39,807 nucleotides of DNA from a virus. The stretch spans positions 1 to 39,807 of IMG/VR virus record IMGVR_UViG_3300001282_000024; one strand, 5' to 3'. This document shows, piece by piece, positions 1-39,807 of the stretch. The position numbers and the translations under genes are program-made. Numbering within the stretch: the stretch's first letter is position 1; the number at the start of each line of letters is the position of its first letter. The notes under the pieces were generated by a model, which was not told the origin of the DNA, searched no databases, and saw only the letters and a program-made list of their open reading frames with translations.

Positions 1-690
1 CCCATGATCCAACCGACCCACAGAGGGTTCAGCTGACCACCAGTCTTGGATTCCTCTCTCTCTCTCTCTCTCTCTCTCGCAAAGACCTGTCTGGGCAGTT
101 GGTCCAGCCGATTCCGTACAGTCCCGTCCTTGTTGATCGATGTGGTCTTCTGACCCGCAGTATCCTTCCAGTCCCGGCTGTTGGGAGTGACCCACTTCTC
201 TTTCGCACAAGATCCAGATGCGTTTTCTGAGGTGGTTAGCTCCACAGTCGGCAGCAGATAACACTGTCCACGCCGCATCAAACCCGAGGTCGGCCATTTC
301 TCCGAGAACTCTGTCGAGTCCTCTTGAGGTAAGGGCTGGGACGTTTTCCAGGAAAACGAATCGGGGTTCCACTTCGCGAATGACTCGAACGGCTTCAAAG
401 AAGAGCGATGATTTTTCGCCATGTATACCTTCCCCCTTGCCAGCCAGACTGATGTCCGTGCAAGGAAATCCGGCAGCGATCACATCCACGTAGTTTCGCC
501 AGCCTGTTGCGTCAAAGGTCTTTATGTCATCGTGGATATGCATCTCGGGGAGGAACCCATCGGCAATCCTCTGAGCCAGCACCTTGCGGCAATATGGATC
601 AATCTCCACAGCACAAACAGGCGTATGCCCCAGTAGTAATCCACCAAGGATTCCTCCACCAGCCCCAGCAAATAGATGCATTTCCCGCAT
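1..690 (-). CDS. DNA (cytosine-5-)-methyltransferase, 3' end cut by window edge
   Basis: Seen: an open frame of 230 codons from the ATG at 690 that runs off the left edge with no stop. It has the C5-methyltransferase motifs in order: motif I (FAGAGGG, residues 7-13), motif IV with the catalytic cysteine (GFPCTDIS, Cys77) and motif VI (LENV, 114-117). The last residues (WWSAEPSVGRLDHG) resemble the stretch just before the final GNAV motif of phage Dcm proteins, so about 30-50 residues are missing. An SD-like GGAG precedes the ATG. Known family role: methyl transfer from S-adenosylmethionine to cytosine in DNA, often protecting phage DNA from host restriction. It lies directly downstream of the large terminase, in the same direction. 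A CT dinucleotide run inside the gene encodes a Glu-Arg repeat at residues 205-212, just before the conserved C-terminal segment. Confidence 0.9.
   Translation of the reverse strand, partial: MREMHLFAGAGGGILGGLLLGHTPVCAVEIDPYCRKVLAQRIADGFLPEMHIHDDIKTFDATGWRNYVDVIAAGFPCTDISLAGKGEGIHGEKSSLFFEAVRVIREVEPRFVFLENVPALTSRGLDRVLGEMADLGFDAAWTVLSAADCGANHLRKRIWILCEREVGHSQQPGLEGYCGSEDHIDQQGRDCTESAGPTAQTGLCERERERERGIQDWWSAEPSVGRLDHG
54..78. repeat. CT/GA dinucleotide microsatellite, 12.5 units, inside the methyltransferase gene
   Basis: An uninterrupted 25-base run of alternating C and T. On the coding strand it reads GAG AGA four times (Glu-Arg). A gain or loss of one two-base unit would shift the frame before the C-terminal conserved block. 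Confidence 0.95.
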
Positions 691-744
691 GTGACACTCC
701 AGTAGACCCTGTAAATATGTCAACGCAGAATATCATAATACATG

Positions 745-2025
745 TCAAACAGCAATCACTCTTCTCATATTACCGCATAAATGCGTGTAACCTAACGAGA
801 TACTATCCACGCAGTCGTCATGTACATCCGCAGGAGTCCCAGTAAAGGAATCGATCTCCTCGAAGCATGCATCCGTCCAGCCACCAAGAACATAGAAAAT
901 GTTTCCAGCTGATGCCGCGCGGCTAAAAGGGACTGCCCTTGTCAATTTGTTTGACCCAGGTGAACTCCAGGCAACACGCCTTCCGGCCAGATTCTTCAGT
1001 TGATGCTGCAACAACCGCTTCCCAGCCGAGCCAGGCTCAACCTCAATTACAATCGTTGTTCCAGGTCCATCCTCATCCGATGTTTGCGAGATTTTTGGAT
1101 CAACGTCCTCAGCCGAATATTGCTGGCGAATCTGGTCAAAGATGATCACCTTCTCTGTCCCTGGAATCAGGCCCATCAGAGTCCCAACCGTGTAATCCGA
1201 CCTTCGGCCCACAGTCGCAGCACAGTCCCAACTTCGGCACATAATGAGCCTCTCGGGTATCGGTCCTTGCCATGGTCTGATCCACGATGACTTCATCAAA
1301 GCCCCGTCCGTATCGCAAAACAGCCCTTCAACTTCCTGTTTGTAGAAAGCCCCATCATAAGCAGCCTTAAGGCTTTGCACGAAGAAGTCAGGGTTGAACG
1401 TGTTGGAATATGATGGAGCATGGATCATCTCAGCAATGCCAGCCTGGATGGCTCGGTATTCCCACCTGTTTTTCCCTCGAGGGGTAAAAGTTGCCCATAA
1501 CTTACCGGGATTCTTTCTTAAGCGGCCCAGCAGAACTTTATAGGTATCTTCATCGCAAAAGCTGGCCTCATCCATGTACACAGCCCCAGCATTAGTCCCC
1601 CGCAGCCTGTCCGGCTTATCCGCAGATCTCCACAAAATTGTCCGGTCACCTTTGACCTTCGTTTCCATATCCGTTTTGTTGTGGCTCATGATCAGGCCAG
1701 ACTGACCGTAAAGCTCTTCAAACATACGGAACGTGGAGTCTTTGAGGATCGTAAAAGTCGGTGCAACGACAATCGTGAGCGTCCCTTTAGGCTGGTTCAT
1801 AATCTCGATCACGCCAGCACGAGTCTTCCCAGCACCAACCCCACCCACAAAAAATTTCTGCTTCGATGGAGAGACCCAGAACTGCAACTGCTGTGGAGTA
1901 AAGGTACTTACATTATGTATCTGACGACGACCCGTCTTCTCCTTCCGAAGCTGCGAGAACAGGGAGTTCTGATTCATTCGTTCCAGCCGGAAGTCGTCCT
2001 GATCCATCGACATATTTTTTGACAT
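745..2025 (-). CDS. terL: Terminase large subunit (packaging ATPase and nuclease)
   Basis: 426 residues from the ATG at 2025, which has an AGGGGA ribosome site about 6 bases upstream; longer in-frame extensions only overlap the small terminase. ATPase domain: Walker A GGVGAGKT at 61-68 and Walker B VYMDEAS at about 149-155. The C-terminal RNase H-fold nuclease shows an Asp in SWDCA (267), Glu residues in IEVE (328-330) and the final DD..D cluster (403-407). Known role: ATP-driven translocation of phage DNA into the prohead through the portal and cutting of concatemers. It overlaps the 3' end of the small terminase gene by 113 bases. On a circular map the next late genes are the methyltransferase and then the portal at the right end of the window. 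Confidence 0.95.
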   Translation of the reverse strand: MSKNMSMDQDDFRLERMNQNSLFSQLRKEKTGRRQIHNVSTFTPQQLQFWVSPSKQKFFVGGVGAGKTRAGVIEIMNQPKGTLTIVVAPTFTILKDSTFRMFEELYGQSGLIMSHNKTDMETKVKGDRTILWRSADKPDRLRGTNAGAVYMDEASFCDEDTYKVLLGRLRKNPGKLWATFTPRGKNRWEYRAIQAGIAEMIHAPSYSNTFNPDFFVQSLKAAYDGAFYKQEVEGLFCDTDGALMKSSWIRPWQGPIPERLIMCRSWDCAATVGRRSDYTVGTLMGLIPGTEKVIIFDQIRQQYSAEDVDPKISQTSDEDGPGTTIVIEVEPGSAGKRLLQHQLKNLAGRRVAWSSPGSNKLTRAVPFSRAASAGNIFYVLGGWTDACFEEIDSFTGTPADVHDDCVDSISLGYTHLCGNMRRVIAV

Positions 2026-2680
2026 TTTCGTTCCCCTGGTACTGCCTCGAGAGTTCTGAACTAATTTCTGCCAGCGTTTTCCCTGCGATTCGCTGCTCAA
2101 CCTGGTCGTTCGACATCTGCCTGTCCCAGAACTGCAACTTGACCTCAGGTTTGGCGAATTCCATACCCCTGGTACGCTCAAGCCACCATGCCGCAGGAAT
2201 CCAGTTCCCCTTCTTGGCTGCGTCCAGGATCACGTTTACACAAAGGTCTCGAGTCGCGTTCTGGGCATTATCAAAATCTATTTTTCGCTGTGGGTTCTTC
2301 TTCATGTACAGCCAGAGCGTTTTGCGATGCACGCCGATAGCTTTAGCGATTGCACTGATCTCATAACCCATCTTTGCCGACTCAATAATCTTGGCCCAGT
2401 GATTACGTATCTTCTTCTGAGGCTGATTGTTAGCCAATCCCTTGCGAGTCAGGAACGCCGGCTTCGTCGTCATCAATTCCAGATTGGCTTCAACGTCATC
2501 ACTAAAGTCGTAACGAGTATCAAGATTAGGAACCTTAACAGACTTCTTGGGCTTAACTTTAGGAGTAGGCTCGACTTCGGTTTCGGTTTCGATCTCGGCT
2601 TTATGAACAGTTGTTTTCGGTGGTCGTCCACGCTTTTTAGGCGTTTCGCCGGATTCAGATGGGGCTGATTTCTTTGCCAT
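1913..2680 (-). CDS. terS: Terminase small subunit, probable
   Basis: 255 residues from the ATG at 2680. The N-terminal third is low-complexity, rich in Lys, Pro and Glu (KKRGRPPKTT is AT-hook-like). The middle has a helix-turn-helix-like stretch, KMGYEISAIAKAIGVHRKTLWLYMKKNP, typical of small terminase DNA-recognition domains. The C-terminus is acidic and serine-rich and may contact the large subunit. The ATG at 2680 was chosen over 2806 because residues upstream of it are unlike a terminase and lie in the overlap with the preceding small gene. Its position immediately before the large terminase supports the call. Known role: binding the packaging site and loading the large subunit. Confidence 0.75.
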   Translation of the reverse strand: MAKKSAPSESGETPKKRGRPPKTTVHKAEIETETEVEPTPKVKPKKSVKVPNLDTRYDFSDDVEANLELMTTKPAFLTRKGLANNQPQKKIRNHWAKIIESAKMGYEISAIAKAIGVHRKTLWLYMKKNPQRKIDFDNAQNATRDLCVNVILDAAKKGNWIPAAWWLERTRGMEFAKPEVKLQFWDRQMSNDQVEQRIAGKTLAEISSELSRQYQGNENVKKYVDGSGRLPAGTNESELPVLAASEGEDGSSSDT

Positions 2681-2852
2681 AATTGCTTGTCGCTTCCTCG
2701 ATGGAGTCGGGTTCCAGCGTCTGTTCAATAATGTCCACAACGATTTCCGGCACAGCACCCATTTCCGCTCCAGCAGCGATATAGAGTGCCATTTCGACAG
2801 GGTCAATCACCCTATCAGGCTCGACAACGAGAACAGATAAGCATTCATTCAT
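2655..2852 (-). CDS. Small acidic protein heading the terminase operon, unknown function
   Basis: 65 residues beginning MNECLSVLVVEPDRVIDPVEMALYIAAGAEMG, acidic overall, no recognised domain. It overlaps the probable start of the small terminase by 26 bases, which suggests translational coupling. A candidate promoter ends six bases before its ATG, so the mRNA may begin at or very near the start codon. It is the first gene of the leftward packaging transcript. Confidence 0.6.
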   Translation of the reverse strand: MNECLSVLVVEPDRVIDPVEMALYIAAGAEMGAVPEIVVDIIEQTLEPDSIEEATSNYGKEISPI

Positions 2853-2858
2853 ATGTAT

Positions 2859-2887
2859 ATATTAACATGTTATGTCGATATAGGCAA
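2859..2887 (-). promoter_or_regulatory. Candidate leftward promoter of the terminase operon
   Basis: Reading the minus strand: TTGCCT (2887-2882), a 17-base spacer, then TAATAT (2864-2859). Exactly six bases separate this -10 from the ATG at 2852, predicting a leaderless mRNA. The perfect palindrome TAACATGTTA (2863-2872) overlaps the edge of the -10 box and could be an operator. The element TGTTAATATATA recurs upstream of the prohead protease. Confidence 0.45.
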
Positions 2888-2910
2888 TCTAAATCGTGTT
2901 ACTTTTTGTG

Positions 2911-2939
2911 TTGACATATTCTGTGGAATTGTGTACATT
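2911..2939 (+). promoter_or_regulatory. Rightward promoter for the tRNA and exonuclease
   Basis: Perfect -35 TTGACA (2911-2916), 17-base spacer, -10 TACATT (2934-2939). The predicted start near 2946 is 20 bases before the tRNA-like gene. The -35 is very like the one at 6827, upstream of the early operon (both TTGACAT followed by TT-rich sequence). Confidence 0.65.
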
Positions 2940-2965
2940 TATGCCATCGGACGTTACGTCTGGTT

Positions 2966-3037
2966 CCACGGGTCGCCACATGGGTAGGCAAAAGGCTCAA
3001 GGGCTTTCGGATGCAGGTTCAAATCCTGTCCCGTGGA
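2966..3037 (+). tRNA. tRNA-like gene, anticodon CAA (Leu), short variable loop
   Basis: A 72-base cloverleaf can be drawn by hand. The acceptor stem CCACGGG pairs perfectly with CCCGTGG, followed by discriminator A. The D arm is GCC..GGC, and the T arm is GCAGG-TTCAAAT-CCTGT. The anticodon loop CTCAAGG gives anticodon CAA after U33. The anticodon stem AAAGG/GCTTT has a G-G mismatch next to the loop. The variable loop is only about five bases, whereas leucine tRNAs have a long arm; the D arm looks more like tRNA-Gln. CCA is not encoded. It may be a divergent functional phage tRNA or a decaying one. The promoter at 2911 immediately precedes it. Confidence 0.65.
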
Positions 3038-3066
3038 TTGGCTGCCAGGTCGCATACTTCTTCGGT

Positions 3067-4011
3067 ATGATCCTCAAGACACGCTCGGCCTGGTTCAGCC
3101 TTCAAATCCTAAAGATCCTCCCTACCCATGGAAGGGGAATCTCTAAGGACTGCCACTTGCAACGTCATCACTACCTCGGTGCTTCAGAAATTGCCTGTAT
3201 TTTAGGCATCTCGCCATTTGGCGACAAATTTAAAGTCTGGTATGGAAAAACCCATCCAAGAGAATTCGATTCAACCCCGACAGGCAAGATGCAACTGGGG
3301 CTTGATACGGAAGACTTCGTTCTCACCCAGTTTGAAAAGCGGTTTAATACAACCGTCACTCGCAAACAAGAGCGGATGCGTCACTGGCTGGAAGACTGGG
3401 CTGGTTGCACTCTTGACGGTATGGCCGTTGTAAACGGCGAGAAAGCCGTGATTGAAGCCAAGACAATTGGCACATCCATTTACAACACGCCTCCCGATTA
3501 CTACGTCATCCAGGTGCTTTGGCAGCAGTGGGTTGCTGGCGTTGATCAAGGTTATCTGGTCGTCTGGTCCACCAAAGATCTTGCGTTTGAATCCTATCCG
3601 ATCCATATTGCAGATCACCAGGCCAAATTGACTGAAGCTGTTCAGGCCGGAAAAGAATTCTGGATGAACCACGTTGTAACCGAAATCCCCCCGGAACGAA
3701 ATACAACTGAACGTCAAGACAAAGAATTACCGGAAGATCTTCTCGAAGAATATTGCCATGTCCAGGACCAGATCAAAGATCTCACCGTCAGGAAAGATAT
3801 TCTTCGCCAGCAAATCGTCGAAGCCATGGGTTGTCCTAGCGAATTGAAAAGCCAGTCTTCAAAATACCAGCTTGACATCACAACGACACAGACCAAACGA
3901 TTGAATTCCAAAAAACTGGAGAGTGACAATCCAGAACTCGTGCAAAATTATTTTGAAACCTCGAGCAGTCAAAGGGTAGTTGCCAAAAGATTATCTGCTC
4001 GAATTTCCTGA
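3067..4011 (+). CDS. YqaJ-family (lambda exonuclease-like) recombination nuclease
   Basis: 314 residues from the ATG at 3067; the frame is open from 2896, but that would run through the tRNA-like gene, so the later start is chosen. The family pattern is clear: HHYLGASEIACILGISPFGDKFKVWYGKT at the N-terminus (about 34-62), Glu in GLDTE (82), Asp in TLDG (117), the IEAK metal-binding motif (129-132) and a Gln in the following helix (149). The C-terminal third is probably coiled coil. Known role: 5'-3' resection of double-stranded DNA ends for single-strand annealing recombination. No Beta/RecT partner is recognised in the window; the SSB-like protein might help. Its 3' end overlaps the convergent gene by 21 bases. 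Confidence 0.88.
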   Translation: MILKTRSAWFSLQILKILPTHGRGISKDCHLQRHHYLGASEIACILGISPFGDKFKVWYGKTHPREFDSTPTGKMQLGLDTEDFVLTQFEKRFNTTVTRKQERMRHWLEDWAGCTLDGMAVVNGEKAVIEAKTIGTSIYNTPPDYYVIQVLWQQWVAGVDQGYLVVWSTKDLAFESYPIHIADHQAKLTEAVQAGKEFWMNHVVTEIPPERNTTERQDKELPEDLLEEYCHVQDQIKDLTVRKDILRQQIVEAMGCPSELKSQSSKYQLDITTTQTKRLNSKKLESDNPELVQNYFETSSSQRVVAKRLSARIS

Positions 4012-4410
4012 TTTGATTTTGAAGGCCTTCTTAAACAAGTCCATCGCTTTAGGCTGACCTTTGACAGGGTTGGCCTTTTCTGTTTCTGTGGGCATATCCA
4101 TGGCATGCGTATTGATCACGCAGTTTTCCCAAGGTCGTAGCTGCACGGTTGGAGCAGTAGCCGCTGGCTGAACAATCGCTTTTGAACCTGGAACAAGTTT
4201 ACGAATTTCAGTCTCTGTTGCTGTTCCGTACCTCTCAGTCATCGCCGAAACAATCACATCGTTGATCGTTGTTCTGCCTTCCATGGAAATCAACTTTAAT
4301 TTAGCCCATAGAGCTTCCGGCATAATAATAGAGGCCCGCCGTGAGGCAGACCTCCTTCCGGTTGGATGATTATTCTTCTTGTACTTCTTGTCTGCTGGCT
4401 TCTGAGTCAT
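3991..4410 (-). CDS. Putative ribbon-helix-helix DNA-binding regulator
   Basis: 139 residues from the ATG at 4410, which has AAGGGA about 7 bases upstream; an upstream ATG at 4470 lacks this. A basic N-terminus is followed by RRASIIMPEALWAKLKLISMEGRTTINDVIVSAMTERYG, which reads as a beta strand followed by two helices, as in MetJ/Arc/CopG proteins. The remaining half is Pro/Thr/Ala-rich with no recognised domain. It sits next to the integrase, where lysogeny-control genes are common. Regulatory role is inferred. Confidence 0.55.
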   Translation of the reverse strand: MTQKPADKKYKKNNHPTGRRSASRRASIIMPEALWAKLKLISMEGRTTINDVIVSAMTERYGTATETEIRKLVPGSKAIVQPAATAPTVQLRPWENCVINTHAMDMPTETEKANPVKGQPKAMDLFKKAFKIKSGNSSR

Positions 4411-4466
4411 GTATCTATCCCTTAGAGAAGAGAATCCATTCTCACAAACCAGTCCATTGAAGTCAA

Positions 4467-4814
4467 TCACGCAGCCAGTACTGGGTTACGGATTAGAGCG
4501 ATCATGTCAAGTGCGGCTTCTGTGAGGCTCACAGGTTCATACTCTAAGTCATCGCTCAAACTACCGTCCATGTGCATCAATCGCCCATCGGAAGTCGGTA
4601 TCAGCCAGTTACCATCACCGTAAGCGACTTCATCAGGAGATCTTAAGTAAGCCTTTATCCAAGCACAAGGCAGAGAGTCATCGACAAAGTTGCCCACCAG
4701 AGCCAGAGCGAAATCCTTGGGACAAGGTTCACCCTCTCTCCAGTTCGACCAGGTCGAAACAACACGAGAATCATTAACAATTTCAAGGCCCATACCGAAG
4801 CTAAGAGTAGACAT
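4467..4814 (-). CDS. Hypothetical protein in the integrase cluster
   Basis: 115 residues from the ATG at 4814 (MSTLSFGMGLEIVND...). The frame is open up to 4937, so a longer 156-residue form is possible; neither start has a strong ribosome site. The sequence is acidic toward the end (DGSLSDDLEYEPVSLTEAALDMIALIRNP) with no motif I recognise. It shares direction with the integrase and the ribbon-helix-helix gene, suggesting part of the lysogeny transcript. Confidence 0.5.
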   Translation of the reverse strand: MSTLSFGMGLEIVNDSRVVSTWSNWREGEPCPKDFALALVGNFVDDSLPCAWIKAYLRSPDEVAYGDGNWLIPTSDGRLMHMDGSLSDDLEYEPVSLTEAALDMIALIRNPVLAA

Positions 4815-5060
4815 ACGAACACTTTCTATCCTACCGAAGGTGCAAATAGGTATCGCCAGACCAAACAAACACCCATCGTGAGTGAAAGAGCTTGATCTGC
4901 GCGGATGTATACTACTGAACATCGAGACACTAGTCAAGAGCTAAAGAGTGGGTATCAGGAAAAAGCTCTAAAACATTCCGTTTCTGCCATTCCTGACCAC
5001 CCTAACCTCTTTTACTTCATATTGTTAACGCGATTGCGAATTTTCGCTTCCTGCCATGGG

Positions 5061-6092
5061 TCAAGCTGGCTTAACCAGCCCCTTCGCTTTCATCGCCGAC
5101 TCAGCCATGTACTCCTTGTCCTGGTGAACCTGTGAGTAGACCTTCATGATCATGGTTACGTCCCTGTGTCCCATCAGCTTTGCCAATGTCACAGGATCAA
5201 CCCCGTTTTGCAAAGCCTGTGTGCAGTATCCTTTACGGAATGCTCCAAGGTGAATCTTGACTCCAAACTTATTGCGAAGACGAATCATCGCATCCTTTAC
5301 GGAAGTCTTATTCCACGGGTTGCCCTGTGTGTTGACCATAATTGGCCCCTCAGAGCGTCTCTTGGCATAATCCGACAGAATCTCCATGGCTCGATCCGAT
5401 GCGATGTAGACCGTTCTGGCGTACTTCTTGCCCTTGGCCTCTGCCGCAGGGAACACGATCATTCGCTCATCCTTACGGAAGTGCCGAGCCTCGATCAGGA
5501 CCAGTTCCTGAGGTCGCATACCTGTATCCCAGGCAAGAATCATAAGATCCTTAAGCGGAGACTCAGGGATGTTGGACTCGATAAACGACCACTGCTCAGG
5601 CGTTATGTAATCTTCTCGGGCTTCAGGAGAACACTTTTCAAGATGCTCCACTGGGTCAGTCTCGATCAGCCTGTTTTTTTTGGCCCAGCTAAATAGCCTT
5701 TTGATAGCCCGTGCGAAGTTGTAACGGCTGTTGGCCTTCCATGTCCGCTGGCTGGAAATCATAAGAGAAATCTGGCTCAAGCTGACATTCTCTGCCACCG
5801 TATCTCCTTTCACGTACTGGGCTAACTTATCAAAATACATACCATACCACTGCCACGTTCGCTCGGAACGAGACGTTTTCATCTCCTCAATGAAGGCATC
5901 ACAGATGGTTTTGACCGTTGGCTTGTTCGATTCCTCAGGAACCCCACCAGCCATGATCAAGTGCCATTTGGCCCAAGATTCTGCCTTGCTTTCTGCCAAC
6001 TTTATCTGCCGCTTACCAACTTGTAAGTACCACGCTCTACGTGATTTACGGTAGAACGGTTCATTTCGCGATTCCATAGCTTGTACTCGCAT
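5061..6092 (-). CDS. int: Tyrosine recombinase, phage integrase
   Basis: 343 residues, or 338 if the ATG at 6077 is used. The N-terminal part is an arm-binding and SAM-like core-binding region (about 1-150). The catalytic domain has Arg193 (DTGMRPQEL), Lys near 223 (AKGKKY), Arg286 (GAFRKGY), His309 (LMGHRD) and nucleophile Tyr319 (KVYSQ). The position usually held by the first His of the HxxR box appears to be Gly283, a tolerated but notable change. The gene starts about 75 bases from the tRNA-Ala-derived attachment core, the classical int-attP arrangement. Known role: site-specific integration by strand exchange through a 3'-phosphotyrosyl intermediate. Copies of AGTACAA lie in and just upstream of its start, so the recombinase could affect its own transcription (inference). 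Confidence 0.95.
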   Translation of the reverse strand: MRVQAMESRNEPFYRKSRRAWYLQVGKRQIKLAESKAESWAKWHLIMAGGVPEESNKPTVKTICDAFIEEMKTSRSERTWQWYGMYFDKLAQYVKGDTVAENVSLSQISLMISSQRTWKANSRYNFARAIKRLFSWAKKNRLIETDPVEHLEKCSPEAREDYITPEQWSFIESNIPESPLKDLMILAWDTGMRPQELVLIEARHFRKDERMIVFPAAEAKGKKYARTVYIASDRAMEILSDYAKRRSEGPIMVNTQGNPWNKTSVKDAMIRLRNKFGVKIHLGAFRKGYCTQALQNGVDPVTLAKLMGHRDVTMIMKVYSQVHQDKEYMAESAMKAKGLVKPA

Positions 6093-6099
6093 TTACTGC

Positions 6100-6110
6100 C
6101 AGTACAACAG
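6100..6110 (+). repeat. Left arm-type repeat of attP
   Basis: CAGTACAACAG, an exact inverted copy of 6221-6231 across the attP core. A shorter copy of the same word in the opposite orientation (TTGTACT) lies at 6081-6087. Likely integrase arm-type or excisionase site. Confidence 0.6.
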
Positions 6111-6166
6111 AATATAGCCGTTTACGAACTCTAACGTCTCGCTGTAAGTTCTTATTGTCTAAGGAA

Positions 6167-6210
6167 TGGAGACGATCGGGATCGAACCGACAACCCCCTG
6201 CTTGCAAAGC
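6167..6210 (-). other. attP: attP core: 3' part of tRNA-Ala (anticodon UGC)
   Basis: Minus strand: from the anticodon loop TTTGCAA with its 3' stem GCAGG, through the T arm GTCGG-TTCGATC-CCGAT, to the acceptor end CGTCTCC plus discriminator A. The 5' half of the tRNA (acceptor, D arm) is absent; sequence beyond 6210 is unrelated phage DNA. A 44-base tRNA 3' fragment beside int is the standard phage attachment core. On integration it would rebuild the host tRNA gene. Confidence 0.88.
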
Positions 6211-6220
6211 TGAGGGCAAA

Positions 6221-6231
6221 CTGTTGTACTG
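6221..6231 (-). repeat. Right arm-type repeat of attP
   Basis: CTGTTGTACTG on the plus strand, the perfect 11-base inverted partner of 6100-6110, lying 11 bases outside the attP core. Confidence 0.6.
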
Positions 6232-6309
6232 TATGGGTTTAGGTCATTTTCATCCCGCCGAACAGCTCGACGGGACAAGAGTGAATTTAGACTTCCGACC
6301 ACCTGACTG

Positions 6310-6567
6310 TCAAGAAAAATCTTGATCCATTTCTTCAAGTTCTTTTTCAAGTTCCTTGAGAGCAGGTTTCATCATGGCGATTTGCTCGTCGAGAGTCAGA
6401 TCTAAATAACATTTTAGTAAAGCTGATACGAGAGCTTCGGCTGAGACCTGTCGGCCTTCAAAAACCAATCCTCGTTCAGAGAGTTCGATGCAGTTACGCT
6501 TAATGCCTTCGTGTATACGAGGCGTTGATCGGGCATTAACTCGCGGTCCAGAGCTTAACGTAGCCAT
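6310..6567 (-). CDS. Small helical protein next to attP, possible regulator
   Basis: 85 residues. A basic N-terminus (RVNARSTPRIHEGIKRNC) is followed by a helical middle (VSAEALVSALLKCYLDL) and an acidic coiled-coil-like tail (LKELEKELEEMDQDF). No family recognised with confidence. It is divergent from the early operon across a 340-base gap, the usual site of a lysogeny or early-gene regulator or an excisionase; this is inference from position. Confidence 0.55.
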   Translation of the reverse strand: MATLSSGPRVNARSTPRIHEGIKRNCIELSERGLVFEGRQVSAEALVSALLKCYLDLTLDEQIAMMKPALKELEKELEEMDQDFS

Positions 6568-6907
6568 TACTATACGACCCTTTCCACGTGGGACGATTGA
6601 GATTTAGACACAAGACGTTCTTGCGTCAACCAAATAGTAGTCCGGCTCGAAACGATTGTCAACAAGAAAGTCAAAAATATTTTTTCCTGGACATGTCAGC
6701 GTTGACCCCTCTTCTTGTAAAGGAATTCTTGTCAGAGATTCGGTGGATAGACATTTCTGGTTCCACGACCTCCTGCGTATTTTTAAGCGTTTCGTGAAAA
6801 ACCTGAAAATTTTTTCGTATTTGCTGTTGACATGTTTTGCGGGAACCGATATCTTCCACTATCCCAACTGGGGGATGACAAGAAGTCTTAACGAAGGGAG
6901 TCCAGCA
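6568..6907. promoter_or_regulatory. Divergent regulatory gap between lysogeny and early genes
   Basis: 340 bases with no convincing gene. It holds the rightward promoter at 6827-6855. A possible leftward -35 (TTGACG, minus strand, 6629-6624) has only a weak -10. There is an imperfect dyad GACG-TTCTTG-CGTC around 6614-6627 and a TTGTCAACAA palindrome near 6656-6665 that could be operators. The AT-rich segment near 6785-6825 would suit promoter opening. Confidence 0.5.
6827..6855 (+). promoter_or_regulatory. Main rightward early promoter
   Basis: Perfect -35 TTGACA (6827-6832), 17-base spacer, -10 TATCTT (6850-6855). The predicted start near 6862 leaves a leader of about 46 bases before the first early gene, which has the ribosome site AAGGGAG. 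Confidence 0.65.
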
Positions 6908-7414
6908 ATGGATTTAAAGAATCAAGCTGTTGTGTTGGTACGTGCAGGAATCGCCAAAAAGATTGGCAGACCACACTTTAGCTCGTACGAAGCAAATTGC
7001 CAGATTGAAATGTCGGTCGATCTCGGAATGGTCACTGATGAGCGTTTTCCACAATTGCTGGGAGATATTTACGACCGTGTACAAAAAGCAGTGGATCAGC
7101 AGATTGCCGAAGAAGTTGGTCGAGACGGAGTCTCTGCCACACCACCTCCTGCCAAGCAAAACCTGATTGAACAGGCCGCTGAACAGCCAACCGTGATTAA
7201 ACCTGAAAAACCTTTCAGGGATTTCTTGCTGGCTAAGTCTCAGGAACTGGCTGTTGCTCCACAAGGGCTTGTCAAGCACTGGTACAAATGCTTTGTCGAT
7301 GGCTCGGAAACGGATTTCCAGAAGCAGGGCAAAGCTCTTGCCGACTTGTGGGATGCTGGTCGCGTGGGTCCATTAGTCATGACGGAACGACTTACTCAAC
7401 AACCTGTTGTCTGA
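6908..7414 (+). CDS. First early gene, unknown function
   Basis: 168 residues from the ATG at 6908, preceded by AAGGGAG with a 7-base spacing; an open frame from 6656 lies mostly in the promoter region and is not used. The sequence is soluble and mixed, with a Pro/Ala linker near the middle (SATPPPAKQNLIEQAAEQP) between two likely domains. The N-terminal domain (about 1-72) may be helical (RFPQLLGDIYDRVQKAVDQQIAEE). No family recognised. As first gene of the early operon it could be a takeover or regulatory protein, but nothing in the sequence proves it. Confidence 0.75.
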   Translation: MDLKNQAVVLVRAGIAKKIGRPHFSSYEANCQIEMSVDLGMVTDERFPQLLGDIYDRVQKAVDQQIAEEVGRDGVSATPPPAKQNLIEQAAEQPTVIKPEKPFRDFLLAKSQELAVAPQGLVKHWYKCFVDGSETDFQKQGKALADLWDAGRVGPLVMTERLTQQPVV

Positions 7415-7439
7415 TAAGAACTGATCAGGAGGATCAACC

Positions 7440-7658
7440 ATGCTAGTACTTTCAAGAAACCCTGGCGAATCGATTCAATTGTTTGGACCTGAGGGGAGGT
7501 TGCTTGCAACGATAACGTATATCACTCTGTCAAGCACGAGGTCGATCAGGGTTGGCTTTGAGGCTGAACCAGACATTACGATAGTTCGCTCCGAGATTTC
7601 GGGTAGACCTAATAATGGGAAAAAACCCGCTCACTCTCGGATGGATAAAACTACTTAA
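7440..7658 (+). CDS. csrA: CsrA/RsmA-family post-transcriptional regulator
   Basis: 72 residues opening MLVLSRNPGESIQLF, the hallmark CsrA first strand, followed by IRVGFEAEPDITIVRSEI, matching the family's VRIGI-AP-V-VHREEI region. The conserved Arg before the final Glu is present (about residue 50). A strong AGGAGG lies 8 bases before the ATG. Known role: a dimer binding GGA motifs in mRNA leaders, blocking or activating translation. The last 44 bases overlap the primase-polymerase gene. A phage copy could act on host carbon and motility regulation or on the phage's own leaders. Confidence 0.9.
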   Translation: MLVLSRNPGESIQLFGPEGRLLATITYITLSSTRSIRVGFEAEPDITIVRSEISGRPNNGKKPAHSRMDKTT

Positions 7659-8469
7659 GGATCATGGGATAAACACTGTCCCGATGTCTTCGGAACAGAA
7701 AATGCCATTGATTCAAACATCACAATATTGGAGCGGTTTTCCCTTGTCGGCCATGAATGATTTGCAACCCAAGAATATCGCTGCTTTGCCAGGGCTGGCT
7801 TCACGACTTCTCGTACTGGACCTGGATGGTCCACAGGATATGATGCGTGCATTCTTCGAAACTCGACCAGCTTTACCGCGAACTTGGCAAGTTAGTACTG
7901 GCGGGGGTGGTTTGCACCTCTGGTTCAGGCTACCTCACTGGTACAAGCGACCCATCCCCAACGTGCGACTGTGGCAAGGTACTGGAAAACACGAAGAAGT
8001 CCTCGTCCTTGGTGACAGAAGGCTTGCTTCCTGCCCTCCTACTCAGTACGGCTCTGGGAAAATGTACAAATGGACGGGTTCAGTCAACCCGCTCACGGGC
8101 AAATGTGGCATCGCGCCGCAGTGGTTGCTCAGTGAAATCGAAGACAAAACGACTCAGAAGAAGCAACCTTTTACAGGATCATTGACATTTTCTGCGTCTC
8201 GTTCTCTTGCCCCATCCGATGAGATCCCTGAACGACTCTCTATCTTGCAGAGTTATGGCTTGAGGCTGGCTGGAAAGCCCAATCAGGCTGGATGGATTCC
8301 ATGCTATCGACCAGGTGACCCGCATGATAGTCGGCCCAGTGCCTCTGTGCGAGTTGATGGATCGGTAGTCTGGACTAGTGGTGGCTCTATGGATTTCTGG
8401 GGTGCATTGGTTGCACTCCATGCTTTTGACTCGATTGAAGCCGCAGTGACGGCAATAAGAGGGATTTGA
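7615..8469 (+). CDS. Primase-polymerase (archaeo-eukaryotic primase superfamily), phage type
   Basis: 284 residues. The N-terminal PrimPol-like domain has a glycine turn and Lys-Pro entry (ALPG near 57-60), the metal-binding DxD in LLVLDLDG (69/71), STGGGGLHLWF with His101, and a later block LVLGDRRLASCPPTQYGSGKMYKW typical of these enzymes. The C-terminal portion (GWIPCYRPGDPHDSRPSASV, then VVWTSGGSMDFWGALVAL) resembles the CHC2 primase zinc-binding fold with most zinc ligands lost. Known role: primer synthesis for replication. It starts inside csrA and ends TGATG into the SSB-like gene, so it is translationally coupled on both sides. Confidence 0.85.
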   Translation: MGKNPLTLGWIKLLKDHGINTVPMSSEQKMPLIQTSQYWSGFPLSAMNDLQPKNIAALPGLASRLLVLDLDGPQDMMRAFFETRPALPRTWQVSTGGGGLHLWFRLPHWYKRPIPNVRLWQGTGKHEEVLVLGDRRLASCPPTQYGSGKMYKWTGSVNPLTGKCGIAPQWLLSEIEDKTTQKKQPFTGSLTFSASRSLAPSDEIPERLSILQSYGLRLAGKPNQAGWIPCYRPGDPHDSRPSASVRVDGSVVWTSGGSMDFWGALVALHAFDSIEAAVTAIRGI

Positions 8470-9146
8470 TGAATTACTCTAGTGACTATACGAAGTCGGA
8501 CGAAAAGGCTCCTCGCCACATTATGCCTGAAGGTACTCACCTGGGCAAAATCTTTGCAGTCGTTGATGTCGGGTCTCATCCCAAGACCTTTGAAGGTATC
8601 ACGAAAGACTCCAGGACGATCAAGGTTGGCTTTGAGTTTCCCCCAGAGACCACAGGTGGTCGGCCCATCACCAAATGGAATGATTACGGGGCGTCGATGT
8701 ATGCCACTTCCAAGCTACGACAGTTGGTCGAGAACGTGATTGCCAAACCGCTGAATAACACAGAGGCTGGCGAGTTCAGGATCGAATCTATTGTCGGCAA
8801 GTTCGTCTCTGTCGTTTTCACCCACTCGGTCAGCAAAAGGGATGGAGAGACGTATAGCAACATTGCACGCATCTTTCCGACAGCCAGCACCTTTAATTCT
8901 CAGGTCGCTGAGTACAGTTGGTGCGTTGACGAAGACGAAACGGCTTCTCTACCAGAATGGCTTTCTCGTATTGCAATGCAGTCGAAAGAGTTTAAACGCA
9001 AAACAGGTGGGAATTTAAGCCAGCCAGCTTATGTCATGGGGCAACAGGTTAAGGGATCAGAAGTGGACTTCACTCCACCTCCACCAGCACCCGCCCCTCC
9101 AGCCCCTGCAAAAGATCCTAATGTGGCTATGACGTTTGGTTTCTAA
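8469..9146 (+). CDS. Phage single-stranded DNA-binding protein, probable
   Basis: 225 residues from the ATG in the TGATG junction with the primase gene. The N-terminal OB-fold-like pattern (EGTHLGKIFAVVDVGSHPKT...RTIKVGFEFP...RIESIVGKFVSVVFTHSV) matches a phage SSB family often found beside primase and exonuclease genes. A Pro/Ala linker (PPPPAPAPPAPA) leads to the end MTFGF, reminiscent of the flexible tail with terminal aromatic tip of SSBs, though it lacks their acidic run. Likely role: coating single-stranded DNA in replication and recombination. Confidence 0.7.
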   Translation: MNYSSDYTKSDEKAPRHIMPEGTHLGKIFAVVDVGSHPKTFEGITKDSRTIKVGFEFPPETTGGRPITKWNDYGASMYATSKLRQLVENVIAKPLNNTEAGEFRIESIVGKFVSVVFTHSVSKRDGETYSNIARIFPTASTFNSQVAEYSWCVDEDETASLPEWLSRIAMQSKEFKRKTGGNLSQPAYVMGQQVKGSEVDFTPPPPAPAPPAPAKDPNVAMTFGF

Positions 9147-9195
9147 GGATGTGGGAACGCTCCATGGACGGGGCAACTTTTACTAGGAGGCAGTG

Positions 9196-9612
9196 ATGAT
9201 GGATGCAGATCAGAAAATCAGAAATGCTTTTTCGGACGCTGAAAAGGCTGTACCAGATGCAGAATTGAAATACACGATTATCCGAGAGGCTTTTGAGTCT
9301 CACAAAGATGATGATGAACGACAGTACGAGTACATTTACGAGCGATTGGCGAAGCCTAAAAGGTCTGCTCTTGCCCGTGATATGAACGCATGGTTATATC
9401 TACATAAGATAGCACATGAACTTCTGGCTCAGTCTCAGATCTGCTTACTTAATGCTGAAGGTGAAACACCTGGCCCACTACTTGCCCGATTGCAACGCCC
9501 AGTGATTAGGTCGCCCAGGAACTGGAGGATTTGCGGCATCTGTGATGGGACTGGTGAAGACCCAACGATTGCTCATTGCAATGGATGCTGGGGACACGGG
9601 TATTATGTCTGA
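9196..9612 (+). CDS. Protein with a DnaJ-like zinc ribbon
   Basis: 138 residues; AGGAGG lies 5 bases before the ATG at 9196 and 8 before that at 9199, so either may be used. The N-terminal two thirds are helical and charged. The last 30 residues carry two zinc knuckles, CGICDGTG and CNGCWGHG, like the DnaJ CxxCxGxG repeats. The 3' end overlaps the helicase start by 8 bases. The repeats may mediate protein or DNA contact; exact function unknown. Confidence 0.75.
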   Translation: MMDADQKIRNAFSDAEKAVPDAELKYTIIREAFESHKDDDERQYEYIYERLAKPKRSALARDMNAWLYLHKIAHELLAQSQICLLNAEGETPGPLLARLQRPVIRSPRNWRICGICDGTGEDPTIAHCNGCWGHGYYV

Positions 9613-12010
9613 GCTAACCTATTCTGCGTTAATGGATTGCGAGTTTTCAACTTATCCGTACCAGGATGAGGCGATTGATAAGATTAGGTCATGGGTCTAC
9701 GAGGATGATCATAAAGCTGGAATTCTCCAGATGGCGACCGGATGTATATCCGGTGATGCAATCGTGACTATTAACCGTGGAGGCAAGGGTGTTACTCGGT
9801 CTCTTCGGGATCACTTTAGGCTTCAGGCTGACCCAAGGGTCAAACCTCATGTAGTAAAGCGTGTCCGAAGTTTTAACGGTAAGCACGTTGAATGCAATGG
9901 ATTCAGCCGTATCCAGTCCAGCGGGGTCAAGCCTGTTGTTAGGGTTCGATTTGCAAGTGGACGAGAACTCGTATGCACTCCTGATCATAAGATCTTGTCG
10001 TCGAATGGATGGGTTGAAGCAAAGGACTCGTCAGGCAAGAGTATCGTAGTCGAAGCAAGCCAACGCAAGTCCGGTGACCGGGAGCCGAAGCCTAAGAAGC
10101 GATACAGGCAAGTTAACAAACTTTACTATCACCCGTACGCTGGGAAATGCGTCTCGAACAGAAGAGGAAAGTCTCTAAGGCTTTATCGCGTGGCTTACCA
10201 TAGGCTTGTGGTTGAGTCTGAAATGAATGAGATGCCCCTTGACAAGTACATTGAATGCTTGAGAAACGGAGACATTGGCAAGTCATGGGTTTATCTTGAC
10301 CCAGCAGTAACCGCAGTTCATCACGTCAACGGAGATCATACTGACAACAGGAGCGGAAACCTGGCGATTATGAGTCATCAGGAGCATTGGTCTCTTGAAG
10401 GCAAACAAAGCAATCACCTGAACATCGGCAAAACGCTGGTTGAAACAGACAATGTCTTTGCCGTTGAGAATGCTGGCTGGATCGATACCTACGACATCGT
10501 TAGCGTAGACAAGACAAGCAATTTCATTGCCAACGGAGTCGTTGTACATAACTGTGGAAAGACCGTAACCGTAGGTATTCTGATTCGTCAGTTGATTGAG
10601 GAGGGGTTTATCTCTCGAGCCTTGTTCGCAGTCCACCGGACAGAACTTGTGAAACAGGCAATAGACACGTTTGAATTGTGCGGGCTAATGGTGGGTCGTG
10701 AGCAAGGTTCCCATCACGGGTTTGCCCTAGGTGATCCGCATGTGGTTTGCACAACCATTCAGTCCATGACCAAGCGATGCAAGCGGTATCAGCCGGACGA
10801 TTTCCAGTTGATCATCACGGATGAAGTCCATCACGCAGGAGAATCCAATAAGACATACTCATCCGTTTACGACCACTTCCCTGACTCAAAACTTGTTGGG
10901 GTCACTGCAACGATTGATCGGCCTGACGGACAGAGTCTGAAGCGTTTCGAGGAAGTCGTTTACAGCTACTCGCTTTATGACGCGATCCATGATCCTGCTG
11001 GCCCATTTTTATCACCTGTCAAGTTTGTCCGGTGTTCTCTGGGGGTTGACCTGAGGGGATGCAAAACAACGGGTAAGAATGGCGATTTCGCTCAGGGAGA
11101 TCTTGGTCGTAAGATCCAGCCAGCCATCGAGCTATTAGCGAACGCGATCAGCAAAGAGATTGAGGACCGAAAGAAGATCATTGTCTTCATGCCTGATGTT
11201 GGCTCGTCTATCGCGATGGCTGATGCCTTGAAGCAACTGGGACATGCTGCGGACTGGGTCTCCGGTGATAAGCCTGACCGTGATAGCACGATACAGCGTT
11301 ACAAAAACGGTCTCACAAAGATCCTTGTCAACTGCCAGATCCTCACCGAGGGGTTTGATGACAAGCCCACAGACTGTGTTGTTCTAAAGCCCACTCGAAG
11401 CCGGATCGCATACGCCCAGATGGTGGGTCGTGGTACGAGGCTTTGCAAAGATAAATCAGACTGTTTGATTCTGGATTTCTCACACACGACAGACATGGAT
11501 CTGATTGGGCCAAGCTCGTTGACAGATTGTGAGGAGGTTGATTCCAAGCGTGCTGAGGAGTTGGTCGAGGAGGGTGTTGATCTGTGGCAAGCTGTGGAGC
11601 GAGCCAAGACGGAACGTAAACAACGACAGGAGATCAAGGTTCCGGTTGCCAGGCTGGACATGAGTTATCGGCGGGTCGAGATTAATCCATTTGAGCTTGC
11701 GGCTTCATTGGGTGTGTCCCGAGCCATGCTGACCAACGCCAATCGATTCGGAGAGCTTGCGACTCCCGCCCAGAAGGATTTTCTGAACAAGTCTGGGATG
11801 GCAGATGTCAATAACATGACCAAGCGTCAGGCTTCGCAGTTGATCGGCCAGATCATTGACAGACGAAACTCGGGGCTGTGTTCGATCAAACAGTTGAACT
11901 ACCTGATTTCGCTGGGGATGAAGCCTGAAAAGGCTCGAGGATTGCAGTTTGGACAGGCAGCAGAAGCGATTCAAAAGTACAGGTCGAATCAGGCTGGATC
12001 GCAAGAGTAA
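9605..12010 (+). CDS. SF2 (DEAD/DEAH-like) helicase, interrupted by an intein
   Basis: 801 residues as encoded, 531 after intein removal. The ATG at 9605 (MSELTYSAL) is chosen because upstream codons overlap the zinc-ribbon gene. A Q-motif-like YPYQDEAI is followed by Walker A MATG/CGKT, split by the intein at 47-316. Motif II is DEVHH (406-410), motif III GVTATI, then IIVFMPDVGSS, motif V LTEGFDD and motif VI QMVGRGTR (from about 605). The C-terminal region (PATPAQKDFL-like repeats ending QFGQAAEAIQKYR) is an accessory domain that recurs in such helicases. Known role: ATP-dependent DNA unwinding or branch migration in replication or recombination. It can act only after protein splicing restores the P-loop. 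Confidence 0.92.
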   Translation: MSELTYSALMDCEFSTYPYQDEAIDKIRSWVYEDDHKAGILQMATGCISGDAIVTINRGGKGVTRSLRDHFRLQADPRVKPHVVKRVRSFNGKHVECNGFSRIQSSGVKPVVRVRFASGRELVCTPDHKILSSNGWVEAKDSSGKSIVVEASQRKSGDREPKPKKRYRQVNKLYYHPYAGKCVSNRRGKSLRLYRVAYHRLVVESEMNEMPLDKYIECLRNGDIGKSWVYLDPAVTAVHHVNGDHTDNRSGNLAIMSHQEHWSLEGKQSNHLNIGKTLVETDNVFAVENAGWIDTYDIVSVDKTSNFIANGVVVHNCGKTVTVGILIRQLIEEGFISRALFAVHRTELVKQAIDTFELCGLMVGREQGSHHGFALGDPHVVCTTIQSMTKRCKRYQPDDFQLIITDEVHHAGESNKTYSSVYDHFPDSKLVGVTATIDRPDGQSLKRFEEVVYSYSLYDAIHDPAGPFLSPVKFVRCSLGVDLRGCKTTGKNGDFAQGDLGRKIQPAIELLANAISKEIEDRKKIIVFMPDVGSSIAMADALKQLGHAADWVSGDKPDRDSTIQRYKNGLTKILVNCQILTEGFDDKPTDCVVLKPTRSRIAYAQMVGRGTRLCKDKSDCLILDFSHTTDMDLIGPSSLTDCEEVDSKRAEELVEEGVDLWQAVERAKTERKQRQEIKVPVARLDMSYRRVEINPFELAASLGVSRAMLTNANRFGELATPAQKDFLNKSGMADVNNMTKRQASQLIGQIIDRRNSGLCSIKQLNYLISLGMKPEKARGLQFGQAAEAIQKYRSNQAGSQE
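9743..10552 (+). mobile_element. Intein with HNH homing endonuclease in the helicase Walker A motif
   Basis: 270 codons from Cys1 (CISGDAIVTI) to the terminal His-Asn (VVVHN), followed by Cys+1 of the extein (CGKT). Splicing blocks are visible: block A at the start, block B TPDHKILSSNGWVEAKD, and blocks F/G DTYDIVSVDKTSNFIANGVVVHN. Between them lies an HNH nuclease: VHHVNGDHTDNRSGNLAIMSHQEHW, preceded by a basic segment. Exact removal yields MATGCGKTV, an intact P-loop. Known role: self-splicing plus cleavage of intein-free helicase alleles to spread. Confidence 0.93.
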
Positions 12011-12021
12011 GGAGGAACTCG

Positions 12022-12315
12022 GTGGAGTACACCCGTGAGTATATGGCAGCAATGGATAAGCGACTGGCTTTTGTGTCGGCTCACATGAGATTGACAACGA
12101 GATGCCCGTCATCGGAATTGATGGATGAGAAAGTGCCGTTGCCCCCCTGTGAGTTGCAGGAAATGGGACATGTCAACGGTGTTCGCAGCGCGAAGTTGAG
12201 AGAAAGGAAGAGGAGAAATGCTGGAAGAGAACCAGGTTGGAGAGCTAGGCAGAGAAATGCAAACAGGCAACAGATGGTCAACGATAGACGGGGCTACGAT
12301 CACCCTGGTGGATGA
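12022..12315 (+). CDS. Small basic protein, unknown function
   Basis: 97 residues starting at GTG, with AAGGAGG ideally placed 6 bases upstream. The C-terminal half is very Arg-rich (KLRERKRRNAGREPGWRARQRNANRQQ), suggesting nucleic-acid binding. Its last 98 bases overlap the next gene in another frame, so the Arg-rich end may partly reflect overlapping codes; still, the strong ribosome site argues the gene is real. Confidence 0.55.
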   Translation: MEYTREYMAAMDKRLAFVSAHMRLTTRCPSSELMDEKVPLPPCELQEMGHVNGVRSAKLRERKRRNAGREPGWRARQRNANRQQMVNDRRGYDHPGG

Positions 12316-12511
12316 GCCTTATAAGGCTGAGATCTTCTACTATGACGAGCAGGATTTGCATTACTTGACGGTTTACGTGCTTGTCGATGGAGTCTTTGCT
12401 AAAGATCAAGCCTTTGGGTTTTTGGAGTGGGAAGGTCATCCATCGAGGAAGCTGGCAATTCAGGCATTTCAATCCTACGTAACAGCACAAAGGGCAAGCT
12501 CATGCAGTTGA
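12218..12511 (+). CDS. Hypothetical early protein
   Basis: 97 residues preceded by a purine-rich GAGGAGAA just before the ATG. Acidic and aromatic (AEIFYYDEQDLHYLTVYVLVDGVFAKDQAFGFLEWEGHPSRKLAIQAFQSYV), probably a small alpha/beta fold. No family recognised. Overlaps both neighbours (98 bases with the basic protein, 10 with thyX), as expected in a tightly packed operon. Confidence 0.65.
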   Translation: MLEENQVGELGREMQTGNRWSTIDGATITLVDEPYKAEIFYYDEQDLHYLTVYVLVDGVFAKDQAFGFLEWEGHPSRKLAIQAFQSYVTAQRASSCS

Positions 12512-13299
12512 TATACGAACCCAAGGTAAAGGTTGCAACAGTGTCGGTTTTCCGAGACTACGATCTTAAAGATTATGCGTCAGGCATGCACGCCCAGAAC
12601 ACACACAGCTTGGACCACATTCCCGAGTTTGCTGGCCGAGTATGCTACCAATCGTTCAAAAACCCTCGTCCTGGGGGCAACAGGGGTTACATTGGTCATA
12701 TACTCGAGGTTGGTCATGGAAGCGTCCTGGAACACTCCTACGTGGGCTTATTGATCACAGGTGTTTCACGCAGCCTGACTCATGAGTTGATCCGTCACAG
12801 GGCTGGAACCGCGATTTCCCAGCTATCTCAAAGATTTTGCGAACCTGACAATCTGGGCTACATTGTTCCACCTCTGATCATTAGAGATCTTGTTGCGGAG
12901 CAATGCTTCAAATCAGAAGTGACTGCTGCGTCTGCCTCTTATGACCGGATGCTCAATGTTTGCACCACAGCTATCAGCCGGAGATGGCAGGATGATCATC
13001 CTGACGAGACAGCTGACCGTGAAGCATTGACGTATATCCGTAAAAAGGCTCGCGAAGCCGCGAGATCTGTTCTGCCAAACTCGATTGAAACTCACCTGTT
13101 CATGTCTGGGAATCTAAGGGCATGGCGAAATATCCTTGAACAGAGGGGTTCGATTCACGCTGACCTGGAAATCAGGCGACTTGCTGTGGCGATAGCTCGA
13201 GAAATCTACGTCTATGCAACAAGCGTCTTTCAAGATATGCACATATTCATTGATGTTGATGGGTATGAGTCTTTACGATTTGACCACAGAAAGGTTTGA
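12502..13299 (+). CDS. thyX: Flavin-dependent thymidylate synthase
   Basis: 265 residues from the ATG at 12502, with an AGGG upstream. The ThyX signature is present: HELIRHRAGTAISQLSQRF, with RHR at 98-100 and the Ser and Arg of the motif at 109-111. Upstream lies the conserved EVGHGSVLEH block; downstream the helical RKKAREAARSVLPNSIETHLFMSGNLRAWRNILEQR segment matches the substrate-binding helices. Known reaction: dUMP to dTMP using FAD, NADPH and methylene-tetrahydrofolate. The enzyme raises dTTP for phage replication and fits with the neighbouring replication genes. Confidence 0.95.
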   Translation: MQLIYEPKVKVATVSVFRDYDLKDYASGMHAQNTHSLDHIPEFAGRVCYQSFKNPRPGGNRGYIGHILEVGHGSVLEHSYVGLLITGVSRSLTHELIRHRAGTAISQLSQRFCEPDNLGYIVPPLIIRDLVAEQCFKSEVTAASASYDRMLNVCTTAISRRWQDDHPDETADREALTYIRKKAREAARSVLPNSIETHLFMSGNLRAWRNILEQRGSIHADLEIRRLAVAIAREIYVYATSVFQDMHIFIDVDGYESLRFDHRKV

Positions 13300-13301
13300 C
13301 C

Positions 13302-13460
13302 ATGGACCATTACATCATGCTGCTCAGGCTTCTAAAACTGATTCAGTTGATTGGCGAAGTCTCGGAAGAGAGGCCTGAATTGAATTTCAATTGGTGGCTT
13401 CCTCTTGCAGAAAACAGGCTCAGATTAGAGATAAACGCATCCTCAGGGAGTATAATATAA
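13302..13460 (+). CDS. Small hypothetical protein
   Basis: 52 residues in the gap between thyX and the next gene. AAAGG lies 7 bases before the ATG. Sequence begins MDHYIMLLRLLKLIQLIGEV, an amphipathic or weakly hydrophobic helix, then NWWLPLAENRLRLEI. The stop TAA abuts the ATG of the following gene exactly, which supports it as a real coupled gene. Function unknown. Confidence 0.55.
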   Translation: MDHYIMLLRLLKLIQLIGEVSEERPELNFNWWLPLAENRLRLEINASSGSII

Positions 13461-13721
13461 ATGATCAACTTTCAGTTGGAAGTGTTCAAGGATGGGCTTG
13501 AAGTTCAGGCTTACAAGGACTTGAGACAAAAGAATCCCGACAAGGCTGATAAGCTCCATTCTGTTGAAATCGATCTGACGAATCGGGTTTTGACACAGAG
13601 GGATGCGGAAGGCGTTGCACTCAAACGATATGAGATTAAAGAAAATGGCAAGCTCGTCGGAAAGCGAACAATATACGCACAGTCGAATCAGCAATTGCCC
13701 AGAGTACTACCGATTGGCTGA
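13461..13721 (+). CDS. Hypothetical early protein
   Basis: 86 residues starting directly after the previous stop. Charged, with strand-like repeats (VEIDLTNRVLTQRDAEGVALKRYEIKENGKLVGKRTIYA) suggesting a small beta fold. No family recognised. The 3' part overlaps the following gene. Confidence 0.6.
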   Translation: MINFQLEVFKDGLEVQAYKDLRQKNPDKADKLHSVEIDLTNRVLTQRDAEGVALKRYEIKENGKLVGKRTIYAQSNQQLPRVLPIG

Positions 13722-13971
13722 TGGGAGGCCTTTCTGGCTGTTCTCAGCAACAGATCTGACCACCACACTGTGGAACCATGGAATTGTTGGCTGGCCTTAT
13801 CACTGTGCGATTTCTGCTCTGGAACATCTGTTTCGGATGGGAGTCAAAGAGGGTGAGGCAGAAACGGATATGGAGTCGTTCCAATGGTGGTGGCATGATG
13901 TGCCAGACACTCTGGGTAGACGAAAAGCATACGACCTGGTAATCATCGAACGCAGAAAGCTGGGCAGATAA
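13603..13971 (+). CDS. Hypothetical protein, possibly DUF3310-like
   Basis: 122 residues if the ATG at 13603 is used; starts at 13630 or 13645 would shorten the large overlap with the preceding gene. The pattern TDLTTTLWNHGIVGWPYHCAISALEHLFRMGVKEGEAETDMESFQWWWHD resembles DUF3310 phage proteins (alternating helices with a conserved aromatic-rich end), which are common among phage nucleotide genes. Stop is immediately followed by the ATG of the resolvase. Assignment is tentative. Confidence 0.55.
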   Translation: MRKALHSNDMRLKKMASSSESEQYTHSRISNCPEYYRLADGRPFWLFSATDLTTTLWNHGIVGWPYHCAISALEHLFRMGVKEGEAETDMESFQWWWHDVPDTLGRRKAYDLVIIERRKLGR

Positions 13972-14457
13972 ATGGCTGTTTACATAGGTTTTGATCCAGG
14001 CTTGAAGGGTGGGATATCAGCTGTCAACGAATACGGAGACATCCTGCATGCTCAGTCCATGCCTGTGGTCAAAGGTGAGAAAGGGTCGAGCATTGATTTT
14101 CATGCTGTCGCGACTCTTGTGAGGGAATGGGAACCGGACTTTTCTGTGATCGAGAAGGTGAACGCGATGCCTGGGCAAGGCGTGACAAGCATGTTTACCT
14201 TCGGCATGGGCTTTGGAGGCTTACAGGCTGTGCTTTGCACTCTTGACAGCCCATTTGCCCTTGTGAGACCTCAGGTCTGGCAATCCGCTGTGTTCAAGGG
14301 GCTGGACAAGAAACTGGGCAAAGCTCGCTCGATCATCTACTGCCAGCAACGGTGGCCTGATCAGGGTAAGCTCAAGGATGGCCCAGCAGACGCTTTGTGC
14401 GTAGCAGTTTACGCGAGGTCGTTGAAGAACTCGGGAATCATTGACAGTCGTTATTGA
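13972..14457 (+). CDS. RuvC-like Holliday junction resolvase
   Basis: 161 residues, close to the family length. Acidic RNase H-fold residues are in place: Asp8 in GFDPGLKGG, Glu61 in VIEKV, and Asp136/Asp140 in DGPADALCVA. The motif MPGQGVTSMFTFGMGFGGLQAVL matches the central helix of phage and bacterial RuvC. Known role: cutting four-way junctions, here probably resolving branched replication or recombination intermediates before packaging. Last gene of the early operon, followed by a terminator. Confidence 0.88.
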   Translation: MAVYIGFDPGLKGGISAVNEYGDILHAQSMPVVKGEKGSSIDFHAVATLVREWEPDFSVIEKVNAMPGQGVTSMFTFGMGFGGLQAVLCTLDSPFALVRPQVWQSAVFKGLDKKLGKARSIIYCQQRWPDQGKLKDGPADALCVAVYARSLKNSGIIDSRY

Positions 14458-14601
14458 GACAACCGGAAACTGTAGGCCGATTTTTGCATCGATTTCGTCG
14501 GTGCTATCGCTGTGTTTTGCTGGCGAGCGACTCAGACATTCAAGTTGCAGTGACCCAGCACGACTGATCCAATCGAGAGGCGATAGCAAGCAGTTTCCGA
14601 G

Positions 14602-14624
14602 GCCCATGGATGGGCTACTTTTTT
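14602..14624 (+). terminator. Rho-independent terminator of the early operon
   Basis: Hairpin GCCCA-TGGA-TGGGC (14602-14615) followed by TAC and six T residues (14619-14624). It lies about 145 bases after the RuvC-like gene and its T-run overlaps the stop codon of the convergent late gene, marking the early/late boundary. Confidence 0.7.
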
Positions 14625-14967
14625 AGAAACTTGTGTAATCCGTACATCTTTTCTCGCAGTCTTCTTCGGCTGTTCTGGGCTGTGGATGATGGCACTCAAA
14701 CAGGGGAATCTCCGACTTCATTCCACCGCATCCGCATGTTCTGCGAATCTTTTGATTGCCAAACTCGTTTAGAACTGGATCGCCTTTCAAGGCACAACCG
14801 TTGAGTATGCCGAGCTTTCTGCCTCTTTCTTTGTACCACTGGGATACGATTGAGGCTCGGGATTGGTTGTTGAAGCAGTTGCGGCAGATATCGTAATCGG
14901 TATCGCTCATCTCTCGTTTGAAGAAATTGCAAGTGCCTGGTTCTGTGCATGTGCATGTGTGAGCCAT
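14623..14967 (-). CDS. Cysteine-rich protein at the end of the late operon
   Basis: 114 residues from the ATG in a TAATG junction with the PKD protein. More than ten cysteines: CTCTEPGTC, DICRNC, NGC, CGCGG, FECHH, EDCEKRC, suggesting two or three metal sites. No family recognised. As the last late gene, coupled to a tail protein, it may be a tail-tip component or a zinc-binding accessory; function unknown. Confidence 0.65.
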   Translation of the reverse strand: MAHTCTCTEPGTCNFFKREMSDTDYDICRNCFNNQSRASIVSQWYKERGRKLGILNGCALKGDPVLNEFGNQKIRRTCGCGGMKSEIPLFECHHPQPRTAEEDCEKRCTDYTSF

Positions 14968-16793
14968 TATGGTGCGACCCTGATATAGGTTTTCGATCTG
15001 TCCGGTCCACGCCCTGACGCTTCTGTGTAAGTCACTTCCATAGATATCGTGTAGTCTCCAGCAGTATCCCATTGGTGCTTGATGGGTGTATCGAGGAAAC
15101 AAGCGTCTGCAAGACCATCGCCCCAGTCGAGAGTGACAGTTTTTATGATTGAAGCTCCTCCGAAATCGACTCGAGGCAAGTAAGTCCATGGGACAAACGT
15201 GTAGGGATTTCCCACAGAACCTTTTACGGTGATATGGAATCCGCAAGTCGGCAGAAAATCCGTATTGTTTGGTCCGAATGGGATGCAGACGAGATAGGCT
15301 TCATTTCCCTCTTCATCCATTGGACTTCCTTCGTGGTCGGGGTCTTTCTCTGATGGAGGAATCGGCAGGTCACCCCCATAGCCAGGGAACAAGGATTTAT
15401 CGGTCGCCTTCCATGGGATAGCGTTAGCCCTGTTGCCCCCAGTAATGTACGAGTCAGGACCGCTCCCGACAGATTGCCTGAAGTTGACTCCGATCAGAAC
15501 TCCATCGTAGTACCAACTAATGTGAACGTACTTGTAGTGGTTCAGCGGTTCTTTAAAGTTGAAGATAAAGCCCATGCTATCGGCGTAAGTTGGATCGCAC
15601 TCGATACCGTACTGATTGTGGTCAGGGTCAAATTCATGGACTGTCTTTCTGGGAATAGCTGTGGTGTAGACAGTCTCATCGGCAGGACGATCCTCTTCTG
15701 TCTTCAGCATAACAGTGTAAGGGTCTGGAATGTTAAGCTGAGGAAGATTGGACGATGGGTCGTAGTCTCCAGGCAACTTTTTCCATGCTTTTGCCACGGC
15801 TTTAATATTAAACCTGTCCAGTCCTTTGTTCTGGTTGGCCTCGATCCATCGACCGATGTGAAAGTGGTGACCTCCGCTCAACTCAAAAGCAGATCCAAAC
15901 ACGGTGTTCCCGTTGTCGTCGAGACTTGATTCGCTGGTGCTATCGCCAAAATAACCGTCTTCACAAGGCGTTGAAAATGCATATCCGTATGTAAGGAAGT
16001 TTCCAGATCCCAACGTAGCAAAAAACTTTTGACTGAGTTCTGGTTTGAGAACATGATCACCAAAGTGTGCATACCACCCATTAAGCCTGATTCTTATAGC
16101 GTTGCGACCGTCAATTAGGATCAGATTGTCAGATCCAGGCTTAAGAAGAATGTTTGTTGCCTTACTAGGTAAGATGTAAGATCCGTATTCAGAACTCCAG
16201 TCTCGAATCCCAGGAAACCTCCCATGCAGCATGACGCTGCATTTACCTGACAAGCTAAACCGAAGTTGGTGGTTAATCTTGTTCAAGCTGTCGCCCTGGG
16301 GGCCATACAAATAACTCATCCGTATCGGACCTGGGAAACGATTCCATGATACTGGAACGAAATTTCCATTTGAATCTACGTACGACTCAACCGTTTCGCC
16401 AAACGAGTGTCCCTCGAACTCAGTTAAACCCCTGAACAGGTAATCAAGACCAAAAAACTCTTCACCGTCGTGTACTGGAGGATTTACAAATTGAGGCCTG
16501 TTGTACCAGTACTCTGTGAGGTCTTTCCACCCGCTACGATTCGTGCCGGGATTCAGTTCGGACTGCTGGGTTACGTTGAGGTCAATCTGCGATGTCGAAG
16601 CAGAGGCTTGGAAGTACCAACCCGACCACCCGCGAAACTGGTAGACCTTGGAATCTCCGTTCAAGTCCTGAGCTGAAACCCGCCCGATTTTAAAGTCCTG
16701 AATGTGCGTTATAGCATCCTTGTCAGGGATCGAGGGGTTGACGTAGTATTGACCTGTGTCAGGATCGACTAGATCGATATAACCAAATTCCAT
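14967..16793 (-). CDS. Large tail protein with C-terminal PKD domain (3' part of a split gene)
   Basis: 608 residues from the ATG at 16793. The C-terminal 80 residues form a PKD/Ig-like domain (VTLDWGDG...HQWDTAGDYTISMEVTY). The central region is rich in Gly, Asp and aromatics, as in tail or receptor-binding proteins. The frame continues open upstream of the ATG through PRGCKAPQDPGWPVSLFGFGG up to the ten-A tract at 16860-16869, where it would join the preceding ORF if one base of the tract were lost. The intact protein would then be 781 residues. It follows the tape measure gene, so a tail-tip or fibre role is likely. PKD domains commonly bind proteins or polysaccharides. Confidence 0.8.
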   Translation of the reverse strand: MEFGYIDLVDPDTGQYYVNPSIPDKDAITHIQDFKIGRVSAQDLNGDSKVYQFRGWSGWYFQASASTSQIDLNVTQQSELNPGTNRSGWKDLTEYWYNRPQFVNPPVHDGEEFFGLDYLFRGLTEFEGHSFGETVESYVDSNGNFVPVSWNRFPGPIRMSYLYGPQGDSLNKINHQLRFSLSGKCSVMLHGRFPGIRDWSSEYGSYILPSKATNILLKPGSDNLILIDGRNAIRIRLNGWYAHFGDHVLKPELSQKFFATLGSGNFLTYGYAFSTPCEDGYFGDSTSESSLDDNGNTVFGSAFELSGGHHFHIGRWIEANQNKGLDRFNIKAVAKAWKKLPGDYDPSSNLPQLNIPDPYTVMLKTEEDRPADETVYTTAIPRKTVHEFDPDHNQYGIECDPTYADSMGFIFNFKEPLNHYKYVHISWYYDGVLIGVNFRQSVGSGPDSYITGGNRANAIPWKATDKSLFPGYGGDLPIPPSEKDPDHEGSPMDEEGNEAYLVCIPFGPNNTDFLPTCGFHITVKGSVGNPYTFVPWTYLPRVDFGGASIIKTVTLDWGDGLADACFLDTPIKHQWDTAGDYTISMEVTYTEASGRGPDRSKTYIRVAP

Positions 16794-16854
16794 GATGCCA
16801 CCAAACCCGAATAAGCTGACAGGCCAGCCTGGGTCTTGCGGAGCTTTGCACCCT

Positions 16855-17313
16855 CTAGGAAAAAAAAAATAAAACCCCGGTGTGAGGATCTCGGGTTACT
16901 GGGTAAACCGTACTGACGTATTTTACAGAGGAATTTCCTAAAGTCCCCTCTGCGGTTATCGGTATCCTCTGCGTGGGATCAAAATTGTAAACCGGATCAA
17001 AAGAGAAATGCCCGCTTCGAGAGGACGACTTCCTCCAACTGCCAGCCCCTTGATCAAACTGCACCTCTGTCCATGAGTACCTGTAGATCACCCTGCCGGA
17101 TGCAAAACTCTGGTCAACCTGTTCAGCGTTTTCTTCGTCAATCGAGACCCAGAATGATTCAACACCAGATACATCTGGTTGTACCGACCCGAATGTCGAT
17201 CCGCTTTTAACGTATGAGCCAGGACCGTAATAGCCTGTAGTGTTTGTGCTTGCCGAGTTCCGGTTCAGCTTGGAGGCCGAAAGTGGTTCGCCAGCCCTAA
17301 ATCGATCAGTCAT
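16855..17313 (-). CDS. 5' part of the PKD tail protein gene, ending at a homopolymer frameshift
   Basis: 152 residues (MTDRFRAGEPLSASKLNRN...) placed three bases after the tape measure stop. The product ends GVLFFFS at a TAG just after a run of ten T residues on the coding strand. Deleting one T continues the frame as FFFPRGCKAPQDPGWP into the 608-residue ORF. The N-terminus opens like other phage tail proteins. Either the two parts act separately, or slippage or a sequencing error separates them. Confidence 0.75.
   Translation of the reverse strand: MTDRFRAGEPLSASKLNRNSASTNTTGYYGPGSYVKSGSTFGSVQPDVSGVESFWVSIDEENAEQVDQSFASGRVIYRYSWTEVQFDQGAGSWRKSSSRSGHFSFDPVYNFDPTQRIPITAEGTLGNSSVKYVSTVYPVTRDPHTGVLFFFS
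16860..16869. other. Ten-A tract (T10 on the coding strand): candidate slippage site
   Basis: Ten consecutive A residues on the plus strand, flanked by TAAAA. Removing one base fuses the flanking ORFs into one 782-codon frame; tracts of 9 or more A/T are known sites of transcriptional slippage, replication slippage and sequencing miscounts. Confidence 0.85.
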
Positions 17314-17315
17314 GT

Positions 17316-20126
17316 TTATGCCCCTAGATAAGCAACCTTGCCGCCACTGAGCAGCGAGTTTACGCTTGCGGTTTCGGTAAGTTTTTGAAGGTAAGTTGCC
17401 ATTTCAGCCGTGTTTGCAGCAGTCTCTTCGGCAGCGTTTAGCCCTCTATCAGAACCAGCGATCTCGTCTCGGAATGCCGCAGGAGAGAAGTAGGTCGAAA
17501 GTCGGCCTTGCATAGCCATCGGCGGGAGCGGTTGGAACTTGGCTTCGCGTTCTGTGGACATGGTGATGAATTTCATGACTTCCTTGTACATTTCGGAGTC
17601 AGGGACATCGGGCAATCCCTTGCTGAAGAACTCTTTAAGATCGTCGATACTTCTAATGTTTTGAAATGATTCGGCCAACTTCATAAGCCTGTCGCCAACT
17701 CCACTGCCAGCCGTATCCTGTGTGCCGTAGACGAATGACCGAGGGCTTCCTGCTGAAACAGCATTGATTCTAGCCTGAGCCTCAATAACGGCTTTTGACA
17801 TACCAGGAAGTTTCGTACCAGGTCTTGCGATCAACCCTCGGTTTTCACGATTTAGCCTTATCGACCCTTCGACAAGTTGTTGATCTGCATAGAACTTTTT
17901 ATCTGCTTCCTTCTGGGCGGGAGACTGGTATCCTGTTTGTCGAGCAATGAACTCCGAGATGGAGATAATCGTGTTGCCCATATCCTTTAAGGCTACTTCA
18001 AACCCGCCAAATGACTCAATAATCTTAATGAAAACGCCTGTCATCTTCAGGCTGAAGACAACGAGGTCCCTTGCTATGGTGAGAATTTGAATTCCAAACG
18101 CTTTGCCATACTCCATGATCGTGCTTCTGGCGTTATATGCGGCTTGCCCAAAAGCGTAGATATAGTCACCAGCACGCGAGATCGCGTAGACAAAAGATGT
18201 CAAGGCAGTTCCAAACCCACCTCCAGTGCCTCCAGCACGCATATCTTCAATTGACGCTTTAGCACCTTCCGCAAACCCTTTGAGTTTGTCGTATACGGTA
18301 GTCAACAGAGTGTTGCTGACAATTAACAAGCCCTTGGCAAAAGGCTCAACAACACGCCCCAACTGAACGAACATGCCCTCGAACAGACCGAGAATCTTAC
18401 GCTGCTGGTTGGCAAATTCGTACTGCGTTTTCTCTAAGTCACCTGTGAACGGCATCGTTTGACGCTTGAATTCTGAGAGCATCGACATCGTCCGGCCTTC
18501 AAACATCGTCCCAGGCTTGCCCCGTGAGGCATCGTTCTTTGTGATCTGGTCCAGCATTGGAGCAGACATTGTTACGCCCATCCGTCTACCTGGCGTAAAC
18601 CTTCCAGCAATCATTGACTGGATCATCTTGCCCATGTCATCGACTGAAAGGTTTAACACTGATCCTGCTTCTGCGACCTGTTTGAAAATATCCACGGCAG
18701 CCTGGGCCGACTCATCACTGGAAAGCGATGTTGTTTGGCGAACCTGTCCTGCGATACGAGTCATAAGCCTAAGCGAGTCGGTTGCCGAGATCCCGTATCT
18801 GGACTGGTAGTCCATCGAAGTGTCGATCAGCTTGCCGGAACCCTTACCCACGTAAACCTTTGCGGCGTTCTCTAATTCTGTCAGGGTAGATGCGGCTTGC
18901 ACGGCTCGGGAGAGAATTCCGCTCACACCAAGAGTCAAGTTCGTAACGAAGTTAATAATCCCGCCCACGGCTTTGGAAAGCGAGTCCACGAAAAAGGTTA
19001 ACGCCTTGGAGGCGATATCTAAGCCTGTCATCAATCCTTGGCCGAGCATGGAAACAAATGGGCCGATTACGGGGATTGCACTGCCTAAGGATGTGGCAAA
19101 CGAAAGACCGATCTGTGTGAAACCTGTCAAGGCTCGAACAGAGTCTGTACCAGCGGAAGTGATACCCTTGAATAGACCTTCGACGCCACGACCAGCAGAG
19201 TAAACAGCATTGTTCATGATGTTCGCAGCATCGCCCAGAGCAAACGGATTGCGTTCCGAGCCTGGAAATGGCCGCTGAAATACTCGGAAACGGCTCATCA
19301 GGGGCATCTGACCGGGATTGCCGAAGCGGGAAACCATGAGCGGATTGCCCGAGCCACCGCCAAGTAAGCCTTTGGCTGATTGGAAGTCAAAGAGATTCTT
19401 GAGACCGAGCTTGCGTCTCCATGCACTTGTTGCAAGATTGCCGATAGTATTGCTGGCAGAAGAGTCTGAGATCAGCTTGTTGCGAGACTTTCTTGCCATC
19501 TCTTCTTGCTGTGCCGCGACCCTTTCACTGGCTTTTGCTGCCCTCTCTGCTGCTTTAGCGTCACGTTCCTTGGCTCTGGCGATTGATGCGTCGTATCGTT
19601 TCTGGGCTATGCCTTGGTCGATTGGACCAACAAAGTAAGCCGACCCTTGCCGACCTTTCAGCTTTTCAACATACAGTGCATCCTTTGCAGCTTTCATCTC
19701 CATTTTTTTATTGAACTTATCCGCTTGAAGCATGGCATGGAGACTGGAAGCGAAGTTGTTCTTGAGGTCGGAGGCAGGATTCCTAAAGTACCCAGTGTCA
19801 GAACTGATCCAGAACCCACTCTTATCTTTGCTTTTACCTCCACCTCCACCTGAACCTCCTCCAGATCCACCACCAGAGAGAACCTTGATCGACCCGATTC
19901 CTTTGAGTCCTTTGAGGGCTGTGGCGAGACCATCGGCGCGGATTCTGGCGACTGCGAGTTTACCGTTCAGGGCATCCAGAGAAGAAAACAGCTTTGATCC
20001 ACTGAAGTTAAGCTGAAACATCGAATCAATCTTGGCGTTGGCTTTCGCTGCTACCCTGTTGATCGTGGAGAGAGCTTTAGTCAGTTCGCCGAAGTCTGAT
20101 CCCGTGATATTGACAGAGTTTGACAT
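17316..20126 (-). CDS. Tape measure protein
   Basis: 936 residues, the longest gene of the late region. The helical N-terminus (FGELTKALSTINRVAAKANAKID) is followed by a Gly/Ser linker (GGGSGGGSGGGGG) near residue 85-97, an Ala/Lys/Arg-rich coiled-coil region around 185-215 (ARAKERDAKAAERAAKASERVAAQQEEMARKS) and long hydrophobic segments (about 330-410) rich in Gly and Ala, typical of tape measure membrane-inserting regions. Known role: sets tail length and is ejected with DNA. At about 1.5 angstroms per residue the length suggests a tail of roughly 140 nm. It follows the frameshifting tail chaperones and the 546-residue protein. Confidence 0.9.
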   Translation of the reverse strand: MSNSVNITGSDFGELTKALSTINRVAAKANAKIDSMFQLNFSGSKLFSSLDALNGKLAVARIRADGLATALKGLKGIGSIKVLSGGGSGGGSGGGGGKSKDKSGFWISSDTGYFRNPASDLKNNFASSLHAMLQADKFNKKMEMKAAKDALYVEKLKGRQGSAYFVGPIDQGIAQKRYDASIARAKERDAKAAERAAKASERVAAQQEEMARKSRNKLISDSSASNTIGNLATSAWRRKLGLKNLFDFQSAKGLLGGGSGNPLMVSRFGNPGQMPLMSRFRVFQRPFPGSERNPFALGDAANIMNNAVYSAGRGVEGLFKGITSAGTDSVRALTGFTQIGLSFATSLGSAIPVIGPFVSMLGQGLMTGLDIASKALTFFVDSLSKAVGGIINFVTNLTLGVSGILSRAVQAASTLTELENAAKVYVGKGSGKLIDTSMDYQSRYGISATDSLRLMTRIAGQVRQTTSLSSDESAQAAVDIFKQVAEAGSVLNLSVDDMGKMIQSMIAGRFTPGRRMGVTMSAPMLDQITKNDASRGKPGTMFEGRTMSMLSEFKRQTMPFTGDLEKTQYEFANQQRKILGLFEGMFVQLGRVVEPFAKGLLIVSNTLLTTVYDKLKGFAEGAKASIEDMRAGGTGGGFGTALTSFVYAISRAGDYIYAFGQAAYNARSTIMEYGKAFGIQILTIARDLVVFSLKMTGVFIKIIESFGGFEVALKDMGNTIISISEFIARQTGYQSPAQKEADKKFYADQQLVEGSIRLNRENRGLIARPGTKLPGMSKAVIEAQARINAVSAGSPRSFVYGTQDTAGSGVGDRLMKLAESFQNIRSIDDLKEFFSKGLPDVPDSEMYKEVMKFITMSTEREAKFQPLPPMAMQGRLSTYFSPAAFRDEIAGSDRGLNAAEETAANTAEMATYLQKLTETASVNSLLSGGKVAYLGA

Positions 20127-20129
20127 GGA

Positions 20130-21770
20130 TCAGCCCTCTATTGTTATTTCTGGGTCGAATTGGACTTTGTCGCCCACCATCCCGTAGTAAAGAAGGTTCT
20201 TAAATTCCTTGTACGGATAAGGGTATACGGCTTGAAAATCGTCTGCTCCTGCCATTCTTACTCGGAAAACACGTCTGCCTCCGGCGGCTGGAAGCATTTG
20301 CACTACGTAGCCAGTATTAAATGATGGAGTGCTAGTATCCGCAGGGACTTCGTTTACATTGAATGCAACTGTGACTGGAGCGGTCTTTCTGCTGTACCAC
20401 TTGGCTACCGAGTCTGGTATTGGCTGATAATCGCCCGTATATCTCGTCTGGTTCCATTCCATGTTAGGATTAACTATAAATTCGTGCGAAATTTCGTAGC
20501 CAATCTTCCCCGTGATCGGACTTGTAGATTCAGTGATCTCTGCGGAATTATATAATACTCTGCCCCTAGAATACCCCAAGAAAGATTTCTTGTTGACACA
20601 TCCGATGTACAGACCCTCAGGTGTTAATAGGGGGCCAACTTCTCCGGCAAATCCCGTTGTGCTATTCAAGTCTAACTGTTTAGGATTACCGATAGGACCG
20701 GCGTTTAACAAGTCTTTGAGGCTAACCCACGGGTATGACACCTTGAAAGTGATCTGAGGTTCTCTGACAGGAAATCCTGTTGATATTGGTTGAATCCATT
20801 CAGGCTTACCCATGTAATCGACGGGTGCGAGCTTGTTCATATTGCCTGGGTCGGACTGGTCTCCACCTGGAGTTCCTTTACGAATCACGATCACGTTAGG
20901 ATCTATGAGGGTAAACTCCGGTTGCCCGTCAGACCTGGTGGGGACAACTCCCATTGGTACGTTCTTCAGCGACTCCATTCGTAACGAAGGCTGTATGTCG
21001 ATTTTTGCGTAACGAATTCCATATCTGTTCTGATACGGATCAGGTTGCCAAGTGATATTGATTTGCCAAAACTGAGATCGGATACGTGGAAACGGTTGCT
21101 GATAGTTCTTTAAGAAGTCTGTTTCTATTCCATTTGTGGTCGTCATACGGAGTTGCTGCTGAACCATTCGGGTAAACTCAAGAACATCGGCATTATCCTT
21201 GTCCCATCGAGTCGTATCCCCGGTGTTGGACATTACTCCAAGCGAAGTCCGAGTCCCCGTGTCAGACACAGTCTTGGATTCCGACTGCGAGTCGAGTAGA
21301 TCCGTTCTCGGTATAAGCTCAATATCCGTAATGACTAGATTTCTGTACTGGTTCTTTCCATGGCTGCGAAGGTCTTTATCGTTGGCAATATCCGTATCCC
21401 AGAACTTATTGTAGTAAGAGTAACGCTCGCGATTCCAACTCAGCATTTGCCTGAGGACAACAGGTAGGTACGCTACGACAGCCTTCTCGGTAGGACGACC
21501 ATCTTCACTGTCTGCTATAACCTTGCACTTCCATGGGGCAACCCACGACTGCTGGCAACTCGTCAATCCGTTTTTGCCGTAACCTACACGCCAGCCAGTC
21601 ATATCGGGAAACCAGTAGCGAGTGTGCGACTGAATGATCCCTGGGTCGAGCCATGAAATATCTACATCGTTTGGTTCGTCTGGAATTTTATCAATTTGAT
21701 TGTATGGGATACCATCTACAGTAGTCGGGGTCGGAGGATTGATTATCCAAAAGGGGGTTGGGTCAGCCAT
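20130..21770 (-). CDS. Large structural protein between chaperones and tape measure
   Basis: 546 residues, beta-rich with many Trp, Tyr and Pro (MADPTPFWIINPPTPTTVDGIPYNQ...). No domain recognised. It overlaps the small chaperone gene by 8 bases and is followed 3 bases later by the tape measure gene. In most siphoviruses chaperones directly precede the tape measure; an inserted large structural gene here is unusual. Likely a tail-tip hub, baseplate or second tail tube component, but this rests on position only. Confidence 0.7.
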   Translation of the reverse strand: MADPTPFWIINPPTPTTVDGIPYNQIDKIPDEPNDVDISWLDPGIIQSHTRYWFPDMTGWRVGYGKNGLTSCQQSWVAPWKCKVIADSEDGRPTEKAVVAYLPVVLRQMLSWNRERYSYYNKFWDTDIANDKDLRSHGKNQYRNLVITDIELIPRTDLLDSQSESKTVSDTGTRTSLGVMSNTGDTTRWDKDNADVLEFTRMVQQQLRMTTTNGIETDFLKNYQQPFPRIRSQFWQINITWQPDPYQNRYGIRYAKIDIQPSLRMESLKNVPMGVVPTRSDGQPEFTLIDPNVIVIRKGTPGGDQSDPGNMNKLAPVDYMGKPEWIQPISTGFPVREPQITFKVSYPWVSLKDLLNAGPIGNPKQLDLNSTTGFAGEVGPLLTPEGLYIGCVNKKSFLGYSRGRVLYNSAEITESTSPITGKIGYEISHEFIVNPNMEWNQTRYTGDYQPIPDSVAKWYSRKTAPVTVAFNVNEVPADTSTPSFNTGYVVQMLPAAGGRRVFRVRMAGADDFQAVYPYPYKEFKNLLYYGMVGDKVQFDPEITIEG

Positions 21771-21960
21771 TTACAATTCTCCGGTATAGATCTGGATCAA
21801 CTTCGCCTGGCGGGATCGTGTTTTCGGACATGAGAGCAGCGATCTGTAAAGGAGTTAAATCAAGAACCTCATGGAAGGACATATGTCCATCGACAACGAG
21901 ATTCTTGATCAACTTCTGATAATTCATTCCTGAATCACCTTTATGCGAACCGCTGCTCAT
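21763..21960 (-). CDS. Tail assembly chaperone, frameshift extension (GT-like T part)
   Basis: 65 residues if started at the ATG at 21960 (MSSGSHKGDSGMNYQKLIKNLVVDGHMSFHEVLDLTPLQIAALMSE). The SFHEVLDLTPLQIAAL helix resembles the second tail-chaperone domains of long-tailed phages. Its frame is exactly -1 relative to the upstream gene, and the slippery heptamer lies nine bases before the upstream stop, so it is probably made mainly as the C-terminal part of a 214-residue fusion. Known role of such fusions: binding the tape measure and recruiting tail tube protein. Confidence 0.75.
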   Translation of the reverse strand: MSSGSHKGDSGMNYQKLIKNLVVDGHMSFHEVLDLTPLQIAALMSENTIPPGEVDPDLYRRIVNG

Positions 21961-22406
21961 TCCGCTTTTGGGTCGTTGTCTGGATCTTCTCCAGAGACAG
22001 CAATGGCGGCAATCCGCATGAATTCTGCGTAGGAGAGTTCCCCATACAGATCTTCAATCGTGGAATCAGAGACACCTTCGTTACGACCGATTGCGGCTTT
22101 TAAGAGTGCCTTCTGGCCTTCGTCTGAGTTGACCAGTAATTGCAAACCTTCGGGGGATGCCACCGGAGTCGGATAGAAAAGATCAGCTTTCAGGGCTTCT
22201 TTCATGACATCTCCCGCAACTTGTTTATCCATTCCGATGACCAGCTTTTTGGCCTTTTCTGATGGGAATGGTTGCAGTTTGCGGATGATTGCCTGAAGAA
22301 CGCCCTGATCGCGAAGTGTAAGCTGACGAACCCGAAAGGTCGCCCCTGCCATCTTGACTTCGATTCCAGAGTTAGCCAATTTGTCGATGTAAAATGCTTC
22401 TGACAT
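21957..22406 (-). CDS. Tail assembly chaperone (G-like)
   Basis: 149 residues from the ATG at 22406. The N-terminal half is a beta-strand segment (IEVKMAGATFRVRQLTLRDQGVLQAI), then helices, ending with an acidic tail (EDPDNDPKAE) that encodes the slippery site, as in the lambda G family. It sits between the tail tube gene and the structural genes leading to the tape measure. Its leader contains a 15-base hairpin that could sequester the ribosome site (see separate entry). Product without frameshift acts as the short chaperone; with frameshift as the GT-like form. Confidence 0.8.
   Translation of the reverse strand: MSEAFYIDKLANSGIEVKMAGATFRVRQLTLRDQGVLQAIIRKLQPFPSEKAKKLVIGMDKQVAGDVMKEALKADLFYPTPVASPEGLQLLVNSDEGQKALLKAAIGRNEGVSDSTIEDLYGELSYAEFMRIAAIAVSGEDPDNDPKAE
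21966..21972 (-). promoter_or_regulatory. -1 ribosomal frameshift heptamer CCCAAAA
   Basis: The zero frame reads GAC CCA AAA GCG GAA TGA, so the heptamer is C CCA AAA, the canonical X XXY YYZ form. Stop occurs three codons later. After a -1 slip, translation continues AGC GGA ATG AGC through the 65-residue frame. Confidence 0.85.
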
Positions 22407-22414
22407 AGTGAATC

Positions 22415-22429
22415 CCACCTTTCAAGTGG
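22415..22429 (-). promoter_or_regulatory. SD-sequestering leader hairpin, copy 1
   Basis: Minus strand CCACTT-GAA-AGGTGG forms a 6-bp hairpin (one G-T pair) that buries the AAAGG ribosome site of the chaperone gene. Fourteen bases of it are identical to the leader at 30989-31002. Confidence 0.4.
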
Positions 22430-22436
22430 ATAGTGA

Positions 22437-23045
22437 TTAAGCGGAAGGAGCGGGAGCCAAAGCCCCGACAGCCACATACCCTTGGACTATCTGCTTGCCA
22501 GACAATTCAACGCTCATAGAGACTTTAACTGCGTCGTCTGGGCTAATCGTTACAGATCCAGTTTTAAAGAATCCGTTAGGAAGCTCTTTAAGGTTTTGAA
22601 TGTCTGCTATGAGAGCAAACGGGATCTCTGGGTCTAAAGTCGTTTCGACGCCAAAGAAGTTTTCATCTGGATTTTGAAGGGAATAGACGAAAGCAACGCA
22701 CGGTTCGCCGAGGTACTGCATGATGTCATGCTTGTTTCGGGCTGTGGTTGGATCAAAGGTCATACCAGGACCGGGAGTCTGATTCACAGACGAGGCGATG
22801 TAGCCTGTAAAACTGAGAGTCCCAGACTTTAGTCCAGGAAGTTTAACCTTCCATCCATTCTGACAATTAGAGTTAATCTCAATAGTATCTGTGTCCAGGG
22901 AAAGCGTCCCTTCGGAAATACAGATGGAAAACCCTACGTCATAGGTGCTTGCTGCTGAGGTCAGGCCGCGAAAGTAGAGTTCTACAAAGCTGTTACGCCC
23001 TAGTGCGTATTTGTCAACTGGCGTTGGTCTTGGTGTTACTGCCAT
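22437..23045 (-). CDS. Major tail tube protein
   Basis: 202 residues. Beta-rich with the tail-tube pattern: an early GFSICISEGTLSLDTDTIEINSN stretch, then GWKVKLPGLKSGTLSFTGYI, where the GW..PG..SGTLS..G motif is typical of siphovirus tube subunits, and a late KTGSVTISPDDAVKVSMSVELSG strand pair. It precedes the chaperones, the expected place. Known role: forms the hexameric rings of the tail tube. Confidence 0.8.
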   Translation of the reverse strand: MAVTPRPTPVDKYALGRNSFVELYFRGLTSAASTYDVGFSICISEGTLSLDTDTIEINSNCQNGWKVKLPGLKSGTLSFTGYIASSVNQTPGPGMTFDPTTARNKHDIMQYLGEPCVAFVYSLQNPDENFFGVETTLDPEIPFALIADIQNLKELPNGFFKTGSVTISPDDAVKVSMSVELSGKQIVQGYVAVGALAPAPSA

Positions 23046-23066
23046 CGGAGTCTCCTTGGTGGGATA

Positions 23067-23435
23067 TTAGTGTCTGACTCGGAATTCCAAAGTCGCAGTC
23101 CATATGCGGTTGCCTGTAAGGTTGGGCTGTTCGCTGTAAGAGGTGGCTCGATTGAGCAGTGTCATGTCAGCAACCCCGTCAAATTTCTTGCGGTCATAAG
23201 TCTGGATCGCTACCGAAGCCAGAGACTCGCAGTTTGCAAGTGTTGTGTGAGCCACGCTCAATTGCAGAAGAGACTCCGTCCAGAGTATCGCGTTTCCGCT
23301 GAGTGTCACCTGATTGCTTTGCACCACGTTGAGTGCGGCATAAGGTGGGAACAAGCCTTCAGGAATAGCCCCGACATACATCGGAGCTACTGAATAAGCT
23401 GTCCAGCGGTTGACGATCTGGGCAAATGGAATCAT
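23067..23435 (-). CDS. Tail terminator / completion protein, probable
   Basis: 122 residues between connector genes and the tail tube. Pattern FPPYAALNVVQSNQ...LQLSVAHTTLANCESLASVAIQTYDRKKFDG...WTATLEFRVRH resembles the small alpha/beta proteins that cap siphovirus tails (DUF3168-like or neck type). No decisive motif; the call rests mostly on size, order and the final strand. Confidence 0.6.
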   Translation of the reverse strand: MIPFAQIVNRWTAYSVAPMYVGAIPEGLFPPYAALNVVQSNQVTLSGNAILWTESLLQLSVAHTTLANCESLASVAIQTYDRKKFDGVADMTLLNRATSYSEQPNLTGNRIWTATLEFRVRH

Positions 23436-23995
23436 CGTTGGTAGGCGATTGTCACAACGGCATCGGCTGTGGAGTTAGCTGTGGCACACGTCAAAGTGAA
23501 GTTGGCTGCGGTGACAGCGATTCCATCCAGAGGTGCGCCAATCTGTGCGTATCCGTAAGACGGAACCTTGATGATGTCGCCCGTAGCACCTGTCAGGTTG
23601 TCAAAGACAAAATTGATCGGCACATTGGAGTTGTTCTTGACGCTGACAGAGTTGACCTTAGAGATCGTGCCAGTGTTACAAAACAAGTCTGGGAATGAAC
23701 TGAGCGATACGGTAGTTGTCGCATTGGCCGCGATGCCCGTATAAGTCTTCTTGAAGATGCGGTCGGCGTACATCTGGGTGAGTTCTGTCGCTGTAGGCGA
23801 GGCGGGAACCCCTGTGGATGGCCGAGTGACGGATGATAGTGAGTTTGACTGAGTGACCGTGGATGTGCTATTCACATCAGAATCGGTCAGAGTCATGCTG
23901 GTAGACGCGCTGATTACGCCGGAAGCTGTGATGGGCATGGAGGTTCCCCCTGTAGTAGTACCGTTACCTGTTTCAGATCCAATTGAGGTTGGCAT
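23432..23995 (-). CDS. Ser/Thr-rich structural protein, possible minor head or tail protein
   Basis: 187 residues overlapping the next gene by 4 bases. The N-terminal 70 residues are low-complexity Ser/Thr (GTTTGGTSMPITASGVISASTSMTLTDSD), the C-terminal part strand-rich (VNSVSVKNNSNVPINFVFDNLTG). No family recognised. Its placement between the gp10-like gene and the tail terminator is unusual; possibly an ornament or virion adhesin. Confidence 0.65.
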   Translation of the reverse strand: MPTSIGSETGNGTTTGGTSMPITASGVISASTSMTLTDSDVNSTSTVTQSNSLSSVTRPSTGVPASPTATELTQMYADRIFKKTYTGIAANATTTVSLSSFPDLFCNTGTISKVNSVSVKNNSNVPINFVFDNLTGATGDIIKVPSYGYAQIGAPLDGIAVTAANFTLTCATANSTADAVVTIAYQR

Positions 23996-24010
23996 TTACG
24001 AGACCCGCCT

Positions 24011-24862
24011 CTAGAGACGATTTTTGTTGTCGGAAATGTACGGAACACGAAGACCACGGTTGTAAGTGACCTTGAGGGTCGCTTTATCTGCGAGCGATTT
24101 AAAGGCAGCTGGAAGTTTGTCTCTCAGGTAGGCCTTGTAGACTCCCTCCAGTTCCTTTGCGGTATCAGGCCAAGCCAGTCGTGATAGATAGGGTCGTGAT
24201 GGATTCCATTTTGGGCCTTCCCGCTTCTCGCTCTTGGGGACAGACTGCCGTTTGATTTTCTGGCCCGAACCTTCGCTTTTAGGTCGTTTGTCGCCAAACC
24301 CGTCGTTCCCCTTGGAATACCAACCCGTTTCCAGGTAAAAGCTGTAATACTCAAGGCGACTGCGTTCAGATCTGTCTACAGCCCGAGGATTCACTTGAAT
24401 GATTCGAGTTCCAATGGACTTGTTCTGTCGGGCTGGGTAGGGCGTAATGGCCGAGTTGTCGCTGAAACCTTCTCTTTGGATCTTATCTCGCCATGCGTAA
24501 TCTGCTGGCTTCTTGGCGGCAAATCTCTTCTCGTCGCTGGCAGAATTGCTGGCTGGTCCTGGGAATTGACGGGATTCTACGCCCCTTCGCCAGTGGATTG
24601 AATCTTGGAGAGTTCCCGTTCTGCGTGCAGGGGCTTCGCCTGGTTGAGAGGACGGTGGATACTTTTCGCCCAATGATGTCTTTACTATTCGTACGGCATG
24701 TCTTGCGACAGCATCCAAGGCAGCGGAGTTAATCTTTTGAACCTGATTATTGTCTGAGATCCACTGCTTCGAGGCCTTTTGGGGCATGCTCTGGCTGGAA
24801 CCGGACGTTACGCCGCTCTTTGCGATCTGATTAATCAGTTTCATTGCGGAGTTAATATCCAT
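24011..24862 (-). CDS. HK97 gp10-like head-tail connector/neck protein
   Basis: 283 residues from the ATG in a TGATG junction with the preceding head-closure gene; a start at 24883 is possible but would overlap more. Basic; contains a helix with AALDAVARHAVRIVKTSLGEKYPPSSQPGEAPARRTGTLQDSIHW, the typical gp10 motif (helix, then PP..pG..P.RTGtL). Longer than usual, with an extra basic C-terminal half (RPYLSRLAWPDTAKELEGVY). Known role: joins the head connector to the tail. Confidence 0.78.
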   Translation of the reverse strand: MDINSAMKLINQIAKSGVTSGSSQSMPQKASKQWISDNNQVQKINSAALDAVARHAVRIVKTSLGEKYPPSSQPGEAPARRTGTLQDSIHWRRGVESRQFPGPASNSASDEKRFAAKKPADYAWRDKIQREGFSDNSAITPYPARQNKSIGTRIIQVNPRAVDRSERSRLEYYSFYLETGWYSKGNDGFGDKRPKSEGSGQKIKRQSVPKSEKREGPKWNPSRPYLSRLAWPDTAKELEGVYKAYLRDKLPAAFKSLADKATLKVTYNRGLRVPYISDNKNRL

Positions 24863-25185
24863 CAGGATGTCTCCACTACGCATTCAGCGGTTGTGTGATG
24901 GCTCAAAGAATTCCAGTCATTACATCTTACCACGTTATAAACATATGTTCCAACCTTTATCTGATTGCGTGCCGTAAGGTTACGCGAGCCTTTAAGCAGG
25001 ATGTTATGCGTTGCAGCAGAACCGTCTTTGGCATCTTCACGGTCAACACCACCGGATCTAGGCTGGACAAGGCATTTGACTGTCAGAACGGGTATCCAGG
25101 ATTGATACACGCCGCCCTGAACATCCTTTAGGGATTGCAGTTCGCTGATTACGGCTGTCTGGTTGAGGAAGTCGTCAAATGCCAT
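24862..25185 (-). CDS. Head closure / head-tail joining protein
   Basis: 107 residues. Matches the small beta-barrel head-closure family (SPP1 gp16, HK97 gp7-like): an early TAVISELQSLKDVQGGVYQSWIPVLTVKCLVQPRSGG and a late IKVGTYVYNVVRCNDWNS, the common 'L v G t Y Y V' segment. It overlaps the upstream connector gene by 11 bases and ends in TGATG. Known role: closing the capsid after packaging. Confidence 0.72.
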   Translation of the reverse strand: MAFDDFLNQTAVISELQSLKDVQGGVYQSWIPVLTVKCLVQPRSGGVDREDAKDGSAATHNILLKGSRNLTARNQIKVGTYVYNVVRCNDWNSLSHHTTAECVVETS

Positions 25186-25846
25186 TGACTGAATACCTCA
25201 CGTAAGGAGCTAAAAGGTTAGCAACGGGATGCTTTGCTGTAAGAAAGGGTGTAGCACCAGATCGCGTGTATGAGTAGTCGCCAATTCTTTCGGACTGGAG
25301 CGACCCATCATACTTTGAAGAAGAGTACATCCCGTTGACCAGCTGGGCAATTGCGAGTTTTACAGGTTCTGGGCAATAGTCAAAGCCACCCGTGTAATCG
25401 ACTGTGTAAAAATATTGCAAACTGTACGGGTTATCTTGCTTGATGAATGACTTAAATCTGTTTATATATGGATTGACGAATGTAAGCACGCCTGTGGATG
25501 GCTCGAGAACGTATTCGAGATTGATGTCCAGCTTTGTTTCGGTCAGGTTTGTTTCGCTGGAGTTGTAGCTGTCCACATAGCCGCAGGAATCGCCCTTGAC
25601 AGGGTCTGACTGCTGGTAGATTGCGACTCGGGAAACACTTGTAACTGGTGTTCTGCGAAGGTAGATCCGCTGGCTTTGATTGATAACGTAACGCTCGGTG
25701 ACTGTGTCCGATAGGAAAATCCGATTGCAGAACTTCTCTACTAACCTCGACGCAGCATCGATATAAACCTGGACCGTAGCAGATGGAGCATCCGCTAAAG
25801 CAGGAATGTACGTCAGGCATTCGTTTAGAGTCAGCAGAATATCCAC
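25175..25846 (-). CDS. Head-tail connector protein (gp6/gp15-like)
   Basis: 223 residues. The N-terminal helical bundle (LNECLTYIPALADAPSATVQVYIDAASRLVEKFCNRIF) is the typical head-tail adaptor opening, followed by a beta region (VTERYVINQSQRIYLRRTPVTSVSRVAIY) and a final helix (PEPVKLAIAQLVNGMYSS). Known role: the ring below the portal. Preceded by a UUCG-loop hairpin that separates it from the capsid genes. Confidence 0.8.
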   Translation of the reverse strand: MDILLTLNECLTYIPALADAPSATVQVYIDAASRLVEKFCNRIFLSDTVTERYVINQSQRIYLRRTPVTSVSRVAIYQQSDPVKGDSCGYVDSYNSSETNLTETKLDINLEYVLEPSTGVLTFVNPYINRFKSFIKQDNPYSLQYFYTVDYTGGFDYCPEPVKLAIAQLVNGMYSSSKYDGSLQSERIGDYSYTRSGATPFLTAKHPVANLLAPYVRYSVNGI

Positions 25847-25874
25847 AAGCCCTCCTTAAGCTCTCGAACCCCAA

Positions 25875-25896
25875 GGGACGACCCGAAGGTCGCCCC
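25875..25896 (-). promoter_or_regulatory. UUCG-tetraloop hairpin between capsid and connector genes
   Basis: Minus strand GGGGCGACC-TTCG-GGTCGTCCC: nine base pairs (one G-T) closed by a cUUCGg tetraloop, an exceptionally stable RNA form. No T-run follows, so it is more likely an RNA-stability or processing element, or a partial terminator, lowering expression of connectors relative to capsid. Confidence 0.6.
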
Positions 25897-25916
25897 AGAG
25901 GGCCGAAAGGTGGGAA

Positions 25917-26423
25917 TCAGTTGGTTCCCTTGGTCTCGATGGCAACATCAGGTTGCGGAACCGGAGTCAGGTTCGAGTTGTGCAGCAAGGCAACACCGTA
26001 AGTGGCTGTGCCAGTGGTCGCTACAACACGCATGTAAGGCTTGCTCACAAAAGCGGTTGTGTTTGACACTTGGACAGCCGTGTCCTTGCCTGGGTGGTTG
26101 ACGCTGATTGCCAGAAACTGGTTTGTCGCAGCTGTCGTAGCAGATGCAGAGATTGCAGCACCAGGAACAGCAGGGACGGCAGTGATCGGTACGCCAAATG
26201 TGGTTGATACCTGATAACCGACCGTAAGGTCAGTCCACGTGGAACCATCGGCTGATTCCTGAACCTTGATTGCCGAGGATGCAGCTAGAGCGAAGTTGAC
26301 CAGAAAGGTCGCCCCACCGAAGAGTCCGTTGGCACTGTTTACCTGAACAGACGAGCTGTTTCCCGAGGTAAACACAAGGTGCTTGACTTGAACACCACTT
26401 AAGAGCTGATTATGACGGGACAT
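25917..26423 (-). CDS. Capsid decoration or head-stabilising protein, probable
   Basis: 168 residues directly downstream of the major capsid gene. Beta-rich, Ala/Thr/Val-rich (SGVQVKHLVFTSGNSSSVQVNSANGLFGGATFLVNFALAASSAIKVQESADGSTWTDL), with an Ig-like or jelly-roll appearance. No decisive family. Its place after the capsid gene and before the stable hairpin suggests high expression, as for capsid ornaments. Confidence 0.6.
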   Translation of the reverse strand: MSRHNQLLSGVQVKHLVFTSGNSSSVQVNSANGLFGGATFLVNFALAASSAIKVQESADGSTWTDLTVGYQVSTTFGVPITAVPAVPGAAISASATTAATNQFLAISVNHPGKDTAVQVSNTTAFVSKPYMRVVATTGTATYGVALLHNSNLTPVPQPDVAIETKGTN

Positions 26424-26446
26424 ATGGTTCTCCTCTTGTGCTTATA

Positions 26447-27787
26447 TCAAGATACCTTGATGAATTTGCCGTATTGTTCTTGGATCGTGTCTGCACCCCA
26501 ACGCAAACGGAAGAGGTAAACACGGCGATTGTTCACGGCTTCGATTTCATTTAAGACCCGTACAGATAAGCCCATACGAATCGGCATGAACACGCCTTGC
26601 AGCGATCCGAAGAACGCAACTGCGTTACCACTCGTACCCTGAAGAGGAGCGAACTGGCAGTAGCTGATTGGGAACCCGTCAATCGAGTCAGGAATCGGCT
26701 GGACGATGCCAGGGAAGTTCTGACCGCTCTGGAACAGGTACTGACCGTTGGACGCTTTGAACAGGCTCACAGTCTTCGCTGTTTGCTGGTGCATCACGAA
26801 GCTGAAGTTTGGCTGGGCGTATTGAGGCAGAATGCTGAACCGCATGGATTTAACCGTATCAGCGTCCAGCGTTGAGCTAGAACCAGATGCAGTCACGAAG
26901 CCGAATTTACCTGCCTCGCCACCCGAACTGCTGGAAATCGAGTTCCAGATACCCCGAGGTTGGCCTACACCCGTACCGTAAGCGAGGTGCTTTTCGTAGT
27001 GGAGATCAAGCCAGGTTTGCAACTCTTGATTGAAGTAGGATTCCAGATTGAATCCTGAGTCTTCCAAGAGCGTGTTGGACATCGAAATCCGGCCCATGTA
27101 CTCATGAACTGGGATCGAGACTTCACCAAAAGTTGGCTCAAGGGAAGCACTTGGTGTTCCGGCTTCGCCTGTCCACATACCCTGAATCGGGCTGGTATAG
27201 ACATCGTCGCGGAAGGTGGTACGCAGCATGACAACACGGTTGCTATTGGTGGTGATCTGACGAACACGACCACGAAGCGTTGTTGGGGCTGGCTTACGCT
27301 GAATGACTTCATTGAGCATGTCAGGTGGTACGAAATAGCCAGCACCTTCGTCGATGCCTTCGACCAGCGTCTTAAATGTCCGAGCGTAGTTGTTCTTGAG
27401 CTTGTCTTCACCGAAGTGGAGGAAAGCCTTGAAGGCTCGGGCGTATTCTGGAGTCGAAATCGACTTGTTTTGTTTCTCTGTCAGGATGCCCAGACCATCG
27501 TCTTGGACCTCACCTGAATCCGAGATCGTTGTGAACCCAGCAGAGCGTGTTGAGCCACTGTAAGGCGTGCCAACAGACTTGTTTGTCAGGTCGCGATAGG
27601 AATCGAGGTTTACGGAGTCGAGGGCGTCGGCTTCGTCGATTTTGGCTTTGAGCGTAGGCAGGGTCTCTTGCAAGATTGCCTTGTAGCGAGCTGTCTGGTC
27701 GTCGTTGCGATCTTCGTTCAACCGAAGTGCTTCAGCCTCAGCAAAGGCACTTTTGAACTCAGCACGCAATTTTGGCGATGCTGCCAT
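26447..27787 (-). CDS. HK97-fold major capsid protein
   Basis: 446 residues. The N-terminal 125 or so residues form a charged helical scaffold-like (delta) domain (KLRAEFKSAFAEAEALRLNEDRNDD...). The HK97 fold follows: GAGYFVPPDMLNEVIQRKPAPTTLRGRVRQITTNSN, then WTGEAGTPSASLEPTFGEVSIPVHEYMGRISMSNTLLEDS, and LDLHYEKHLAYGTGVGQPRGIWN, all classic elements (N-arm, P-domain, E-loop region and spine). Known role: capsid shell; the N-domain is normally removed by the prohead protease encoded just upstream. Confidence 0.95.
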   Translation of the reverse strand: MAASPKLRAEFKSAFAEAEALRLNEDRNDDQTARYKAILQETLPTLKAKIDEADALDSVNLDSYRDLTNKSVGTPYSGSTRSAGFTTISDSGEVQDDGLGILTEKQNKSISTPEYARAFKAFLHFGEDKLKNNYARTFKTLVEGIDEGAGYFVPPDMLNEVIQRKPAPTTLRGRVRQITTNSNRVVMLRTTFRDDVYTSPIQGMWTGEAGTPSASLEPTFGEVSIPVHEYMGRISMSNTLLEDSGFNLESYFNQELQTWLDLHYEKHLAYGTGVGQPRGIWNSISSSSGGEAGKFGFVTASGSSSTLDADTVKSMRFSILPQYAQPNFSFVMHQQTAKTVSLFKASNGQYLFQSGQNFPGIVQPIPDSIDGFPISYCQFAPLQGTSGNAVAFFGSLQGVFMPIRMGLSVRVLNEIEAVNNRRVYLFRLRWGADTIQEQYGKFIKVS

Positions 27788-27791
27788 GGGA

Positions 27792-28550
27792 TTACTCCTT
27801 GATGTAGGCGCGAAACGCTTCGAGAAGGTCGTTTAATGGGTCTTCAACTGCAACTTTTGCCTGGGCCGGAGCTTCGGCGGGTTCTTCTTCCGATTCGGAT
27901 TTGATTCCGGCATCGACAAGCAGAGTTTCAAGCATTTCGTAGGACGCTTTGACCTGGGCGCACACTTGGGCCAGTAGGTCTGCCGTTGTTTGAGAGATCT
28001 TTCGCCCAGCTTTGAAGGACGAGATGGCTGTTTGTTCGTTTGCACCGAGTGCGACTGGAGAGATTTCCAGTAGTTTTGCTCGTTTGATCAGGCGGGAACC
28101 GCTTTCGGCTCGCATCAACTCTTCTTCGGATGGGCTGTATCCAGCCTTCTTCCAATAGTCGAGCGTGTCTTTCTTCGTCATTCGCTTGATTTGCAATGGG
28201 ATAATACCCACCGACAATTCCTTGACAACGCCTGACGTGATGAGTTTGCGATCTTCCTGAGCTTTGACCGTATCCACCAGAATTGCCTCGAGGAACAGCC
28301 CTTTGGCATCCTCAAAGAGTTCTACTGGCTTGCCGATAGGATTCGCATGGTCGTGATTCACGCCACCGATAAACCCTTTGGACATAAACCTCTGGATATC
28401 AGCCTTGTAAGCACCTGGGGCAATAATGTCGCCATGATAATCAAGGAAATGGAATGTCGAAGCATAGCCAGCGAACCCGCCAGAGTCGGAATTATCAACC
28501 CTCGGTGCTGGAGCCAGCTTGTAAACCAGACTTAGTTCCGGTTCAGACAC
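27792..28550 (-). CDS. Prohead protease (HK97 family)
   Basis: 252 residues from a GTG with AGGA about 8 bases upstream. Core motifs: GFAGYASTFHFLDYHGDIIAPGAY, then catalytic His66 in GVNHDHANPIGKP, and catalytic Ser113 in VKELSVGI, followed by LLEISPVALGANEQTAI. The C-terminal 70 residues are an acidic, Ala/Pro-rich extension (SEEEPAEAPAQAKVAVEDP) that may act as scaffold. Known role: serine protease cleaving the capsid delta domain during head maturation. Confidence 0.93.
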   Translation of the reverse strand: MSEPELSLVYKLAPAPRVDNSDSGGFAGYASTFHFLDYHGDIIAPGAYKADIQRFMSKGFIGGVNHDHANPIGKPVELFEDAKGLFLEAILVDTVKAQEDRKLITSGVVKELSVGIIPLQIKRMTKKDTLDYWKKAGYSPSEEELMRAESGSRLIKRAKLLEISPVALGANEQTAISSFKAGRKISQTTADLLAQVCAQVKASYEMLETLLVDAGIKSESEEEPAEAPAQAKVAVEDPLNDLLEAFRAYIKE

Positions 28551-28587
28551 GATATTTTCCTCGCAATGGATAGATACTCACCTATAT

Positions 28588-28616
28588 ATATTAACAGATA
28601 AACAATTGTTGATGCA
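28588..28616 (-). promoter_or_regulatory. Candidate promoter of the head genes
   Basis: Minus strand -10 TAATAT (28593-28588) within TGTTAATATATA, the same 12 bases seen before the terminase operon. A weak -35 (TTGCAT, 28617-28612) gives an 18-base spacing. The palindrome AACAATTGTT (28601-28610) sits in the spacer. Predicted leader about 32 bases before the GTG of the protease. Confidence 0.4.
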
Positions 28617-28618
28617 AA

Positions 28619-28939
28619 CTAAATCTTTTCCGGTTCTGCCGTGTAGTCTCCCGCACGAAAAACGCTCACTGTCTTCAGGTATTTGTCGTGGGTCTGATCG
28701 GCCAAGAGGAGTTTTAGTTGCTGACGGAGTTCGTCCATGACCAGGTCGTCTTCGCTACTTAACTGCATTTGAGAGGCATGTAGCCAGACGCCCAGAAGCG
28801 ATTGCAATCGGGAGTGATGCAGGACACAGGCTTGAAAGCCTTCGTTATCTTGAACGTCAATTTGCTCGAGATCGACCAGTAGCGAATCAATCGGAGACTT
28901 TTTCGTGACTTCATCGTCGCCGTCTGGTTCTTGAGGCAT
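28619..28939 (-). CDS. Hypothetical acidic protein after the lysis-type genes
   Basis: 106 residues, acidic N-terminus (MPQEPDGDDEVTKKSP), then helices (LQSLLGVWLHASQMQLSSEDDLVMDELRQQLKLLLADQ). No family recognised. It is the last gene of the cluster that begins near 31403 and overlaps the small membrane protein upstream by 29 bases. Confidence 0.6.
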   Translation of the reverse strand: MPQEPDGDDEVTKKSPIDSLLVDLEQIDVQDNEGFQACVLHHSRLQSLLGVWLHASQMQLSSEDDLVMDELRQQLKLLLADQTHDKYLKTVSVFRAGDYTAEPEKI

Positions 28940-29024
28940 GTCTGATAGTCCCTATTGCCAGAGCGATTGTGTTGAAGATCAAGTACAGGTAGAAATACAG
29001 CAGGAACAAAGACCAGGCTACCAA
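28911..29024 (-). CDS. Tiny membrane protein after the papain-like protease (TTG start)
   Basis: 37 residues from a TTG overlapping the protease stop: VAWSLFLLYFYLYLIFNTIALAIGTI forms one strongly hydrophobic segment, followed by the basic tail RHASRTRRRR. The positive-inside tail and position in a lysis-type cluster suggest a pinholin- or spanin-like helper. No strong ribosome site is seen, so translation would depend on re-initiation at the overlapping stop. Confidence 0.4.
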   Translation of the reverse strand: MVAWSLFLLYFYLYLIFNTIALAIGTIRHASRTRRRR

Positions 29025-29926
29025 TTGAGTTTCGCCCAGGGGATTTCTTTACGAGTCCAGCCAGCCAGATCGCTAAAGGCCCAGGAATCACCCTCTTTAA
29101 GCATGCTTTCCGCAGTTTTCTTGCGGATCTTGAAGCTACCAGCGGGCATCCAGTCGGGTTTCGGGCCTGAGATCCAGTCGTTGCCCCATGAGTTCAGGAT
29201 CACTGCGGACTCGTCTGAGAGGTCAATCCCAATGATGATCATCTGGTGCGACCATGAGCCTTTAGGGGCTGAGAATCCGTTTGCATCACGCTTATAACTG
29301 AACCCCTGATCGGAAGCGACTGTGACTGGGTAGCCAGAGGTAATTGCACTGACGAGTTCATCCCACTCGTCCACCTTGGCGTAAGACTTGATTGGGTGGA
29401 GCTTTGCTGTAGGCTCGAGGTCGTCAGGAACACCTTTACGGGCATAACTTGAGCAGCAGAGGGCTGCACTGTAATTTGTAAGATCTACGGATGCATATTT
29501 CTTACGGGGGAGAACGCCGTATTTCTGCAAATACTGGGCCGCCCAAGCTCCGACAGAGCCTTCCCCTGAAATCCTACCACCACCAATTTCGACACGACTT
29601 CCCCAGTAAATGGACATGCAGTCAAGGCGACCGGGATTTTCAGCACCTTTATCTGTTATGTCTTCGGCCACAAGAATTTCTGCCGCCATAGCAGCACCGT
29701 TAGCAACGCATGATCCGCATGAACCCTGATTGTAAATCCATTTGTCCTTACCCCAGACCATGTCCATGTACCTTGTCAGTATGACAGGCCCAGTGGGAGC
29801 GGAGTCCATGAGGTGGGGGGCAGTTGCGGAAAAGCCTTGAATTCCGTTTTCGGAGACGATTCGAGCGACTTCCTGTGGGTCTTTATGCCAGCCGAAGCCG
29901 AAATTGAGAGCGTCATAAGGGGTCAT
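29018..29926 (-). CDS. Papain-like (C1) cysteine protease
   Basis: 302 residues. The papain active-site layout is intact: oxyanion Gln67 and nucleophile Cys73 in NQGSCGSCVANGAA, His227 in WSHQMIIIGID, and Asn245 in ILNSWG. The usual Trp after the catalytic Cys is Val. There is no signal peptide and no clear inhibitory propeptide, only about 60 residues before the catalytic block. It is surrounded by small predicted membrane proteins, while no lysozyme, amidase or transglycosylase is recognisable in the window. A role in lysis of a protein-rich cell envelope is therefore plausible; virion maturation or host protein attack are alternatives. Confidence 0.85.
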   Translation of the reverse strand: MTPYDALNFGFGWHKDPQEVARIVSENGIQGFSATAPHLMDSAPTGPVILTRYMDMVWGKDKWIYNQGSCGSCVANGAAMAAEILVAEDITDKGAENPGRLDCMSIYWGSRVEIGGGRISGEGSVGAWAAQYLQKYGVLPRKKYASVDLTNYSAALCCSSYARKGVPDDLEPTAKLHPIKSYAKVDEWDELVSAITSGYPVTVASDQGFSYKRDANGFSAPKGSWSHQMIIIGIDLSDESAVILNSWGNDWISGPKPDWMPAGSFKIRKKTAESMLKEGDSWAFSDLAGWTRKEIPWAKLNW

Positions 29927-30423
29927 TTGCTCAACTCCTCACAGGCTTTCTTGATTTCAGCTAATGCCGCCAGCAGTTCTTCGCGTGTCTTGTACCCCTT
30001 GCTTGCAAGCAGATCGCCAAGAGCCACGCCAGACCAATAAGTCCGAATCCCATTATCGTCAGCACTCTTTGCCAATACTCCGATGACCTGAGCCATGTCG
30101 AGGCCCAACGCTCCAGCCTGTGCTTCAGTTATCTGTATCGATTTGTCGAGGGCTAATGCCCCTTGCTTGCGTTTTGCCTTGTCAGGCACAGTAATGGTCA
30201 CTATGGACCAGAACTCGTTTGCAAGGCCTGTCAGGTTCGGTGGAACGGGCTTCTTTTCAGGGTCAGTTTCCTGCCCGTCATAAGCCTTGACTGTTCCAGA
30301 TTGTGTTCCAACAACATACGTCCTGCCTCTATCTACAAAAACAATGGAAACTTCCGTCACCGGAGGTACATTGAAAGAGGGGATCGAGGTCTGCCCAAGT
30401 AGCATCAGTGCAGCGAAAAGCAT
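29923..30423 (-). CDS. Secreted or membrane-anchored protein, unknown
   Basis: 166 residues from the ATG at 30423, two bases after the previous stop (GTG at 30435 or ATG at 30462 are alternatives). The N-terminus MLFAALMLLGQTS is a hydrophobic segment like a short signal peptide or anchor. The rest begins beta-rich (VTEVSIVFVDRGRTYVVGTQSGTVKAYDG) and ends helical (LGDLLASKGYKTREELLAALAEIKKACEELSK). It overlaps the papain-like protease by 4 bases and could be its envelope partner or a spanin-like factor; not recognised. Confidence 0.65.
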   Translation of the reverse strand: MLFAALMLLGQTSIPSFNVPPVTEVSIVFVDRGRTYVVGTQSGTVKAYDGQETDPEKKPVPPNLTGLANEFWSIVTITVPDKAKRKQGALALDKSIQITEAQAGALGLDMAQVIGVLAKSADDNGIRTYWSGVALGDLLASKGYKTREELLAALAEIKKACEELSK

Positions 30424-30425
30424 AA

Positions 30426-30563
30426 TCAATCCCACCCTTCCGGTTTGTCCTGGTGTTCCCACTTCTCATACCAGTCGTCATCCATAGACCAGTAGAGACA
30501 CAAGGACAAACCGATAAGAATTCCAAGTATGATGTATCCGAAAGTGGCGAACACCCGTATCAC
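30426..30563 (-). CDS. Small single-span membrane protein
   Basis: 45 residues from a GTG in a 4-base overlap (GTGA) with the preceding gene. One transmembrane segment, FATFGYIILGILIGLSLCLYW, then an acidic tail (SMDDDWYEKWEHQDKPEGWD). Start, stop and spacing to both neighbours are tight, which supports a real gene. Holin- or antiholin-like candidate by size and position. Confidence 0.55.
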   Translation of the reverse strand: MIRVFATFGYIILGILIGLSLCLYWSMDDDWYEKWEHQDKPEGWD

Positions 30564-30742
30564 AGGCCAGCTGTCGCTGCGGCTACTGCTTTGGAAATAG
30601 CGTCTTCACGCTGAACCATTGCGGCTTTAACCGTTTCCTCGTTGAGGCTCACGACTTCGCCCCTGGCGAGTTGCTGAAGCAGTTCCTTAATCACTTCCAC
30701 GATCAGTGGAGTCATCAGGCGTATGATGAGTTGGGTAAACAT
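30560..30742 (-). CDS. Small amphipathic protein
   Basis: 60 residues from the ATG of a TAATG junction (alternative ATG at 30751). The N-terminus MFTQLIIRLMTPLIVEVIKELLQQLARGE is a long amphipathic or membrane-associating helix, followed by a charged helix (EETVKAAMVQREDAISKAVAAATAGL). Function unknown; belongs to the cluster of small membrane-related genes. Confidence 0.55.
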   Translation of the reverse strand: MFTQLIIRLMTPLIVEVIKELLQQLARGEVVSLNEETVKAAMVQREDAISKAVAAATAGL

Positions 30743-30981
30743 TATTTGCATGCCCCGCTGGGACAGATGTAGATGTAATTCATTTGCGTTGCCGCTGGCT
30801 TGCTGTGGAAAAGCGATTTCCGTGGGCGGCGACCACCGTTGTTTGGGCGAGGCGGCAAGGTAATTAATTTGGCAGGGCGTTCAACCGTTACGATTGCTGC
30901 CGTTGGTTGCTGGACTGGATCGCAATTGCCTTTTGGGCATTCCGGCTGTGCGGCGTACAAGAAAATGGCTTCGATAAACAT
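30742..30981 (-). CDS. Small Cys/Pro-rich protein
   Basis: 79 residues. Two cysteine motifs, ECPKGNCD near the start and CPSGAC at the end, flank a Pro/Arg-rich middle (KLITLPPRPNNGGRRPRKS). The N-terminal FIEAIFLYAA is weakly hydrophobic. The leader carries AAAGGTGAG nine bases upstream, inside a hairpin repeated at 22415-22429. Function unknown. Confidence 0.55.
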   Translation of the reverse strand: MFIEAIFLYAAQPECPKGNCDPVQQPTAAIVTVERPAKLITLPPRPNNGGRRPRKSLFHSKPAATQMNYIYICPSGACK

Positions 30982-30988
30982 GATTGCT

Positions 30989-31002
30989 CACCTTTCAAGT
31001 GG
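30989..31002 (-). promoter_or_regulatory. SD-sequestering leader hairpin, copy 2
   Basis: CCACTTGAAAGGTG on the minus strand, identical over 14 bases to the tail chaperone leader. CACTT pairs with AGGTG around a GAA loop, hiding the ribosome site. Confidence 0.4.
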
Positions 31003-31067
31003 TTGGGATAGATGGAACCGTTTGACCAACCGGCACTTAGATCACCTTACCCTTCTGGGGACGGAGG

Positions 31068-31403
31068 TTATTTCAGGTCGATTGTCTCTTCTTTGTCAGT
31101 CGAAGATGATTTTGATGTCGGGGAGGAGTTGGATTGCCGCTTCTCTTTGAAGCTCTTCACTAAGCCCGCACTTGCATATATCACAGCCGCAACGCTGTAT
31201 AGCAACTCTGCCCAGCTCAGATCGACATTCACCAAGTTGGCCCCCACCCAGTTTGTTGTGACAGCAATTGGGCCGATCACCCATCCCACATTGGGGTTCA
31301 GGAGGTCGAACGAGGGGTCGGGTGTTTGCATCGCTAAGATCCGTTTGGGGTCTTGGGGTGCGGTGCGGTCGTATGCTGACACGGTGGCGACGGAAGACGA
31401 CAT
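31068..31403 (-). CDS. Membrane protein with one or two spans, holin-like candidate
   Basis: 111 residues; GAGG lies 8 bases before the ATG. A hydrophobic stretch VGWVIGPIAVTTNWVGANLV is followed by a clearer span, WAELLYSVAAVIYASAGLV, and a charged Lys/Ser-rich C-terminus (KSFKEKRQSNSSPTSKSSSTDKEE), which is the common holin layout. Transcribed from the strong promoter at 31428-31457. Confidence 0.6.
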   Translation of the reverse strand: MSSSVATVSAYDRTAPQDPKRILAMQTPDPSFDLLNPNVGWVIGPIAVTTNWVGANLVNVDLSWAELLYSVAAVIYASAGLVKSFKEKRQSNSSPTSKSSSTDKEETIDLK

Positions 31404-31427
31404 TTCTAGGCCTCTTCATATAAGCAT

Positions 31428-31457
31428 ATTATAACCTGTTACTCGCCCTCTTGTAAA
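31428..31457 (-). promoter_or_regulatory. Strong leftward late promoter for the lysis-type cluster
   Basis: Minus strand -35 TTTACA (31457-31452, 5 of 6), 18-base spacer, perfect -10 TATAAT (31433-31428). The -35 lies inside the 3' end of the preceding gene. Predicted leader about 18-20 bases with ribosome site GAGG. Confidence 0.7.
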
Positions 31458-31699
31458 TACTTCATCCCGACCTGATGAGCCTTAAGCAATGCTGCCAAAG
31501 CGGATGCGACTGAAATCACGACTGCTGCTGCCGGACCTACATAAATCTTGCTGAGGTTCTCGAGGATGACAGTCAGAAGGGTTAGAATCAAAGCCGAAAC
31601 CGAGCCTGTTCCGAAAGCCTTTAGGAGCGTTGATTTAAGCTCTTCGACGTTGATGTAGCCCTGAAGGCTCGGCAGATTGTTCAGTTCGTCTTCGCTCAT
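31439..31699 (-). CDS. Two-span membrane protein, holin-like
   Basis: 86 residues. Acidic N-terminus (MSEDELNNLPS), two hydrophobic segments (VSALILTLLTVILENL and VGPAAAVVISVASALAALL) and a short hydrophilic end (KYLQEGE). Size and topology match class II holins. Starts one base after the nuclease stop. Confidence 0.6.
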   Translation of the reverse strand: MSEDELNNLPSLQGYINVEELKSTLLKAFGTGSVSALILTLLTVILENLSKIYVGPAAAVVISVASALAALLKAHQVGMKYLQEGE

Positions 31700-31700
31700 G

Positions 31701-32054
31701 TCACTCCCCCTGCTTTACGTTGAATCCAGATTTGATCATATGTTCTGACACAGATTCGATGCCGGTTTGGTGGATCACGTAAACTTCGGCCAGATAGCGA
31801 GCGAAGGTCTGCTGGAAGTCCTGGGTGGTTGTGATCACCAACTGCTTGCCCGATAGAAGCGTTTCCAGTTCAGCCTTGGCTCTAATGCCTTCCATTGCGA
31901 GCGACTTGTGCATTTCTGGAGCGTTGTAGCCTTTGAGCCGCACATGCTGCCGTGTTTGCATGTCAAAACCCAAGTCAATCATCAAGACAGCGGTATCACC
32001 ATCGACGATGCGTTCGAGTCTGGCTGCGTAGGTGTAATTGACAACTGGCGGCAT
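31701..32054 (-). CDS. Staphylococcal nuclease-family (SNase/thermonuclease) protein
   Basis: 117 residues. The SNase core is recognisable: RIVDGDTAVL, VRLKGYNAPEMHK (Arg39 and Glu47 equivalent to the catalytic pair), and DFQQTFARYLAEVYV (Arg86). No signal peptide. Starts in TGATG overlap with the preceding gene. Known reaction: calcium-dependent cleavage of DNA and RNA. In a phage it may degrade host nucleic acid or reduce lysate viscosity. Confidence 0.82.
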   Translation of the reverse strand: MPPVVNYTYAARLERIVDGDTAVLMIDLGFDMQTRQHVRLKGYNAPEMHKSLAMEGIRAKAELETLLSGKQLVITTTQDFQQTFARYLAEVYVIHQTGIESVSEHMIKSGFNVKQGE

Positions 32055-32299
32055 CAGATTGGCCTTGGTTTAGGTGGCACTGGGATAACGCTGGGATTCC
32101 AGGTGTAGTCTGGGTCATCCAGATAGTTCTGAAACACCGGAGCAGGCACATTAACGAGCTGGGTGACCAACTGGGCGTGCCGTCTGGAATCCACTGCATA
32201 CCGTTCAATTGCTTTTTGCCGTGCGAGGCGTTTCGCCATTTCTTCAAGGCTTGGCTTTTGTCTTCTCATGAACCAGTCCAACAGTTCTTTTCCGGTCAT
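32054..32299 (-). CDS. Small helical protein, unknown
   Basis: 81 residues from the ATG at 32299 (ATGA overlap with the upstream gene). A basic helical N-terminus (LLDWFMRRQKPSLEEMAKRLARQKAIERYAVDSRRHAQLV) and a Pro-rich end (NPSVIPVPPKPRPI). No family recognised. The longer open frame up to 32422 overlaps the membrane protein gene and is not favoured. Confidence 0.6.
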   Translation of the reverse strand: MTGKELLDWFMRRQKPSLEEMAKRLARQKAIERYAVDSRRHAQLVTQLVNVPAPVFQNYLDDPDYTWNPSVIPVPPKPRPI

Positions 32300-32502
32300 T
32301 TTAGCCCTCTTGGAACGGTGAAGCAGTGGCCCAGGACGATTCCAACACCGAGTGCAAAGCTGAGACTGTGCTGATTGACTTCCCAGATCGCCTCGCTCCA
32401 GGTTGTGCCGCCGCTTTGCCACTTGATCAGATCAACAATCAGCAGCACGATTGCAACTGTGATCAACACGACAAAGTTCTTAGCAGCGGCACTAAAGGTC
32501 AT
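32296..32502 (-). CDS. Two-span small membrane protein, holin candidate
   Basis: 68 residues. Two hydrophobic segments (FVVLITVAIVLLIVDLI and SLSFALGVGIVLGHCF) separated by KWQSGGTTWSEAIWEVNQH, with a short basic end (VPRGLK). Size and topology fit a class II holin. It is one of several such genes here, so which is the true holin cannot be told from sequence. Confidence 0.6.
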   Translation of the reverse strand: MTFSAAAKNFVVLITVAIVLLIVDLIKWQSGGTTWSEAIWEVNQHSLSFALGVGIVLGHCFTVPRGLK

Positions 32503-33080
32503 CAGATTGGCCCGTTGGATGTTCCGTTGGATGTGCCGTTGCCGTTGTTTGTTGGCCAGAGTGGTGGCAGGGATGCGAAGAATTCGCCCACGGTTGGAAG
32601 TGCCTGTGTGCCTGCCTGAACAGCCTGAACCATGCTATAAAACAAGCTCCAGATAGTGTCGCGATAAGCGATTGCGGCATCACCTTCAGACTTGTAAGTT
32701 GTGATGTTGCTCAGAGTCCAGCTTGTGGCTGAAAGGATGGAATCGTATTGCTTCACGGACACCGCTTGATCGAGAAATGAGCCGATGCCGTTGCCGATTT
32801 CGGTGAGCCTTTGAATTACATAAGCCTGTTGTTCTTCGGCTGTCAGATTAATGACCGTCCACGTATCGCTCACGAATGTGCCATCGAAAGCAAAGCTCTG
32901 AGAAAGCCGCTGTGTGGCAGGGTTAAACGATGGGATTGGCGATGGGGTGTATGGGTAATAGCCGTATGTGGCTAAACTCGCATCGTCGAGGGCATTAAAA
33001 TTGCTGACAGTCGTGAATGACTGTGGTAGCCACTGTGGGCCGGAGATTTGACCGTTTGGATTGACTTGGCAATATTGCAT
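32502..33080 (-). CDS. Fibre-associated protein or fibre chaperone, possible
   Basis: 192 residues. The segment SQSFAFDGTFVSDTWTVINLTAEEQQAYVIQRL resembles small phage proteins placed after tail fibre genes (fibre-assembly type, with 'W.vv.lt.EE'). It then becomes helical, with a Gly/Asn/Thr-rich end (NGNGTSNGTSNGPI). Overlaps the downstream holin-like gene by one base. Role inferred from position after the fibres. Confidence 0.55.
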   Translation of the reverse strand: MQYCQVNPNGQISGPQWLPQSFTTVSNFNALDDASLATYGYYPYTPSPIPSFNPATQRLSQSFAFDGTFVSDTWTVINLTAEEQQAYVIQRLTEIGNGIGSFLDQAVSVKQYDSILSATSWTLSNITTYKSEGDAAIAYRDTIWSLFYSMVQAVQAGTQALPTVGEFFASLPPLWPTNNGNGTSNGTSNGPI

Positions 33081-33089
33081 GACTGCGCC

Positions 33090-33836
33090 TTATGCGTTGG
33101 GGTATGGGGCTGTTGGTACGGTTATTGTGCGAGCGTATTTGGTAATTCGGATGTCATCTAAATAGCCATCCATTGCTTGTTTACCGCCAGTTGAATCTGC
33201 TGCAATAGCAAGAGGACGTACGTTGTCGGCAAAGATCGTCTTTGTTACAGATGTTGTTGTTCCGGTCTGCACGCCGTCTAAATACAGACGTAGATTGCCG
33301 TTTTGTCGTACTGCTGCAACGTGATACCACCTACCAGTTGACCAAGTAAAGGTTGCGCTCTGAGTCAAAATGAAAGACCCACCGCCCGCTGCATAAAAAT
33401 ATAATCCGGTAGAGACTGCGTAAAAGCCCCACCAGTTCCCTGGATTGGATTCCGGCCAAGTTGACTGCCCAATTAACTGATTTTCATATCCGCTTCCATT
33501 GCCGGGTGGAGCAGTCGTAAAATAAACCCAAGTCTCAATTGTAAAATCACCAGAAATTGAACCAAAAACCGTATTTGGATTGTTTATTTTTATGTAATTC
33601 CCGAGGCCATTTACCGCACTATTTGTGTAAAAATAGCCAGAAGCTCCACCAAACTTGCTCTGCGCCGTGCTGATCTGAGCATTGCCATTCACAGTCACTG
33701 TTGCTGCATTTGGCCCGCTGTCCACAAAACTCGTGCTGTTATTCGCCCCGTCCATGTGCAGCAGGAGCGAAACGCTGGAGAAATATGGGTCGCTTGTTGC
33801 CGTCTTTCGGGCATTGCGAATAATATTGGCTAACAT
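33090..33836 (-). CDS. LamG/concanavalin-like lectin domain protein (receptor-binding candidate)
   Basis: 248 residues from the ATG in a TGATG junction. A single LamG-type jelly-roll fills most of it: VSLLLHMDGANNSTSFVDSG, FGGASGYFYTNS, FTIETWVYFTT, WSTGRWYHVAAVRQNGNLRLYLDGVQTG, GYLDDIRITKYART. These are the standard landmarks. Such domains bind carbohydrates. The gene ends the fibre cluster, so it is a good candidate for the receptor-binding tip. Confidence 0.85.
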   Translation of the reverse strand: MLANIIRNARKTATSDPYFSSVSLLLHMDGANNSTSFVDSGPNAATVTVNGNAQISTAQSKFGGASGYFYTNSAVNGLGNYIKINNPNTVFGSISGDFTIETWVYFTTAPPGNGSGYENQLIGQSTWPESNPGNWWGFYAVSTGLYFYAAGGGSFILTQSATFTWSTGRWYHVAAVRQNGNLRLYLDGVQTGTTTSVTKTIFADNVRPLAIAADSTGGKQAMDGYLDDIRITKYARTITVPTAPYPNA

Positions 33837-34732
33837 CAGAAGTTTTGACCTCCCACATACCCTTGCCAAGTCGTTCCACCATCGCTGGTGAAGAACGCAA
33901 AGCTATCCACCTTGCCGGATGTCGATGTGATCGTTGGAGCAGTGCCAGAAGCCCATTTAATCGACGAAGGCCAAGTGACTGCCCGAGCTGTACCATCTGC
34001 GGTGAAGATCAGGGTAAATGAGCCGCCGGAACCGCTTGCAGGAGGGTTGGATATCGTCAGGGTGGTGATCGCGGCATTAAGTGCGACTGTGAAGATATTC
34101 GATGTTTCAAGGTTTAACGTGAGTGTGCCGGATGAGATCGTTGGGCTGGAGACAGATTCGGAATAGTCACGAAGTTTGGCTCGGGTCAGCTCGTTATCCT
34201 GTAGGTTTTGCGTGCCTGTAAAGCTGTTTGCACCAAGTTTAACATCAGCCGTCAAGAACCCGTTTGCATCGAGGCCAACACCTGTTCCAATCCTAACGCC
34301 CCCCAAAACGGATACCGATGCTGCTGGCAAAGTGTAGGAGTATGTCGAACTGATCACACCGCTAGAGATTGCGATGGATGTGCCATCAACCTTGACTCCA
34401 CCCAGAACCGTTGTGGTCGCTGTGGGCAAGCTGTACGATGATGCGGAAGAACTGATAACCCCGCTGGCAATCGTAATTGTTGTTCCATCGACTTTGACCC
34501 CGCCCAGAACCGATGTGGTTGCTGTAGGCAAGCTGTATGCCGATGGCGTTCCGCTAAGGTCGCCGTAAGCTGTGACTGCTGCATAAGACAGGGATGTCCA
34601 GGCTGTTCCTGCGGCATTGCCAATTTTGAATTTACCAGTGTCCGTCTCGTAGCCTAGTTCGCCCGGCGAAAGCGTTGGGTTGGCCGATGTCCAGGCAGAA
34701 GCAGTGTCACGCCGAAGTTGTATCTTGCTCAT
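33836..34732 (-). CDS. Tail fibre protein with three internal repeats
   Basis: 298 residues. N-terminus KIQLRRDTASAWTSANPTLSPGELGYETDTGKFKIGNAAGTAWTSLSY matches the N-terminal module common in phage fibres and tropism proteins. Three tandem repeats of about 34 residues (LPTATTSVLGGVKVDGTTITIASGVIS) follow, then a longer beta region. Ends VGGQNF, whose GGAGG codons supply the ribosome site of the next gene. Likely trimeric fibre. Confidence 0.75.
   Translation of the reverse strand: MSKIQLRRDTASAWTSANPTLSPGELGYETDTGKFKIGNAAGTAWTSLSYAAVTAYGDLSGTPSAYSLPTATTSVLGGVKVDGTTITIASGVISSSASSYSLPTATTTVLGGVKVDGTSIAISSGVISSTYSYTLPAASVSVLGGVRIGTGVGLDANGFLTADVKLGANSFTGTQNLQDNELTRAKLRDYSESVSSPTISSGTLTLNLETSNIFTVALNAAITTLTISNPPASGSGGSFTLIFTADGTARAVTWPSSIKWASGTAPTITSTSGKVDSFAFFTSDGGTTWQGYVGGQNF
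34289..34537 (-). repeat. Three tandem copies of a ~100-base fibre repeat
   Basis: Coding repeats with a period of 33-34 codons: residues about 66, 100 and 133 each start a YSLP/YTLP-...-VLGGV unit. The first two copies are more than 80 percent alike by eye, the third more diverged. Confidence 0.75.
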
Positions 34733-36402
34733 CCTGTTGCGGAGCCTCCATCAAACGTGTTGTCGCTGGTAGATGCCGACCCGCCATCAAAGATTCCACC
34801 GCTACTGCCAATTCCGGCATAACGAGAATCAGCGTAACCCTGCGTAAGAATCGAGTATGCAGTCATGTTTGGGGTGCGTAAAGCTGTTCTGCCGAAATTC
34901 TGGAAGATAAGCTCTGCGGATTCACCCAAGGCTAGAATCGTGCGGTAATCGTAGGCTTGCGAGAAGGATAGATTAGAGTCTGTTTCCGCCCACGAACTGC
35001 GGGCTACTATTTGAAACTGCGAAGGTCTTCCAATTGCTGTACTGTTGGAGTAAGTGACTGCCTGGGATAGCTGATTGATCGTGTACTCTGCGGAACGGTA
35101 ATAACCTGCCTCTGGAACTTCTTCGTAATTGGATGGATTGTACGAACCTGTTGCACCAGCAGTGTATTTACAGCGAATGCCACTGGCTATATGAGGATCA
35201 TAAAGCTGAGTGGTCCCCTGTGGTCGCACACCTCCGGTTAATTCAAATGTTGCGGAAGTGATCGTATTTGCATTAGTCTTTGTGACAGAGTCCAGGAAAA
35301 TCTCGCCATACTGCCCGACCATGACCCGTCCTGTTTTAGAGGAGTTGGCAGAGCCTGTATCGTTGGAATTAAATCCAATAGATTTGTATTGTAAAGCCGC
35401 AGTAGACGACGAACTTGCAAGCAAACTACCGTCAAATATAGTCTTTGTAACCGTACCCGATGTGTTACTTGTCAATAGCCCTCTGGAATAGCCCTGAATG
35501 GGGCCACAGGCCGATGTAATGGAACCGTATTTTGGGAACTGAGATAACGTTCCTGCGGTGGTCTGCGTATCTTTCCAGACCTGAATATAATTGGCGTCTA
35601 CCAACGTTGTCACATCGTTCGCAGTGAGCGTTACATTGCCGGATCGACCATTGAACGTATTCGTGATCGTCTGCGTGCTTGCCAAATAACGTGAATCAGC
35701 ATATCCTCTGGTTAGGATCGAGTTTGCCCCATAGAGCAATGTCAGGGTTGTCGGCATCAAGAGAGTAGCTAAAGCATGCGTCCCGTTATTGGCAAGCTGG
35801 ATTCCAACTTGGTCGTCAGAATTCTGACTGGTCAAACTAGCCGAAGTTGAATTCCCTGTCAGATCGCCAATCGACCCAGAAATCATGGACAATTGAGTCC
35901 GCTGATTCGAATGAGTGTCGCCCGGTGCAAATGTAACTTGTATGTTGTCTCTCTGGGCGTACAACTGGCTGAGACTGTTGACTGCGAGGTCAGACGAACC
36001 AAGAAAAACACCCGATTCCGAAACTTCCAGAAAATGCTCGTCGTGCAAAGCGTTTGTCGATGTTGTGAGGCAAGCCAATCCAACTTGAAAAGAGGCTGGC
36101 TCCGCACCGTTTGTGGTACTGTAAAAACCGTTGTATTGCTTCTTCGTGTACGACCCGCTGGTATAAACCTGAACATCACCTCTCACCCAATTCGTGCCGC
36201 TAATCAGCGTGCTATTGGCATGAGTGATATTTGCCAGCGAGGTTTGCAATCCATCAGTTAAACCTACGACATTCCCATTAGCCTTTTTCAGAAAGACCTT
36301 ACCATCTGCTGTATTTACAGCCAACTCACCCGCCGACAAACTGCCAGCAGAAGGTGTTGCACCAGATGTGGAGGATCGCTTTAACTGGATGGTCTGAGCC
36401 AT
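34729..36402 (-). CDS. Large tail fibre protein
   Basis: 557 residues. N-terminus MAQTIQLKRSSTSGATPSAGSLSAGELAVNTADGKVFLKKANG is paralogous to both neighbouring fibre genes. The body is Ser/Thr/Gly-rich beta sequence with recurring ILTRGYADSRY / ILTQGYADSRY motifs (two copies) that resemble fibre shaft repeats. The end GGIFDGGSASTSDNTFDGGSATG has two DGG words, the second encoding GGAGG before the next ATG. Overlaps the next gene by 4 bases. Confidence 0.78.
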   Translation of the reverse strand: MAQTIQLKRSSTSGATPSAGSLSAGELAVNTADGKVFLKKANGNVVGLTDGLQTSLANITHANSTLISGTNWVRGDVQVYTSGSYTKKQYNGFYSTTNGAEPASFQVGLACLTTSTNALHDEHFLEVSESGVFLGSSDLAVNSLSQLYAQRDNIQVTFAPGDTHSNQRTQLSMISGSIGDLTGNSTSASLTSQNSDDQVGIQLANNGTHALATLLMPTTLTLLYGANSILTRGYADSRYLASTQTITNTFNGRSGNVTLTANDVTTLVDANYIQVWKDTQTTAGTLSQFPKYGSITSACGPIQGYSRGLLTSNTSGTVTKTIFDGSLLASSSSTAALQYKSIGFNSNDTGSANSSKTGRVMVGQYGEIFLDSVTKTNANTITSATFELTGGVRPQGTTQLYDPHIASGIRCKYTAGATGSYNPSNYEEVPEAGYYRSAEYTINQLSQAVTYSNSTAIGRPSQFQIVARSSWAETDSNLSFSQAYDYRTILALGESAELIFQNFGRTALRTPNMTAYSILTQGYADSRYAGIGSSGGIFDGGSASTSDNTFDGGSATG

Positions 36403-36404
36403 TA

Positions 36405-37325
36405 TCAGAACGTACCCCCATCAATTGTCGTTGATGTGCCAAGGATATCCGTTCCAATCGCCAACCCTAAATTTGTTCGAGCCGCCGATGCCGTTGTAGC
36501 ACCAGTGCCACCATAAGCCACGCCAACCGCTGTTGCTTGCCAAGTACCAGTTGCAATTGTGCCGACCGATGTCAGGCTTGATCCCGTAATTCCACTGCCC
36601 AACGCACTAGAAGTCAGAACCGAAACACCATTGATACGGTACTCTTTGCCACTTGCAATCGTTACATGCTCAGACAGAGTCCAAGCACCCGTGGCCGAAA
36701 ACCAGTTGATCGTCTTGTCAGTTGCACCCTTTAAAGTAATCCCACCGCCGTCAGCAGTCGTATCAGTGGGCGTTGCAACTGCACCCAGTTCGATATTTTT
36801 ATCATCCACGTTCATGGTCGTGGAATTGATCGTAACTGTTGTGCCGTTGACAGTCAGGTTGCCCGTGATCGTCGTATCACCAGAAACAGCCAGCGTGCCT
36901 GCAACTGATGGGTTTGTGTTTGTCAAAGGCGTATAGGTCAGTGCCGTTGTCACATCCGAGGACGTGAGCGTCACATTGCCTGTACGGGTATTAAACGTGT
37001 TGACGACATTTGTCAGATTGGATAATTTGCTCGTCACAAAAGCTGTGGTTGCAACCTTGGTGCTGTTATCCGATCCAGTCTGCGTTACGGCAATCAAATT
37101 GCCTGAGAAAGTCTTGTCGCCAGTGATCGTTTGCGTTGAGCTAAGGGTTAAAAATGCTCCGGGCCCAGCAATAGCCAATATCGACGAGGCTGACCCTGCC
37201 GTGTCGCCAAAGCCGTAATATAGGGTGTTGTCAACTTCGTTCATCGCAAGCTCGGCGTTGAGCAGGCCTGATGGCGCACCTGTTGCACCCGATGTTCTTC
37301 GCTTGATTCGGATTGGATTTGCCAT
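36405..37325 (-). CDS. Tail fibre protein
   Basis: 306 residues. N-terminus MANPIRIKRRTSGATGAPSGLLNAELAMNEVDNTLYYGFGD is paralogous to the two downstream fibres. Middle: GDTTITGNLTVNGTTVTINSTTMNVDDKNIELG, a motif widely seen in phage tail fibres. End: VAYGGTGATTASAARTNLGLAIGTDILG (a fibre hinge, the 'GGTGATTAAAARTNLGL' word) and TIDGGTF. Probably a side or tip fibre. Confidence 0.85.
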   Translation of the reverse strand: MANPIRIKRRTSGATGAPSGLLNAELAMNEVDNTLYYGFGDTAGSASSILAIAGPGAFLTLSSTQTITGDKTFSGNLIAVTQTGSDNSTKVATTAFVTSKLSNLTNVVNTFNTRTGNVTLTSSDVTTALTYTPLTNTNPSVAGTLAVSGDTTITGNLTVNGTTVTINSTTMNVDDKNIELGAVATPTDTTADGGGITLKGATDKTINWFSATGAWTLSEHVTIASGKEYRINGVSVLTSSALGSGITGSSLTSVGTIATGTWQATAVGVAYGGTGATTASAARTNLGLAIGTDILGTSTTIDGGTF

Positions 37326-37654
37326 CAGAAATTTCCTCCGTCAGTGACAACTGACTGCTTGATGTTTGCCCATTTGCTGATTGATTGGTTGTAGCTGAGT
37401 AGATCGCCTTGCGTTAGGCTGGATAGCTGGACATCGCCAAGGCTTGCTAAATTCGAGCCTGCTGCCCCGGTTTGCCCCGGCTGCCCTTGTGGGCCTGTCG
37501 CCCCTGTGTCGCCCTTTGAACCCTTCTCGGCAACGCATACCGAAACCCGATACGTATCCTGAACGGGGGCTTGAACGCTCACCTGATTTGTAGGAGAGAC
37601 AACAACATTCACAGGAGGTTCGAGCCGAACCCTGACTTGGATTGGATCAGCCAC
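37325..37654 (-). CDS. Collagen-like short fibre protein
   Basis: 109 residues. N-terminal beta segment (MADPIQVRVRLEPPVNVVVSPTNQV), then about eight Gly-X-Y triplets (GSKGDTGATGPQGQPGQTGAAG) that can form a collagen triple helix, and an end motif (LTQGDLLSYNQSISKWANIKQSVVTDGGNF) common in phage fibres. Overlaps its neighbours by 8 bases and 1 base. Likely a trimeric spike or fibre adaptor. Confidence 0.78.
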   Translation of the reverse strand: MADPIQVRVRLEPPVNVVVSPTNQVSVQAPVQDTYRVSVCVAEKGSKGDTGATGPQGQPGQTGAAGSNLASLGDVQLSSLTQGDLLSYNQSISKWANIKQSVVTDGGNF

Positions 37655-37982
37655 GGGGGATCACCAGGAAATTGCCAGCGAGACGGGTTTTCGTGATATC
37701 ACCATCTGTGAACGTCATCCACCACTTGTAGCTACCAGCACCAGCAGCAGTCGTCTGACTGTCTGACCACGTTACCGTAACCTTCCCTGTGGTGGAGTTA
37801 GCCGAGGTCGTTGCGTTGTAGGTCAGGTTGGAGGTCTTGAACGCTGCCGCAAATGTCATGTTGGCTATGCTGATCGTGCTGGAGCAGTCCGTTGCGGGAG
37901 CAACCGTGACCACCATCTGCACATCGTCTCCGGCGACTGCCGAAATATTGAGCGTTGCTGGGAGTTGGATGAAATCTGGCAT
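37647..37982 (-). CDS. Small Ig-like virion protein between portal and fibres
   Basis: 111 residues from the ATG at 37982, two bases after the portal stop (longer starts overlap the portal gene). Beta-rich: FIQLPATLNISAVAGDDVQMVVTVAPATDCSSTISIANMTFAAAFKTSN, then GSYKWWMTFTDGDITKTRLAGNFLVIPRG. This resembles the N-terminal domain of baseplate upper proteins (BppU-like) and similar fibre adaptors. Assignment is tentative. Confidence 0.6.
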   Translation of the reverse strand: MPDFIQLPATLNISAVAGDDVQMVVTVAPATDCSSTISIANMTFAAAFKTSNLTYNATTSANSTTGKVTVTWSDSQTTAAGAGSYKWWMTFTDGDITKTRLAGNFLVIPRG

Positions 37983-37984
37983 CC

Positions 37985-39481
37985 TTAGGAGACCTCCTCG
38001 ATGTCTGTCCAACCCTCGCGTGACTCGTATTCTTCCAGTTCTGCCAGCAAGCTCACATAAGACTGGACTAAAGCCTTGTTCACCCCTGATCGACTGGGAG
38101 ACAGGGAATCGCTATTGCGTTCGCCCTCGATCTTGGACCGTTCACCTGTGCTGGCAGGAACCTTTACCGAGCCGATGTTATCGCCTTCAGAAACCGTTGT
38201 TTTAGCTGGATCAGCCTGGGGTAGAATCTCGTTGCGAATTTCATCCCTAGCGATCCCAAGCGAGTCAGCATCTGGTGAATCAGATTTGCCGTAGCCAACG
38301 ATATCGCGAGACTCATTAATAGTGATAACTCCACCACCGAGAAGACGAATCGCACGATTGGCTGCAATCTGTTCACGGTCATCAAGCTCCTCAACTGGCG
38401 AATAATCAAATGTGAACTTGATTCGACCGGACCTCACGTCATCAGGATCTTCAAAGTCGATCAACAGCTGATGCGTCATCTCGTCCGCAAAAACCTTCTG
38501 CAACGGAATCAATCCGTGGACGTATGCTGCCCTGATGGCATCTGCGTAGGTTCCGTATGCACCCGTGTTGTCTGTGTTCAGCCCCAGAACCGATGTGTTC
38601 AACCCCATTGCCGCGAGAACCGTAGCCTGTGCCGACTTGGGAATCTCTACCAGACCGATCTCTTCCGGCGTGAATCCCATCTTGTGCAGTTCGTAAGCAC
38701 CCGTCAAAACGGTAGGGTCTCCACGCTGGTCACCTGTGAGGGCATCCTTGAGCCGAGATTTGATCGCCTTGGCGTCGTCCTCTGAGACCGTGAAATCACC
38801 CTTGGGGGTCGCGATAAGCCCAGGAACCGCAAAATTGCGAAGCAGAGAGGCTGTGTAGGTGGATGCCTCGTTTAAAACAGCAATCTCACGCACATGGGCG
38901 AGCAGAGGACTCCAGCCGACCCGATCCTGATCCATGTCGATATAACGACGGATGTGAATCACCCTGTCCGCAGGAACGTCCAGCATCTTCCCGTTGATGT
39001 TGTATCGCCAGGCTGTGAGGTAATCTGATCCGTCCGTTGGAAAGAGGGGAGAAACCTTATCAGCCCTCCAGATCTTCAACTCCACTGGCTCGCCCAGGCG
39101 ATTCTTGATCTTCTCGATCCAGACATTGCCGTAACAGCTTGCATCCCTGACATATGCACCGACAAACGCTGCTTCACCCACATAAGGGTGAGGACGACGT
39201 AACAATGTCAATGCAGGGTGATTATGGATCGGATCTTCGATTCCTTCGTCATCCACTCGCACCACTTGTAGATTCGGGACGGACCAGTTTCTGGCAAGCC
39301 AGTCGATACCGGAAGCTACCGTGGAGTTCTTCCATAAACCCTGGATAAGCATTTCCGTGTAATCGTACGTTGTTCCTGGCAACCAAACGCTATAAGGGCG
39401 ATATCCACCACCCAGCCCACCCCAACCGGAGTAGGGCGTTTTGCCGCGAAACAGCGATTTGAACGATCCATATAATCCCAT
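37985..39481 (-). CDS. HK97-family portal protein
   Basis: 498 residues from the ATG at 39481; the frame extends to 39580, but the upstream part is low-complexity Lys-rich sequence and contains the promoter. Portal pattern: VASGIDWLARNWSVPNLQVV, HPALTLLRRPHPYVGEAAFVGAYVRDASCYGNVWIEKIKN, VIHIRRYIDMDQDRVGWSPLLAHVREIAVLNEASTYTASLLRNFAVPGLI, and MGLNTSVLGLNTDNTGAYGTYADAIRAAY. Known role: dodecameric channel at the capsid vertex, docked by the terminase. On a circular map it follows terminase and methyltransferase. Confidence 0.93.
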   Translation of the reverse strand: MGLYGSFKSLFRGKTPYSGWGGLGGGYRPYSVWLPGTTYDYTEMLIQGLWKNSTVASGIDWLARNWSVPNLQVVRVDDEGIEDPIHNHPALTLLRRPHPYVGEAAFVGAYVRDASCYGNVWIEKIKNRLGEPVELKIWRADKVSPLFPTDGSDYLTAWRYNINGKMLDVPADRVIHIRRYIDMDQDRVGWSPLLAHVREIAVLNEASTYTASLLRNFAVPGLIATPKGDFTVSEDDAKAIKSRLKDALTGDQRGDPTVLTGAYELHKMGFTPEEIGLVEIPKSAQATVLAAMGLNTSVLGLNTDNTGAYGTYADAIRAAYVHGLIPLQKVFADEMTHQLLIDFEDPDDVRSGRIKFTFDYSPVEELDDREQIAANRAIRLLGGGVITINESRDIVGYGKSDSPDADSLGIARDEIRNEILPQADPAKTTVSEGDNIGSVKVPASTGERSKIEGERNSDSLSPSRSGVNKALVQSYVSLLAELEEYESREGWTDIEEVS

Positions 39482-39487
39482 ACTCAT

Positions 39488-39516
39488 ATCATAACATAAG
39501 CAGGTGTGCATAACAA
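39488..39516 (-). promoter_or_regulatory. Leftward late promoter of the portal operon
   Basis: Minus strand -35 TTGTTA (39516-39511), 17-base spacer, -10 TATGAT (39493-39488, 5 of 6). Exactly six bases separate the -10 from the ATG at 39481, so the mRNA may start at the start codon. No ribosome site is seen upstream of that ATG. Confidence 0.6.
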
Positions 39517-39681
39517 GATGGGAGTGAGGGGGAGGCTTTTTCTGTTTTTTATTTTTTTCTCTTTTAAGAATTCTCGACAAAGCGCATGGCCGACACGCCT
39601 GGGGCCACGGCTCCGAAAAAATCGCGAAATTGTGTCACATAAACTAGGTGTCCATGTCATGAAAACACCCTGGAAACAAGT
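39517..39681. other. Noncoding right-end segment
   Basis: No convincing gene. It holds a pyrimidine-rich stretch with runs of T (about 39537-39565) and GC-rich sequence at 39580-39612. With the adjoining repeats it separates portal from whatever lies beyond the window; a packaging site here cannot be excluded. Confidence 0.4.
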
Positions 39682-39807
39682 AAAGCACCGGCCTGATCGG
39701 CCGGTGTGAAGTGGTTGAAGCTCAGAAAGCAAAGCACCGGCCTGATCGGCCGGTGTGAAGTGGTTGAAGCTCAGAAAGTAAAGCACCGGCCTGATCGGCC
39801 GGTGTGA
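39682..39807. repeat. 49-bp tandem repeat with hairpin, 2.6 copies, at the right edge
   Basis: Units begin at 39682, 39731 and 39780 and differ by a single base at their junctions. Each contains the perfect hairpin CACCGGCC-TGATC-GGCCGGTG. On the minus strand the hairpin is followed by CTTTACTTT, so it could be a weak terminator for the methyltransferase side. The third copy is cut by the window edge. Confidence 0.85.

Follow-up and report, generated by a model that had tools for sequence, protein, structure and literature searches.

Endolysins are described as murein hydrolases, and the locus considered here raises the question of whether a papain-like cysteine peptidase can stand in their place. 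It lies in G000, a virus record from IMG/VR that measures 39,807 bases and has no terminal repeats; the record was analysed at full length and is hereafter called the window. The Pfam and PHROG matches of its genes include a terminase, portal, prohead protease, capsid and integrase, and the window probably derives from a tailed phage that is temperate and has a head of the HK97 type. Together with its relatives it constitutes a family of uncultured freshwater phages.

Several features of these genomes lie apart from the question (those of the window are listed in Table 1). The right end of the window carries a 49-bp tandem repeat with a GC-rich palindrome, present in 2.7 copies and truncated where the record stops; the assembly probably broke here, in the interval from the methyltransferase/terminase end to the portal gene. 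An open frame resembling a DNA cytosine methyltransferase, with an FPCTD motif, occupies the interval between the terminase and the record end, its translation having been judged by eye. A helicase gene contains an intein with an HNH domain inside it, and a tRNA-Leu(CAA), which may belong to the phage or be left over from an attachment site, overlaps the 5' extension of a RecE-like exonuclease ORF. CsrA homologues (PF02599) are found in the closed relatives, one of which (G005) has a histone-deacetylase-like gene as well; the coordinates of these genes (L084:14716-14940, L077:16653-17072 and L084:18249-19139) were placed by eye from gene lists.

A papain-family peptidase

The candidate lysis enzyme, here called C1, matches PF00112 (Peptidase_C1) with an E-value of 5.5e-7 and 30.3 bits against a Pfam cut-off of 20.7, as well as PHROG 16701, annotated 'peptidase' (5e-10). 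Residues Q67, C73, H227 and N245 are invariant across 11 homologues with identity down to 43% (alignment A6), and the order and spacing of these Gln, Cys, His and Asn residues, with the oxyanion Gln six residues ahead of the Cys, fit peptidase family C1A. The dN/dS ratio against close relatives is 0.03-0.07, which points to strong purifying selection. An AlphaFold2 model (pLDDT 73, pTM 0.79) predicts a papain fold: its best PDB match is xylellain of Xylella fastidiosa (3OIS, E 1e-10, TM 0.57/0.63), followed by cathepsins and papain (1PPN, E 8e-7), and most of its viral structural matches are proteins of phages and giant viruses annotated as C1 peptidases. Xylellain, the nearest solved structure, shares with C1 the PF00112 domain, the order of the catalytic residues and the fold. 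The intact catalytic set claimed by the first-pass annotation is thus borne out, and profile, catalytic residues and modelled fold together assign C1 to family C1A as a predicted peptidase.

C1 differs from the rest of the family in its identity of only about 20% and in being a phage cassette gene without a signal sequence or a recognised propeptide. No signal sequence was recognised in it, no propeptide family is among its Pfam matches, and residues 1-60, N-terminal to the domain, match nothing. An inhibitory propeptide is present in many but not all C1A members and is therefore not obligatory, so that its absence leaves the assignment standing. Searches by tblastn found no close relatives of the C1 of the window or of G005 in named phages.

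Organization of the cassette

The cassette that C1 closes encodes two-span membrane proteins resembling holins, together with small ones of a single span (Table 1). In the order of the coding strand, the upstream part comprises a 68-aa membrane protein, a 122-aa protein, a staphylococcal-nuclease-like protein, an 86-aa two-span protein and a promoter-like site; then come proteins of 111, 79, 63 and 45 aa, a 179-aa protein here called the partner, and C1; a 37-aa ORF, a 106-aa protein, the prohead protease and the capsid follow. C1, lacking a signal sequence, stands beside small two-span membrane proteins, and this gene order is conserved in relatives.

Table 1. Position of the cassette genes, the promoter-like site and other features of the window
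Feature	Coordinates	Strand	Remarks
68-aa membrane protein	32296..32502	-	one strong span over threshold and a possible second (hydropathy)
Staphylococcal-nuclease-like protein	31701..32054	-	PF00565 7.9e-5; PHROG 452 3.5e-24
86-aa two-span holin-like protein	31439..31699	-	hydrophobic segments 28-46 and 54-72
Promoter-like site TTTACA-18-TATAAT (11/12)	31457-31428	-	hexamers identical in 5 relatives
Membrane-protein candidate, 111 aa as called	31068..31403	-	motif NPNxGWxIxP...AAVIYA
79-aa small protein	30742..30981	-	hydrophobic N-terminus, CxxxxC pair; conserved in close relatives
63-aa small protein	30560..30751	-	N-terminal hydrophobic/amphipathic helix (hydropathy)
45-aa single-span membrane protein	30426..30563	-	one hydrophobic segment
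Partner protein, 179 aa	29923..30462	-	signal/hydrophobic N-terminus, beta part, proline linker, helical C-terminal domain
C1A (papain-family) cysteine peptidase, candidate lysis enzyme	29018..29926	-	302 aa, PF00112
37-aa single-span ORF directly after C1	28911..29024	-	one hydrophobic segment
106-aa protein between C1 and prohead protease	28619..28939	-	conserved in relatives
DNA cytosine methyltransferase-like open frame	1-690	-	FPCTD motif
tRNA-Leu(CAA)	2965-3038	+	
Helicase gene with intein	9542-12010	+	PF14890 9.5e-11
49-bp tandem repeat	39678-39807		

The label 'holin-like' is a judgement from size, hydropathy and spans, and position. None of the membrane proteins of the cassette matches a known holin family in Pfam, and the sole PHROG holin hit is a weak one (E 0.07) of the 68-aa protein, which is 97% identical in G005. 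The 86-aa protein, 30-73% identical among relatives, matches no holin family in Pfam or PHROGs. Two-span holin-like proteins had been proposed upstream of the protease; this holds for the 86-aa protein, while the 68-aa protein has one segment over the threshold and only a possible second. The tiny single-span proteins said to flank the enzyme are there in the form of the 45-aa and 37-aa ORFs, and between the former and C1 lies the partner with its N-terminal hydrophobic segment.

Conservation of these genes is uneven. Homologues of the 111-aa protein begin further in than the gene as called, near 'MQTPD', and are 31-73% identical in L013, L023, L073 and L074 (alignment A9). The 79-aa protein, which is possibly exported to judge from its N-terminus, is 28% identical in L013, and look-alikes occupy the same slot in L038 and L074; the 63-aa protein keeps 42-53% identity out to L073, L055 and L023, with look-alikes in its slot in L056, L074 and L038. 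The 45-aa protein (75-100% identity in close relatives) was not found in distant cassettes, and the 37-aa ORF (73-100% in close relatives, 50-51% in L013 and L021) is absent further out. Being conserved among close relatives only, these two ORFs are taken as real and yet as no core part of the cassette, the core of which consists of the 86-aa, 111-aa, 63-aa and 179-aa families.

The first-pass annotation had also placed the two-span genes under a strong promoter. A promoter-like site is indeed present and conserved in five relatives, but it lies 3' of the two-span genes, with its -35 half within the end of the 86-aa gene, and is directed into the 111-aa gene and onward to C1. Such sites are not enriched in the region (3 observed against 3.9 +/- 1.9 expected by chance), and the case for this one is made by its conservation, not by enrichment statistics.

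Probable exchange of the cassette among phages

In scans of viral contigs, 28 loci proved to encode an enzyme of the same type as in the window (type 1). The cassette is retained in L023, L056, L073, L074 and L076, phages with other heads: the portal and TerL of L023 are only 23% and 30% identical to those of the window, and L073 is part of G005, which has an SPP1-type portal and is closed, with a terminal repeat of 99 bp. The lowest identity at which the cassette recurs is the 41% between the C1 of L056 and that of the window. G005 and the window have 813 bp in common (32291-33099 of the window, 87% DNA identity) that end at the edge of the cassette, which argues for recent exchange between otherwise unrelated phages. 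The papain-like gene thus appears to be a member of a mobile cassette with holin-like proteins.

The capsids of L037 and L038 are 77% identical to that of the window, yet these phages lack a type-1 enzyme, and its slot is filled by a second papain gene (type 2, PF00112 3e-11). This lineage occupies the C1 slot in L038, L037, L061 and L112, of which L112 combines window-type holin-like genes with the type-2 enzyme. Types 1 and 2 share about 22% identity (blastp 0.05, hhalign E 2e-4), and both keep the Gln, Cys, His and Asn residues; a papain-fold enzyme has, on these comparisons, apparently been kept in the slot by two separate lineages. When the two holin-like families were used as queries to look for cassettes with other enzymes, no cassette with a murein hydrolase was found; the new loci were L112 and L113, which has no enzyme. 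L113, a fragment of 4.9 kb, holds both holin-like genes, the prohead protease, a related capsid and, as in L112, a counterpart of the 106-aa gene at the equivalent place, while at the site itself (L113:1813-2966) neither a papain nor a partner gene is present, the contig being too short to see either elsewhere.

The position of C1 in the window, between fibre genes and the prohead protease and capsid, would also be accounted for if it were a virion or assembly protease that processes a structural protein or aids entry through the envelope, and other phages are known to carry permuted-papain amidases on their tails (PMC9703825). However, the cassette is kept beside unrelated head and tail genes in the five phages named above, which makes a matched structural substrate unlikely; the proteins constantly encoded next to C1 are small membrane or exported ones, none of them structural; and the HK97-type members own a prohead protease. 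We consider a structural role improbable. Processing of the prohead or capsid in particular was rejected as a function of C1, as a caudovirus prohead protease is present (S78 in G001).

The partner protein

The stop codon of the partner gene overlaps the start of C1 (ATGA), and GAGGAG precedes the latter, as expected if the two were translationally coupled. In most cassettes the gene lies immediately 5' of C1; in some, one inserted gene separates the two. The interval between them is an insertion hotspot in several relatives, taking up PAPS-reductase-like or DNA methyltransferase-like genes (L009, L013:8566-9405, L021, L038:6829-8333, L061:1981-2844 and L056:1791-2411). Partner identity across cassettes ranges from 30 to 88%. 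The beta part carries the motif VPP..E..IVF.DRGR.Y.VG, and the predicted model of the protein has no PDB match below E 0.8. The type-2 partners of L038 and L061 begin with a lipobox-like N-terminus (LSGC), whereas the partner of the window has no visible lipobox. As for a two-component spanin, no inner-membrane coiled-coil counterpart of the partner was identified.

The partner of L112 resembles the type-1 partner in its N-terminal part (50% over 32 aa, E 8e-6) and the type-2 partner in its C-terminal part (32% over 100 aa, E 1e-17), and is a chimera of a type-1 N half and a type-2 C half. From this one chimera and the two partner types, we read enzyme and partner as a matched pair, the C-terminal domain of the partner having apparently been exchanged together with the enzyme type.

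A partner with a predicted export signal or membrane anchor would also suit some other task at the envelope, such as superinfection exclusion, remodelling of the host surface or delivery of an exported effector; the nuclease of L023 and L038 begins with a signal-like segment, and no membrane protein of the cassette belongs to a proven holin family. Against this stand the absence of a signal sequence from C1 itself and the layout of two-span protein, small spans and enzyme on the late gene strand, which is that of a lysis module; moreover, setting the cassette aside would leave these genomes without any recognisable lysis gene. Such a task for the cassette seems to us improbable.

Search for murein hydrolases

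The first-pass annotation had stated that no peptidoglycan hydrolase is recognisable, and the wider search agrees with it. No murein hydrolase was detected among the window's called genes, either in a full Pfam scan or with PHROGs, the latter applied to 30 of them. Pfam found none among the called genes of G001, which is closed (127-bp terminal repeat), of G005, or of G002, a 44-kb record without a terminal repeat whose gene order nearly closes, and left Peptidase_C1 as the only candidate in these three genomes. Six-frame searches for CHAP covered 10 records, and those for SLT, NlpC/P60, Amidase_2, M23 and phage lysozyme, in which the controls were detected, covered 14; nothing exceeded the cut-off in either set. 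Peptidase_C1 itself was detected in 12 of these 14 records, and in the other two (G005 and G011) C1 was recognised by direct homology. C1A peptidases are not known to be murein hydrolases. C1 matches PF00112 only, and may therefore act like an endolysin without being classed in an endolysin family.

Many tail and other late proteins of these phages match no family, in the window as elsewhere, which leaves room for an unrecognised murein hydrolase. Such an enzyme could do the main work of lysis, with the papain-like peptidase as an accessory that acts on envelope, S-layer or outer-membrane-linked proteins. The retention of holin-like genes without a papain gene in L113 accords with this division of labour, as does the Thermoanaerobacterium phage THSA-485A, in which a C1A peptidase is paired with a GH25 endolysin. 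In view of the negative searches above, however, we regard an accessory role in these phages as unlikely.

Host of the phages

A scan of genome contigs with C1 returned only generic bacterial C1 proteins (23-28% identity) and no prophage, the integrase of the window was not found in plasmids, and TerL and capsid queries matched many unrelated phages. Two relatives carry genes for proteins with a PEP-CTERM-like tail (L113:892-1467 and L013:5774-6325), each just after a homologue of the 192-aa gene. The L113 protein scores 21.7 bits against TIGR02595 (cut-off 16), and these proteins hint at a host with an exosortase.

Discussion

The recurrence of the cassette, the second papain lineage with its matched partner and the relative in THSA-485A make a role in lysis the best reading of this locus. 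That the genes at about 28.9-32.5 kb are a late lysis cassette with a papain-like cysteine peptidase in the place of the endolysin is a proposal to which we give an even chance. In such a cassette, C1 would be synthesised as an active cytosolic enzyme that has neither signal nor propeptide, and the two-span proteins would act as holin and antiholin to open the inner membrane. C1 could then escape and cut the peptide bonds that hold the envelope together, either in envelope proteins or in the peptides of a thin peptidoglycan. The coupled partner, exported or membrane-anchored and matched to the enzyme type, might anchor, guide or restrain C1, and the small single-span proteins may help to finish the disruption. 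Expression, passage through the holins, the substrate and lysis itself are all four inferred. The first-pass proposal of lysis by a papain-like enzyme is in this way supported in part: the mobile holin-like cassette, the two papain lineages and the lack of a recognisable murein hydrolase in the window, G001, G005 and G002 speak for it, while L113, with no papain gene at the site, counts against an absolute need for the enzyme.

The likeness to the canonical holin-endolysin cassette lies in the small two-span proteins, the late operon, an enzyme without a signal sequence and possible spanin-like helpers; the difference is that the window has a peptidase of the papain family as the enzyme and lacks a recognisable murein hydrolase. 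A parallel is offered by the lysis module of THSA-485A, where the C1A peptidase (YP_006546279.1) has the GH25 endolysin on one side and, on the other, a holin-like protein that carries a span at its N-terminus. This enzyme shares 27% identity with the type-2 enzymes (E about 1e-9) and only 23%, over 141 aa, with that of the window. Papain enzymes thus do occur in lysis modules; in THSA-485A, however, the gene adjoins a real endolysin and may be accessory, as a second enzyme, the host is a member of the Firmicutes, and no partner like that of the window was seen. In the Leptospira TA-TA prophage, a holin/antiholin pair is accompanied by a cysteine protease proposed as the endolysin (PMC8705779); the likeness is one of description only, the portion of that paper drawn on here giving no protease family. 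The N5 domain of mycobacteriophage LysA is a papain-group cysteine-protease domain in endolysins (PMC3314691), and differs in its C39-like matches, its multi-domain setting and its predicted action on peptidoglycan peptides. No report of lysis by a C1A protease was found in the literature searched, the coverage of which is incomplete.

The strongest form of the proposal holds that a C1A protease, delivered by holins and accompanied by an exchangeable exported partner, is the sole lytic enzyme and cuts envelope proteins rather than murein in a host whose envelope depends on protein. This form is tentative and on balance somewhat doubtful, and its claim of a protein target depends on the envelope of the host. 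A holin cassette with a papain-family peptidase as its only enzyme, kept by otherwise unrelated phages and in some of them filled from another papain lineage, suggests that some phages end their infection by proteolysis. Recurrence down to the identity seen in L056 with unrelated head and tail genes, the second lineage, the exchange of partner domains and the relative in THSA-485A all go beyond the first-pass annotation, and the partner represents a protein family without a recognised fold, the C-terminal domain of which varies with the enzyme type. If this is true, the hosts of such phages would owe the strength of their envelope to protein or to papain-cleavable peptides, which would bear on the debate about planctomycete-like cell walls.
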